Virus record (IMG/VR): IMGVR_UViG_3300036781_000318
Location: 1-38,166 of that record
DNA: 38,166 bases
Source: a virus
Reading direction: 5' to 3' (one strand)
The translations under genes were made by a program, and so were the position numbers. The notes beneath the pieces were generated by a model, which was not told the DNA's origin, searched no databases, and saw only the letters and a list, made by a program, of their open reading frames with translations. Shown in pieces: positions 1-38,166 of the stretch. Position 1 is the stretch's first letter, and each line of letters begins with the position of its first letter.

Positions 1-127
1 TCGCAGATGTAGTTCGTCCTGGGGATGAGCTTCCTTTCGGCCTGGACGAACGGCGAGGAGTTCGACGGAACCATCTTCTTCATCGCCTGCTTTATGTTCG
101 AAACGGTGCCTGGGGAAATCTTGAACT
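1..127. repeat. 127-bp terminal direct repeat, left copy
   Basis: Bases 1-127 are identical to 38040-38166 at every position I compared. This shows that the contig closes on itself. An overlap of exactly 127 bases is also a common largest k-mer in de Bruijn graph assemblers, so the repeat is probably an assembly overlap of a circular or permuted genome and not a packaged terminal repeat. The repeat lies inside one continuous open reading frame. Confidence 0.95.
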
Positions 128-431
128 CTTCCATGATCTCACGTGGCTGAACGCCGGCATCGATGCGCTTCATGATCTCATTGCGAACTTCAGGGCTGAG
201 GCGCTTGCCTTTAGGGGAGAGGGGTTCGTGCTTATCCTCCTCATCAATCACCGGCTGCAACGCTTCAAGCTCTTCTTCGGCAGGCTCGTCAGCCTCTTCA
301 ACTGGGGTCTTGCGCTTTTTGCGCCCTTCTAGCATGGGGGGGGTAGAAACGGGTTCGTCCGTATCTATCTTCCCGTACAGTTCCCCTTCGTGGAGAATCA
401 CTCGCTGGCCGTTTATGGTGTAGAGCTTCAT
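1..431 (-). CDS. HTH/zinc-ribbon DNA-binding protein, N-terminal part (continues at 38039-37931)
   Basis: The ATG at 429-431 opens a frame that runs off the left edge and, after circularisation, continues without interruption from 38039 to the TAA at 37931, giving about 179 aa. The N-terminus is short and beta-like. An acidic/Lys-rich linker follows at about residues 35-75. A helix-turn-helix-like segment lies at about 80-112 (PREIMEEFKISPGTVSNIKQ). The C-terminal zinc ribbon has the pattern Cys-x2-His then Cys-x2-Cys. It is the first gene after the promoter at 603-631 and heads the run leading into packaging and structural genes. I infer a late-transcription regulator; a terminase-associated DNA-binding role is possible. 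An A-rich stretch without a clear Shine-Dalgarno precedes the start, and an in-frame TAA lies just upstream. Confidence 0.85.
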   Translation of the reverse strand, partial: MKLYTINGQRVILHEGELYGKIDTDEPVSTPPMLEGRKKRKTPVEEADEPAEEELEALQPVIDEEDKHEPLSPKGKRLSPEVRNEIMKRIDAGVQPREIMEEFKISPGTVSNIKQAMKKMVPSNSSPFVQAERKLIPRTNYIC

Positions 432-447
432 TTTTATTTCAGATTAT

Positions 448-510
448 TATTCGCACTCGGCTGATGGTAGGTATGTGCTACATACCAAGCTATGTACCAT
501 CATGCGAGTA
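448..510 (-). promoter_or_regulatory. Three-tier hairpin in the leader of the HTH/zinc gene
   Basis: Three nested helices can be paired: 448-455 with 503-510 (8 bp, one G-U), 462-469 with 495-502 (8 bp, perfect) and 470-476 with 480-486 (7 bp, perfect, 3-nt loop). Asymmetric internal loops separate them. The whole lies in the untranslated leader, ending 17 nt before the ATG. No U-run follows on the minus strand, so it is not an intrinsic terminator. It may be an RNA regulatory element or, as DNA, an extended dyad operator. Confidence 0.6.
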
Positions 511-530
511 AGAACAATGGACTCCTAACG

Positions 531-567
531 TATGGGCCGAATATCAGTATTTAAAATCCAGCCCATA
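531..567 (-). promoter_or_regulatory. Second leader hairpin (7-bp stem)
   Basis: Bases 531-537 pair perfectly with 561-567 (TATGGGC with GCCCATA) around a 23-nt A/T-rich loop. This lies in the same roughly 165-nt leader as the larger hairpin at 448-510. The leader has no convincing open reading frame. The pairing is visible, but any function is inference. Confidence 0.35.
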
Positions 568-602
568 AATTAAGAGCTGCAAGGAGGCTACCTCGCCCCC
601 AA

Positions 603-647
603 ATTATACCAGCTGGCTGGCATAATTACAATCACAAGTTATCCACT
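603..647 (-). promoter_or_regulatory. Sigma-70 promoter with DnaA-box-like element, upstream of the HTH/zinc gene
   Basis: Read leftward, TTGTAA (631-626), a 17-bp spacer and TATAAT (608-603) form a near-consensus promoter with TGG just before the -10. The spacer contains CCAGCCAGCTGG, also found in the promoter at 6508-6536 and in diverged form at 7998-8026. Upstream, TTATCCAC (639-646 on plus) matches 8 of 9 positions of the DnaA-box consensus, at the same relative place as in the 6508 promoter. The promoter begins at the stop codon of the preceding gene. Transcription would enter the HTH/zinc gene and the packaging genes behind it. Confidence 0.75.
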
Positions 648-1021
648 TCTTCGTCGTAGTTTTCCCAGTCAAAACCCATTTCCTCGATGAACTGCCGTTC
701 CAGATTTGTGGCGAAAACATGCTCTTTGTGATACGGTGCGGTTTTCATGTCGCCAGGCTCGTGATCGCCGATCAGCTGGGGATTCGCCTTTCGGAGATTC
801 TCGAACTTGAAATCGAAACGGGAGATTTCCTCTTCCGTTATGCCGCGCATTTGGGTGAGCTGCCACTCGACCAGTTCATGCAGGAATATCGCTATCTCAT
901 ACGCGCGGTTCCCGATTTGGGAAACTCGAAATTGCCAGACTCCTTTTTCATCGAGCCAGTAGTCGCCCACTGTATCGTAGCGTTGTCTTTCTTGTGGAAT
1001 TATTTCAAAGTTTATTTGCAT
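632..1021 (-). CDS. Hypothetical phage protein with HELVE motif
   Basis: This 129-aa acidic protein has a central HELVEW motif (about residues 48-53) that resembles the start of a zincin helix but lacks the second His of HExxH. The C-terminal half contains DHEPGDMKTAPYHKEHVFAT, a His/Asp-rich segment that could bind a metal. I recognise the overall pattern from uncharacterised phage proteins but know no function. It overlaps the end of the methyltransferase gene by 10 bases, so the two are probably translationally coupled. The next promoter starts almost at its stop codon. Confidence 0.8.
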   Translation of the reverse strand: MQINFEIIPQERQRYDTVGDYWLDEKGVWQFRVSQIGNRAYEIAIFLHELVEWQLTQMRGITEEEISRFDFKFENLRKANPQLIGDHEPGDMKTAPYHKEHVFATNLERQFIEEMGFDWENYDEEVDNL

Positions 1022-1950
1022 AATGAATTTTCCTTTATCGCTTTCATGATCTGCATCGCTACTTGCGGGACGATGGCGTTGCCGAGTGCCTTGAGTCGCT
1101 GATTTCTGTCCAATCTTTTGGGTATCCCATCATCCACTCGACAAAGTTCGGCTGCAACTTCAATCCAGTCCCTTCGCCAACCCGATACGGAAGATTTGGG
1201 GTAAAATCCTTTCGACTTTGTGGCGTATGCTTGTTTGCCCTGGGGGTCGGCAATATTATGCTGCGTATCACGTCCTGCACTTTGGCTCCGTAGCGTATCC
1301 CGTTCTTTCTCGTGACCGACCATCCGCTTTGCGTGGGCTGCGCTGTTATTTCCGCTCCGCTCATTCCGTCCCCTCCCCTCACGGTGGGCAACAAACCAGA
1401 CCCTGTCCCTTCGGTGGGGCGCGTCAACGGCGACAGCAGGAATAACAATCGGCTGGACTTCGTAGCCTGCGCTTTCCAGATCAAGGCACACCTGCTCGAA
1501 TACCACGCCTCCCCCGATAGTAAGTAGTCCACGCACGTTCTCAGCGATGACCCACTTGGGCTTGAAAGATTCAATAACTCTGAGCATTTCCGGCCAGAGG
1601 TGGCGGTTATCCTCCGTTCCCTTCCTTCGTCCGGCTTGGCTGAACGGCTGGCACGGGAACCCGCCCGTGAGAATAAAGGGTGAGTCAAAGCCTGCGAGAG
1701 GTTCACCGAGTGCTTGGTCGTCGCCGACTGCTGGCTGGATTTCAGGTTTCCGGTGAACGTGTCGCTGCTTGTGGGTGTCGGGAGTAAGGGTTCTGATGTC
1801 GCCATATATTTTTGATGTTGGCCAATGCTTTTTAATTACTCGCTGTGCGAATGGATCTATATCGCAGAAAACATGCTCGACTTCTCCGAAGACGGTATCT
1901 GCCGCAAGTGCGAATCCGCCAATTCCGCTGAATAAATCTATATGTTTCAT
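1012..1950 (-). CDS. dcm: DNA (cytosine-5) methyltransferase
   Basis: This 312-aa C5 methyltransferase would methylate cytosines in phage DNA, probably as protection from host restriction. Motif I is FSGIGGF at residues 7-13. The catalytic motif IV is GGFPCQPFS with nucleophile Cys100, ENV (137-139) is motif VI, HRRDRVWFV (179-187) is motif VIII, and KALGNAIVPQ near 287-296 carries motifs IX-X. The target recognition region is short and low in hydrophobics. About 35 residues (roughly 56-92) are inserted between motifs II-III and motif IV. A second long open frame overlaps most of the gene at +1. The start overlaps the upstream stop as ATGA. No close Shine-Dalgarno is visible. The methylated sequence cannot be predicted. 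Confidence 0.95.
   Translation of the reverse strand: MKHIDLFSGIGGFALAADTVFGEVEHVFCDIDPFAQRVIKKHWPTSKIYGDIRTLTPDTHKQRHVHRKPEIQPAVGDDQALGEPLAGFDSPFILTGGFPCQPFSQAGRRKGTEDNRHLWPEMLRVIESFKPKWVIAENVRGLLTIGGGVVFEQVCLDLESAGYEVQPIVIPAVAVDAPHRRDRVWFVAHREGRGRNERSGNNSAAHAKRMVGHEKERDTLRSQSAGRDTQHNIADPQGKQAYATKSKGFYPKSSVSGWRRDWIEVAAELCRVDDGIPKRLDRNQRLKALGNAIVPQVAMQIMKAIKENSLCK
1059..1805 (-). CDS. Overlapping +1-frame ORF inside dcm, probably a second coding sequence
   Basis: This frame is open for 248 codons and covers dcm residues about 49-297. Unlike ordinary shadow frames, it contains phrases I recognise from methyltransferase-linked phage proteins: LLPTPTSSDTFTGNLKSSQQ near the start, CALIWKAQATKSSRLLFLLSP in the middle (given here within 20 residues as ALIWKAQATKSSRLLFLLSP), LPTPRANKHTPQSRKD, and PNFVEWMMGYPKDWTEI near the end. 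The LPTP block is encoded by the same DNA as the extra segment in dcm between motifs III and IV. The ATG at 1805 has only A/T-rich sequence upstream and no Shine-Dalgarno, so expression could use weak initiation or frameshifting. Function is unknown. That it is translated is inference. Confidence 0.55.
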   Translation of the reverse strand: MATSEPLLPTPTSSDTFTGNLKSSQQSATTKHSVNLSQALTHPLFSRAGSRASRSAKPDEGRERRITATSGRKCSELLNLSSPSGSSLRTCVDYLLSGEAWYSSRCALIWKAQATKSSRLLFLLSPLTRPTEGTGSGLLPTVRGGDGMSGAEITAQPTQSGWSVTRKNGIRYGAKVQDVIRSIILPTPRANKHTPQSRKDFTPNLPYRVGEGTGLKLQPNFVEWMMGYPKDWTEISDSRHSATPSSRK

Positions 1951-2387
1951 TGCAATAAGAGCTGCGGATTTTGTAGAACATTTTCGTACAGGGTCTTTCC
2001 ATTTTTCTGCACGAGATATGGCATGAATACCTGAGCAACGTCAGCCTGTTGGGTATCGATCATGGCCATTTGGGCATCAATCCAATCCCGGACATTTGCC
2101 CAGGCTGTCTTGTATGCCTGATCGCGCTGCGTTGTAGTCACTTCCTTTTTGTGGCCCCATCGATCAGGTTTCCCGTACATCACGGTTATGACGTTTTCAA
2201 CCATTGCAGGCAATCTGTATGCCAATGCCTGCCCGTTGATTTCCAAGGCAAAGGAGATAGCCTCAAGCAATCCCGAGGAATCCTTGGCATAGTCATACAT
2301 GATCTTATGCGCTCCATGGGTCGACAGGGTTTTTTGAATCTTGTCGAAAGTTCCGTGACTTGTGCTAGTGTAATTTTTTAGGGCCAT
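1947..2387 (-). CDS. Conserved hypothetical phage protein
   Basis: This 146-aa soluble protein contains HGAHKIMYDYAKDSSGLLEA near the N-terminus and WANVRDWIDAQMAMIDTQQA in the second half. I recognise this pattern from uncharacterised phage proteins of early or replication modules but know no biochemical role. It starts inside the end of the preceding 109-aa gene (23-base overlap), behind a purine-rich TTGAAAGA. Its stop overlaps the dcm start as ATGA. The tight coupling suggests co-expression with the methyltransferase. Confidence 0.85.
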   Translation of the reverse strand: MALKNYTSTSHGTFDKIQKTLSTHGAHKIMYDYAKDSSGLLEAISFALEINGQALAYRLPAMVENVITVMYGKPDRWGHKKEVTTTQRDQAYKTAWANVRDWIDAQMAMIDTQQADVAQVFMPYLVQKNGKTLYENVLQNPQLLLQ

Positions 2388-2694
2388 ATTCTTTCAAGAG
2401 AATTTTGCAGAGATATTTCTTGGTCTGCTCGGTCTGATGATGAAGTAGATCATCGGCGATATTCCATTTGCCGGCCACGACCAAGTACTTAAAGACCTTA
2501 TTCAAGAGATCCTTCGGGGCGCCTTCGGTCATCACTTTTTTCACTGCGACCAGAATGTCACCCAACCGGATGGATTCATCGGCGACGATCGTTTGGCGGC
2601 GGCCCATCTGGACGATGAACGCCTTGCTGCTGAAACGGGGATTCGAACGGACGATTTTCATCCGCAGGTATTCGTATGGGTCGATAGGTTTCAT
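2365..2694 (-). CDS. Hypothetical protein, 109 aa
   Basis: This is a small basic protein with no motif I can name. The middle (IRLGDILVAVKKVMTEGAPK) and the Lys-rich C-terminus look helical. It begins in an ATGA overlap with the stop of the zincin-like gene upstream and overlaps the next gene by 23 bases. Its place in a continuous chain of overlapping genes is the main evidence that it is real. Confidence 0.75.
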   Translation of the reverse strand: MKPIDPYEYLRMKIVRSNPRFSSKAFIVQMGRRQTIVADESIRLGDILVAVKKVMTEGAPKDLLNKVFKYLVVAGKWNIADDLLHHQTEQTKKYLCKILLKEYGPKKLH

Positions 2695-3110
2695 GCTCTT
2701 AAATCGTTAAGGATTTTATAAAAGTTTTCTTCCGAATTCCCGAATCCATAGACAGGCTGCATGAGGCATTTCGCAAGGTAGGCGGCATAATCCGCGACCC
2801 TGCCGAAATCGTTCGTCTTATGCTTGAACGCCTGGTACTCCGCACGATATCCGGCCAGTTCGCTCTGATATCTGAACTTTGCATCAAGCCAGTACTTGAT
2901 GACGTACATAATTGCATTAATCCGCGAGGATCCCTGCTGCTGGACGTGAACCAGCTCATGGGCCAATGCGACCTCATTGATTCCCCTCGAAACGTAAATC
3001 GTGCGGTAGAAAGTGAGGTAGTGCCGGGCGAAATCGTAATCCGGAAAGAGGAGCTTCACCAACCAGTAGAGCTTAGGCCTTTGATACTTTATCTGGTATG
3101 GATATGTCAT
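2691..3110 (-). CDS. Small zincin-like metallopeptidase (HExxH)
   Basis: The 139-aa protein has a canonical zinc peptidase motif HELVH at residues 51-55. Downstream, SELAGYRAEYQAF (83-95) offers Glu84 as the likely third zinc ligand. This layout is typical of small phage-encoded gluzincin-like proteins. The N-terminal part contains a hydrophobic stretch (WLVKLLF) that may pack the fold. The substrate is unknown. Candidates are a host regulator or antirepressor-type target; the gene sits among recombination and modification genes, not in lysis. It overlaps the upstream coiled-coil gene by 38 bases. Confidence 0.75.
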   Translation of the reverse strand: MTYPYQIKYQRPKLYWLVKLLFPDYDFARHYLTFYRTIYVSRGINEVALAHELVHVQQQGSSRINAIMYVIKYWLDAKFRYQSELAGYRAEYQAFKHKTNDFGRVADYAAYLAKCLMQPVYGFGNSEENFYKILNDLRA

Positions 3111-3486
3111 TCTTTTTGGATTTTGATTTCTGTTTCTTCTCGAAATCTTCGACCTTTTTATTCTGCTCTTCCATGTCCGCGGCCCACATTTCGTTCGCGC
3201 GCTTCACGATCGCTTTCTTGTCGAGCTTGAGCGCCTCGACGATGGCCATGCACGTATGGTAATTGGCGGCGTTCAGGTTCGACAGGATCTCTTGGCCCTC
3301 CATGACCTTATCGAGGCCTTGGAACACGCGGTTGAATCCGACGGCCAAGGAGTCTATTTTCTCCTTCTGGGATTTGTTTTTCCATTCGGCCTCGGTCTTG
3401 CGCTGATGCTCCTCAAACGCCTTTCTCTGGTCTTCAGCCTTCTGCTTGGCGCTGATCTCTTTCGGCTCTTTTTCTGGGTTGGTCAT
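3073..3486 (-). CDS. Charged coiled-coil protein, 137 aa
   Basis: The sequence is dominated by Lys, Glu and Gln. Long predicted helices lie at about residues 8-50 and 95-128, flanking a less charged middle (GFNRVFQGLDKVMEGQEILS). No catalytic motif is visible. The start overlaps the preceding stop as ATGA, and the end overlaps the zincin gene. It could be an adaptor or nucleic-acid-binding helper, but the sequence does not support a specific function. Confidence 0.8.
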   Translation of the reverse strand: MTNPEKEPKEISAKQKAEDQRKAFEEHQRKTEAEWKNKSQKEKIDSLAVGFNRVFQGLDKVMEGQEILSNLNAANYHTCMAIVEALKLDKKAIVKRANEMWAADMEEQNKKVEDFEKKQKSKSKKNDISIPDKVSKA

Positions 3487-3872
3487 ACGAGTTTTAATTC
3501 CTTTAATTTTTTTTGATACTTAGTAAGCAAATATGCGACTGGCCAGGTATTCTTCGGGAAGAAGAATCGGATTGAGTACTCGGCATCCGCGAAATCCATC
3601 AGCAGGTTTTTAGCTGCTTTCCATGCTCGACCGAATGCGACCGCCTGATTGAATTCCTTTATGAGTCCCTTGCCGCGGTGGTGGTAGGTGCATACGGGAA
3701 CGATCGACCACCACTCGACGACTTGCTTGCCGGCATAGATCAAAGCGTGTTCGAACTCCACCCGGCCGTCGCATTCTTCGTTGTCGTAAATGCACCTCTT
3801 CATGAACGGATCCTTGGCCAGCATTTCCAGAGTTTTTTTGGGGGTCTTATGCAACGTATTCTTTCCCGTCAT
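3483..3872 (-). CDS. HNH-like zinc/nuclease-fold protein
   Basis: This 129-aa protein has paired metal ligands: Cys27 and Cys34, Glu41-His42 within VEFEHALIYAGKQV, then Cys61 and His64-His65 in PVCTYHHRGKG. The order C-C-EH-C-HH is that of a treble-clef HNH-type fold seen in phage recombination or NinG/Rap-like proteins. The active-site Asn/His of a classic HNH is not clear, so nuclease activity is uncertain. It lies directly after the NinB-like gene (26-base overlap), which suggests a role in recombination or DNA junction processing. Confidence 0.7.
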   Translation of the reverse strand: MTGKNTLHKTPKKTLEMLAKDPFMKRCIYDNEECDGRVEFEHALIYAGKQVVEWWSIVPVCTYHHRGKGLIKEFNQAVAFGRAWKAAKNLLMDFADAEYSIRFFFPKNTWPVAYLLTKYQKKLKELKLV

Positions 3873-4290
3873 CCACTTCGTTCGGAAGCGGAATCTTTAA
3901 TTCCCAGAAGTCGGCGGCCCAAAGCCGAATCTCCGACAGGTAGTTTTCCATCTGTGAGGTCGTCAGCTCCGTCGTACTCATCGTAATCGTGACGGACTGG
4001 TCATTCTTCCCGTTCCTGAGGTTTATGCGCTTTGGGGGCAGGAATTTGACCTTACAGAGTTCGTGCATCTCGCTTGGCGTGTATCCGGTATGATTTGCGA
4101 GCATCTGCACGACGACCCCCCAATAATAATTGTTCTCGTTCAGGCTGCGAAGCTTTTTCTTCGGCTTCACGACGACCTGGACTTCCTTGTTTCGGAGGTT
4201 GCCGGCTATCCATTCGCGGAATTTTGCGGTCTGGCTCATCCGCAGCACTCCGGACTCGTCGACCCTACCCTTGAACGCTGGAATTATCAT
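3847..4290 (-). CDS. NinB-like recombination protein
   Basis: The 147-aa protein shows the NinB-family pattern: a basic SLNENNYYWGVVVQMLANHT segment at about residues 49-68, the conserved HELCKVKFLPPK (about 76-87), then STTELTTSQMENYLSEIRLW and a final helix with LPNE. NinB proteins bind single-stranded DNA and act with phage recombinases. Its neighbours fit: a probable annealing protein and a RecB-like nuclease lie upstream and an HNH-like protein downstream. It overlaps genes on both sides by 26 bases. Confidence 0.8.
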   Translation of the reverse strand: MIIPAFKGRVDESGVLRMSQTAKFREWIAGNLRNKEVQVVVKPKKKLRSLNENNYYWGVVVQMLANHTGYTPSEMHELCKVKFLPPKRINLRNGKNDQSVTITMSTTELTTSQMENYLSEIRLWAADFWELKIPLPNEVDDGKEYVA

Positions 4291-4453
4291 CGGCGTTTTC
4301 GTGACATTGGCAACCGCAGTACTTGTCGGTGCAGAGGTCGCAGTCGAAATCCCGGCAGTCCGGAGATAGAACCGGAAGGCTCGGGATCTCGTCAGGCCGG
4401 GGGATTCTTACATCCCCGACGGCCTTCCTGAATTGTTTCATCGCTGCGAACAT
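4265..4453 (-). CDS. Small Cys-rich protein, 62 aa
   Basis: A short gene starts 2 bases after the nuclease stop, behind GGAG six bases before the ATG at 4453. The C-terminal half has six cysteines (residues 33, 38, 41, 46, 48, 50) followed by His51. That could hold one or two zinc ions or form a metal cluster. The N-terminus (FAAMKQFRKAVGDVRIP) looks helical and basic. It overlaps the NinB-like gene by 26 bases. A role with the adjacent recombination enzymes is inferred from position only. Confidence 0.65.
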   Translation of the reverse strand: MFAAMKQFRKAVGDVRIPRPDEIPSLPVLSPDCRDFDCDLCTDKYCGCQCHENADDNSSVQG

Positions 4454-4455
4454 GT

Positions 4456-5325
4456 TTACTCCATTCCCTCGGAATTGGTCAATGCAATCTGGCGATCCAA
4501 CACGCATACCAGCCCTAGAAACGCCTCCTTGTCCTCGTCGTTTTCCCGGTATTCCTTCGGCTCGAAAATCTTGTATCCCGGAAACTCCTTCTTCTCCTTG
4601 CCCTTGGCCACGCGCTTGTCGTTCTTGCGTTCGCATTCGTTCCAGTAATCGGTCTCGCTGACTTTGGAAAACCGAATCACCAGGCGATAATCTATCTTCT
4701 TGTCGTGCATCTGCTCCCAGGCCATCTGGTATGCCGCAGTCTGGAATGCATATTCGTCGTGCAGGTCGTTCGAACTCTTGAAGTCGATAAGCACGATTTC
4801 CTTGCCAATCTTGGCCACGGCATCGAACTTGCCGGCAAATTCATGATTGCCTTTCCGGTAGTAGACGAGCTGCTCGTTTTCCAGCCACTTGACCTTGTTC
4901 TTCGATTCCCATTCCAGGAAGGAAGTAATGCCGATGATGGCATTAGGGTCTTCCGGCATTTCCGGATTCTGCTTCGTGAGATACGCTTCAATCCAGTTAT
5001 GGATCAGCGTTCCGATGTCGGCCGCCTTCTGCTTTCCGCGCACGTGTTCGTCCTCGGCATCGAGGATGTCGGCTTCGGTGATCTTCTCGCCGGCACGGAC
5101 AATTTTCAGGAGCTTCTCGCCCATGAGGTCGCAGGCCCAATAGACCAATCCGCCCTTGTCCGTATTGCCGGAGTACTTGGTCACGGACTTAATCCGGATA
5201 GTGTTCCCTTGGCGATCCGTCCGGTAGAACGAATGGCGCGGCTCGTTGAAGAAAACTACGCCGGTCTTCGTCTTGATTTCCTTGATTGACGATTCTTTCT
5301 TGACTGCGGTCTTTTTATTTGCCAT
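4456..5325 (-). CDS. PD-(D/E)XK exonuclease, Cas4/RecB-like
   Basis: The 289-aa protein carries all the signature elements of the RecB-type nuclease fold in order: GTLIH (105-109), a Glu near 151, GKFD (165-168), DFK (181-183) and QTAAYQ (195-200). These give the metal-binding Asp168, Asp181 and the catalytic Lys183. There are no cysteines placed as in an iron-sulfur Cas4. It probably resects DNA to load the neighbouring annealing protein, like a Red alpha-type exonuclease. It overlaps that gene by 11 bases. The Lys-rich first 20 residues are probably disordered. Confidence 0.88.
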   Translation of the reverse strand: MANKKTAVKKESSIKEIKTKTGVVFFNEPRHSFYRTDRQGNTIRIKSVTKYSGNTDKGGLVYWACDLMGEKLLKIVRAGEKITEADILDAEDEHVRGKQKAADIGTLIHNWIEAYLTKQNPEMPEDPNAIIGITSFLEWESKNKVKWLENEQLVYYRKGNHEFAGKFDAVAKIGKEIVLIDFKSSNDLHDEYAFQTAAYQMAWEQMHDKKIDYRLVIRFSKVSETDYWNECERKNDKRVAKGKEKKEFPGYKIFEPKEYRENDEDKEAFLGLVCVLDRQIALTNSEGME

Positions 5326-6175
5326 TGAAATACTGCATTAATTTTGCGCGAGCGTTGAAGTAATCGGATTGGTTCATCACCGGGCTTACGAGGTGCGTAA
5401 TGCCGAGTTGCTTGTAAAGCGCCACCGGATTCTTCACTTCCTTTTCGATCAGCAGGTTGGCGATTTCCACGTACCAATTCGCCTTGCTGTTGACTGGAGC
5501 CTGGTGCTGCTGATTGATCACTTGAAAATCGACATTCTCTTTTGGGGCACCTATCATCTCTTCGGCTGAAGAGCTGACTGCACGGGCCGCAAGTTCCTTT
5601 TCTGCTTCGCTCATTTTCTGGTTTCCCATCTTGCGGTTGCCGATTTTTGTCATAAGGTCGACCAGCATTCGGGATCCGATCAGTTCGCGCTTTACGCGGT
5701 TCTTCGCCCTGGTCTCGGCCATCATGTTCGGGGTCTGCTTCACCATTTCGAGCTTAACGCTTTTATCGTCCGCTTCGCCGATTGCTTGCAGCACCCGGCC
5801 GTCTTTCATGGTCATCGTGGCCTGGGCGATGGCGCGTTCTCCAGGCTTGGTCGAAAGCTGTAAATGTTCGACGGTCAGGCTTTTAACCTTGTTGGGTTCG
5901 TAGTACTCAACCTTGATACCCAAACCGTCCTTGTTGATGTATGGCATTCCACCCATCACGTTTACTGCATTCGCAGGGAGATCGAATATTTCGGCGATGA
6001 TCTTTATCATCTCCTGTTCTTTTTGCTCCTGCTGTGTCCCAGGCTTTTTCAGCAATGCGCTTGAGCCGATGAACATCTGCTTTGTGGTATCTTCAGTTTT
6101 TGCTATTATCTGCTTAGAAACCTTTTTCGCAGGGCGCGTTACGGGTTTCTTTTTTTGCACCTGTTTATTAGGCAC
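5315..6175 (-). CDS. Probable single-strand annealing recombinase
   Basis: I place the start at GTG 6173-6175 because AAAGGA lies 9 bases upstream. The only further-upstream start, TTG at 6193, has no such site. The protein is then 286 aa. The N-terminal 35 residues are basic. The core has ATMTMKDGRVLQAIGEADDK followed by MAETRAKNRVKRELIG (about 145-170), a pattern I associate with phage Rad52/Sak-like annealing proteins in which a MAETRAxNRA helix follows a beta sheet. Its pairing with a RecB-like nuclease and NinB strongly supports a recombinase role. The exact family is unresolved. Its N-terminal PNKQV segment also occurs in the winged-helix protein at 6970-7656. Confidence 0.65.
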   Translation of the reverse strand: MPNKQVQKKKPVTRPAKKVSKQIIAKTEDTTKQMFIGSSALLKKPGTQQEQKEQEMIKIIAEIFDLPANAVNVMGGMPYINKDGLGIKVEYYEPNKVKSLTVEHLQLSTKPGERAIAQATMTMKDGRVLQAIGEADDKSVKLEMVKQTPNMMAETRAKNRVKRELIGSRMLVDLMTKIGNRKMGNQKMSEAEKELAARAVSSSAEEMIGAPKENVDFQVINQQHQAPVNSKANWYVEIANLLIEKEVKNPVALYKQLGITHLVSPVMNQSDYFNARAKLMQYFNGK

Positions 6176-6207
6176 GGATATGATTCCTTTCAAGGATTGC
6201 CAGTCCG

Positions 6208-6477
6208 TTATCGATATTCTCTAGAGCTTCCAGGAACGAACTCGTCAGGATCGGACTCTTCTGGAGTTCCGACAGGCGGAAGCTTTTTAAGAGCTTTTCT
6301 CTTCGTTCCTGCAACAGCTTTTTTATCTTTTCGTACATTTCCTTTTTCTTCTTTCTTTCCCCAACGCGCGGCTGATGCCTTGCGTTGGAATTCGATTAGT
6401 TGTTTCTTGCTCTTGAACTTTTGGAAGCGAGCTTTTCCGCCCGCGATTGAGATTTGGTTTTTCTTCGGAGTAGTCAT
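6208..6477 (-). CDS. Small basic protein, 89 aa
   Basis: The protein is very rich in Lys and Arg in residues 4-65 and has a more acidic C-terminal tail (PEESDPDEFVPG). No domain is recognised; binding to nucleic acid is plausible. It is the first gene behind the promoter at 6508-6536, with a good ribosome site (AAAGGGA, 4 bases before the ATG). The annealing and nuclease genes follow. Confidence 0.7.
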   Translation of the reverse strand: MTTPKKNQISIAGGKARFQKFKSKKQLIEFQRKASAARWGKKEEKGNVRKDKKAVAGTKRKALKKLPPVGTPEESDPDEFVPGSSREYR

Positions 6478-6507
6478 TTGTCCCTTTCGTATTATCGCTA
6501 CCCATAC

Positions 6508-6553
6508 ATACTATGCCAGCTGGCTGGGATAGTCAAGGGTAAAGTTATCCACC
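6508..6553 (-). promoter_or_regulatory. Sigma-70 promoter with DnaA-box-like element, recombination operon
   Basis: On the minus strand TTGACT (6536-6531), a 17-bp spacer and TAGTAT (6513-6508) form a promoter about 30 bases before the 89-aa gene. The spacer contains CCAGCCAGCTGG, identical to the 603-631 promoter. TTATCCAC (6545-6552 on plus) sits 8 bases upstream of the -35, as in the other copy. The whole module looks like a diverged duplicate of the one at 603-647. Confidence 0.75.
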
Positions 6554-6979
6554 TCAGCCCTGCATCGATTTATGCAGCTGAATCATGCGCCGGGCGAGAA
6601 TTTTGGCCTTTTCGGCTCCCGGATTTTCCTTGATGAATTTCCTGATACCCTTGATCATTTCTTCCAGGCCCCTTTTCGGCGCGTTGGCCAACAGGCCGTC
6701 GATTCCTTGGGGAACCTCTTCAAGCCATTCCATTTTCGAGTACACGGCAGGCTTCTGATCCGGATACTGCTTGTAGAACTCTTCGAGCGGCAATACTTCC
6801 GCTATCGTGGAAATTTTTATCGATGTCCCTCTGACATCAATCCGGAGCATGTCGTCCAAGCTGAGGATTTGAAGTGTCTCGAATTGCTGCAAAGTGATTA
6901 GGTGCTTATTGCCTTGCATGGTTATCACTGCGTGCGTGCGTTCCGGCTCTGCAATAACCGGTTTGTCGTTTAGGCCCAT
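6554..6979 (-). CDS. Hypothetical protein, 141 aa
   Basis: The N-terminal 60 residues alternate in a beta-like pattern (HAVITMQGNKHLITLQQFET). The C-terminal third (MIKGIRKFIKENPGAEKAKI) is helical and basic. No motif is recognised. It overlaps the end of the winged-helix gene by 10 bases, so the two are likely co-translated. The 6508 promoter follows its stop codon. Confidence 0.75.
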   Translation of the reverse strand: MGLNDKPVIAEPERTHAVITMQGNKHLITLQQFETLQILSLDDMLRIDVRGTSIKISTIAEVLPLEEFYKQYPDQKPAVYSKMEWLEEVPQGIDGLLANAPKRGLEEMIKGIRKFIKENPGAEKAKILARRMIQLHKSMQG

Positions 6980-7656
6980 ACTCTTGATCTCCCTGTTTGA
7001 TGATTAGTTTTTCTGATGTTAGCTCTGCTCAACCATGTTGCCATTCGTTTCCGTAGTTCGAACGTCTTCTGCATTTGCCACCGTTGTCTTTTCCCAGTGC
7101 CATTCAGTTCAGTCCAATAATCGATGAATTTCTTGATCTCGTCTTCGGCCGCTGCTTTCATAACGCCAACCTTAACCAGCTTATCGATTAACGCCTCCTG
7201 TGCGACTGAACTCTTAAAAAATTCCTGTGCCAATTCGGATGGGGTCATAGCGCGAAGCGCGGCTTCGGAACTTGAGTTATGTGGATTGAGTTCTAATTGG
7301 ATTGAGTTAGTAGGTCTGTCTGAACCCACCCCTGGGTTCTCTGTGACCCCCCCTAGGTTCACACTGAACCCACCTTCTTCATTTTCCACGATCAGAATTT
7401 GATATTCATTCGATGTATTTTTCCTCTGAACTTTTTGGAGTATTCCTGATTTTTCAAGTTCTGAAATCGCCCTTTTGACGGTGCTTTCACTTGATCCGGA
7501 TTCAACGCCTAACGTCTTGATTGCCGGGAAACATATTCCGTATTCGTTCGCATGTTCACAAATCCAAAGGTATACGGCTTGCGTGGCTGGCTTTTTTCCT
7601 CGCAACACCTGTTTATTTGGCAGCGTTATGAACGAACCCTTTTCGTATTTCGCCAT
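6970..7656 (-). CDS. Winged-helix protein, putative replication initiator/helper
   Basis: This 228-aa protein has an N-terminal winged helix (about residues 15-95): ATQAVYLWICEHANEYGICF followed by SSESTVKRAISELEKSGIL, then a beta wing. This matches the phage replication-protein type with an N-terminal HTH_36-like domain. A linker and a helical C-terminal domain with FIDYWTELNGTGKRQRWQMQ follow; a similar motif occurs in DnaD/DnaT-like or phage O-like C-termini. It probably acts at the phage origin or on DNA loading. An inverted repeat lies 23 bases upstream of the start. No Shine-Dalgarno is visible; the leader is A-rich. Confidence 0.7.
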   Translation of the reverse strand: MAKYEKGSFITLPNKQVLRGKKPATQAVYLWICEHANEYGICFPAIKTLGVESGSSESTVKRAISELEKSGILQKVQRKNTSNEYQILIVENEEGGFSVNLGGVTENPGVGSDRPTNSIQLELNPHNSSSEAALRAMTPSELAQEFFKSSVAQEALIDKLVKVGVMKAAAEDEIKKFIDYWTELNGTGKRQRWQMQKTFELRKRMATWLSRANIRKTNHQTGRSRVWA

Positions 7657-7678
7657 TTGTTTTTGTTAATTAAAAAGC

Positions 7679-7717
7679 CTATAGCTGCACTGGTATGATG
7701 CCCCAGTGCATTTATAG
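7679..7717 (-). promoter_or_regulatory. Inverted repeat upstream of the winged-helix gene
   Basis: TGCACTGG (7686-7693) pairs with CCAGTGCA (7703-7710), flanked by CTATA (7679-7683) pairing with TATAG (7713-7717). This makes a 39-bp imperfect dyad 22 bases before the ATG at 7656. It could be an operator, possibly autoregulatory for the winged-helix protein, or an RNA hairpin in its leader. The rest of 7718-7826 is non-coding, and I found no good promoter in it. Confidence 0.5.
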
Positions 7718-7826
7718 ACCTTGTAACCTCAACCGCGCATCATTCGATTGATTTTATAAATAGCGACTTTTATTTCAGGATTGAACTGCCGAGGCAGAGT
7801 TTGGCTGTCGACACAATAACGACACG

Positions 7827-7991
7827 CTATTTTTTATTTTTTCGGGGCTTGAATCCCGGGTCATGTTCAATAGCATTCAAAAGCCGTCCCTGTTTTGTGG
7901 CTTTCGCTTTGGTCGTCCCTTTGGCTTTGATGCCGTTCGGGGTAGATACCCGGTACTTGCCGGGAGCGGTTCTCTTGATGCGTACTGGCAT
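7827..7991 (-). CDS. Small basic phage protein, 54 aa, first early gene
   Basis: I start this gene at the ATG 7989-7991 (MPVRIKRTAPGKYRVSTPNG), because small phage proteins of this type begin MPV-. A longer in-frame start at 8045 would lie upstream of the promoter and inside the terminator. The product is strongly basic with a beta-like N-terminus and a helical middle (KAKATKQGRLLNAIEH). Function is unknown. The -10 box ends 6 bases before the ATG, so the transcript should begin at or next to the start codon. Confidence 0.7.
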   Translation of the reverse strand: MPVRIKRTAPGKYRVSTPNGIKAKGTTKAKATKQGRLLNAIEHDPGFKPRKNKK

Positions 7992-7997
7992 ACCAAA

Positions 7998-8026
7998 ATT
8001 GTATGCCAGCCGGCACGGAGTGTCAA
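7998..8026 (-). promoter_or_regulatory. Consensus early promoter
   Basis: TTGACA (8026-8021), a 17-bp spacer and TACAAT (8003-7998) make the best sigma-70 match in the window. It lies directly after the lysis-operon terminator. The spacer ends GCCGGCTGGCA, related to the CCAGCCAGCTGG element of the other two promoters. It would be read by host RNA polymerase on entry and drive the early genes. Confidence 0.85.
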
Positions 8027-8033
8027 ACGACCG

Positions 8034-8057
8034 AAAAGCCAGCATTCCTGCTGGCTT
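8034..8057 (-). terminator. Intrinsic terminator after the lysis genes
   Basis: Bases 8036-8044 pair with 8049-8057 (9 bp, AAGCCAGCA with TGCTGGCTT). On the minus strand the loop is GGAA, a GNRA tetraloop. Four T residues follow the stem. The U-tract is short but the position between the last lysis gene and the early promoter is right for a late terminator. Confidence 0.7.
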
Positions 8058-8073
8058 CTGGTTTTATGCACAA

Positions 8074-8205
8074 TCACTTCGCCACGGGCTTGGGGATTGT
8101 CTGTGTGCAATGGCTGGATGGGCAGGAGTATTCGTTCGCTCTCCATGCGCTGATGCTGGCGACCCGAAAACAGCTCGGGCAAGTGACTTCATTTTGTGCG
8201 ATCAT
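8074..8205 (-). CDS. Mini zinc-ribbon protein, 43 aa
   Basis: A short gene begins at ATG 8203-8205, only 18 bases after the endolysin stop, behind GGAGGG, the strongest Shine-Dalgarno I see in the window. The product begins MIAQNEVTCPSCFRVASISA and has four cysteines at residues 9, 12, 28 and 33 in the pattern C-x2-C-x15-C-x4-C, a compact zinc ribbon with His32 nearby. The short C-terminal tail is basic. Function is unknown. Its position last in the lysis operon and its strong translation signal suggest late, abundant expression. It was too short for routine gene calling. Confidence 0.7.
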   Translation of the reverse strand: MIAQNEVTCPSCFRVASISAWRANEYSCPSSHCTQTIPKPVAK

Positions 8206-8223
8206 GTTCCCTCCGTTTTGTTC

Positions 8224-9612
8224 CTACGATTCGTTTGCCGTGATGTCGGGATGGACGTTCGCCCAATCGACATGCTGCGCTCCCGAATTATCCTTCGTAG
8301 TCGGGACTGCATAGCCAAGATTGAGTCCCTTGTCGATAAGCGCCGGCTCGTTGGTCGCCGGTAAGTAGAAACCGAACTCTTTTGATCCATCAGCTTTTGT
8401 CACCTCTACCAGTTTTGCGTTGCTCATAATTTCCATATAGGGCTGTGCGTTCACCCAATCCCTGTAAGGTGGGTTAGACACGCCATTAATTTTGATTCCG
8501 AAATGCAAGTGTGGGGCTTCGGCATCCCCAGTTCCTCCGCTGTACGCGATCAGGTCTCCGCGCTTCACCTTTCCGCTGCCGAAAACGAGGCGCGAATTGT
8601 GACCGTAGTTCGACATCCCCCAAGGATGCTGGATACGGATTTCCTCTCCGTAGGCCCCGTCATTCCCGGAAAAAATGATCGTGCCGTCATCGCACGCATA
8701 TACCGGAGTCCCGGTGGGTGCATGGAAGTCTATTCCCTCGTGGCCGGCAAGACCGTATTTCGGGTAATGCCATTGGCCATCAGAATCCTTGAAGTCCGCT
8801 CCGAACGCTTGGGTGACTTTCGGGTTGGCCACCGGATAGCTGAGATTCACTGGCGCTCCTTTTGTCGTGGGAGAGATCCAAGGAACGACCGCGTATGCCT
8901 CCATCCGAACGTACGAGTACGGAAGGAACGCATACCCCGATAGCCCCCAGGAGACATCCCAGTGGTTTTTAATTTCTAAAGCTTGTTTTGTATCGTCCCA
9001 TCCGACCACGGATATTTCGTGGTAGCCGATGAGTTCCGAGGAGACCTGCTCGATCACCCCGTTCGAACCCATTGGCAGATAGTCCGCGTAAACCGGAATG
9101 GTTATGGAGACCGGCTCCCCTCGCATCAGGGCCGTCTTTATGTCCGCGACCGATGAGAGGGCCGCATAACCGCCTTCGCGGTATTTGCCGCCATCCTCGA
9201 CCATGCCTTGCGTGAGTCCCGACATGAACGCAGGATATTCCAAGCTCTCGTCATCGGGAAGCGTTATCTCAAGCGGAGTGCTGAGTCCGGTGATGACCGA
9301 GAGCATCGAACGTGTCGTCGTGCCCTCGTCCGGATTGAGAGTCGTTCCGCCGTCATACTCCTTGCAGAGGATGAAAATTCCGCGTGCCGACCGCGGCGTG
9401 AAGTTGCCGTTGGCCATGATGTCCAGAAACTCGGACATGTCCTTGGCCGTATAGGCTTCGCATGTGCCGAATTGCCCTTGGTTGTAGACCGGGCTTTGTT
9501 TGGATCTCAGGGAATAGGTCGGCGGCAGATCTGCCGCGTTCGGCACGATTGAGGCGTATACCACGTCCCTCTTGTCGGTTTTGCTTAGATTAGCACCTAG
9601 CTTGAAGGGCAT
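8224..9612 (-). CDS. Endolysin: papain-like (C1) peptidase fused to M23 peptidase
   Basis: The 462-aa protein has two catalytic domains. Residues 1-245 form a C1 cysteine peptidase: oxyanion Gln45 and Cys51 in YNQGQFGTCEA, His198 in GYHEISVVGWDD, and Asn216 in KNHWDVSWGLSGYAFL. Residues about 255-390 form an M23 (LytM-type) zinc endopeptidase: His291 and Asp295 in GHEGIDFHAPTGTPV, His338, and H368-L-H370 in APHLHFGI. About 75 residues of unassigned tail follow. The M23 part should cut peptidoglycan cross-bridges; the C1 target is unknown. No signal peptide is visible, which fits release by the holin-like gene 9 bases upstream. AAGG precedes the start. Confidence 0.88.
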   Translation of the reverse strand: MPFKLGANLSKTDKRDVVYASIVPNAADLPPTYSLRSKQSPVYNQGQFGTCEAYTAKDMSEFLDIMANGNFTPRSARGIFILCKEYDGGTTLNPDEGTTTRSMLSVITGLSTPLEITLPDDESLEYPAFMSGLTQGMVEDGGKYREGGYAALSSVADIKTALMRGEPVSITIPVYADYLPMGSNGVIEQVSSELIGYHEISVVGWDDTKQALEIKNHWDVSWGLSGYAFLPYSYVRMEAYAVVPWISPTTKGAPVNLSYPVANPKVTQAFGADFKDSDGQWHYPKYGLAGHEGIDFHAPTGTPVYACDDGTIIFSGNDGAYGEEIRIQHPWGMSNYGHNSRLVFGSGKVKRGDLIAYSGGTGDAEAPHLHFGIKINGVSNPPYRDWVNAQPYMEIMSNAKLVEVTKADGSKEFGFYLPATNEPALIDKGLNLGYAVPTTKDNSGAQHVDWANVHPDITANES

Positions 9613-9621
9613 ATTTGGGCC

Positions 9622-9951
9622 TTAGGACGACGTTTTTTCCGTATCCTGGGATTCGTTCGCCAAACCCTTTATCTTCGCAATGATGGCGGCGTATGAGCCG
9701 TGTGCTGAAAGGTAGGCGATGCCCCAGTTGAACAATGAGGTCACTGTGGCAGTCCAGAACCCCGTATCGGCAAGATTATGGTTCAGGAACATGGTTATGA
9801 CCGTGCCGATGAAACTCAGCAGCGCCACGACGACATTGATTTTCGAGGTCTGCCCGGCAGAGAGATCTACGCCGTCTGCCTTTTTCAAACCTTGGACTAT
9901 ACCGGAAACAAGGACACCGACAATCATGGATTCGATTGATGCGTTTTGCAT
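9622..9951 (-). CDS. Holin-like membrane protein
   Basis: The 109-aa protein has an amphipathic or hydrophobic N-terminal helix (about 8-21) and two clear transmembrane segments, about 38-56 (NVVVALLSFIGTVITMFLN) and 66-84 (WTATVTSLFNWGIAYLSAH). The C-terminal tail is charged and hydrophilic. Size, topology and position immediately before the endolysin fit a phage holin. A good AAAGGA lies 6 bases before the start. I cannot name the holin family. Confidence 0.75.
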   Translation of the reverse strand: MQNASIESMIVGVLVSGIVQGLKKADGVDLSAGQTSKINVVVALLSFIGTVITMFLNHNLADTGFWTATVTSLFNWGIAYLSAHGSYAAIIAKIKGLANESQDTEKTSS

Positions 9952-9974
9952 GAAATCCTTTCTTAAATTATTTT

Positions 9975-11381
9975 TTAATCTTTAATGACGTCAAAGTAAT
10001 CCATCGCCTCCAGCGCATCGTATCGGGCCTGCGGAGAGGTCGGATAGTCGTTCTTGTCGATATCGGTGCGCGCTTCCCGGCTCGGATAATGGATCTTTTC
10101 CAGATTGTTAAGGGCTTCCTCGCCGGCAGTCTTGATGGTGTAGTCTTGGCCGCAGATTATGCCGACCTCGTTCCCGTATCCTGCGATGAAGTATTTGTCG
10201 TCCTGCCTGTACGCGTCAAAGAAGTAAAAATCCTTCTCAACGCCATCGAGCAGGATGATGGGAAAACCGGCTTTCGGGTGGTCGATCCTGCAAAGGATAG
10301 AAGCGCCGAAACCATCGTTGAAGTTATCATAGAATCTTTCAATGCGCCCGTCCATGAAGTCGGTGATGATCTCCGGGAATGATCTGATTCCGAGATTTAT
10401 GAAAAGGTTCGGATGGGCGTTGTACCCGAAGCGCGCGCAGAACTCAAGGAAATAGTTCTGCTTCTCCGAGACGATGAAATTCATGTCGATGAATCCGGTA
10501 TAGTCTGCCGGCATGTGCGGCAGGAGCTTCATCACGGTTTCAGTGACGGCTTTGCATTCAAGCGGCACGGTGAACGCAAAGTCGAACGCGCAACCGACCA
10601 TTTCGCCCTTGTCGCCGTTCGAACGCCGCTTGCATTCCAGATCGCAGAAAGCGAAAAATGGCTGGCCTTTGTAGATCCATACCTCGACGTTCGTCTCCAC
10701 ACCCTTTTTGCGTTCTTGGAGGATATAGTTCCCTCCTTCTTCCGGAAGGGCCTTCATGTAATCAACCAGCTCGTCGTGGGCATCCTTGTCTTTCGGGCAA
10801 TCCGGAACGTAAGTGCTGTATGATCCCTCGCCGTCATCCGGCTTGAACACGAATGCGCGCTCAAGATTCCCGTCCTCTTCGAGGAACGCCAACCCGTCGG
10901 AGATCGTCGGAAATTCAATGGTTTCCGGAGTCGGAAGCCCTGCTTCGCGTACCATGTCTTCGCCGAATTTGCGGTCATGCTCCATTTTGTCGTTCAGCTC
11001 GGATCCGCCCAACACGCGAGGGAACCCTTCCTTGCGCAGCTGCTCGGACTGTTCCCAATTATGATTGCCGTCCCAGATCCAATACGATGTCTTGTACTTC
11101 GCCCTCGATTCCATCAGTTTTTCGAGAGGGATACGCGGAACTATTCCGTCCCCGACCTTCTCGAAACCTTCCATTTGCTTTTCGAGTTCGGACAGTTCCC
11201 CAATTTCCTTCATGGTCAGGTTTTTTTCCGCGGCGAGCTTGTCGTACTGTTCAGGTTCAGATCCAGCAGTGGCCAGAATGGTCGGGAAACCGGCTTCCAT
11301 AGCCATTTTTGCGAACCCGAGACCGGAATAATCCTTGGTGACGATGATTATGTATTCTTTTTTTGTTTCTTCGGCTGGCAT
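9975..11381 (-). CDS. PurD-like ATP-grasp ligase
   Basis: This 468-aa protein matches glycinamide ribonucleotide synthetase (PurD) in architecture: an N-terminal Rossmann-like part, a central ATP-grasp with FKPDDGEGS (about 189-197) and ECKRRSNGDKGEMVGCAFDF, which parallels the DHKR/GDKGPNTGGMG block of PurD, and FLEFCARFG, which parallels its metal-binding E-x-N-x-RFG. The end (AGEEALNNLEKIHYPSREAR then TDID) parallels the C-terminal domain. The usual N-terminal GxGGREHA loop that holds phosphoribosylamine is absent. It should still use ATP to join a carboxylate to an amine, but probably on another substrate. It is first in the lysis unit behind its own promoter. Confidence 0.85.
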   Translation of the reverse strand: MPAEETKKEYIIIVTKDYSGLGFAKMAMEAGFPTILATAGSEPEQYDKLAAEKNLTMKEIGELSELEKQMEGFEKVGDGIVPRIPLEKLMESRAKYKTSYWIWDGNHNWEQSEQLRKEGFPRVLGGSELNDKMEHDRKFGEDMVREAGLPTPETIEFPTISDGLAFLEEDGNLERAFVFKPDDGEGSYSTYVPDCPKDKDAHDELVDYMKALPEEGGNYILQERKKGVETNVEVWIYKGQPFFAFCDLECKRRSNGDKGEMVGCAFDFAFTVPLECKAVTETVMKLLPHMPADYTGFIDMNFIVSEKQNYFLEFCARFGYNAHPNLFINLGIRSFPEIITDFMDGRIERFYDNFNDGFGASILCRIDHPKAGFPIILLDGVEKDFYFFDAYRQDDKYFIAGYGNEVGIICGQDYTIKTAGEEALNNLEKIHYPSREARTDIDKNDYPTSPQARYDALEAMDYFDVIKD

Positions 11382-11401
11382 TGACTTTACTTTTGGTATG
11401 A

Positions 11402-11431
11402 ATTATAGTCGAGGCATAATTATCTGAACAA
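11402..11431 (-). promoter_or_regulatory. Promoter for the ATP-grasp/lysis unit
   Basis: On the minus strand TTGTTC (11431-11426), an 18-bp spacer and TATAAT (11407-11402) lie in the 101-bp gap before the ATP-grasp gene. The predicted leader is only about 13 bases and has no Shine-Dalgarno. The spacer lacks the CCAGCCAGCTGG element of the early promoters. The remainder of the gap (11432-11482) shows nothing else on the minus strand. Confidence 0.6.
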
Positions 11432-11482
11432 AAATCATGTACCTAGTGATTGTTATAGTTCTGCTGGTCGTCCGCGGAATAC

Positions 11483-13474
11483 TTATTTTCCAGAATTAGC
11501 ATAGTCCAGGTTCGCCAATCCCTTGATGGCAGTTCTCCCAAAGAATTTTGGGATTCCGGTCTGCGCGAGCTTGCCGGCCGCGGCCGCGCTTTCTCCGACG
11601 ATGCGCGGCGAACTCATGGCCGCGGTCACTGCCGCGGCAGGGAGATTGTGCGTTGCGGCCAATGCCCCCTCTCCAAGAAGTTCGGCCGTGTTCGCGACCT
11701 TGCTAGGATTGAACCAGTTGCCCAATACTGCGCCGGCAATCTCATTCTGGAACTGTTGCGCGCCATCCTTGCCCATGATATTTTCCAAACTCTCCATGAT
11801 CTGGGGATTTTTTTGAAACAGCTTCAGGAGGTTGTTTATTTTCGTCGTATCTTTCGCTTGGCCGCCTAGCTGGAATTCCTTCAAGAACTGCTGCGCGGTA
11901 TCGGATTTCGTGCCGTAGTTGTTCAGGACATCGCTGTATCCGGAAATGTTGTCGCTCATGAACTGGGTCAGGGCAGACTTCACGCCACCGAGTACGACGT
12001 TCGCGCGAGGGTTTCCGGCAACCTTGAAATCAGTCATATGGTTTCCGATGTTCTGGCGGAGCTTGTCCATGCCCTGAGGCGTGACATCCTGCCATGCGCG
12101 AATCTCATCCCATGCCGATTGGAGGTTCTTCTTGTCGCTGGCGGTGAGGGTCGAATCACCGAAAGTCAGGTCGCCGTCAGCATTGATCTTGCCTCCAAAC
12201 TTATCGACCTGTTTTTGGAACGTGTCAGTGACCAGGCTTTTCGGGATAGGTTGCGCTGACTGGAGCTTTGAAATCGCATCCGAATATTCTGCCTGCTTGT
12301 TTTTCGTGAAATCGGAAATAGCGCTCTCGGCCGTATCGAGAATCTGCCCTTTGGCTTCTGGGTTGTTCGCGTACTGGCGCATGGCATCAGTGACCGCGGC
12401 CGGATTGTCGATGGCCTTCTGGATGACATCGGATCCGGTGCCGCTCAGGATTCCGGCCAAGCCTTTGACTATTCCTCCGGTGAGGGAAGTGACGGCAGGG
12501 ATTGCGCCTCCGACAACGGTTCCGACTCCTGGCTTCACGACGTCTTTGGCTGACTCGTTCTGCTTCATTTTATTCGAGACATCATACCCATATCCCAATG
12601 CTGCGCCTTCAGCTGATTTCTTCGCGACATCCTTAACCACGGCAGCGGCAGTCTTTTTTGCAGCCTGTTCGCCGGCATTCGCTACGACTTTTTCAGTCGT
12701 GTCTATTCCGAGCTTTTCAGCTGCCTGGCCGGCCAGTGACCCTGATTTCGTCAGAAGCTTTCCGGTTTCGCCTTCACCGCCGAAAGATCCAGCAGTCGCG
12801 ATATCCGCGGCCACGCCGGCAAAATCACCGATGACCTGTTCGTTGCTTTTCTTCAGCGTAGGATCGATATCAGTCACGTTGAAAGCCGGCTGAACGCCGT
12901 AACCCTTCAGGAACGTGGCGAGCTGTTTTGCTTTAGCCGTGTCTCCGGATGCCTGGGCGGCCTTCAATGCCTGCTGGATCTTGTCGATATTTCCGGCGAC
13001 GTTCTCGTTCGTCTCCTGCACCGCTTTTGTCGAAGGGAGAATCGGGATGATCGCGCCGGCAATATCGTTGCCGGCTTCGTTCTCCGATGACGTGATCGCC
13101 TTTCCGACCGTCTTCAACGCGCCGCCGACTTTTGAAGCCGTGCTTTGAGGCGCAGGAGAAGCGGCGACAGGTGCTTTCTTCACGAGGGTCACGTTGCCTT
13201 TCAGGTCGCTCAACTTCAAAGTCCCCGGTGGTGTCGGGGAAGTTGAAGGTGCCGATGGTGCAGGCGTTGCGGTAGGAGTTGTCGGGTTCGGGTTCTTCGA
13301 AACGATGGTGATCGGGGACTGGACATCGGAAAGCTTCAAGGTCTTCGGCACGCTGGATGGCGTGGCCACCGGCTGCGTGCGCGGGACATAATTGCTGTCC
13401 GGTTGCGGAGACAGCCTGCTGAATACGCCACCGATGCTCGAACCTACTTTTTTGATGCCGTCAAGGAAGCTCAT
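11483..13474 (-). CDS. Large internal virion (ejection-type) protein, 663 aa
   Basis: The protein has a disordered Pro/Ser/Thr-rich N-terminus (about 20-115) and a long Ala-rich helical body. A Gly/Val/Ile-rich patch (GVGTVVGGAIPAVTSLTGGI) could enter a membrane. A motif is repeated in the N-terminal part: TLKLSDVQSPITIVSK and TLKLSDLKGNVTLVKK. The composition, size and place behind the nozzle genes are typical of podovirus internal proteins ejected into the host to extend the tail; no muramidase motif is visible. Its start overlaps the stop of the 761-aa gene as ATGA. The assignment is by context. Confidence 0.7.
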   Translation of the reverse strand: MSFLDGIKKVGSSIGGVFSRLSPQPDSNYVPRTQPVATPSSVPKTLKLSDVQSPITIVSKNPNPTTPTATPAPSAPSTSPTPPGTLKLSDLKGNVTLVKKAPVAASPAPQSTASKVGGALKTVGKAITSSENEAGNDIAGAIIPILPSTKAVQETNENVAGNIDKIQQALKAAQASGDTAKAKQLATFLKGYGVQPAFNVTDIDPTLKKSNEQVIGDFAGVAADIATAGSFGGEGETGKLLTKSGSLAGQAAEKLGIDTTEKVVANAGEQAAKKTAAAVVKDVAKKSAEGAALGYGYDVSNKMKQNESAKDVVKPGVGTVVGGAIPAVTSLTGGIVKGLAGILSGTGSDVIQKAIDNPAAVTDAMRQYANNPEAKGQILDTAESAISDFTKNKQAEYSDAISKLQSAQPIPKSLVTDTFQKQVDKFGGKINADGDLTFGDSTLTASDKKNLQSAWDEIRAWQDVTPQGMDKLRQNIGNHMTDFKVAGNPRANVVLGGVKSALTQFMSDNISGYSDVLNNYGTKSDTAQQFLKEFQLGGQAKDTTKINNLLKLFQKNPQIMESLENIMGKDGAQQFQNEIAGAVLGNWFNPSKVANTAELLGEGALAATHNLPAAAVTAAMSSPRIVGESAAAAGKLAQTGIPKFFGRTAIKGLANLDYANSGK

Positions 13475-15756
13475 TGTACTGGGATTAATGACTCTCCATC
13501 AGGGCCAACGGTATACTGCTGGCCATCGACAGAAACGATATCTCCGGGGGAATATGCTCCTGATCCATCGCTGCTCGTGCCCTGGGCCTGAGCTGACAGG
13601 CTGTTGAGGTTCGGGATCGTCCAATCTGCCTGCGGAATTCCTGCATCGGACAGCTGTTTGGTTGCCTGGTCGTAAATCGGCTGGTAATCCTTTTCGTAGT
13701 TCGCGAAAATCGCCTTTGCGATCGACTGAATCTGCTGGCGCTGGTTGTCGGAAAGCACTCCGCCGTTCTGGAACTTGTTGCCGAATGCGCTGGCCATGTC
13801 TGAGAACGACTGCCCGTCGGTGATGAGCTTCACCTGGGCATCGCTGATGGCGTTTCCGCCGGTATTCAGCTTGGTCAGGGAATCGAGCAAATCCTGATCC
13901 GAAACGGAGCCAGGGGTCTTGATCGCGGCATCGATGCGCGACAGGTAAGGCAATCCGCCAGCCACGAGCTGATAGGCCGGAAGATTGACGTAATTCGAGA
14001 CGATGGCATTTGCCGCCAAGGTATTTCGGCGAGTGGCCAATGCCGTCGTGTTTCCGCTGTCGTTCCGAATCGCGCTGACGGCATCACGAAGACCCTTCGG
14101 GACTTGGGACATCGATGTCGTGCTGCCATTGTCGAATCCGGCCGCGTAGTTCTTCGCGGATGCGTAATCCGCATCGCTCAAACCGTAATTGTTATCAGCG
14201 CTCGGGACGGCAGAAGAGGAGTCGAAAATCTTTCCGCCCGGCTGCTCGTTGCCGTAGATTCCCTTGATGATTGCATCCTGGTCGGTTTTATCGAGCGCCT
14301 TGAAATCGTCTCCGGTCTTCACGCCATACTGGCTGAGGATATCCGCGCCGGTATGGTTGATGTACCATTTTTGGATTGCATCGGAGTTCGAGAGAATCGC
14401 ACGGGACGCTTCCAGAGGGTCTCCATCGATCTTGATGGTACTCATGTCGGGGTTGTCTGAGAACGCGTCTCCCTTTTCCCATTTGATGCCGGCAGCGTCC
14501 AAGGCGGCCGTATATTCGTTTCCGGTGCTGTTCGTCGCGATTGCGGCTGCGATAGGGTTGTTGTTGCGATCGGTTCGGAAAGAGGAATCGCTCAAATCTG
14601 CCGGACTGGACGAAGGGCTTCCGGTCAGCGGAGTCAGCGTTCCGGTGTTTTGGTCGTATGAATACGAATTGCCGTCCGCGTCCTTCACGATTTTCGTTGC
14701 CGAAGGAGCCGCGCCGAAATTGTCCTGCGTAGGAGTCACCCATTGGCCGTTCTTGTACTGCTGCACGTTTCCGCTCGCATCGTAGCGAAGCAGGGATCCG
14801 TCATTGGTGATCTTGGTCGTGTAGTTGCCGACGTCGGCCGCCACGGTCTGCGTGACCGGCTGTCCCGTCGTAGGATCCACGCCATAAAAGAAATATCCGC
14901 TGTTGGTTTTCTGCGGTGTCTGCCATTGGATCTGGTTAGCGGATTTCTGCTGGGCGTTCCAATAGAATGTCGCCTCGGCATCGTCCATTCCGGACTGCTG
15001 AAGAAGTTGAGCATAGCGCGTTGGATCCGCTGCCTTGAACTGGGTCGCCGTGACCCCGGATTTTGCGAGATTCTGGATAGAAGTCTGGGAATCGGTTTTA
15101 GCCGTTGCCGCATCGTCGCGATAGTCCTTGACCGCCTGCGCATCGATGGTCTGCAAGACCTGTGCGATTGCGGCGCCCTTGTTCGCCTTATCCGTGGCGA
15201 TTTGCTTGTCCGCGGTGCGGCCGGCCGACGAGACCATATCACCGCCTGAAGGGCTGCCGACCAAACCGGCCGCTACAGCGGCGGCATTGGCCCCGGATTG
15301 GTCTTTTGATTTCTGATCCTGATCACCTGAAAGAACAGAGTCAAACTGCTGGGCGATTGCATCAATCGTTCCCTGCTCCTCGGATCTGCGCTGGTCGATG
15401 AACGCCTGTTCGCTTCCTGGGGCTGCCCCGTCAGGGTTGTTTGGCGTGATTGGGGTTGGGCCTGATGGCGGCGTGTTGGCAGGAAGGCCATTAGGAGTTC
15501 CGTTGTTGTTGTTTCCGGCGCCCGGCGTGAAGGCTGTCTGCTTTCCGGTTATCGGATCCGTGGTGACTGTTCCAGTGCCTTGGCCGCCATTTAGGTTGTA
15601 ATTCGGTTGTGCGACTGGAGCTGAGGCCGGCACGGCTGGCTGGGTTCGAGGGACTGATTCGTCAGGAGAAGACCAAATGTTCTGGCCAGGTTGGTTCACT
15701 CCGGATTTTTGCTGGAGGGCAGCGATATCTTTTTGGTTTTGGGTTAATGGCAGCAT
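13471..15756 (-). CDS. Large internal virion (ejection-type) protein, 761 aa
   Basis: The first 130 residues are Pro/Gly/Asn-rich and disordered. A helical segment follows (about 120-280), then a beta-containing middle with YFFYGVDPTTGQPVTQTV and DADGNSYSYDQNTGTLTPL. The later part has FRTDRNNNPIAAAI and KIDGDPLEASRAILSNSDAI, a pattern I recall from other phage internal proteins. A helical C-terminus closes it. There is no transmembrane segment or catalytic motif. It shares the PRTQP N-terminal phrase with the 663-aa neighbour, and the two genes overlap by ATGA. They are probably partners in DNA ejection. Confidence 0.7.
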   Translation of the reverse strand: MLPLTQNQKDIAALQQKSGVNQPGQNIWSSPDESVPRTQPAVPASAPVAQPNYNLNGGQGTGTVTTDPITGKQTAFTPGAGNNNNGTPNGLPANTPPSGPTPITPNNPDGAAPGSEQAFIDQRRSEEQGTIDAIAQQFDSVLSGDQDQKSKDQSGANAAAVAAGLVGSPSGGDMVSSAGRTADKQIATDKANKGAAIAQVLQTIDAQAVKDYRDDAATAKTDSQTSIQNLAKSGVTATQFKAADPTRYAQLLQQSGMDDAEATFYWNAQQKSANQIQWQTPQKTNSGYFFYGVDPTTGQPVTQTVAADVGNYTTKITNDGSLLRYDASGNVQQYKNGQWVTPTQDNFGAAPSATKIVKDADGNSYSYDQNTGTLTPLTGSPSSSPADLSDSSFRTDRNNNPIAAAIATNSTGNEYTAALDAAGIKWEKGDAFSDNPDMSTIKIDGDPLEASRAILSNSDAIQKWYINHTGADILSQYGVKTGDDFKALDKTDQDAIIKGIYGNEQPGGKIFDSSSAVPSADNNYGLSDADYASAKNYAAGFDNGSTTSMSQVPKGLRDAVSAIRNDSGNTTALATRRNTLAANAIVSNYVNLPAYQLVAGGLPYLSRIDAAIKTPGSVSDQDLLDSLTKLNTGGNAISDAQVKLITDGQSFSDMASAFGNKFQNGGVLSDNQRQQIQSIAKAIFANYEKDYQPIYDQATKQLSDAGIPQADWTIPNLNSLSAQAQGTSSDGSGAYSPGDIVSVDGQQYTVGPDGESLIPVQ

Positions 15757-15760
15757 GTCT

Positions 15761-17590
15761 TTACCAAATGTTGGTGATCAATAATGAAGTTGAAGAAGTG
15801 GATATGCCGACCTTGCGACTGTTCGTTCCCGTCGTTGTTCCTATCGTGCCTGCCGTGTTGTTCAAATAATACTGCATACCCGTGGTCAATCCGGATATGC
15901 CGGTATTGGCCAATCCGCTTATCGCGACAGTTGCCGTTCCGCCTGCGGAAGTCGTTGTGTTGGAGAAACCGATAAACGCAGCGTACGAATTCTGATATTG
16001 GGAATAGGTCGACGTCGCCGAACTTGCAGGATATATGCCGAATGTAGGAGCCGTGGCTGGGGCAAGGGAAACCATGAATATCGCGTTCGAGGAAGCCGTA
16101 GAGGTTGCGGTTGAGGTGACTGTCGTTGCCGCCGGCAGCACGACCCCGGATGAATAAACACTCGATGCGTTGCTGAATGCTCCGGTTCCGCTGAAGCTGG
16201 TGAAGGATCCCGATGTCGCTATTCCCACGCCATAGCTATACACGGCAGCGCCATTCGCGACGGTGGCCAAGGTGGTGGATTGTGTCGTGCTTTTCGTTGC
16301 GGAAGTGTGAGCTTCAGGCTGTCCGGATTGGCTTACATTGTATACAGAGGTATATGAAATCGAGGTAACGGCTCCGCTCGACATGTTCACCGTAAGGGTA
16401 CCTGATCCCGTAGGGGGGGCGCTTATGTAATAGGATGCGGCAACCTGTGCGTGTCCGTTGATGTCAGTGAATGGAATGCTGTCAAGCTGGGTCATCGCCG
16501 AACCGGCGAACGTAACGCTCGTGATGCTGCCTGCGGATCCTCCGCCGGTGGCCAAGAAAACCATGAGACCGCGGTTTGAGTTCGAACCAATGGTTATAGA
16601 TCCTTGCGACGTGCCGCTGGTGTCGATTTTTATTCCGCCGTCAGTCTGCTGATATCCGAAAACGACAGCCTGGCCGGCCGTGACATTCCCGGATGTCGTG
16701 AAGGTCGAAACGCCAGGGTTCACATAAAAGGATGTATCGATCAATCCTGATCCGTTGGTGCGAACGAGCTTATTCGCCGTGGATATGGTGGCGGTGTCTG
16801 CAAAATCCTCAAAGAGGTTCGATCCGCTGACTGCTGTTCCGGACTGGCCTGCAAGGGCTAGTTTCTGGTTCGCTGTCGGGAGCTGCGTGTTGTAAATCGA
16901 AGCGGCGAGCATTGCTGGCTGAACGGTCAAATCCGCGCCGGTAGATCCCGATGCGGTTCCTGCGTTTATCTGCGAGGTCGTGGCTTCCTGATAGATACCC
17001 TTCACCGTGGTCGAACCGTTCGGCGCGCCGGCGAATGCCGTATTGTCTACATAGGTCTTGTCGACTATCTGAAGCCCTGTGGTGAAGCTTGGGGCCGTCG
17101 CATAGGTCAGGACGTTCGGGAAAGAGTCGGTGCCGTTCGCAAGACGGGAAAGTATGGCGAGAGTCGGATAGTCGGTGATTTTAACGTCAGCGCCGCGGCG
17201 ATGGCTGAATATCAGCGAAGCGTCGCTCTGGTACGGGTTCTGGGGATCTATGCCGCGGAGAAGCGTGGTGACGGTCGTTCCCGACATCGTTCCGCACATG
17301 TATTCCTGCTGCGCGGTGCCGCCGTCAACCAAGAAACACTGATAACCGCTCAGGGCGGTTCCGGCACGGTCAGTCGCGGTCACGAGGAACGCGCTCGTGT
17401 CGTTGGTCGCCATGGAGTTCGCGAGCGACGTTTCGAACAGGGCAACGGAACTCGGGATGTTGGCGGTCGCGCCGAAGATTCCGAAGACCTTGTTATGCTC
17501 GTGGATCTGGAATGCTGCGGTCGCGCCTCCTGCGATGATTGCAATCGCTGCGAGGCTGGCCAGGATTTTTGCGCTGAGTGATTTTAGCAT
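15761..17590 (-). CDS. Membrane-anchored adhesin/tail-fibre-like protein, 609 aa
   Basis: Residues 1-27 form a signal peptide or anchor (MLKSLSAKILASLAAIAIIA). Residues about 50-150 match a tail-associated module I recall with CGTMSGTTVTTLLRGIDPQN and SHRRGADVKITDYPTLAI. After that the sequence is Ser/Thr/Gly/Ala-rich beta structure, including a CBM- or fibre-like domain around 320-460. Such composition fits a receptor-binding fibre or surface-exposed decoration. The anchor is unusual for a virion protein made in the cytoplasm. It lies between nozzle and ejection genes, which supports a tail location. Confidence 0.7.
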   Translation of the reverse strand: MLKSLSAKILASLAAIAIIAGGATAAFQIHEHNKVFGIFGATANIPSSVALFETSLANSMATNDTSAFLVTATDRAGTALSGYQCFLVDGGTAQQEYMCGTMSGTTVTTLLRGIDPQNPYQSDASLIFSHRRGADVKITDYPTLAILSRLANGTDSFPNVLTYATAPSFTTGLQIVDKTYVDNTAFAGAPNGSTTVKGIYQEATTSQINAGTASGSTGADLTVQPAMLAASIYNTQLPTANQKLALAGQSGTAVSGSNLFEDFADTATISTANKLVRTNGSGLIDTSFYVNPGVSTFTTSGNVTAGQAVVFGYQQTDGGIKIDTSGTSQGSITIGSNSNRGLMVFLATGGGSAGSITSVTFAGSAMTQLDSIPFTDINGHAQVAASYYISAPPTGSGTLTVNMSSGAVTSISYTSVYNVSQSGQPEAHTSATKSTTQSTTLATVANGAAVYSYGVGIATSGSFTSFSGTGAFSNASSVYSSGVVLPAATTVTSTATSTASSNAIFMVSLAPATAPTFGIYPASSATSTYSQYQNSYAAFIGFSNTTTSAGGTATVAISGLANTGISGLTTGMQYYLNNTAGTIGTTTGTNSRKVGISTSSTSLLITNIW

Positions 17591-17603
17591 GTTTGTTTTC
17601 TTA

Positions 17604-17612
17604 ATTATATCA
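17604..17612 (-). promoter_or_regulatory. Possible extended -10 promoter before the 609-aa gene
   Basis: On the minus strand the sequence reads TGATATAAT (17612-17604), an extended -10 (TGn-TATAAT). No good -35 is found 17 bases upstream. The ATG at 17590 lies 13 bases beyond the box. It may give internal late transcription, but it is a short AT-rich match in an intergenic gap. Confidence 0.3.
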
Positions 17613-17614
17613 GA

Positions 17615-20119
17615 TTATTGGTTGCCCGGTTGCATGTATTGCAGGGGCGCGCGCCGCCCCTTGTAACGAATGTCCCTAAAAGCGTACTGGTTGATCTGCA
17701 ATGCCCCAATCGCATTCGCGATGAACTGCGGCGTCACATATTGGAATACAGGGCTGGCCACGAGGAACTCGTATTCGAAATGGTATGCGTTGACTCCAGT
17801 CCCAGCCTGTCCGATGACCTGTGATCCCATCATTTGGGATCCGACCAAGATTCCGCTCCCCATATCAACATATGGGCCTGTTCCGGAAATCATGCCGACG
17901 TTAATGAACTCTCCGGAATCAAACTGCATCCAAATGCCGAAAGACTGGGAAGGGTTTATGTAACCTTCAATATAGAATCGGTAGAACCGCTTGAGACCAT
18001 CGATTTCGAGATCATACTGCGGCTCGGTGCGATAATTGTTGATGATATTGTTGTCGTCGTCGTATCCGCTGAAGACCTCGAACACATTATTCGAAAGGCT
18101 GTCTCCAGCGAGCAGTCCGCCGTTGTATTCGGCAAGCACGGTCGTCTGGATATCGGTCTTGTCCCAGAATCCGGTGATCCTGTTTCGAACATAGGTGACA
18201 TTGTTCTGGGGATTATTGGTGCCGTTCAGGATGCTTTGGCAGGCGAGCAACTGATAGTCCCCCCATTCGAACACTGCCGGATGGTCAAAACCCTGCACGG
18301 TCAGGTCAAGATCCACCGAGAGTTCGGTTGGTATGATGACGTTTCCGGCTTCGTTATATGCGATGGTCTGGAACCTTGGGTTCGTCTGCTGGCTGAAATC
18401 GAGATACGGGATGCCGTTATCGGTTTCCGTGGCCGCGCGCCAGTAAGGTATCCCGAGGTTGCCGCGGTAGATTATATTCGTTGGGTTCAAATCGCTTCCA
18501 GAGCCGTCAGCGACGGTGAGTGCCCATGCGTTGTAGAGGTGAAGGCAGTATTCGACCCCTTCGAAAGAATACAGGCTCATGAACGGGCCGCTCGGGAACT
18601 GCGGATAATAATTCCCGTCCCCTGCAATGCGAGGCGTGGAATATCCGAAATTGTTGATCGTAAGCGTGGACAGTTCGACAAGATATGTTCCGACAACATC
18701 GCCTGCTCCGGTAATCGGAGCCGTATTGAAAGTCACGGAATACGCTCCGCTGCTGTAGTTCACGGTTCCGGTGCCGCCCAAGTTGCTGGTGAGGTTCCCT
18801 ACCCCGTCATCAATGAAGAACTCGCCCTTTCCGACCTTGCCTCCCGACAGCGGCGCATAAGTCAGGAACCCTTGATCCTTTTGCGTGTTCTGGGAGACTA
18901 CGAAATGCGTGGCATCGACGATGCGGATGACAGTTAGAACCAAGCTATTGATCTGTGACATGCTCAGGATGTTGAAAGCCTGGGCATTGAACGTGAACAC
19001 CGGACTGCTCGACATTTGCAGCGAAGTATCGCTGAAAATCTGCGTTACGGTGAACTGCGTGTTGGCAATCAGGATTTCAGACCCGACTTGCAGTTCGGTC
19101 GTGAAATGCGTACCGGATCCGGTGAGATAAGGGGAATTCATGGCTGCCGATGCGGTGCCGGTTCCGGCAACGCTTACCGGAATTCCTGAAGCGATTACCA
19201 GATCACCCAAAGCCAGACCGTGAGCTGACGCTGTGGTTATCTCTGCGTTGGTGTCGTTCGTGATCTGCGTGATCGTCTCTGAAGCGCCTTGCCCGACGAC
19301 CAAGATATTGAAACCGCTCTGTTTCGGGAATGCGGAATTGAGTCCGAAATATGTAAAATTTCCGGCGAAGGTCTTGGTAGTGCCGTCACCGCTGCCCAAG
19401 ACATCCTGCGAAAAGCCGCCGTTGTCGCTGATATAGCCTGCGCCGAAATACTGGCCATATGAGGCCCAATCGATCTTGGACTGGTAAAGCCCGACCGCAT
19501 CGACTGCGCCCGAGTTCTTGACGTGGTTGTTCCAAAGGAACATGCGATTCTGCTTGATCTTCATGTATCCGCGGAACGAATAGCTCTGCATGTCGAGGGC
19601 GTATCCGGGATCCGCGAGGTGGATCTTGTAGATCGACGAGTGAGGACTCGAAATGTACATGAAATAGCCGGCGAGGTTCGCGTATGGCTCGATGGCGACG
19701 TCATCAGCATCGGCCGCTACAGGAAGCAAATGCGTGAACGCGCCATTATTGGTTACGGGGATGGTGTCATCGGTGGTCTGGTCGTAGTATTTCGCAATCT
19801 GTCCGTTTCCTGGGTCGTCATAGGTAAAAATCGGAATCTGCCGGGCATCCTTGCGAGAACCGACGGCCAAGCCGCTGATATGCCCCGTTCCCAGATTTCG
19901 CGTCTTGCCAAGAAGCTTGGTACCCATGCGGAGCTGAATATTGTCGCCCTGTTCGCCGGTAATCCAGTTCAATTCATCCTGCGCATGGCCTTTTGGGATC
20001 TGGTGAGGGTTCTGAATGGAAGTGATGAGTCCGCCGAACGAGGTCACGACAAAATCGGGGATGCTGGCTCCTGCCCGTGATTTGCCGGCACTCGGTTTTT
20101 TGATCTGATTTTTAGCCAT
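17615..20119 (-). CDS. Tail nozzle/hub-like structural protein, 834 aa
   Basis: I place the start at ATG 20117-20119 (MAKNQIKKPSAGKSRAG), since longer in-frame extensions run far into the upstream gene. The product is a large beta-rich protein with repeated short Gly/Asn turns, and contains GGLITSIQNPHQIPKGHAQD near its start and DWASYGQYFGAGYI-like Tyr/Gly segments. The pattern, the size and the place directly after a tail-adaptor gene match podovirus nozzle proteins (T7 gp12 or P22 gp10 type). There is no signal peptide. Assignment rests on context and composition. Confidence 0.7.
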   Translation of the reverse strand: MAKNQIKKPSAGKSRAGASIPDFVVTSFGGLITSIQNPHQIPKGHAQDELNWITGEQGDNIQLRMGTKLLGKTRNLGTGHISGLAVGSRKDARQIPIFTYDDPGNGQIAKYYDQTTDDTIPVTNNGAFTHLLPVAADADDVAIEPYANLAGYFMYISSPHSSIYKIHLADPGYALDMQSYSFRGYMKIKQNRMFLWNNHVKNSGAVDAVGLYQSKIDWASYGQYFGAGYISDNGGFSQDVLGSGDGTTKTFAGNFTYFGLNSAFPKQSGFNILVVGQGASETITQITNDTNAEITTASAHGLALGDLVIASGIPVSVAGTGTASAAMNSPYLTGSGTHFTTELQVGSEILIANTQFTVTQIFSDTSLQMSSSPVFTFNAQAFNILSMSQINSLVLTVIRIVDATHFVVSQNTQKDQGFLTYAPLSGGKVGKGEFFIDDGVGNLTSNLGGTGTVNYSSGAYSVTFNTAPITGAGDVVGTYLVELSTLTINNFGYSTPRIAGDGNYYPQFPSGPFMSLYSFEGVEYCLHLYNAWALTVADGSGSDLNPTNIIYRGNLGIPYWRAATETDNGIPYLDFSQQTNPRFQTIAYNEAGNVIIPTELSVDLDLTVQGFDHPAVFEWGDYQLLACQSILNGTNNPQNNVTYVRNRITGFWDKTDIQTTVLAEYNGGLLAGDSLSNNVFEVFSGYDDDNNIINNYRTEPQYDLEIDGLKRFYRFYIEGYINPSQSFGIWMQFDSGEFINVGMISGTGPYVDMGSGILVGSQMMGSQVIGQAGTGVNAYHFEYEFLVASPVFQYVTPQFIANAIGALQINQYAFRDIRYKGRRAPLQYMQPGNQ

Positions 20120-20816
20120 TATAATCGTCCATTGGAACACGTCCGCCATAAATAGGGTAGCCATTCGAACGGCCACGGGAAAGCCCTCGCAAGGATCCGA
20201 CCTGGAGCGAGGCATTCCATCGTTTCATGGCAGAAAGCATTTCCTGAACCGTTGAATCGTTTCCGACCGCCATGCGCGCATTATTTTCATCGTAATCGAT
20301 TCCGCTGCGGAACAATGCGGCGACATAATAAGGAATGATTGCATGGAATTTAGCCGGGAAATGCAGCCATTGGGTTCCGGCCGTGATTGGCGCATTATCC
20401 AGAATGTAGTTCTGTTGGATTATGTATGTCTGATCGACTCCTCCGCAAAGGAACAATTGGAAGTTCGCGTAATCGACGTAGAACCGCGCGTAGTCGTCTT
20501 GGTAGGAAATGGCATATTCCAAAGGCACTTCCTCGTAATTATCGAGGAACTGTTCTGTATTTCCCATTTGGTAGAGGACGATTGGGCGTTCGCTGCGCCA
20601 CCTGCTGAAATCACTGGCCAGCGTCTTCGCAGACTTATAATTGTCGCCTTTGCTTGCGATCTGGCTGATATTTTGCGCGCGAAGGACTGCCCAATCGGAT
20701 TCCTGTTCAATGACTCCTTGGGCCAATACGGCTAGCGTCAGGAAAGCGTTGATGTCCAAATCAAGGTTGTTCGTGATGGTGCCAGTATAGAAGTTGTACA
20801 TGTCTTGACCGGTCAT
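20112..20816 (-). CDS. Head-tail adaptor / tail tubular A-like protein
   Basis: I start at the ATG 20814-20816, which overlaps the upstream stop as ATGA and has AAAGGA 8 bases before it. The TTG at 20837 is less likely. The 234-aa protein is mostly helical and contains LAQGVIEQESDWAVLRAQNI and IPYYVAALFRSGIDYDENNA, then a C-terminal basic/Gly tail. Size, fold pattern and position before the nozzle gene suit a T7 gp11-type adaptor that joins the portal to the tail. Confidence 0.65.
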   Translation of the reverse strand: MTGQDMYNFYTGTITNNLDLDINAFLTLAVLAQGVIEQESDWAVLRAQNISQIASKGDNYKSAKTLASDFSRWRSERPIVLYQMGNTEQFLDNYEEVPLEYAISYQDDYARFYVDYANFQLFLCGGVDQTYIIQQNYILDNAPITAGTQWLHFPAKFHAIIPYYVAALFRSGIDYDENNARMAVGNDSTVQEMLSAMKRWNASLQVGSLRGLSRGRSNGYPIYGGRVPMDDYNG

Positions 20817-21652
20817 CGGAAGAATCCTTTCAGCCAATTTAGGATGGCGGTAATTATTGAAATCGTTCCGATCACGACAGGATTTTCGGGGACGTCGGAG
20901 AAGCAGAACACGCCGAAGGTGAACTCGCGGTTCACGACCTCGCGCGGAAAATAGAGTATGCCGTTATTTCCGGATTCGGCGCCTTCGGAATTCTGAACCA
21001 TCAGATAGGTTACGCCGGCAATCTCCTCCCATCCGAATATCTTGAACGCATGTTGCGCTACTCTTTCGCTGTATTCGGTCGGGATGATTCCCGGTTGGCC
21101 GATGTTCCATTCCGCGTACCAGTTCGAACCGGAAAGGATAGAGCGCCTGCTCGATTGATTCTGGTAAAGTGTCTGGCGGATGCTGTCGAAAAGGTCTCCT
21201 GCGAATTCCTCTACCTGAAAATAGCCGGCTATCTTGTTTGTCGCGGCGATCGCGTCAAGCTCGACCGGCCAGTTTTTCCAGTCAGCGATGAAATCGCGCG
21301 TCTGGTCATCGAGCGTGAATGGCGCATCGGACTGCGGCAGGAAACCGAACTTCTGGGCAGCCTTGCAGGCAGTACGGAGATCTGCGCCATAAGCCTGAGG
21401 ATTGCCCATTATTTGCTTTTCCTTGGAAAAGAACCATTCTGCCGACATCGCCGCGCTTTTCTCGCCTTCCTCGATTTCGGTTGCCGCTTCGGCAGTACAC
21501 AGATCCGTCTCATATTGGTTCTTTATCCTGAGAGGCGGATCGCAAATTGCGAACGAAGCCGGCAACACTACCTGTCCGGACGCTCCAAACGTGCGATGAA
21601 ATGAATAATCGCGGCGATCTTCTGCTAGTTTTTTGAGTCCGGTGTTTATCAT
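20813..21652 (-). CDS. Papain-like (C1) cysteine peptidase with C-terminal membrane segment
   Basis: The 279-aa protein has the complete C1 set in order: Gln46 and Cys52 in IKNQYETDLCTAEA, His201 in QHAFKIFGWEE, Asn221 in VQNSEGAESGNNGILYFPRE. Its start (RRDYSFHRTFGASG) resembles the start of the endolysin's C1 domain (KRDVVYASIVPNAA), so the two look paralogous. A hydrophobic helix near 259-275 (VVIGTISIITAILNWLK) could anchor it in a membrane. Placed among tail genes, it may be a virion peptidase that matures a structural protein or attacks the host surface during entry. Confidence 0.8.
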   Translation of the reverse strand: MINTGLKKLAEDRRDYSFHRTFGASGQVVLPASFAICDPPLRIKNQYETDLCTAEAATEIEEGEKSAAMSAEWFFSKEKQIMGNPQAYGADLRTACKAAQKFGFLPQSDAPFTLDDQTRDFIADWKNWPVELDAIAATNKIAGYFQVEEFAGDLFDSIRQTLYQNQSSRRSILSGSNWYAEWNIGQPGIIPTEYSERVAQHAFKIFGWEEIAGVTYLMVQNSEGAESGNNGILYFPREVVNREFTFGVFCFSDVPENPVVIGTISIITAILNWLKGFFR

Positions 21653-21656
21653 AAAT

Positions 21657-22157
21657 TTATACTGGCTTAATATTTCCTTCTATTTTCAGTTCGGTTGGAA
21701 TGCTGCTCGAATTCCCGGAAAGGTGGCCTTCAACCATTCCCAGCGTATGTATTATTTTCTGCATTATGCCGCTCATTTCCTTGCGATCGTCAGCTGTCTG
21801 CTGGACGGATGTCAGCATGATCTGCTGGAATTTCTGGGTTTCCGGATCACGCCCTGCCACAATATCCTTGAAGAGCTGGAGCTGCTGATCCTTGACGAGC
21901 AACTGGCCTTGGATATTTGCGATTTGTCTTGATGCTTCCGCTTGGTCGTTCTTAAGCTTTTCGACCACATCCTCATAGCCCTTGATTTGGTTCCTGAGAT
22001 TCACGATCAGGTTATTCTCCGCGACCACATCGCCATTCTGGTATTTCTTTCGGCTGCTGACGAAAGCCGCGATGCAGACGGCCGAGCCGCCGGCGATGAG
22101 TACCGCTATCTCGATGATTTGTTTCGCTGTTTCAAGCGTGCCTGGGTTTATTAGCAT
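21657..22157 (-). CDS. Membrane-anchored coiled-coil protein (spanin-like topology)
   Basis: The 166-aa protein has one N-terminal transmembrane helix (about 14-33, IEIAVLIAGGSAVCIAAFVS) followed by a basic stretch and a long coiled coil (about 44-100, ENNLIVNLRNQIKGYEDVVE onward). The tail is Ser/Pro rich. The layout resembles an inner-membrane spanin or the coiled-coil membrane proteins found beside phage tail genes. It is far from the holin and endolysin, so a spanin role is uncertain. The A-rich leader has no Shine-Dalgarno. Confidence 0.65.
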   Translation of the reverse strand: MLINPGTLETAKQIIEIAVLIAGGSAVCIAAFVSSRKKYQNGDVVAENNLIVNLRNQIKGYEDVVEKLKNDQAEASRQIANIQGQLLVKDQQLQLFKDIVAGRDPETQKFQQIMLTSVQQTADDRKEMSGIMQKIIHTLGMVEGHLSGNSSSIPTELKIEGNIKPV

Positions 22158-22159
22158 GT

Positions 22160-22408
22160 TTATTTTCGTTTATTTTGGCAACTGCCGTCCTGATCATAGA
22201 CTTGAAGCGCGTAGCTGTTCGTGTGCGGACACGCTGCAATCTGCTGTTTTCTATCGCTGCCGCGGATCACGCCGAAAGCGAGAAAAATTCCGGCAATTAT
22301 CAGGGAAATCCCGACTGCCAGGTATGGGTTAACGTAAAGCTTCTTTGTCTTGCCGTCCATCAGATATTCCTGATGAAATCTGTTTCGTTGTTCTTGATTA
22401 AAGGGCAT
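22160..22408 (-). CDS. Small single-pass membrane protein, 82 aa
   Basis: The N-terminal 25 residues are charged and hydrophilic. One strong transmembrane helix spans about 28-47 (PYLAVGISLIIAGIFLAFGV). The remaining tail has two cysteines (residues 60 and 77), which could form a disulfide if exported. Function is unknown. It ends 2 bases before the coiled-coil membrane protein and overlaps the start of the previous gene's end by 11 bases, so it is probably co-translated with both. Confidence 0.65.
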   Translation of the reverse strand: MPFNQEQRNRFHQEYLMDGKTKKLYVNPYLAVGISLIIAGIFLAFGVIRGSDRKQQIAACPHTNSYALQVYDQDGSCQNKRK

Positions 22409-22838
22409 TTCCTACTCCTTTTGCGGTGACCATTATTACAGTCCCGTTTGGTACGGCTATCACACTTCTGGAACCCAAAACCGGAATTCCGACGACCGTT
22501 ATTCCGGTGAACGACTGTTGCGATGCCGTGATGGTTAATGTTTTTAGATCAGGTGATATAGTCCAGCCGTAACCGGGAAACATCGAAGTCCCGTTTACCT
22601 GGAAATCGATATTGGTGACCAGCGTGAACAATGCATTCCCTGTCGCAGTTCCGTCATCGGTCAGATAGCAGACACCGACTCCACTTCCGCCGGCGAGGGT
22701 AACTGTCCTGACTGCATCAGGTTTCCGTAAATAGTTAACACCGTCGACGTTGACCATCGCCGATTGCTCGATGGTTGCGGCATCCGTCTTCAGGATCCCA
22801 TCGGTAACATTTTCAAGTTCTCCGTTTACGATATCCAT
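22398..22838 (-). CDS. Hypothetical virion-module beta protein, 146 aa
   Basis: This soluble, beta-rich protein contains TVTLAGGSGVGVCYLTDDGT and the hydrophobic C-terminal run GITVVGIPVLGSRSVIAVPN. It has no anchor, unlike its neighbours. The composition suggests a structural or fibre-accessory protein. It follows directly after an anchored 166-aa protein. No Shine-Dalgarno is visible before its ATG, so coupling is likely. Confidence 0.7.
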   Translation of the reverse strand: MDIVNGELENVTDGILKTDAATIEQSAMVNVDGVNYLRKPDAVRTVTLAGGSGVGVCYLTDDGTATGNALFTLVTNIDFQVNGTSMFPGYGWTISPDLKTLTITASQQSFTGITVVGIPVLGSRSVIAVPNGTVIMVTAKGVGNAL

Positions 22839-22839
22839 G

Positions 22840-23340
22840 TCAGTTACTCGGTAAATAATTGATCTTCAAATGCCAGCTGAACGTGGACGTGGCATTACCG
22901 GTGACTTTGATATCTATCGATTGCGTGGAGGTGTTGGCGACCATGGTGACGGTCGGGATCCCGATTAGGGCAGTGATGTTCGTCTGTATGTTGTTCAGCG
23001 GCGAACCTTGCAGCGTGACGTTGCCGGTAGACCTGGTGAACATCCCTTGTGCAGTGCCGAATGCCGCGTTCGTATGGGTCGAATCGCTGGCGTACCAAGT
23101 GACCTGAATGCCAACGTCCTGGTTCTGCTTCAAGGGAATGCTGAAGGCCGTTTTTGCGGTCGCATTGGTCGTATTCAATGGGTCTATCGTCGCCGTAAGA
23201 TCATTGAATGCCGGATAATCGGATTCAGTGCCTTGGGAACCAAAAAGGTTTGGATGGATTCGCATTCCGGAAAAAAGCCCGGCGCCAAAGACCAAGGCTG
23301 TGCAGATTGCGGCAATCAGTATTTTCTGGAAGTTCTTCAT
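22840..23340 (-). CDS. Membrane-anchored virion-module protein, 166 aa
   Basis: Residues 7-26 form an N-terminal anchor (ILIAAICTALVFGAGLFSGM). The exported part starts with an acidic linker (GTESDYPAFNDLTA) and continues as a beta domain with NTSTQSIDIKVTGNATSTFS. The layout of anchor, short linker containing YP, then beta domain is like the 178-aa protein at 27261-27797, though the domains differ. It probably displays its beta domain outside the membrane. It begins just after the 841-aa adhesin gene's stop with AATAGG upstream. Confidence 0.7.
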   Translation of the reverse strand: MKNFQKILIAAICTALVFGAGLFSGMRIHPNLFGSQGTESDYPAFNDLTATIDPLNTTNATAKTAFSIPLKQNQDVGIQVTWYASDSTHTNAAFGTAQGMFTRSTGNVTLQGSPLNNIQTNITALIGIPTVTMVANTSTQSIDIKVTGNATSTFSWHLKINYLPSN

Positions 23341-23341
23341 C

Positions 23342-25867
23342 CTATTGGTAGCTCATTGTTTGAATGGTAAAGGATGCGGAACTTACTGTGTTGTTGGTAT
23401 CCATGCCATAGCTCATGAAAGGAGTGACAGAAGAGGTCGGGATCGTTCCCGTGATGGTTCCCGTGACGTCCGCTCCCCGGTTTTTTGAGACGTAATAAGT
23501 TACCGAAGTTCCGCTGGTTACGGCCGCGCGCATGTCTAGGGTATCGTTCGCGGCGACCGTGGTCAGTGCCGAGGTTCGGGTCTCACTGCTCCCGTTGGCT
23601 TCCGTTCCGTACACTGTCGCCGTAGTCCCGTTACATACGATTATGAAACCGATATGAGCATCGGTCATGACAAACTGGCCCGTGATTGCGCTCAGGGAAG
23701 GGGTGCCCAACCCGAAATACATGTCGCCAACCTGAGTCGTGAATCCGTTTCCGGAGCTGGTGTTGTTGGCCACGGAGAAACCGATATTCGGGTTCCCGGA
23801 GAAAATCGGCACTGTGGCCGAACCTTGCGTGTCATACAAGGCCCAAGACTGGGTGGTTCCTCCTAATTCCGTATTTGCGGATAGGATGGCGCCCCTGATT
23901 CCGACCGTGTTGGCGAAACCTGCGCCGCTGATGCTGATGGTATTAGCCGTAAGACGTCCGCTGGTTGCGGTGTTGAACTGGAACGTCTGAATCGAACGAG
24001 GAATTATTGTCGGGGTGAAGGTCTGGAACGTAGGATCCGCGGTCGAGCCGTTCGAGGTGAGTACCTGACCCGACGTGCCGGCACTGGTGACGTTCACCGC
24101 GCTGGTGCCGTTTCCGATGACCACGCCGTGAACCGTGAGCGTTCCGGCTCCTGTACCGCCGCGGCCGACTGCGAGAGTCCCAGTCCATCCGAGGGTCAGG
24201 GAGCTTGCCTGGAGCAATGCCGTCGAAGGGGTGCCGCCCAATGTCAGCGTGACGTTCGTGTCGTCAGTCTTGGTGAGCGCTGCTGGAGTGACTCCGCCGG
24301 TTGCAGCAATAGTGATTGCGTTGTTGGCGTTCGTAATGGTTATGCCGGTTCCTGCTGTCAGGGTCGCTGCGGTGAAATTCGCAGCTGAAGTACTACCGAT
24401 GAGAAGTTGACCGTCCGTAGGAGCTGATCCGCCATAAGCGACGATTTTTCCTGAAGTGTTGATTTGGAATTGTGATGAAGAACCTACGTTGAACAGAGAT
24501 ACCGGACTCATGTTTCCTACGGAAACGTCACTGGTGCTTCCTTGGATGAACATGGAAACCGTTGTCAGGCTTCCGAATGCAGGAGCAGCAGTGAAGCCCA
24601 TATCCTGTCCTGCTGCGGCCCGGAAGGAAACTCCGTTCGCGATGCCGAACGAAGGAATGGCTGCGCGAGATCCGAAGAACTGACCACCGTGGTTTGCATC
24701 GCCAGCGAACATGCGATAGATGGCAAAGCTGTTCGTGGCAGTGCTGGTGTTCAAAAGCGTCATGTTCAGTCCGTTACCGGCTGACTCACTGCCCTGCATG
24801 CTCAAAGCATCGAAAGCATTCAGCGTTACTCCGCCGATACCTACCTGCCCAAATCCTCCGTTGTTCTTCACCTGAAGCATGTTCACGAAAGCCGATGAGC
24901 CGCCGGAAGGAGCGCGCAAGACTGCGAAGTCGTCCTCAGAAGTGCGCAACTGGGCAAGCCATGTAGGGGATGCTGTATTCACAAAGCTAAATGCAGACCC
25001 ATTGTAATATCCGTTGACTCCGAAAGTCGCACGGTCTTGTCCTAACCCGGTCTGGGAGTTGAACAAGAAAGCGGCACCGGTTGTCTGGCCATCGACACGG
25101 AGTGCTGCATTCGTACCTGAATTCATCAGTTCAAGGGTGTTCTGTGGACTTGCGGTTCCAATCCCCAATCGCTTGTTCGTGGAATCGTAGAAGAAATTAG
25201 AGTTGTCCTGCGCGATAGTGGCAGTAGGATTTACATAAAGCACCGATCCGGCCGTACCGCTGGTGATTGTTCCGCCGATTGCTGGGCTTGTTCCTGCGTA
25301 TTGCGGAATGTTCAGGGTGCCGCCGGAGAACGTGGCCGCGCCGCTGGTGCCGGTCGTGGTGAGGGTGATGGCACCCTGCTTGTTATTGAAAGTGTTCCAG
25401 TCGGTTGAGGTGAGCTGTCCGGATTGGGAGGTCGTTGCGTTCTGCAATACCAAAGACAAAGCCGGCGTGGTCGTAGAGTTCGTGACCGTGCCGGTGAATC
25501 CGCCGCTGTTCGTAAAGGAGAATGCCGTGACCGTTCCGCTGCCTCCGCCGCCGGATCCGCAAGCGGCCCCTGCTCCGGAGACGTTGCCGTTGGTGTCAGC
25601 TTGCAAGCATTGCGTGCTTCCGGAAACCCCGGTGATCTGCAAGCTTGGTGTCTGAAGCAATGCCGATCCCGAGGACGTCTTTGAGCCGACCAACACCTTT
25701 TCGGTTACTCCGGCGCGCGGATAGATCGCGTTGGATCCGTTGTTGAACCATTGGTCGAGCGTGGAGATCGTGTCGCCGAAAACGGCTTTGTTCACGATGG
25801 CCGTGCCGGCACCGGCAATGCCGATGATCGCGAACGCTGAGACTAATATTTTTTTCCAGGTCTTCAT
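23342..25867 (-). CDS. Large membrane-anchored fibre/adhesin, 841 aa
   Basis: Residues 1-27 form an anchor (KKILVSAFAIIGIAGAGTAI). A Gly/Ser/Thr-rich shaft follows with the phage-fibre module SGTVTAFSFTNSGGFTGTVT and TSQSGQLTSTDWNTFNNKQG. A segment with LGIGTASPQNTLELMNSGTN is of the type found in fibre proteins with C-terminal chaperones. Another repeat-type segment is TLAVGRGGTGAGTLTVHGVV with GQVLTSNGS. The last 200 residues are a jelly-roll-like domain (VGIRGAILSANTELGG to SASFTIQTMSYQ). It is likely the main receptor-binding fibre. AAGGA lies 6 bases before its start. Confidence 0.75.
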   Translation of the reverse strand: MKTWKKILVSAFAIIGIAGAGTAIVNKAVFGDTISTLDQWFNNGSNAIYPRAGVTEKVLVGSKTSSGSALLQTPSLQITGVSGSTQCLQADTNGNVSGAGAACGSGGGGSGTVTAFSFTNSGGFTGTVTNSTTTPALSLVLQNATTSQSGQLTSTDWNTFNNKQGAITLTTTGTSGAATFSGGTLNIPQYAGTSPAIGGTITSGTAGSVLYVNPTATIAQDNSNFFYDSTNKRLGIGTASPQNTLELMNSGTNAALRVDGQTTGAAFLFNSQTGLGQDRATFGVNGYYNGSAFSFVNTASPTWLAQLRTSEDDFAVLRAPSGGSSAFVNMLQVKNNGGFGQVGIGGVTLNAFDALSMQGSESAGNGLNMTLLNTSTATNSFAIYRMFAGDANHGGQFFGSRAAIPSFGIANGVSFRAAAGQDMGFTAAPAFGSLTTVSMFIQGSTSDVSVGNMSPVSLFNVGSSSQFQINTSGKIVAYGGSAPTDGQLLIGSTSAANFTAATLTAGTGITITNANNAITIAATGGVTPAALTKTDDTNVTLTLGGTPSTALLQASSLTLGWTGTLAVGRGGTGAGTLTVHGVVIGNGTSAVNVTSAGTSGQVLTSNGSTADPTFQTFTPTIIPRSIQTFQFNTATSGRLTANTISISGAGFANTVGIRGAILSANTELGGTTQSWALYDTQGSATVPIFSGNPNIGFSVANNTSSGNGFTTQVGDMYFGLGTPSLSAITGQFVMTDAHIGFIIVCNGTTATVYGTEANGSSETRTSALTTVAANDTLDMRAAVTSGTSVTYYVSKNRGADVTGTITGTIPTSSVTPFMSYGMDTNNTVSSASFTIQTMSYQ

Positions 25868-26794
25868 TTAGAATCCTTGGGCTAGGCGTTCGGCAAGCTT
25901 TTCGGCTTCGATGCGCCCGTCATTATTTTTTTCAGTTTCGACATTCTTCGGAACCTTGCTGTACACGAAGCGCTCGATGCCGGAGAGGTTCTTCAGGAAA
26001 GCAGAGCTTAAATCCCTGCGGTTCAGTTCGAGCTTGACCCCCAAATCCTGGCTGAGGGCTTCGATAAGTTCGGTCATGGCACTTCGGGTCGTTTCATGCC
26101 CCTCATCGCCATTACGGGCCATTTCTGCAAGGCTGGCGGCATTCGAGACGATCTCCCTGCGCAGCCTTTGGACGTTTTCGGCAGGCTCGCGGAGAAGTTC
26201 GGGGTCAAAGCGGTATTTTTCGACTTTTCCGCCGACCGAGGAGACGGAATCGATCATGCCGGACATCATTGCTTGGAGCTGTTCGGCCATCATCGTCCTG
26301 TAGTCCTCATGTTCCGCGGACAGCGCGGCGATCAGCTCGATGATGCGAGGGATGAGGTCGAGTTCCTTGATGCGCTTCTGCTTGGGGAGCTTGCGCTCGA
26401 TGATATCCTCGATCTTCCTGTAATCGACATCGGCGCCCCCTCCGCCTGCGCCGCCTCCGAATGCCACGGAACTCGGCACGCGCAGCTGAACCAAATAAGT
26501 CGTGGTGTCGATCTCGTAGTTCGGGCTGGGCGTGACGTACCCTGAATCCAGGTAGACTTCCGTGCGCACGTTGATGTAGCTGCCGAGTCCGGAAGGGTCA
26601 GGAGGGACGGTATAGCTCTTCGAGAAGAACCCGTTGCCGAGATCGGTGAGCGGAACCGTCGCGATGACCTTGTTCGTAAGCGCATTGAACACCGTGGACT
26701 TCACGAAATACGTCGTGGTGTCATTCGGGTCTGCAATCTGGTAAGCGAGAGGGAACTGCTCGCCAGGGCTGATTTGTACGCCTACTCCGAACAT
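25868..26794 (-). CDS. Two-domain structural protein, beta N-terminus and coiled-coil C-terminus, 308 aa
   Basis: Residues 1-115 are beta-rich (FPLAYQIADPNDTTTYFVKS). A Gly-rich hinge (FGGGAGGGGADVDYRK) follows. Residues 125-308 are helical and charged, with long heptad-like stretches (LREPAENVQRLRREIVSNAA). There is no signal peptide. This form suits a trimeric or dimeric stalk or a tail-fibre base. It sits between a short anchored protein and the large fibre gene, so a linker or connector for the fibre is reasonable. Function is otherwise unknown. Confidence 0.7.
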   Translation of the reverse strand: MFGVGVQISPGEQFPLAYQIADPNDTTTYFVKSTVFNALTNKVIATVPLTDLGNGFFSKSYTVPPDPSGLGSYINVRTEVYLDSGYVTPSPNYEIDTTTYLVQLRVPSSVAFGGGAGGGGADVDYRKIEDIIERKLPKQKRIKELDLIPRIIELIAALSAEHEDYRTMMAEQLQAMMSGMIDSVSSVGGKVEKYRFDPELLREPAENVQRLRREIVSNAASLAEMARNGDEGHETTRSAMTELIEALSQDLGVKLELNRRDLSSAFLKNLSGIERFVYSKVPKNVETEKNNDGRIEAEKLAERLAQGF

Positions 26795-26797
26795 GGG

Positions 26798-27193
26798 CTA
26801 TTGGTTATAAGTAATCATCAGCTTCGGGGTCGAGGCTGAGGCGATCGCGGAGACGATTCCGGTATATCCGCGCGTGAGGTCAATCGAGTACGACCCTCCC
26901 GGAACGAGCTTGATGCCGGTCGATGCCGCACAGGTGGCCGCCAGGCAAAGATAAATGCTGTTGGTGGCATCGTCATTCTGGAAGAACGCGTACTGTCGCC
27001 CGGAAGAGGCGACCAATGCGACGCCGGTCGCCGTGCTGGTCGAAATCGACGTGATGGTGGTCGATGAGAACACGGTTCCGGTGGAGAAACTGCCGAGGTT
27101 GCCTTGTCCGGTCGGCTTCACGTTGATCAGGACGATCAACCCGACTCCGATAATCGCGAGCAGGAAGCACTCGATGATTTTTATTGCTTTCAT
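26798..27193 (-). CDS. Small membrane-anchored beta protein, 131 aa
   Basis: An N-terminal anchor spans about residues 7-26 (IECFLLAIIGVGLIVLINVK). The rest is a Ser/Thr-rich beta domain containing ALVASSGRQYAFFQNDDATN, SIYLCLAATCAASTGIKLVP and a Gly-rich turn. Such domains resemble small phage decoration or fibre-accessory domains. Two cysteines (in CLAATCAA) could form a disulfide. No Shine-Dalgarno precedes the ATG; the leader is AACAAAACC. It lies downstream of a hairpin at 27224-27250. Confidence 0.7.
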   Translation of the reverse strand: MKAIKIIECFLLAIIGVGLIVLINVKPTGQGNLGSFSTGTVFSSTTITSISTSTATGVALVASSGRQYAFFQNDDATNSIYLCLAATCAASTGIKLVPGGSYSIDLTRGYTGIVSAIASASTPKLMITYNQ

Positions 27194-27223
27194 GGTTTTG
27201 TTAATTGGTTAGTGATACAAGCG

Positions 27224-27254
27224 AAGCACCCGACTTTCGGTCAGGTGCTTTTTT
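27224..27254 (+). terminator. Hairpin with T-tract on the plus strand
   Basis: AAGCACC (27224-27230) pairs with GGTGCTT (27244-27250), and GAC/GTC extends the stem after one mismatch. Six T residues follow on the plus strand. The minus strand has only two. The structure is therefore a terminator for rightward transcription although all genes run leftward. On the minus strand it would be a hairpin in the short gap before the 131-aa gene. Confidence 0.5.
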
Positions 27255-27260
27255 GAATCG

Positions 27261-27797
27261 CTAGTTGACGATCGTGAAACTCAGGCAGTCCGGGTTCGTG
27301 GTCGGAGCGGCTGTGGCGGTAATCGTAAAGGATGTACCGGCAGTGCGTGCGGTCACGAGATAGCCTGAAGAGTTGTCGGAAGTGTTGCAAGTGACGCCAA
27401 GACGGGTACCGAGTGAGGTATCGTGCGTGACATCGATCTGGCTGTTCGCCGTCACCGCGGTCGTGTTGACGACAACGGTGGTCGCTGCTGCCGCGATGAC
27501 GACCGACCCGTTAGGGGCGGCTGCGCATACGGCAGGGGAAGCGGACGAATTGCAGTTCACCGTGCTGTTCAAGGCACCCACGGTCACGGGCTGAGTCCCG
27601 AAGGAGAAAGCCGTAGTGTTCGTGTTGTTCGGATTCAAGACGGATCCGAGGGATCCGAGCTTGATGCCGTTCGTGAACCACGAAGGGTAGTTCTCGACCG
27701 TTCCGCCCAGCGGCTTGCTGGAGGAATGGTAGAAACCGGCCGACACTATCAACGAGATAACCAACGAGACAATCAGCGCTGTAAAGAAATTTTTCAT
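27261..27797 (-). CDS. Membrane-anchored decoration-like protein, 178 aa
   Basis: An anchor covers about residues 5-24 (FTALIVSLVISLIVSAGFYH). A linker with ENYPSWFTNGIKLGSLGSVL follows. The C-terminal half is a beta domain with VNTTAVTANSQIDVTHDTSL, RLGVTCNTSDNSSGYLVTAR and PTTNPDCLSFTIVN, a module I recall from many phage and Patescibacteria-linked sequences. Its four cysteines may pair. It is the gene right after the major capsid protein, where decoration proteins are usual, but the anchor suggests membrane or surface display before assembly. Confidence 0.7.
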   Translation of the reverse strand: MKNFFTALIVSLVISLIVSAGFYHSSSKPLGGTVENYPSWFTNGIKLGSLGSVLNPNNTNTTAFSFGTQPVTVGALNSTVNCNSSASPAVCAAAPNGSVVIAAAATTVVVNTTAVTANSQIDVTHDTSLGTRLGVTCNTSDNSSGYLVTARTAGTSFTITATAAPTTNPDCLSFTIVN

Positions 27798-27811
27798 CTT
27801 TGGGCCTTCAT

Positions 27812-27832
27812 CGGGGGAGGGTCACTCCCCCG
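27812..27832 (-). other. GC-rich hairpin after the capsid gene
   Basis: CGGGGGAG (27812-27819) pairs perfectly with CTCCCCCG (27825-27832) around a 5-nt loop. It lies between the major capsid stop and the next start. No U-tract follows on either strand, so it is more likely a stabilising 3' end or partial pause than a full terminator. Confidence 0.5.
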
Positions 27833-27838
27833 GATTGG

Positions 27839-29140
27839 TTAGTTAGTTACCTGGGTTGGAGCGATGAACGCGCTGCTCTGCAGCACTACGTCAACGATCT
27901 GAGGCTTCTGCTCAGTGAACATTTTGTAGCCGTACAGGTTCCAGGTCACGAAGTCGCGGCCGACTTTTCCGGTGACAGGGTTGATGTACAGGTTCGGGGT
28001 CTGCTGCATGATCAGGTCGATGGACTTGTTCAGCCCGAGGATCGCGTGGGTCTTCTGCAATCCGACCGGCCAGCTGTTGTTGGTCGAGGTCAGGACGGAA
28101 GCCACGACCGCGGAACCGACACCCTGGACGTAGACCTTGACGGTCGTGGTCGTTGGGAGCGTCGCGGTCAGGCCGCTGAGGAACAGCACTTGTGCCGTGG
28201 TCAGGGAAGCCTGGGTGAAGCCCACGCCGTTAGCGGTGGTCGTGTACGGAGCTGCAAGCAATGCCTGCAAGTTCGTCGCGGTACCGGCCGCGGAACCGGC
28301 GATCAGCACGTTGCCGGCAGTGGTGCCGATTGCGCTGACGAAGGTGAACAGCAAGCCGCCGATGGTGACGGTATCGTTCGCCGTTGGGTTCGTAGGGATC
28401 TGCAAGGTCGCTTCCCAAGGGAGGTTGTTCGACACGAACAAATCGAAGTCCGCGAAGCGGCCAGCGTGTCCGTTCATCGATACCTTGTCGCCGAATGCGC
28501 TGTTCTTGCCGCCCAGATAGGAAAGCAGGACATGGTACAGACGGGAAGGAATCGCTGCGCCGAGCATTTGGCCGAGCGTATCCTTCTGCACGTTTCCGGA
28601 GAACTTGTCGGTGCCAGGCTGGTACTCGGTGTTTACTGCGAGCAACACGTCGATGGCCTGGTAGAAGATCTCGGCTACGTTCGCGACGGAAAGGTTCACG
28701 CCGTTGCCGGTCGTGCCGCCCAATGTCCCGTCATCGATCTGGGCGTTGTTGGTTCCCTGCTGCATCGCTGCGAGCAAGTCGCCGTCAACCTGGTTCCACA
28801 GGCGGTACATGGCCTTGGTGCCGTACTTCTTCTGTACAGGCAACTGGAACTGGAGGGTCTGCCATTTTGGCAGATAGAACGAAACTTCTTTCTTCTTGTT
28901 GACGATGAGGGTCTCATCGGTGTCGACAAGGGCCTGAGTGGAGTACGATCCGTCTCCGCCCATGTCATTGACGTAAAAGTCAGAGGCATAGGTGCGGTGC
29001 ACGGTGTCGCCCATTTCAAGCATTGGAGCCAGGCGTTCAGAGGCAAAGAACTTATAGACCGGGCGCTTGTAGTGCGTGATCTGATAGATCTTGTCCCAGA
29101 CCGCCATGATGTCCATGGTGTTTGGATTGGATCCGAACAT
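27839..29140 (-). CDS. Major capsid protein with inserted domain
   Basis: The 433-aa protein follows a scaffold-type gene and has the look of an HK97-fold coat protein: N-arm with VWDKIYQITHYKRPVYKFFA, a long E-loop-like region, then the P-domain helix EIFYQAIDVLLAVNTEYQPG. About 90 residues (near 238-330) look inserted before GLQKTHAILGLNKSIDLIMQ. They begin PTNPTANDTVTIGGLLFTFV and carry ATATNLQALLAA, a module common in phage structural proteins. The coat fold then resumes to the C-terminus (DFVTWNLYGYKMFTEQKPQI). No Shine-Dalgarno is seen before the ATG. Confidence 0.82.
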   Translation of the reverse strand: MFGSNPNTMDIMAVWDKIYQITHYKRPVYKFFASERLAPMLEMGDTVHRTYASDFYVNDMGGDGSYSTQALVDTDETLIVNKKKEVSFYLPKWQTLQFQLPVQKKYGTKAMYRLWNQVDGDLLAAMQQGTNNAQIDDGTLGGTTGNGVNLSVANVAEIFYQAIDVLLAVNTEYQPGTDKFSGNVQKDTLGQMLGAAIPSRLYHVLLSYLGGKNSAFGDKVSMNGHAGRFADFDLFVSNNLPWEATLQIPTNPTANDTVTIGGLLFTFVSAIGTTAGNVLIAGSAAGTATNLQALLAAPYTTTANGVGFTQASLTTAQVLFLSGLTATLPTTTTVKVYVQGVGSAVVASVLTSTNNSWPVGLQKTHAILGLNKSIDLIMQQTPNLYINPVTGKVGRDFVTWNLYGYKMFTEQKPQIVDVVLQSSAFIAPTQVTN

Positions 29141-29181
29141 GGTAGTGGGTATGTTAGTTGATGATACCCATTTTCACATAG

Positions 29182-30231
29182 CTATCTTCTAACTCGGATC
29201 TTCTGCCCGTCTCGGTTGATGGTAAGGCGGTCAGCCTTGTCGACTTCGGAATTGAAGTCGGCTTCCATTTGCTCGATATCCTTGGGGGTGTAGTTCTCGG
29301 GTGACTTGTTCTCATAGGAACGGCCTCTCGGCTCGTCGTCAGCCCGTTCGCTGGCCCCTCGGGATCCGCTTTCGAAAGTTTTCTTCTTTGCCTTGAAGAT
29401 ATCTTTGAATTTCCCCTGTTCCTTGAACAGGATGAAGTCCAGCGGCATGGGTGGATGGTTTGCATCGGTAAAGCCGTACTTCTTGGAATGCGCGAGTTGC
29501 AGCATTGCCGTTCGGGCCTTGTCCAATTGCGCAGGCGTGGCGTTCGGGTACCGCTCCTGAATCTCAGGGAGTACGTCGTTCCATTCCTTCTGGTCGTTCG
29601 CGGCTTCGGCGGCAACGAATTTCTGTTGCTCGATTTCCTCGATGACTGGCGCTATCGGCGCGATGATCTGCTTTTGCAGCGCATCAATGAACTGGGGAAG
29701 CTTGTCCTCTGAGATTCCGTACTCCTTGGCGAGTTTCTGGATCTCTTCGACGGACTTGTCTTCCTGTTTCTCGGTAAGATTGCCGGATTGAATCGCTTCA
29801 ATCCTCGTGGCAATGTTCTCAAGCGTCTTATTGAGCTTGCGTTGCGTAGCGTAGAATTGCTCTTGTGAAATGAACTGGGTCTTTTTGTTGCCTTTGCGGT
29901 CGGATGGATCTTCCGGCTCGTCGCCGTCTTCCTCATCGCCCTCATCGGCTTCGTCCGATTCTTTTTCCTCTTCATCGTCAGATTCTTCGGTTTCCTCCTC
30001 ATCGGATTCTTCCTCGTCATCATCGTCGTCAGATTCTTTTTCCTCGGCCATTTCGCGCTTCAGATCCTCGGCTTGAGAATCGAAAGAGTCGGTGTTGAAC
30101 GGATCCTGCCTCTCGGGAACCCCGTCCGCATCGATAACTTTGCGGTCGGCTCCGTACATGGATGAATCGTTCTTCTGTGCTTCGGCGAAATCCCTTTCGA
30201 GATCGTCGATATCTTGCTGCTCTCCGAACAT
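29182..30231 (-). CDS. Capsid scaffold protein
   Basis: This 349-aa protein precedes the capsid gene and has scaffold features: high charge, no catalytic motif and long helices. Residues 60-110 are a nearly pure acidic run of Asp/Glu/Ser. A coiled-coil region (QEQFYATQRKLNKTLENIAT) follows, then a helical core and a basic C-terminus (INRDGQKIRVRR), which in scaffold proteins often contacts the coat. The start has no Shine-Dalgarno and lies in a 228-bp non-coding segment with RNA structure. Confidence 0.8.
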   Translation of the reverse strand: MFGEQQDIDDLERDFAEAQKNDSSMYGADRKVIDADGVPERQDPFNTDSFDSQAEDLKREMAEEKESDDDDDEEESDEEETEESDDEEEKESDEADEGDEEDGDEPEDPSDRKGNKKTQFISQEQFYATQRKLNKTLENIATRIEAIQSGNLTEKQEDKSVEEIQKLAKEYGISEDKLPQFIDALQKQIIAPIAPVIEEIEQQKFVAAEAANDQKEWNDVLPEIQERYPNATPAQLDKARTAMLQLAHSKKYGFTDANHPPMPLDFILFKEQGKFKDIFKAKKKTFESGSRGASERADDEPRGRSYENKSPENYTPKDIEQMEADFNSEVDKADRLTINRDGQKIRVRR

Positions 30232-30335
30232 AATTTAGTCGTTGGTTGAATAGCGGACTAGGGCTATCAGGGATAAGTTCCCATTCTCGCCGGATATCGC
30301 CGCGGTTGCGATTAGTTTTGTTCGTCAAAGCTAAT

Positions 30336-30362
30336 AAAAAACGCTATCCGAGTGATAGCGTT
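30336..30362 (-). terminator. Intrinsic terminator between portal-side genes and scaffold
   Basis: AACGCTATC (30340-30348) pairs perfectly with GATAGCGTT (30354-30362) around a 5-nt loop. On the minus strand the stem is followed by six T residues (30341-30336, partly shared with the stem). It would stop or reduce transcription coming from the packaging genes before scaffold and capsid. No clear promoter follows it, so read-through may supply the capsid genes. Confidence 0.75.
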
Positions 30363-30367
30363 AGTTG

Positions 30368-30446
30368 GGGTGCGAATACAGTGAATCCTTCCGGGAAGCC
30401 AATTCGCAACCTAATTAACGCTGCCAATCGAACGTGGAAGGATTCA
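30368..30446 (-). ncRNA. Candidate structured RNA with interleaved pairings before the terminator
   Basis: Two stems interleave. Bases 30382-30392 pair perfectly with 30436-30446 (11 bp). Bases 30371-30377 pair with 30402-30408 (7 bp, extendable after a mismatch to 30368-30369 with 30410-30411). The order means they form either a pseudoknot or two alternative folds. The segment is directly upstream of the terminator at 30336-30362 on the minus transcript, which is the arrangement of an attenuator. I see no coding potential in 30232-30459. Function is inference. Confidence 0.5.
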
Positions 30447-30459
30447 GTTTTTGAAAGTG

Positions 30460-30825
30460 CTAGGCGATCTTTGCCTTCTTGCGGAGCATTTCGGCGTGCT
30501 GGCGCGCCTGATGGTCTCCCTGGGTAGGGAATTCGGACTCATCAACGATCTCGGCGGTGAAGCCGTTGCCGGTATGGGTCGCGATGAACGCGTCTGCCGC
30601 TTCTGTAGCGGTATCGTAGTTGTCGCTCGGGAAGTCATCGGCCGAGAAGGTGCGGCTGAAAGTTCCGGTCTTCGTGGTGAACTGGACGATCACGTCGCCG
30701 TCGGTCGAGGCGGCTGGCTTTCCGGCTTTCCGCTTGGCTGGCTTTCCGGCGTCTTCCTTGTCTTCCAAATCTTCCTCGTCGACGATTTCGTCTTCGTCGG
30801 ATTCGATCTCTTTTACCTTGAACAT
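30460..30825 (-). CDS. Small acidic virion-module protein, 121 aa
   Basis: The N-terminal 30 residues are acidic (EDEIVDEEDLEDKED), followed by a basic Pro/Ala linker. The rest is a small beta-alpha domain with VIVQFTTKTGTFSRTFSADD and ATEAADAFIATHTGNGFTAE. The acidic N-terminus resembles that of scaffold or head-assembly proteins. It is the last gene before the RNA structure and terminator. No specific function is recognised. Confidence 0.7.
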   Translation of the reverse strand: MFKVKEIESDEDEIVDEEDLEDKEDAGKPAKRKAGKPAASTDGDVIVQFTTKTGTFSRTFSADDFPSDNYDTATEAADAFIATHTGNGFTAEIVDESEFPTQGDHQARQHAEMLRKKAKIA

Positions 30826-30839
30826 ATTGTCCTTTCGGA

Positions 30840-31115
30840 TTAGTTGATTTCTGGTTTTTTGCTTTCGCCGAATTTCTTCGGTATCGTCCTGAGCGCTGAC
30901 CTGTTCCGCAGCATCGCCGAGTTCATCCGTCTCGGGAACACCGCGCTCTTGGCGGAGTTCTTGTACTGGATGTCCTTGTTGAACGACGGGTTCAGGAGAG
31001 TGCCGCCGGCATCCTGCGATGAATTTGGCGGCTCGTACTGCTTTATTGTACCATAGCCGAATTTCGGCTTCTGGGGAGCAGTTCGCGGCACGGGTTTTTG
31101 CTCGGGCGTCGCCAT
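30840..31115 (-). CDS. Small basic protein, 91 aa
   Basis: The product is Pro/Lys/Asn-rich and lacks any hydrophobic core, so it is probably disordered until bound. It contains PKFGYGTIKQYEPPNSSQDA. It lies in the compact run between portal and scaffold. A minor head protein or assembly helper is possible, but nothing in the sequence proves it. Confidence 0.65.
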   Translation of the reverse strand: MATPEQKPVPRTAPQKPKFGYGTIKQYEPPNSSQDAGGTLLNPSFNKDIQYKNSAKSAVFPRRMNSAMLRNRSALRTIPKKFGESKKPEIN

Positions 31116-31118
31116 CGC

Positions 31119-31403
31119 CTATTTCTTCCGCTTAGGAAGAACGGGATTGTTGCCGGTCGGTGCAGGCTTGATCACGCCTTTCGGATCCGCTCCGATGAAG
31201 GAACGTCCGGCGCCGGCGTACGACTTGCCGGGAACGGTGCGCGACACGAGCGTTGCCGGAAGCGTGTCGGATCCCTGAAGCAGGCTGATTCCACCGGCTT
31301 TCCCCTGTGGGTTTTCGTCATCCAAGTTGCCGTCGTTGGCCTGGATGTTGGTACGGGAGTTCTTCGCTGCGCGCTGAGGGTTGTAGATCTTTTTCTTTAT
31401 CAT
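31119..31403 (-). CDS. Small basic protein, 94 aa
   Basis: I start at ATG 31401-31403 (MIKKKIYNPQRAAKNSRTNI). A GTG 11 codons upstream at 31436 is an alternative with no better ribosome site. The product is basic, Gly/Pro-rich and lacks a hydrophobic core. It ends 3 bases before the next gene. A similar composition to the following 91-aa protein suggests a related head-assembly role, by context only. Confidence 0.6.
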   Translation of the reverse strand: MIKKKIYNPQRAAKNSRTNIQANDGNLDDENPQGKAGGISLLQGSDTLPATLVSRTVPGKSYAGAGRSFIGADPKGVIKPAPTGNNPVLPKRKK

Positions 31404-31449
31404 GGTGTTTTTGTTTCTGGATGATTTGGTTTGCACCGTCAGAATAGGA

Positions 31450-31827
31450 TTATTTTAGCGAGTCGTCAAGATATTCGCGCTGCAAATCCGTTGAGCGCTT
31501 GATCCTGTCGTCGAGCGTCTCGTCGATGGAAGCCAAGTCCGCATCGTAATTGCGCGTGAAGAACTTCAGCACGTCCTCATATCCCTTCTTCTGGTCGATG
31601 AGGTGATCCATCCCCTTGTTGCTTATCAGCTGCGCGTTGATCGCCTTCAGTATGCCGATGATATGGTCGCGGATCGCTTCGGAAACGTGATGGTTCGTGA
31701 AGTCCTTCTTCTCGGTCAGGTCTTCGATGCGGATCTCTATTTCCGCTATCTCGGTGGCCTGCTCGTCATCCCATGCCGTGAGTTCGCGGAGACGAGTTAT
31801 CTTGCCCTGTAAGCGTGGATTAGGCAT
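31450..31827 (-). CDS. Helical coiled-coil protein, 125 aa
   Basis: The sequence is almost wholly helical and charged, with heptad-like stretches at about 8-40 and 85-120 (TAWDDEQATEIAEIEIRIED). It starts within the last 8 bases of the portal gene. A position directly after the portal suggests a portal- or head-completion-associated protein, but there is no diagnostic motif. Confidence 0.75.
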   Translation of the reverse strand: MPNPRLQGKITRLRELTAWDDEQATEIAEIEIRIEDLTEKKDFTNHHVSEAIRDHIIGILKAINAQLISNKGMDHLIDQKKGYEDVLKFFTRNYDADLASIDETLDDRIKRSTDLQREYLDDSLK

Positions 31828-33859
31828 TGGCCGCCTGCGTCACCGGATTAGCCGGTTGGGCTGCTACCGGGGCGGATTGCTGGGCGCCTGGCTGTCCTGG
31901 CTGCTGCTGGCCCTGCCCTGGCTGTTCCGGGGTTCCGTTGGCCGCGCCAGCTCCGGCAGAGGCCGCGAGGTGCGCCATGTTCTCGGTGATGATTTGCTGA
32001 TGGGCCTTCACATAGTCCATGAAGTTCAGGGAGACAGGCTGTCCGTTCTTGCCCTTTCGCTTCGCCAAGTCGTTCTGGTGCATTTTCTCGAAATGCAGGA
32101 TCTTGTTCGCGAACGCCACTGTGGCCGCATAGCAGAGATCAGGGATCTTGCCGTTGATGAGCGTGCGAATCGCGACGTCGGCAAGCGACATCACGTCGCT
32201 CGATGAGAAGTTCTCCGTGTCCAGGGCTTCGGTGATGGTCTCGTCGTCCCAGCCTCCCATGTCTCGCAGATATATCTGCGCGCGCCATTTGGCATTCGTG
32301 GATTTCATGGCATCGGGATCTGCCACAAGCGCGGCGATGGCGGCCTGCTTCTGCTGTTTGCCGATCGCGTTCTGCTTGTCCTCCTCGGAATCGGAAACGA
32401 TGTCGACGTCATAGCCGTCGCCGAAATTCAGCTCGTCCGCGGTCAGCTCTTCCCAAGACACGCCGTTCTCGCCGATCATTTTTACCAATACGGACTCGTC
32501 GCAGAATTCCTTGAAGTCCTCAAGCCAGCGGATGCCGACTTCCTGCCAGCAGCCCTTGAAGGAGTTGGCCTTGTAGCCGACGCGCTTCGCGACTTCCTGG
32601 GAGTTCAGGAAGGCGATGTTGACCTTCTGCTTGGTGTTGGATTGCTGGGAGATATCCGCGACGCCGGTCGTGTTCGCGAGCTTCGATGAGAGCCAGTCGA
32701 CAAGCGTGATCGTGCCGTTCAGAACCGGGGTCGTGAAGGTGTACACCGCATCGCTGATCTTCTTCGTGCCGTTTTTCGTATCAAAAGGGATGAGCGCATC
32801 AGGACGGTAGCTTGCCTCGTCGAGCTTCGACGGGTCAGGTACCATGTCGATGTCGTATCCGCGCGCGGTCATGTTCTGCTTCGCGCGGTTGGTGAGTTCC
32901 TGGTTCATCAGGTCGATGATGCTGATGGCCACCGTATAGAAATCGTCGGCGTAGCTCTTAGACCAGAAGACCTTATCGCTCTCGTGCGTGGCCCATGAAG
33001 TCCAGGGGAACTTGCCGCTGGGACGGATATCCTTCAGCTTCTCGCAGCGCAAAGGAAGCCCGGTGAACGGGTCGAACAGGAAATAGATCCGCTCGCCGTT
33101 TATCTCGGATACCCATTCGGCCGGATAGAAGACGGTCTGCCCGACATAGTTGTTCGATTCAGGATCAAGGCCCATCGCGAGGAACTGGGAGAACGCGTCC
33201 TCTTCTCCGCCGGCCTGCTGATAGGTCTCGTTCATCGTCTCCAGCCCGTTTTCGCCTTTGACGACAAAGCCAAGAAGCTCTTTCACCGATTCTTCGTAAT
33301 ATATTCCGGCATCGGAGTTTTCCTTGAGGTCGCTCTTGGTGCGCTTCAGCCCTGTTTGCCCGGCAAAGATATGGTTTTCCAGTATACCGCCGCCGTCAGG
33401 CTGGCAATGGAAATTCTTGTACGAGACGATCTCGAAATAGTTCTTGTACTTCGGCTCGTTCTCGGCGTATTGCTTCTGGATGCCGCGGCCGCACATCAGG
33501 GCGTTATGCATGTCCCAACGCTGCTTCAAGTCCCACTGCGCGTTCGGGAGCGTGGAGTTGGATTCCTTCTTCCATGCGAGCGTGGCTTTTTCCAGTGCCA
33601 GCTTGTCGGCAGGGTCGTTGTGCTTGAACTTGATAGAGATAGGATCGCCGAAATCAGCCTGGAGCGTGTCCAGCATTCCGGAGAAGATAGGCAGTGCCTC
33701 GTTGTAGATCGCGCGCTGCTTCGGGCGCAGGCGGCCAGCGTAAAGCTCCTCGTACATTTTTATGCGGAGCATACGGGGCTTTTTGAACTCCATGCTGGTC
33801 TTAAGCTGTTTTTTTACGATGGTCTGCGACCATTCCTTCGCTTTTTCGTATGGGATCAT
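31820..33859 (-). CDS. Portal protein
   Basis: I start at ATG 33857-33859 (MIPYEKAKEWSQTIVKKQLK), seven bases after the terminase stop, giving 679 aa. The size and the long helical architecture match podovirus portals. The core includes AWKKESNSTLPNAQWDLKQR, a wing-like beta region and the stem/clip-like TVAISIIDLMNQELTNRAKQ. The last 70 residues are a Pro/Gln/Ala-rich disordered tail. Its location between large terminase and head genes makes the call. The leader GAAATAAAA has no Shine-Dalgarno, like that of the HTH/zinc gene. Confidence 0.85.
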   Translation of the reverse strand: MIPYEKAKEWSQTIVKKQLKTSMEFKKPRMLRIKMYEELYAGRLRPKQRAIYNEALPIFSGMLDTLQADFGDPISIKFKHNDPADKLALEKATLAWKKESNSTLPNAQWDLKQRWDMHNALMCGRGIQKQYAENEPKYKNYFEIVSYKNFHCQPDGGGILENHIFAGQTGLKRTKSDLKENSDAGIYYEESVKELLGFVVKGENGLETMNETYQQAGGEEDAFSQFLAMGLDPESNNYVGQTVFYPAEWVSEINGERIYFLFDPFTGLPLRCEKLKDIRPSGKFPWTSWATHESDKVFWSKSYADDFYTVAISIIDLMNQELTNRAKQNMTARGYDIDMVPDPSKLDEASYRPDALIPFDTKNGTKKISDAVYTFTTPVLNGTITLVDWLSSKLANTTGVADISQQSNTKQKVNIAFLNSQEVAKRVGYKANSFKGCWQEVGIRWLEDFKEFCDESVLVKMIGENGVSWEELTADELNFGDGYDVDIVSDSEEDKQNAIGKQQKQAAIAALVADPDAMKSTNAKWRAQIYLRDMGGWDDETITEALDTENFSSSDVMSLADVAIRTLINGKIPDLCYAATVAFANKILHFEKMHQNDLAKRKGKNGQPVSLNFMDYVKAHQQIITENMAHLAASAGAGAANGTPEQPGQGQQQPGQPGAQQSAPVAAQPANPVTQAANA

Positions 33860-33866
33860 TTTTATT

Positions 33867-35618
33867 TCAAGAATCGTAAGCCGGTTGTTCGAAATCAGTA
33901 TAAGGATTTTCATCACGCCTTGCAAATCTGTCTTCGAACTCCTGTCCTGGGTTTCTGGCAGGCGCCGGAGTCGAGGCGGACGGGTTCTCGAAAGGTTTCT
34001 GCTTGTATTCCAACGCGCGCTTTCGGACATTCGGGTCAGGCACGAACTTTCCTACGGCCCAGCAGATACACGCGGCAATGAGCAAGTCAAAGTGCCGGGT
34101 CGTACCATCGGCGGTCGATACCTGATCCACGTCGCCTTTCGTGAATCCGCGCATTTCCTTCAGCAGGCCAAGGTCATCGATGACCAGCACGCCATCCTCG
34201 AACGCGGTGCGGAAACGGTACAGGATGTCAGGCCTGTTGGCTCCGGTGGTCTCCCATCCGTAAAGCTTGGTCGGCCGCTCGTCCGTCTTGATGGTAGGCG
34301 TGCGTCGGTGGATTTTGTCGACCGGATAGATATCCTTGAGCTTCGTGACGGTGGCGTTACCGTGGTTGTTCACTTCAGGCGCGATGTAGCACTCGCCGAA
34401 CTTCTTTCCGATGGAGCGCAGCTCGAACGCGAAAAGGTCAGGCTGGATCTCGTTGTTCTTGTACGTCGCAAAAAGGCAGTTCGGGTTCTGCGTGAAATCT
34501 ATTCCGGCTATCGTGCATGAATCCCGGCCGCGGCCGCCGGCAGAGTCAGAGGCCAATGCGTAGCGGTGGGACGGATTGTATTTCGCATAATACTTCACGT
34601 CGCCTACCTGGTCTATCGGCTGTATCTTCTTCGCGCGCTCGATCGCCTCGTCGACGCGCCTGCGGTCAAAGAACAAGTCACCCGCGGCTTCGGGCGAGTT
34701 CATCATTTCAACTTCATACACCTTGCGGCCATCGGCGTTCAGCATCCGTTTGCGCGATTCGAGGGATATCACCGGCGCTTGCGCGTTATGAGGAACCTTC
34801 TCAAGCTCCTTATCGGTCATGACGTACTTCTCCGGCCATGCAGGCTTGCCTTCGATCTCCGCGTTAACCACGCGAACCCGGAGCTTCGGGTTGTTCTCCG
34901 CGCTGTCCATCAGCCGCTTCACGTTGCCGGCTTCTGATATCAGGTTGCAGAGGTAGAGCGCTATCCCGTTTGGGGCCATGCCGGCCTTGAGCGTATCGAT
35001 ATGCTTCCGGATCTTTGAGGTTATCGGGCGCGAGTCGACCGTCTTCTCGGTCTCGAAATCGTCGAACACGATGAACCCAGGACGGTACTTGCCGAACACG
35101 CGGCCACGTCCGGACTTGCCTACCGTGAGGCCCTGAACCTTGATGCCGTTCTTCGTGATGAACGACGTTATCTTCTTCTGTGTCTTGGATTTGTATTTGC
35201 TCGCCTCCTCGATGTAGAGCTGGCCGAAATCCTCGATGATGCGCTGGTTGCCTTGCAGCTCGCTCGCCACGTCGAGCAGTGCGGCCTCCACGTTGTCGCC
35301 GTCGAACGAGTCCCAGAGGATGTAATGCTCCAGCTCGTAGCAGATCAGGTAGGTGATGAATATCTTTGCCCACGATGTCTTCGTTCCCTCGCGGAATATC
35401 ACCTCGACCAGCTCGGTGATGTTGCGCTGCTTCAGATCGTCCAAGTCGCCAATCATGTCGTAATGGAAATCCGCAAGATCATACGTGATGTATTCCTCGA
35501 AATAATAAAGACCGAAGAGCAGCAACGATTCGCGGCAAACGAACGGTCGGCTCTCCGGGTCAGTCAGGTATTGTTGCAGCTCCGCTGCTATCGTTTTTAT
35601 TTCTTCGGCTTTGGTCAT
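33867..35618 (-). CDS. Large terminase subunit
   Basis: The 583-aa protein is a packaging motor. A deviant Walker A (REGTKTS, residues 76-82) and Walker B (FIVFDDFE, 182-189) mark the ATPase. The nuclease half has ALASDSAGGRGRDSC with its first Asp, a Glu in PEVNNHG, and a later Asp in HFDLLIAACICW, the usual RNase H-fold metal set. The C-terminal 50 residues are Pro/Arg-rich. It follows the small terminase and precedes the portal, as in most tailed phages. The first codons overlap a small frame (35560-35790). Confidence 0.92.
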   Translation of the reverse strand: MTKAEEIKTIAAELQQYLTDPESRPFVCRESLLLFGLYYFEEYITYDLADFHYDMIGDLDDLKQRNITELVEVIFREGTKTSWAKIFITYLICYELEHYILWDSFDGDNVEAALLDVASELQGNQRIIEDFGQLYIEEASKYKSKTQKKITSFITKNGIKVQGLTVGKSGRGRVFGKYRPGFIVFDDFETEKTVDSRPITSKIRKHIDTLKAGMAPNGIALYLCNLISEAGNVKRLMDSAENNPKLRVRVVNAEIEGKPAWPEKYVMTDKELEKVPHNAQAPVISLESRKRMLNADGRKVYEVEMMNSPEAAGDLFFDRRRVDEAIERAKKIQPIDQVGDVKYYAKYNPSHRYALASDSAGGRGRDSCTIAGIDFTQNPNCLFATYKNNEIQPDLFAFELRSIGKKFGECYIAPEVNNHGNATVTKLKDIYPVDKIHRRTPTIKTDERPTKLYGWETTGANRPDILYRFRTAFEDGVLVIDDLGLLKEMRGFTKGDVDQVSTADGTTRHFDLLIAACICWAVGKFVPDPNVRKRALEYKQKPFENPSASTPAPARNPGQEFEDRFARRDENPYTDFEQPAYDS

Positions 35619-35790
35619 CGATAAGTCTTTGGTTAAACGCCATCACGGCGAGGTACTCGGCCAGCATCTCGGCCTCGCCTGGATAGAGCATGACTTCCGT
35701 CACTGTCGGAGTCCAGAACTCCCGGCGCTCCGGTTCACTTTCGGATATTTCGCCTAATCTTCTGGAGGGTGGAAATGATGGCGGCTGCAT
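35560..35790 (-). CDS. Small protein between terminase subunits, 76 aa
   Basis: This frame fills the 116-bp gap between the small and large terminase genes and overlaps each by nearly 60 bases. It contains WTPTVTEVMLYPGEAEMLAE and a helical middle (YLAVMAFNQRLIDDQ), which read like a real protein and not a shadow. No function is recognised; an extra terminase-associated component is possible. Confidence 0.5.
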   Translation of the reverse strand: MQPPSFPPSRRLGEISESEPERREFWTPTVTEVMLYPGEAEMLAEYLAVMAFNQRLIDDQSRRNKNDSSGAATIPD

Positions 35791-36280
35791 GATCTGGGTT
35801 TGGTTTAATCTGGCGGCCCTTGGAAGTGAGATCCAATCTCTCGGCGGCGTAAACGCCTTTCAGTTTGTATGCCATGTCGAGGGCTTGGCGCTGCGTTGCG
35901 GTATCAGCCTTGCTGACGTAGACTTTCGTGCCGCCGATGGCTCCGCGCTGGATCATGAATACTTTGACGTGCGCTTTTTTCGCAATCGCGTAAATTTCCT
36001 TGTCCTCCAATTTCGGATCGACGAAGAAATCATCGACCGCGCTGGCTTCCATCAGCTCCTCATGCTTTTCGGTGAGGCGCTCATCGGGCAGATACTTTTC
36101 GAGGAGATCCTGCCACGTCTGAGTCGAGGTCAATTTGCTAGGCGCATTGGCGACCGCTTCAGAATATCCGGCCTCAAGAATAGCTTGCCTCATGCTTCTG
36201 CCTTTTTCAGCCATTTTCTTGAATGCGAGCTTCTGACGTATTGTAGGCTTACGCTTTTGTTTTACTGGCTTTTTCTTCAT
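35735..36280 (-). CDS. Small terminase subunit
   Basis: I start at ATG 36278-36280, five bases after the upstream stop, with AGG just ahead; the TTG at 36301 is less likely. The 181-aa protein has a basic N-terminus (KKKPVKQKRKPTIRQKLAFK) and the helix-turn-helix MRQAILEAGYSEAVANAPSK, typical of small terminases, then QTWQDLLEKYLPDERLTEKH and a C-terminal oligomerisation/helical part. It should recognise phage DNA for packaging. Its place before the large subunit supports the call. Confidence 0.85.
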   Translation of the reverse strand: MKKKPVKQKRKPTIRQKLAFKKMAEKGRSMRQAILEAGYSEAVANAPSKLTSTQTWQDLLEKYLPDERLTEKHEELMEASAVDDFFVDPKLEDKEIYAIAKKAHVKVFMIQRGAIGGTKVYVSKADTATQRQALDMAYKLKGVYAAERLDLTSKGRQIKPNPDHAAAIISTLQKIRRNIRK

Positions 36281-36284
36281 GCGC

Positions 36285-36527
36285 CTATGATAACGTATCA
36301 ACTATCTTTCCGTCCACTATAGGGTTAACCATTCCAGCTTCGTAGAACCATCGGCCGAAGATTATATCTATCCGGCTTTCCACGAATGATCCCACGTGAT
36401 GCGGATGCAAGAATGTTTTCTTTGTATGGCAAAAACTTAAAAAAGTCCGTCTGGTGAAAGGCAGCCTGATTGTAAAATTAGGATGCCAATTTGAGCAGAG
36501 GAGTTTTTTAACGAACCATTTCTTCAT
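36285..36527 (-). CDS. Hypothetical protein, 80 aa
   Basis: The product is basic and aromatic-rich with many His and Cys residues (FCHTKKTFLHPHHVGSF). No domain is recognised. It starts in an ATGA overlap with the preceding small membrane protein. The overlap chain on both sides favours a real gene. Confidence 0.6.
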   Translation of the reverse strand: MKKWFVKKLLCSNWHPNFTIRLPFTRRTFLSFCHTKKTFLHPHHVGSFVESRIDIIFGRWFYEAGMVNPIVDGKIVDTLS

Positions 36528-36709
36528 GGGTTTATTTTGTTCCAGCAGTAATTGAACTGGTCGAAGCCTTCGATTTCCGGGTTCCTGTTCAGGCAGTCCT
36601 CGAAATCATATTTGCGTTGGAGATTGGCTTTATGCCCTGCGTAAACGGCGAAGGTGAGAAGCAGTATCTGAAGCAGGACGATCAGCAGTATGAATGTTTT
36701 TTCTTTCAT
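36524..36709 (-). CDS. Small membrane-anchored protein, 61 aa
   Basis: An N-terminal transmembrane helix (about 5-24, TFILLIVLLQILLLTFAVYA) is followed by a soluble tail with two cysteines (residues 39 and 55). It overlaps the genes before and after by four bases each. It could be an inner-membrane factor such as a superinfection-exclusion peptide, but only topology supports this. Confidence 0.65.
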   Translation of the reverse strand: MKEKTFILLIVLLQILLLTFAVYAGHKANLQRKYDFEDCLNRNPEIEGFDQFNYCWNKINP

Positions 36710-36954
36710 TCCTTGGTCGGATAAATAAATGCTGAAGTGTCATCCATGACGGGAGGCATCGGAGACTGAAGCGCGGCGTTGTCCTTGATATCCCTGAAGC
36801 GGCGCTCCACTATTTCCTTGCATTCGTTCATGGCTTGGAAATACTTACGGTTAACTCCGTAGCGCGCGGCATCATGCAAAGTCCGGGTCATCTCTTGGAT
36901 GATATCCGTGAGGGTCATGTTCACCGCTTCGTCGATTTCTTCTTGTTTGGTCAT
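36706..36954 (-). CDS. Hypothetical protein, 82 aa
   Basis: A helical acidic N-terminus (TKQEEIDEAVNMTLTDIIQE) and a middle with YFQAMNECKEIVERRFRDIK suggest a small all-helical domain. No motif is recognised. It is coupled to both neighbours by ATGA overlaps. Confidence 0.7.
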   Translation of the reverse strand: MTKQEEIDEAVNMTLTDIIQEMTRTLHDAARYGVNRKYFQAMNECKEIVERRFRDIKDNAALQSPMPPVMDDTSAFIYPTKE

Positions 36955-37379
36955 GTTGGGTTTCCTTTTTCGTCGGTTGTATGGATATCGATTGCCCGTC
37001 CATCGTCCCCGAATTTAAAACGGTTGAACATGAAATCATCCATGTCATCGAAATCGATTCTCGCCTTGCGATTCAGGATATCGTTCATCACTGGTTTCGA
37101 ATAGAATCCGGATGGCAAGTCAGCTGAAGCCAGCACGGGAAAATCAAGAAGTTTTATGGCCTTGATGACGATATTTTTTACCTGACCGCTCATTTTGGTT
37201 CTATAGGGGCGATATTTCCTCCTCAACGAGCCGCGAATAACAATACGCGCAATGCCATCCAGGTTGCGCGTATGCTGTTGCATGAACTCTCCATGACGAA
37301 ACGGCAGCACTTGGGACTGTTCTACCGGTACGCCGTATATTTGTCCGGCTATTCCTTTTTTGAAGACGATTGGAGGCAT
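36951..37379 (-). CDS. Hypothetical protein, 142 aa
   Basis: A beta-like N-terminal half (GKPV-free; GIARIVIRGSLRRKYRPYRT) with many basic residues is followed by an acidic C-terminal third (DFDDMDDFMFNRFKFGDDGR). I recognise no family. It starts at the last base of the zincin-like gene upstream and overlaps the next gene by four bases. Confidence 0.7.
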   Translation of the reverse strand: MPPIVFKKGIAGQIYGVPVEQSQVLPFRHGEFMQQHTRNLDGIARIVIRGSLRRKYRPYRTKMSGQVKNIVIKAIKLLDFPVLASADLPSGFYSKPVMNDILNRKARIDFDDMDDFMFNRFKFGDDGRAIDIHTTDEKGNPT

Positions 37380-37639
37380 TATTTCAGGAGGTTATTATCC
37401 TTAAGAACCTGATAAATCTGTTCGGAGAGGCTATCCAGCAACGTATGATCCAGGACTGAATTCATCACGTGGAATATCTCGTGGATGAAAGCGACTTCCT
37501 TTTGCGTTTGGGGAAGATTCTCGCAAATCGTAATGACTCCGGAATCGCGATCATAGTTTGCGCATTCGTCATCGTTCACTTGGCCCAATACGATCTTAAC
37601 CCGATGGGCGCCGATTTTTATGGTCGAGGGGATTTTCAT
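37379..37639 (-). CDS. Small zincin-like protein (HEIFH)
   Basis: The 86-aa protein contains HEIFH at residues 53-57 inside a helix (KEVAFIHEIFHVMNSVLDHT), a minimal HExxH zinc peptidase motif similar to short ImmA/IrrE-like phage proteins. Its N-terminal half is beta-rich (KIGAHRVKIVLGQVNDDECA). The third ligand may be an acidic residue in the C-terminal helix. The substrate is unknown. It overlaps the neighbouring 92-aa gene by four bases. Confidence 0.75.
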   Translation of the reverse strand: MKIPSTIKIGAHRVKIVLGQVNDDECANYDRDSGVITICENLPQTQKEVAFIHEIFHVMNSVLDHTLLDSLSEQIYQVLKDNNLLK

Positions 37640-37914
37640 GCAGATGGCGAGCTTTCTTCAGGAGCTGGGTGCGTGTTGATGAAGTCCGTGACGACCGCGA
37701 TCTTCTTGTCCAAGTCGTCGATGCCGTTCTGCAAATCCTGCTTGCTGGCTCTCAGGTTCTTCAGGGAGAACGCGCCTACGGTGACTGCGATGTCCGGGAC
37801 GGTGTCGCCGTCCATGTTCTTCATCTGCGTTCCGGTGATTAACGGCAGTTGGGTATTCTCGTCGATGACTTCACCGTCCGGGATCTTGTCGGTATCTATT
37901 TTGTAATCTGGCAT
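37636..37914 (-). CDS. Hypothetical protein, 92 aa
   Basis: The N-terminal half is acidic and probably extended (DKIPDGEVIDENTQLPLITG). The second half forms a helix or coiled coil (LRASKQDLQNGIDDLDKKIA). It is the first gene after the HTH/zinc gene in the late direction. No Shine-Dalgarno precedes it, and no function is recognised. Confidence 0.7.
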   Translation of the reverse strand: MPDYKIDTDKIPDGEVIDENTQLPLITGTQMKNMDGDTVPDIAVTVGAFSLKNLRASKQDLQNGIDDLDKKIAVVTDFINTHPAPEESSPSA

Positions 37915-37930
37915 GGTGGTTTCTAATTAA

Positions 37931-38166
37931 TTATTCTTCAAAAACTGGTGCTTCCTGCGCGACCTTCAGAATCTTGGATTTGCAGCTCAGGCACATCGCC
38001 TTTCCGATAGGGAGATTCGAGGTGAAGCGATGACCGATATCGCAGATGTAGTTCGTCCTGGGGATGAGCTTCCTTTCGGCCTGGACGAACGGCGAGGAGT
38101 TCGACGGAACCATCTTCTTCATCGCCTGCTTTATGTTCGAAACGGTGCCTGGGGAAATCTTGAACT
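37931..38166 (-). CDS. HTH/zinc-ribbon protein, C-terminal part (continuation of 1-431)
   Basis: This is the C-terminal end of the gene that starts at 431 and crosses the junction. The visible part holds the zinc ribbon ICDIGHRFTSNLPIGKAMCL with Cys and His in the first pair and C-x2-C in the second, then a short acidic tail. Bases 38040-38166 repeat 1-127, so the residues they encode belong to the same protein as in the first entry. A shorter internal ATG at 38122 would drop the HTH and is not the natural start. Confidence 0.85.
   Translation of the reverse strand, partial: FKISPGTVSNIKQAMKKMVPSNSSPFVQAERKLIPRTNYICDIGHRFTSNLPIGKAMCLSCKSKILKVAQEAPVFEE
38040..38166. repeat. 127-bp terminal direct repeat, right copy
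   Basis: This is the second copy of bases 1-127, identical throughout. Removing one copy gives a 38,039-bp circle in which the HTH/zinc gene is intact. Confidence 0.95.

Follow-up and report, generated by a model that had tools for sequence, protein, structure and literature searches.

A +1 frame nested in a phage dcm gene probably encodes the second subunit of a split C5-cytosine methyltransferase

Same-strand nesting of one long gene within another is rare and difficult to prove. This question is raised by a viral DNA of 38,166 nucleotides (IMG/VR record IMGVR_UViG_3300036781_000318, positions 1 to 38,166), referred to below at its full length as the window. According to the ORF list and the sequence, a dcm gene, here called alpha, wholly contains a second open reading frame, beta, which lies in the +1 frame relative to it (Table 1). 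A previous examination of the letters without database searches (the sequence-only reading) had suggested that these 248 open codons encode a second protein, on account of phrases reminiscent of methyltransferase-linked phage proteins, and both the ORF and the phrases are found in place. Is beta then a gene, and what would its product contribute to the methyltransferase? Elsewhere in the window, a 462 aa product (8224-9612, minus strand) has a papain-like cysteine protease domain and a C-terminal M23 peptidase domain and is probably lytic or tail-associated, and a product of 468 aa (9975-11381, minus strand) matches the ATP-grasp profile GARS_A at E=1.3e-5 only, short of the Pfam cut-off.

Table 1. 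Position of the alpha and beta features in the window, and of comparable loci in other sequences
Feature	Position	Strand	Basis or remark
Alpha, dcm, C5-cytosine methyltransferase catalytic subunit	window 1012..1950	-	312 aa; motifs I-VIII and X, without IX
Beta, nested protein, +1 frame relative to alpha	window 1059..1805	-	ATG start, 248 aa; TRD-like region and motif IX
Alpha motif I, DLFSGIGGF	1912..1938	-	Alignment A2 and M.HhaI alignment
Alpha YGDI codons, tATGGc supplying the beta ATG (1803-1805)	1795..1806	-	Sequence; Tyr-Gly codons
Beta module aa 7-39, LLPTPTSSDTFTGNLKSSQQ..HSVNLSQA	1689..1787	-	In the alpha frame, extra segment between motifs III and IV
Alpha motif IV, GGFPCQPFSQAG, catalytic Cys	1630..1665	-	Alignment A2 and M.HhaI alignment
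Beta conserved core aa 65-137, ATSGRKC...W.S..C.LIWK...TKS.RLLF...T..TGSG	1395..1613	-	Alignment A1
Alpha motif VIII, APHRRDRVWFVA	1387..1422	-	Alignment A2 and M.HhaI alignment
Beta LPTV/LPTP modules aa 138-196, TRD-like variable region	1218..1394	-	Number of LPTP-type motifs varies among relatives
Alpha spacer aa 189-257, place of the TRD in single-chain enzymes	1180..1386	-	Poorly conserved (alignment A2), low-confidence
Beta motif IX segment, GLKLQPNFVEWMMGYPKDWTE	1104..1166	-	Near-invariant in alignment A1; precedes motif X in single-chain homologues
Alpha motif X, ALGNAIVPQVA	1057..1089	-	Alpha codon choice free from aa 289, the end of beta
Loci behind annotations in differing frames	L208 1878-2606; L209 1454-2131; L206 2499-3524; L207 2874-3689; L198 1745-2659		
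Actinophage split methyltransferases	L195 1125-2334; L210 1098-2043; L024-L026		TRD, IX and X on the second ORF

The alpha product is matched by PF00145 (E=1.3e-44, profile 1-190/324), phrog_363 (E=2.8e-69) and TIGR00675 (6.6e-38, above the model cut-off), and alignment with M.HhaI places motifs I, IV (catalytic PCQ), VI (ENV) and VIII in order. Its predicted model matches the large domain of M.HaeIII/M.HhaI (Foldseek E=7.6e-11). Between motifs VIII and X, pLDDT is about 31-41 over most of the region, and alpha, as modelled, appears to have no folded target-recognition domain (TRD). A motif IX-type segment was not found in the alpha frame, and aa 194-258 have low pLDDT, so that neither motif IX nor the TRD seems to be carried by the alpha chain. 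The sequence-only reading had attributed both motifs IX and X to dcm; at its 3' end the dcm frame has motif X only, and it is the second frame that encodes the IX-like segment, NFVEWMMGYPKDW.

The counterpart of the missing part appears to be found in beta. The phrog_1008 profile (DNA methyltransferase), built by others, matches the beta of the window over most of the protein (aa 7-237, profile 4-285/329, E=3.5e-17). The same profile matches a single-chain enzyme, gp63 of Mycobacterium phage Nimbo, over the C-terminal half with the TRD, IX and X (477-673, E=3e-72); the N-terminal half of this enzyme matches phrog_363, the family of alpha. The matches of the second frame are not confined to frame-shifted dcm, since phrog_1008 covers both beta and, in frame, the C-terminal halves of single-chain actinophage enzymes, the genes of which have no such overlap. 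In Nimbo gp63 and related enzymes, motifs I-VIII, LPTP modules, EWMMGWPxGW and GNGVxPQ follow one another in one frame; given this in-frame order and the profile common to both proteins, beta would correspond to the part comprising the TRD and motif IX. Five single-chain actinophage enzymes were compared (Nimbo gp63, Filuzino gp68, WillSterrel gp71, Gudmit gp58 and Trax gp78): LPTP-type modules are present in most of them, and EWMM-x-x-P followed by GN-x-V-x-P in all, in the same order as in beta/alpha, although on one chain and in one frame. When five C-terminal halves of single-chain enzymes were set against beta, the profile-profile match had a probability of 97.3% (E=1.9e-11). NFVEWMMGYP is named motif IX here for its position ahead of motif X in the single-chain homologues and for its similarity, and we take it to resemble motif IX of M.HhaI; the PDB alignments of the single-chain relatives end after motif VIII, so that the assignment is not anchored on M.HhaI. 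So defined, a pattern search found motif IX solely in beta and motif X solely in alpha in 141 of the 160 distinct alpha/beta pairs that are left when contigs common to both scans are removed; the other 19 are for the most part truncated ORFs, cases missed by the pattern, or the actinophage-like loci L024-L026, which are not nested. Beta has no match in Pfam, NCBIfam or PADLOC, and its profile gave only a chance T-cell-receptor match among PDB chains. The AlphaFold model of beta alone is poor (pLDDT 52) and Foldseek found no known fold for it, an outcome that a subunit folding on its partner could also give. The similarity of sequence strongly supports beta as the counterpart of the TRD and motif IX part, and alpha as that of the rest of the enzyme including motif X; the TRD appears to lie in beta by virtue of TRD-like modules, the fold of which is predicted poorly. 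The link to methyltransferases that had been recognised in the phrases of the second frame is real, but beta seems to be more than a linked protein, namely the missing part itself.

We propose that the locus very probably encodes a split two-subunit C5-cytosine methyltransferase, organised in the manner of M.EcoHK31I and with the beta gene inside the alpha gene, a reading strongly supported by the division of the motifs and by the in-frame single-chain homologues. Alpha would form the catalytic large domain, which binds SAM and holds the catalytic PCQ, and would carry motifs I-VIII followed, at its end, by motif X. Beta would begin inside alpha, at an ATG drawn from the YGDI codons and read in +1, supply the target-recognition modules and motif IX, and stop at the start of alpha motif X. 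The two chains would assemble into one active enzyme, comparable to a single-chain methyltransferase with one cut between motif VIII and the TRD and a second between motifs IX and X. The likely role of this enzyme would be to methylate the DNA of the phage itself against host restriction.

M.EcoHK31I, a precedent known from biochemistry that recognises YGGCCR, and M.EaeI are C5-methyltransferases made of two polypeptides. The gene of the small subunit of M.EcoHK31I reportedly lies within that of the large subunit, in a different frame, a likeness to the present family, in which beta is fully nested in +1 in 174 of the 193 loci examined, the window included. In M.EcoHK31I, the larger polypeptide carries motifs I-VIII and X and a predicted TRD, and the smaller one motif IX (PMC3404938). 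The distribution of the motifs is the same in alpha and beta, motif IX being assigned by position and similarity, whereas the TRD-like modules are found here, by sequence, in beta. The predicted location of the TRD in the large subunit of M.EcoHK31I speaks for another explanation, in which alpha is complete with its own TRD and beta has an accessory or regulatory function or contributes motif IX only; the conservation of an alpha segment ahead of motif X (W-x-x-x-W-x-EVA-ELCRVDDG) points in the same direction. Yet the alpha region between motifs VIII and X is modelled with low confidence and poorly conserved, and the LPTP modules which occupy the place of the TRD in single-chain enzymes sit in the beta frame, and we consider this explanation unlikely. 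A further difference from M.EcoHK31I is that the gene belongs to a phage and that no restriction enzyme was noticed beside the locus. We file the nested phage family as a variant of the M.EcoHK31I kind, compared with that enzyme by its description only, and not as a categorically new one.

A different split is represented by M.AquI, for which the division of the motifs has been given (PMC3404938), and by the split pairs of actinophages (Anthony gp80/gp79, JangDynasty gp6/gp5 and loci L024-L026). As with alpha and beta, the catalytic chain comes first and the recognition chain second, and the actinophage ORFs likewise share DNA, about 210 nt of it, that is read in different frames. Unlike beta, the second chain holds both motifs IX and X, runs past the end of the first gene and is not nested. 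It is possible that the actinophage split pairs are an intermediate between the single-chain and nested forms. In Gordonia phage Ailee, gp4 (L199, 1154-3028) is a single-chain enzyme, near an annotated LAGLIDADG endonuclease, and its +1 frame still has 'WNPSRMLWETETLSLFSAHSEPYSETLPTSGMTRNG...LPTPRATDG', which resembles the start of a split second subunit.

Concerning the expression of beta in the two-subunit enzyme proposed here, an ATG comparable to that of the window is found within Y-x-D-I codons in many relatives. The beta ATG is present in the +1 frame in 106/116 loci, with a +1 stop at a median of 7 codons upstream. The beta start of the window has no Shine-Dalgarno-like site, and such motifs were found upstream of 35/106 beta starts and 28/114 alpha starts. 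The simplest reading of these sequences is internal initiation of beta. A programmed frameshift would instead produce a fusion of the N-terminal part of alpha to beta through +1 slippage, perhaps beside full-length alpha, and beta would not initiate by itself. The weak start context (71/106 loci without a Shine-Dalgarno-like motif) and locus L022, in which the N-terminal half of alpha is fused in frame to beta, would fit such a mechanism. It is nevertheless improbable, as the +1 ATG is so widely present, typically some 7 codons past a +1 stop and often in Y-x-D-I, a fusion near the beta start would be without alpha motifs IV-VIII and give an incomplete enzyme, and L022 is one metagenomic contig, where a single indel could produce the same picture. 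At L022 (1124-2058), the C-terminal half of alpha lies in the other frame, and a single indel or a natural fusion would account for the arrangement.

The extra piece that dcm has between its motifs III and IV (about aa 58-87) occupies, as the sequence-only reading had it, the same DNA as 'LLPTPTSSDTFTGNLKSSQQ...' in the second frame. In nine relatives, the LLPTPTSSDTFTGNLKSSQQ...HSVNLSQA module has 67-91% identity in the beta frame and 19-39% in the alpha frame, and its alpha-phase reading contains stops in loci L024 and L026. The position of this module varies by locus, being before the beta core, after it or at the very C-terminus. LPTP-type motifs number from 0 to 5 per beta, and the LPTV/LPTP region has in-frame counterparts in the single-chain enzymes. 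These sequences suggest that the LPTP modules are exchangeable recognition modules.

The openness of the second frame was evaluated against a null in which the synonymous codons of dcm are permuted, the dcm protein and its codon composition being kept. Not one of 20,000 such shuffles of the window gene gave 258 or more open +1 codons in a row (null mean 94, maximum 233), which rejects chance as the origin of the ORF, and the +2 frame was ordinary under the same test (p=0.90). Among 116 distinct loci, the +1 frame exceeds its null at p<=0.05 in 116/116 and at p<=0.01 in 113/116, and the +2 frame at p<=0.05 in 3/116. The single-chain controls Nimbo gp63 (p=0.23) and Trax gp78 (p=0.14) have no excess +1 ORF. 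The 116 loci had been chosen for a nested match, and the count obtained from alpha alone is accordingly unbiased and weightier. For this count, viral contigs were scanned with the alpha alignment, seeded on conserved alpha peptides and without use of the second frame, which gave at least 584 confirmed relatives. In the best 80 of these, a beta homologue is in +1 of alpha in 80/80 (worst beta E-value 7e-33), 76 being fully nested and 4 not, with broken or longer ORFs; interruption of the second frame by stops in most dcm homologues, evoked beforehand as a sign against a second protein, is not what the relatives contain. Over all loci examined, the window included, beta is in +1 in 191/193, the exceptions L032 and L035 both having interrupted alpha ORFs, and the nested overlap has a median length of 757 nt.

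Both frames are under selection. In 40/40 random pairs, the +1 similarity between the window and a relative exceeds all 40 shuffled controls (median z 9.5); the +2 frame exceeds its controls in 17/40 pairs, an excess expected because synonymous sites are conserved. Codon conservation was measured in 101 divergent sequences as the observed over expected chance that the same amino acid is encoded by the same codon in two genes. For alpha, this ratio is 1.49 inside the overlap, against 1.08 ahead of it and 1.11 beyond it, where codon choice is almost free. It reaches 1.26-1.82 across most of the conserved core of beta and peaks at 2.46 under the beta motif IX segment LQPNFVEWMMGY, and it is 1.02 at alpha aa 289-300, just past the end of beta, even though alpha motif X is highly conserved. 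The third positions of alpha codons are the second positions of beta codons, and this pattern is consequently the one expected from a second protein. Synonymous change is strongly depressed across the overlap and at background past the beta stop, and with the breadth of the family and the homologues beyond dcm, this constraint supports the conserved dual-coding methyltransferase locus that the sequence-only reading had put forward. A chance ORF or artefact, open by codon bias and seemingly conserved as frame-shifted dcm, might be suspected from tblastn matches that frequently coincide with annotated DNA methyltransferase genes, and is almost certainly not the explanation, given that codon bias is ruled out by the synonymous shuffles, and frame-shifted similarity by the similarity null, the synonymous-site profile, the module test (conservation in the beta frame, with stops in the alpha-phase reading of some relatives) and the single-chain homologues that carry the same region in their sole frame. 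Dual coding at this locus is firmly supported, about as firmly as sequence alone permits.

The arrangement is kept in well over 100 viral sequences, in which it is usually annotated as one gene. It is found in Paenibacillus larvae phages Diva and Lily, Lactobacillus phage Lc-Nu, Bacteroides phage BKO1-TP3, Acinetobacter phage ABMM1 and Pseudomonas phages phPA-G and Marin, and also on plasmids of Leptospira and Enterobacter. The nesting in Diva (gp49/gp50) and Lily (gp62/gp63) is of the same kind and is recorded as an 'internal gene', being known from annotation only, and no discussion of it was found in the P. larvae phage genome papers that were searched. A literature search found no description of the nested phage family, which is weak evidence since subscription papers were mostly beyond reach. 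In the record of phPA-G, beta alone is given, as a 'hypothetical protein', and alpha is omitted; the records of Marin, Enterobacter pTO42E, Leptospira p2 and Acinetobacter ABMM1 give alpha alone. One of the two proteins is thus often missing from the annotation, and which one varies, so that many phage and plasmid methyltransferases stand in the records as catalytic halves, and others as hypothetical proteins. The annotated gene, if cloned alone, would probably yield an inactive enzyme. Natural split methyltransferases have already been applied to targeted DNA methylation (PMC3439449), for which new natural pairs would be useful.

The nested alpha and beta represent a strong and broad case of a long same-strand nested gene. 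It is quite possible, without being the reading that we would favour, that they belong to a large family, so far unrecognised, of long genes that overlap on one strand in dsDNA phages, in which the nested frame gains, loses and exchanges recognition modules and the alpha spacer tolerates these changes. If this is true, recombination within an overlapping gene would alter methylation specificity, and a single alpha might pair with different betas. The modules of the nested frame would offer a direct route to the study of how specificity changes under double coding.
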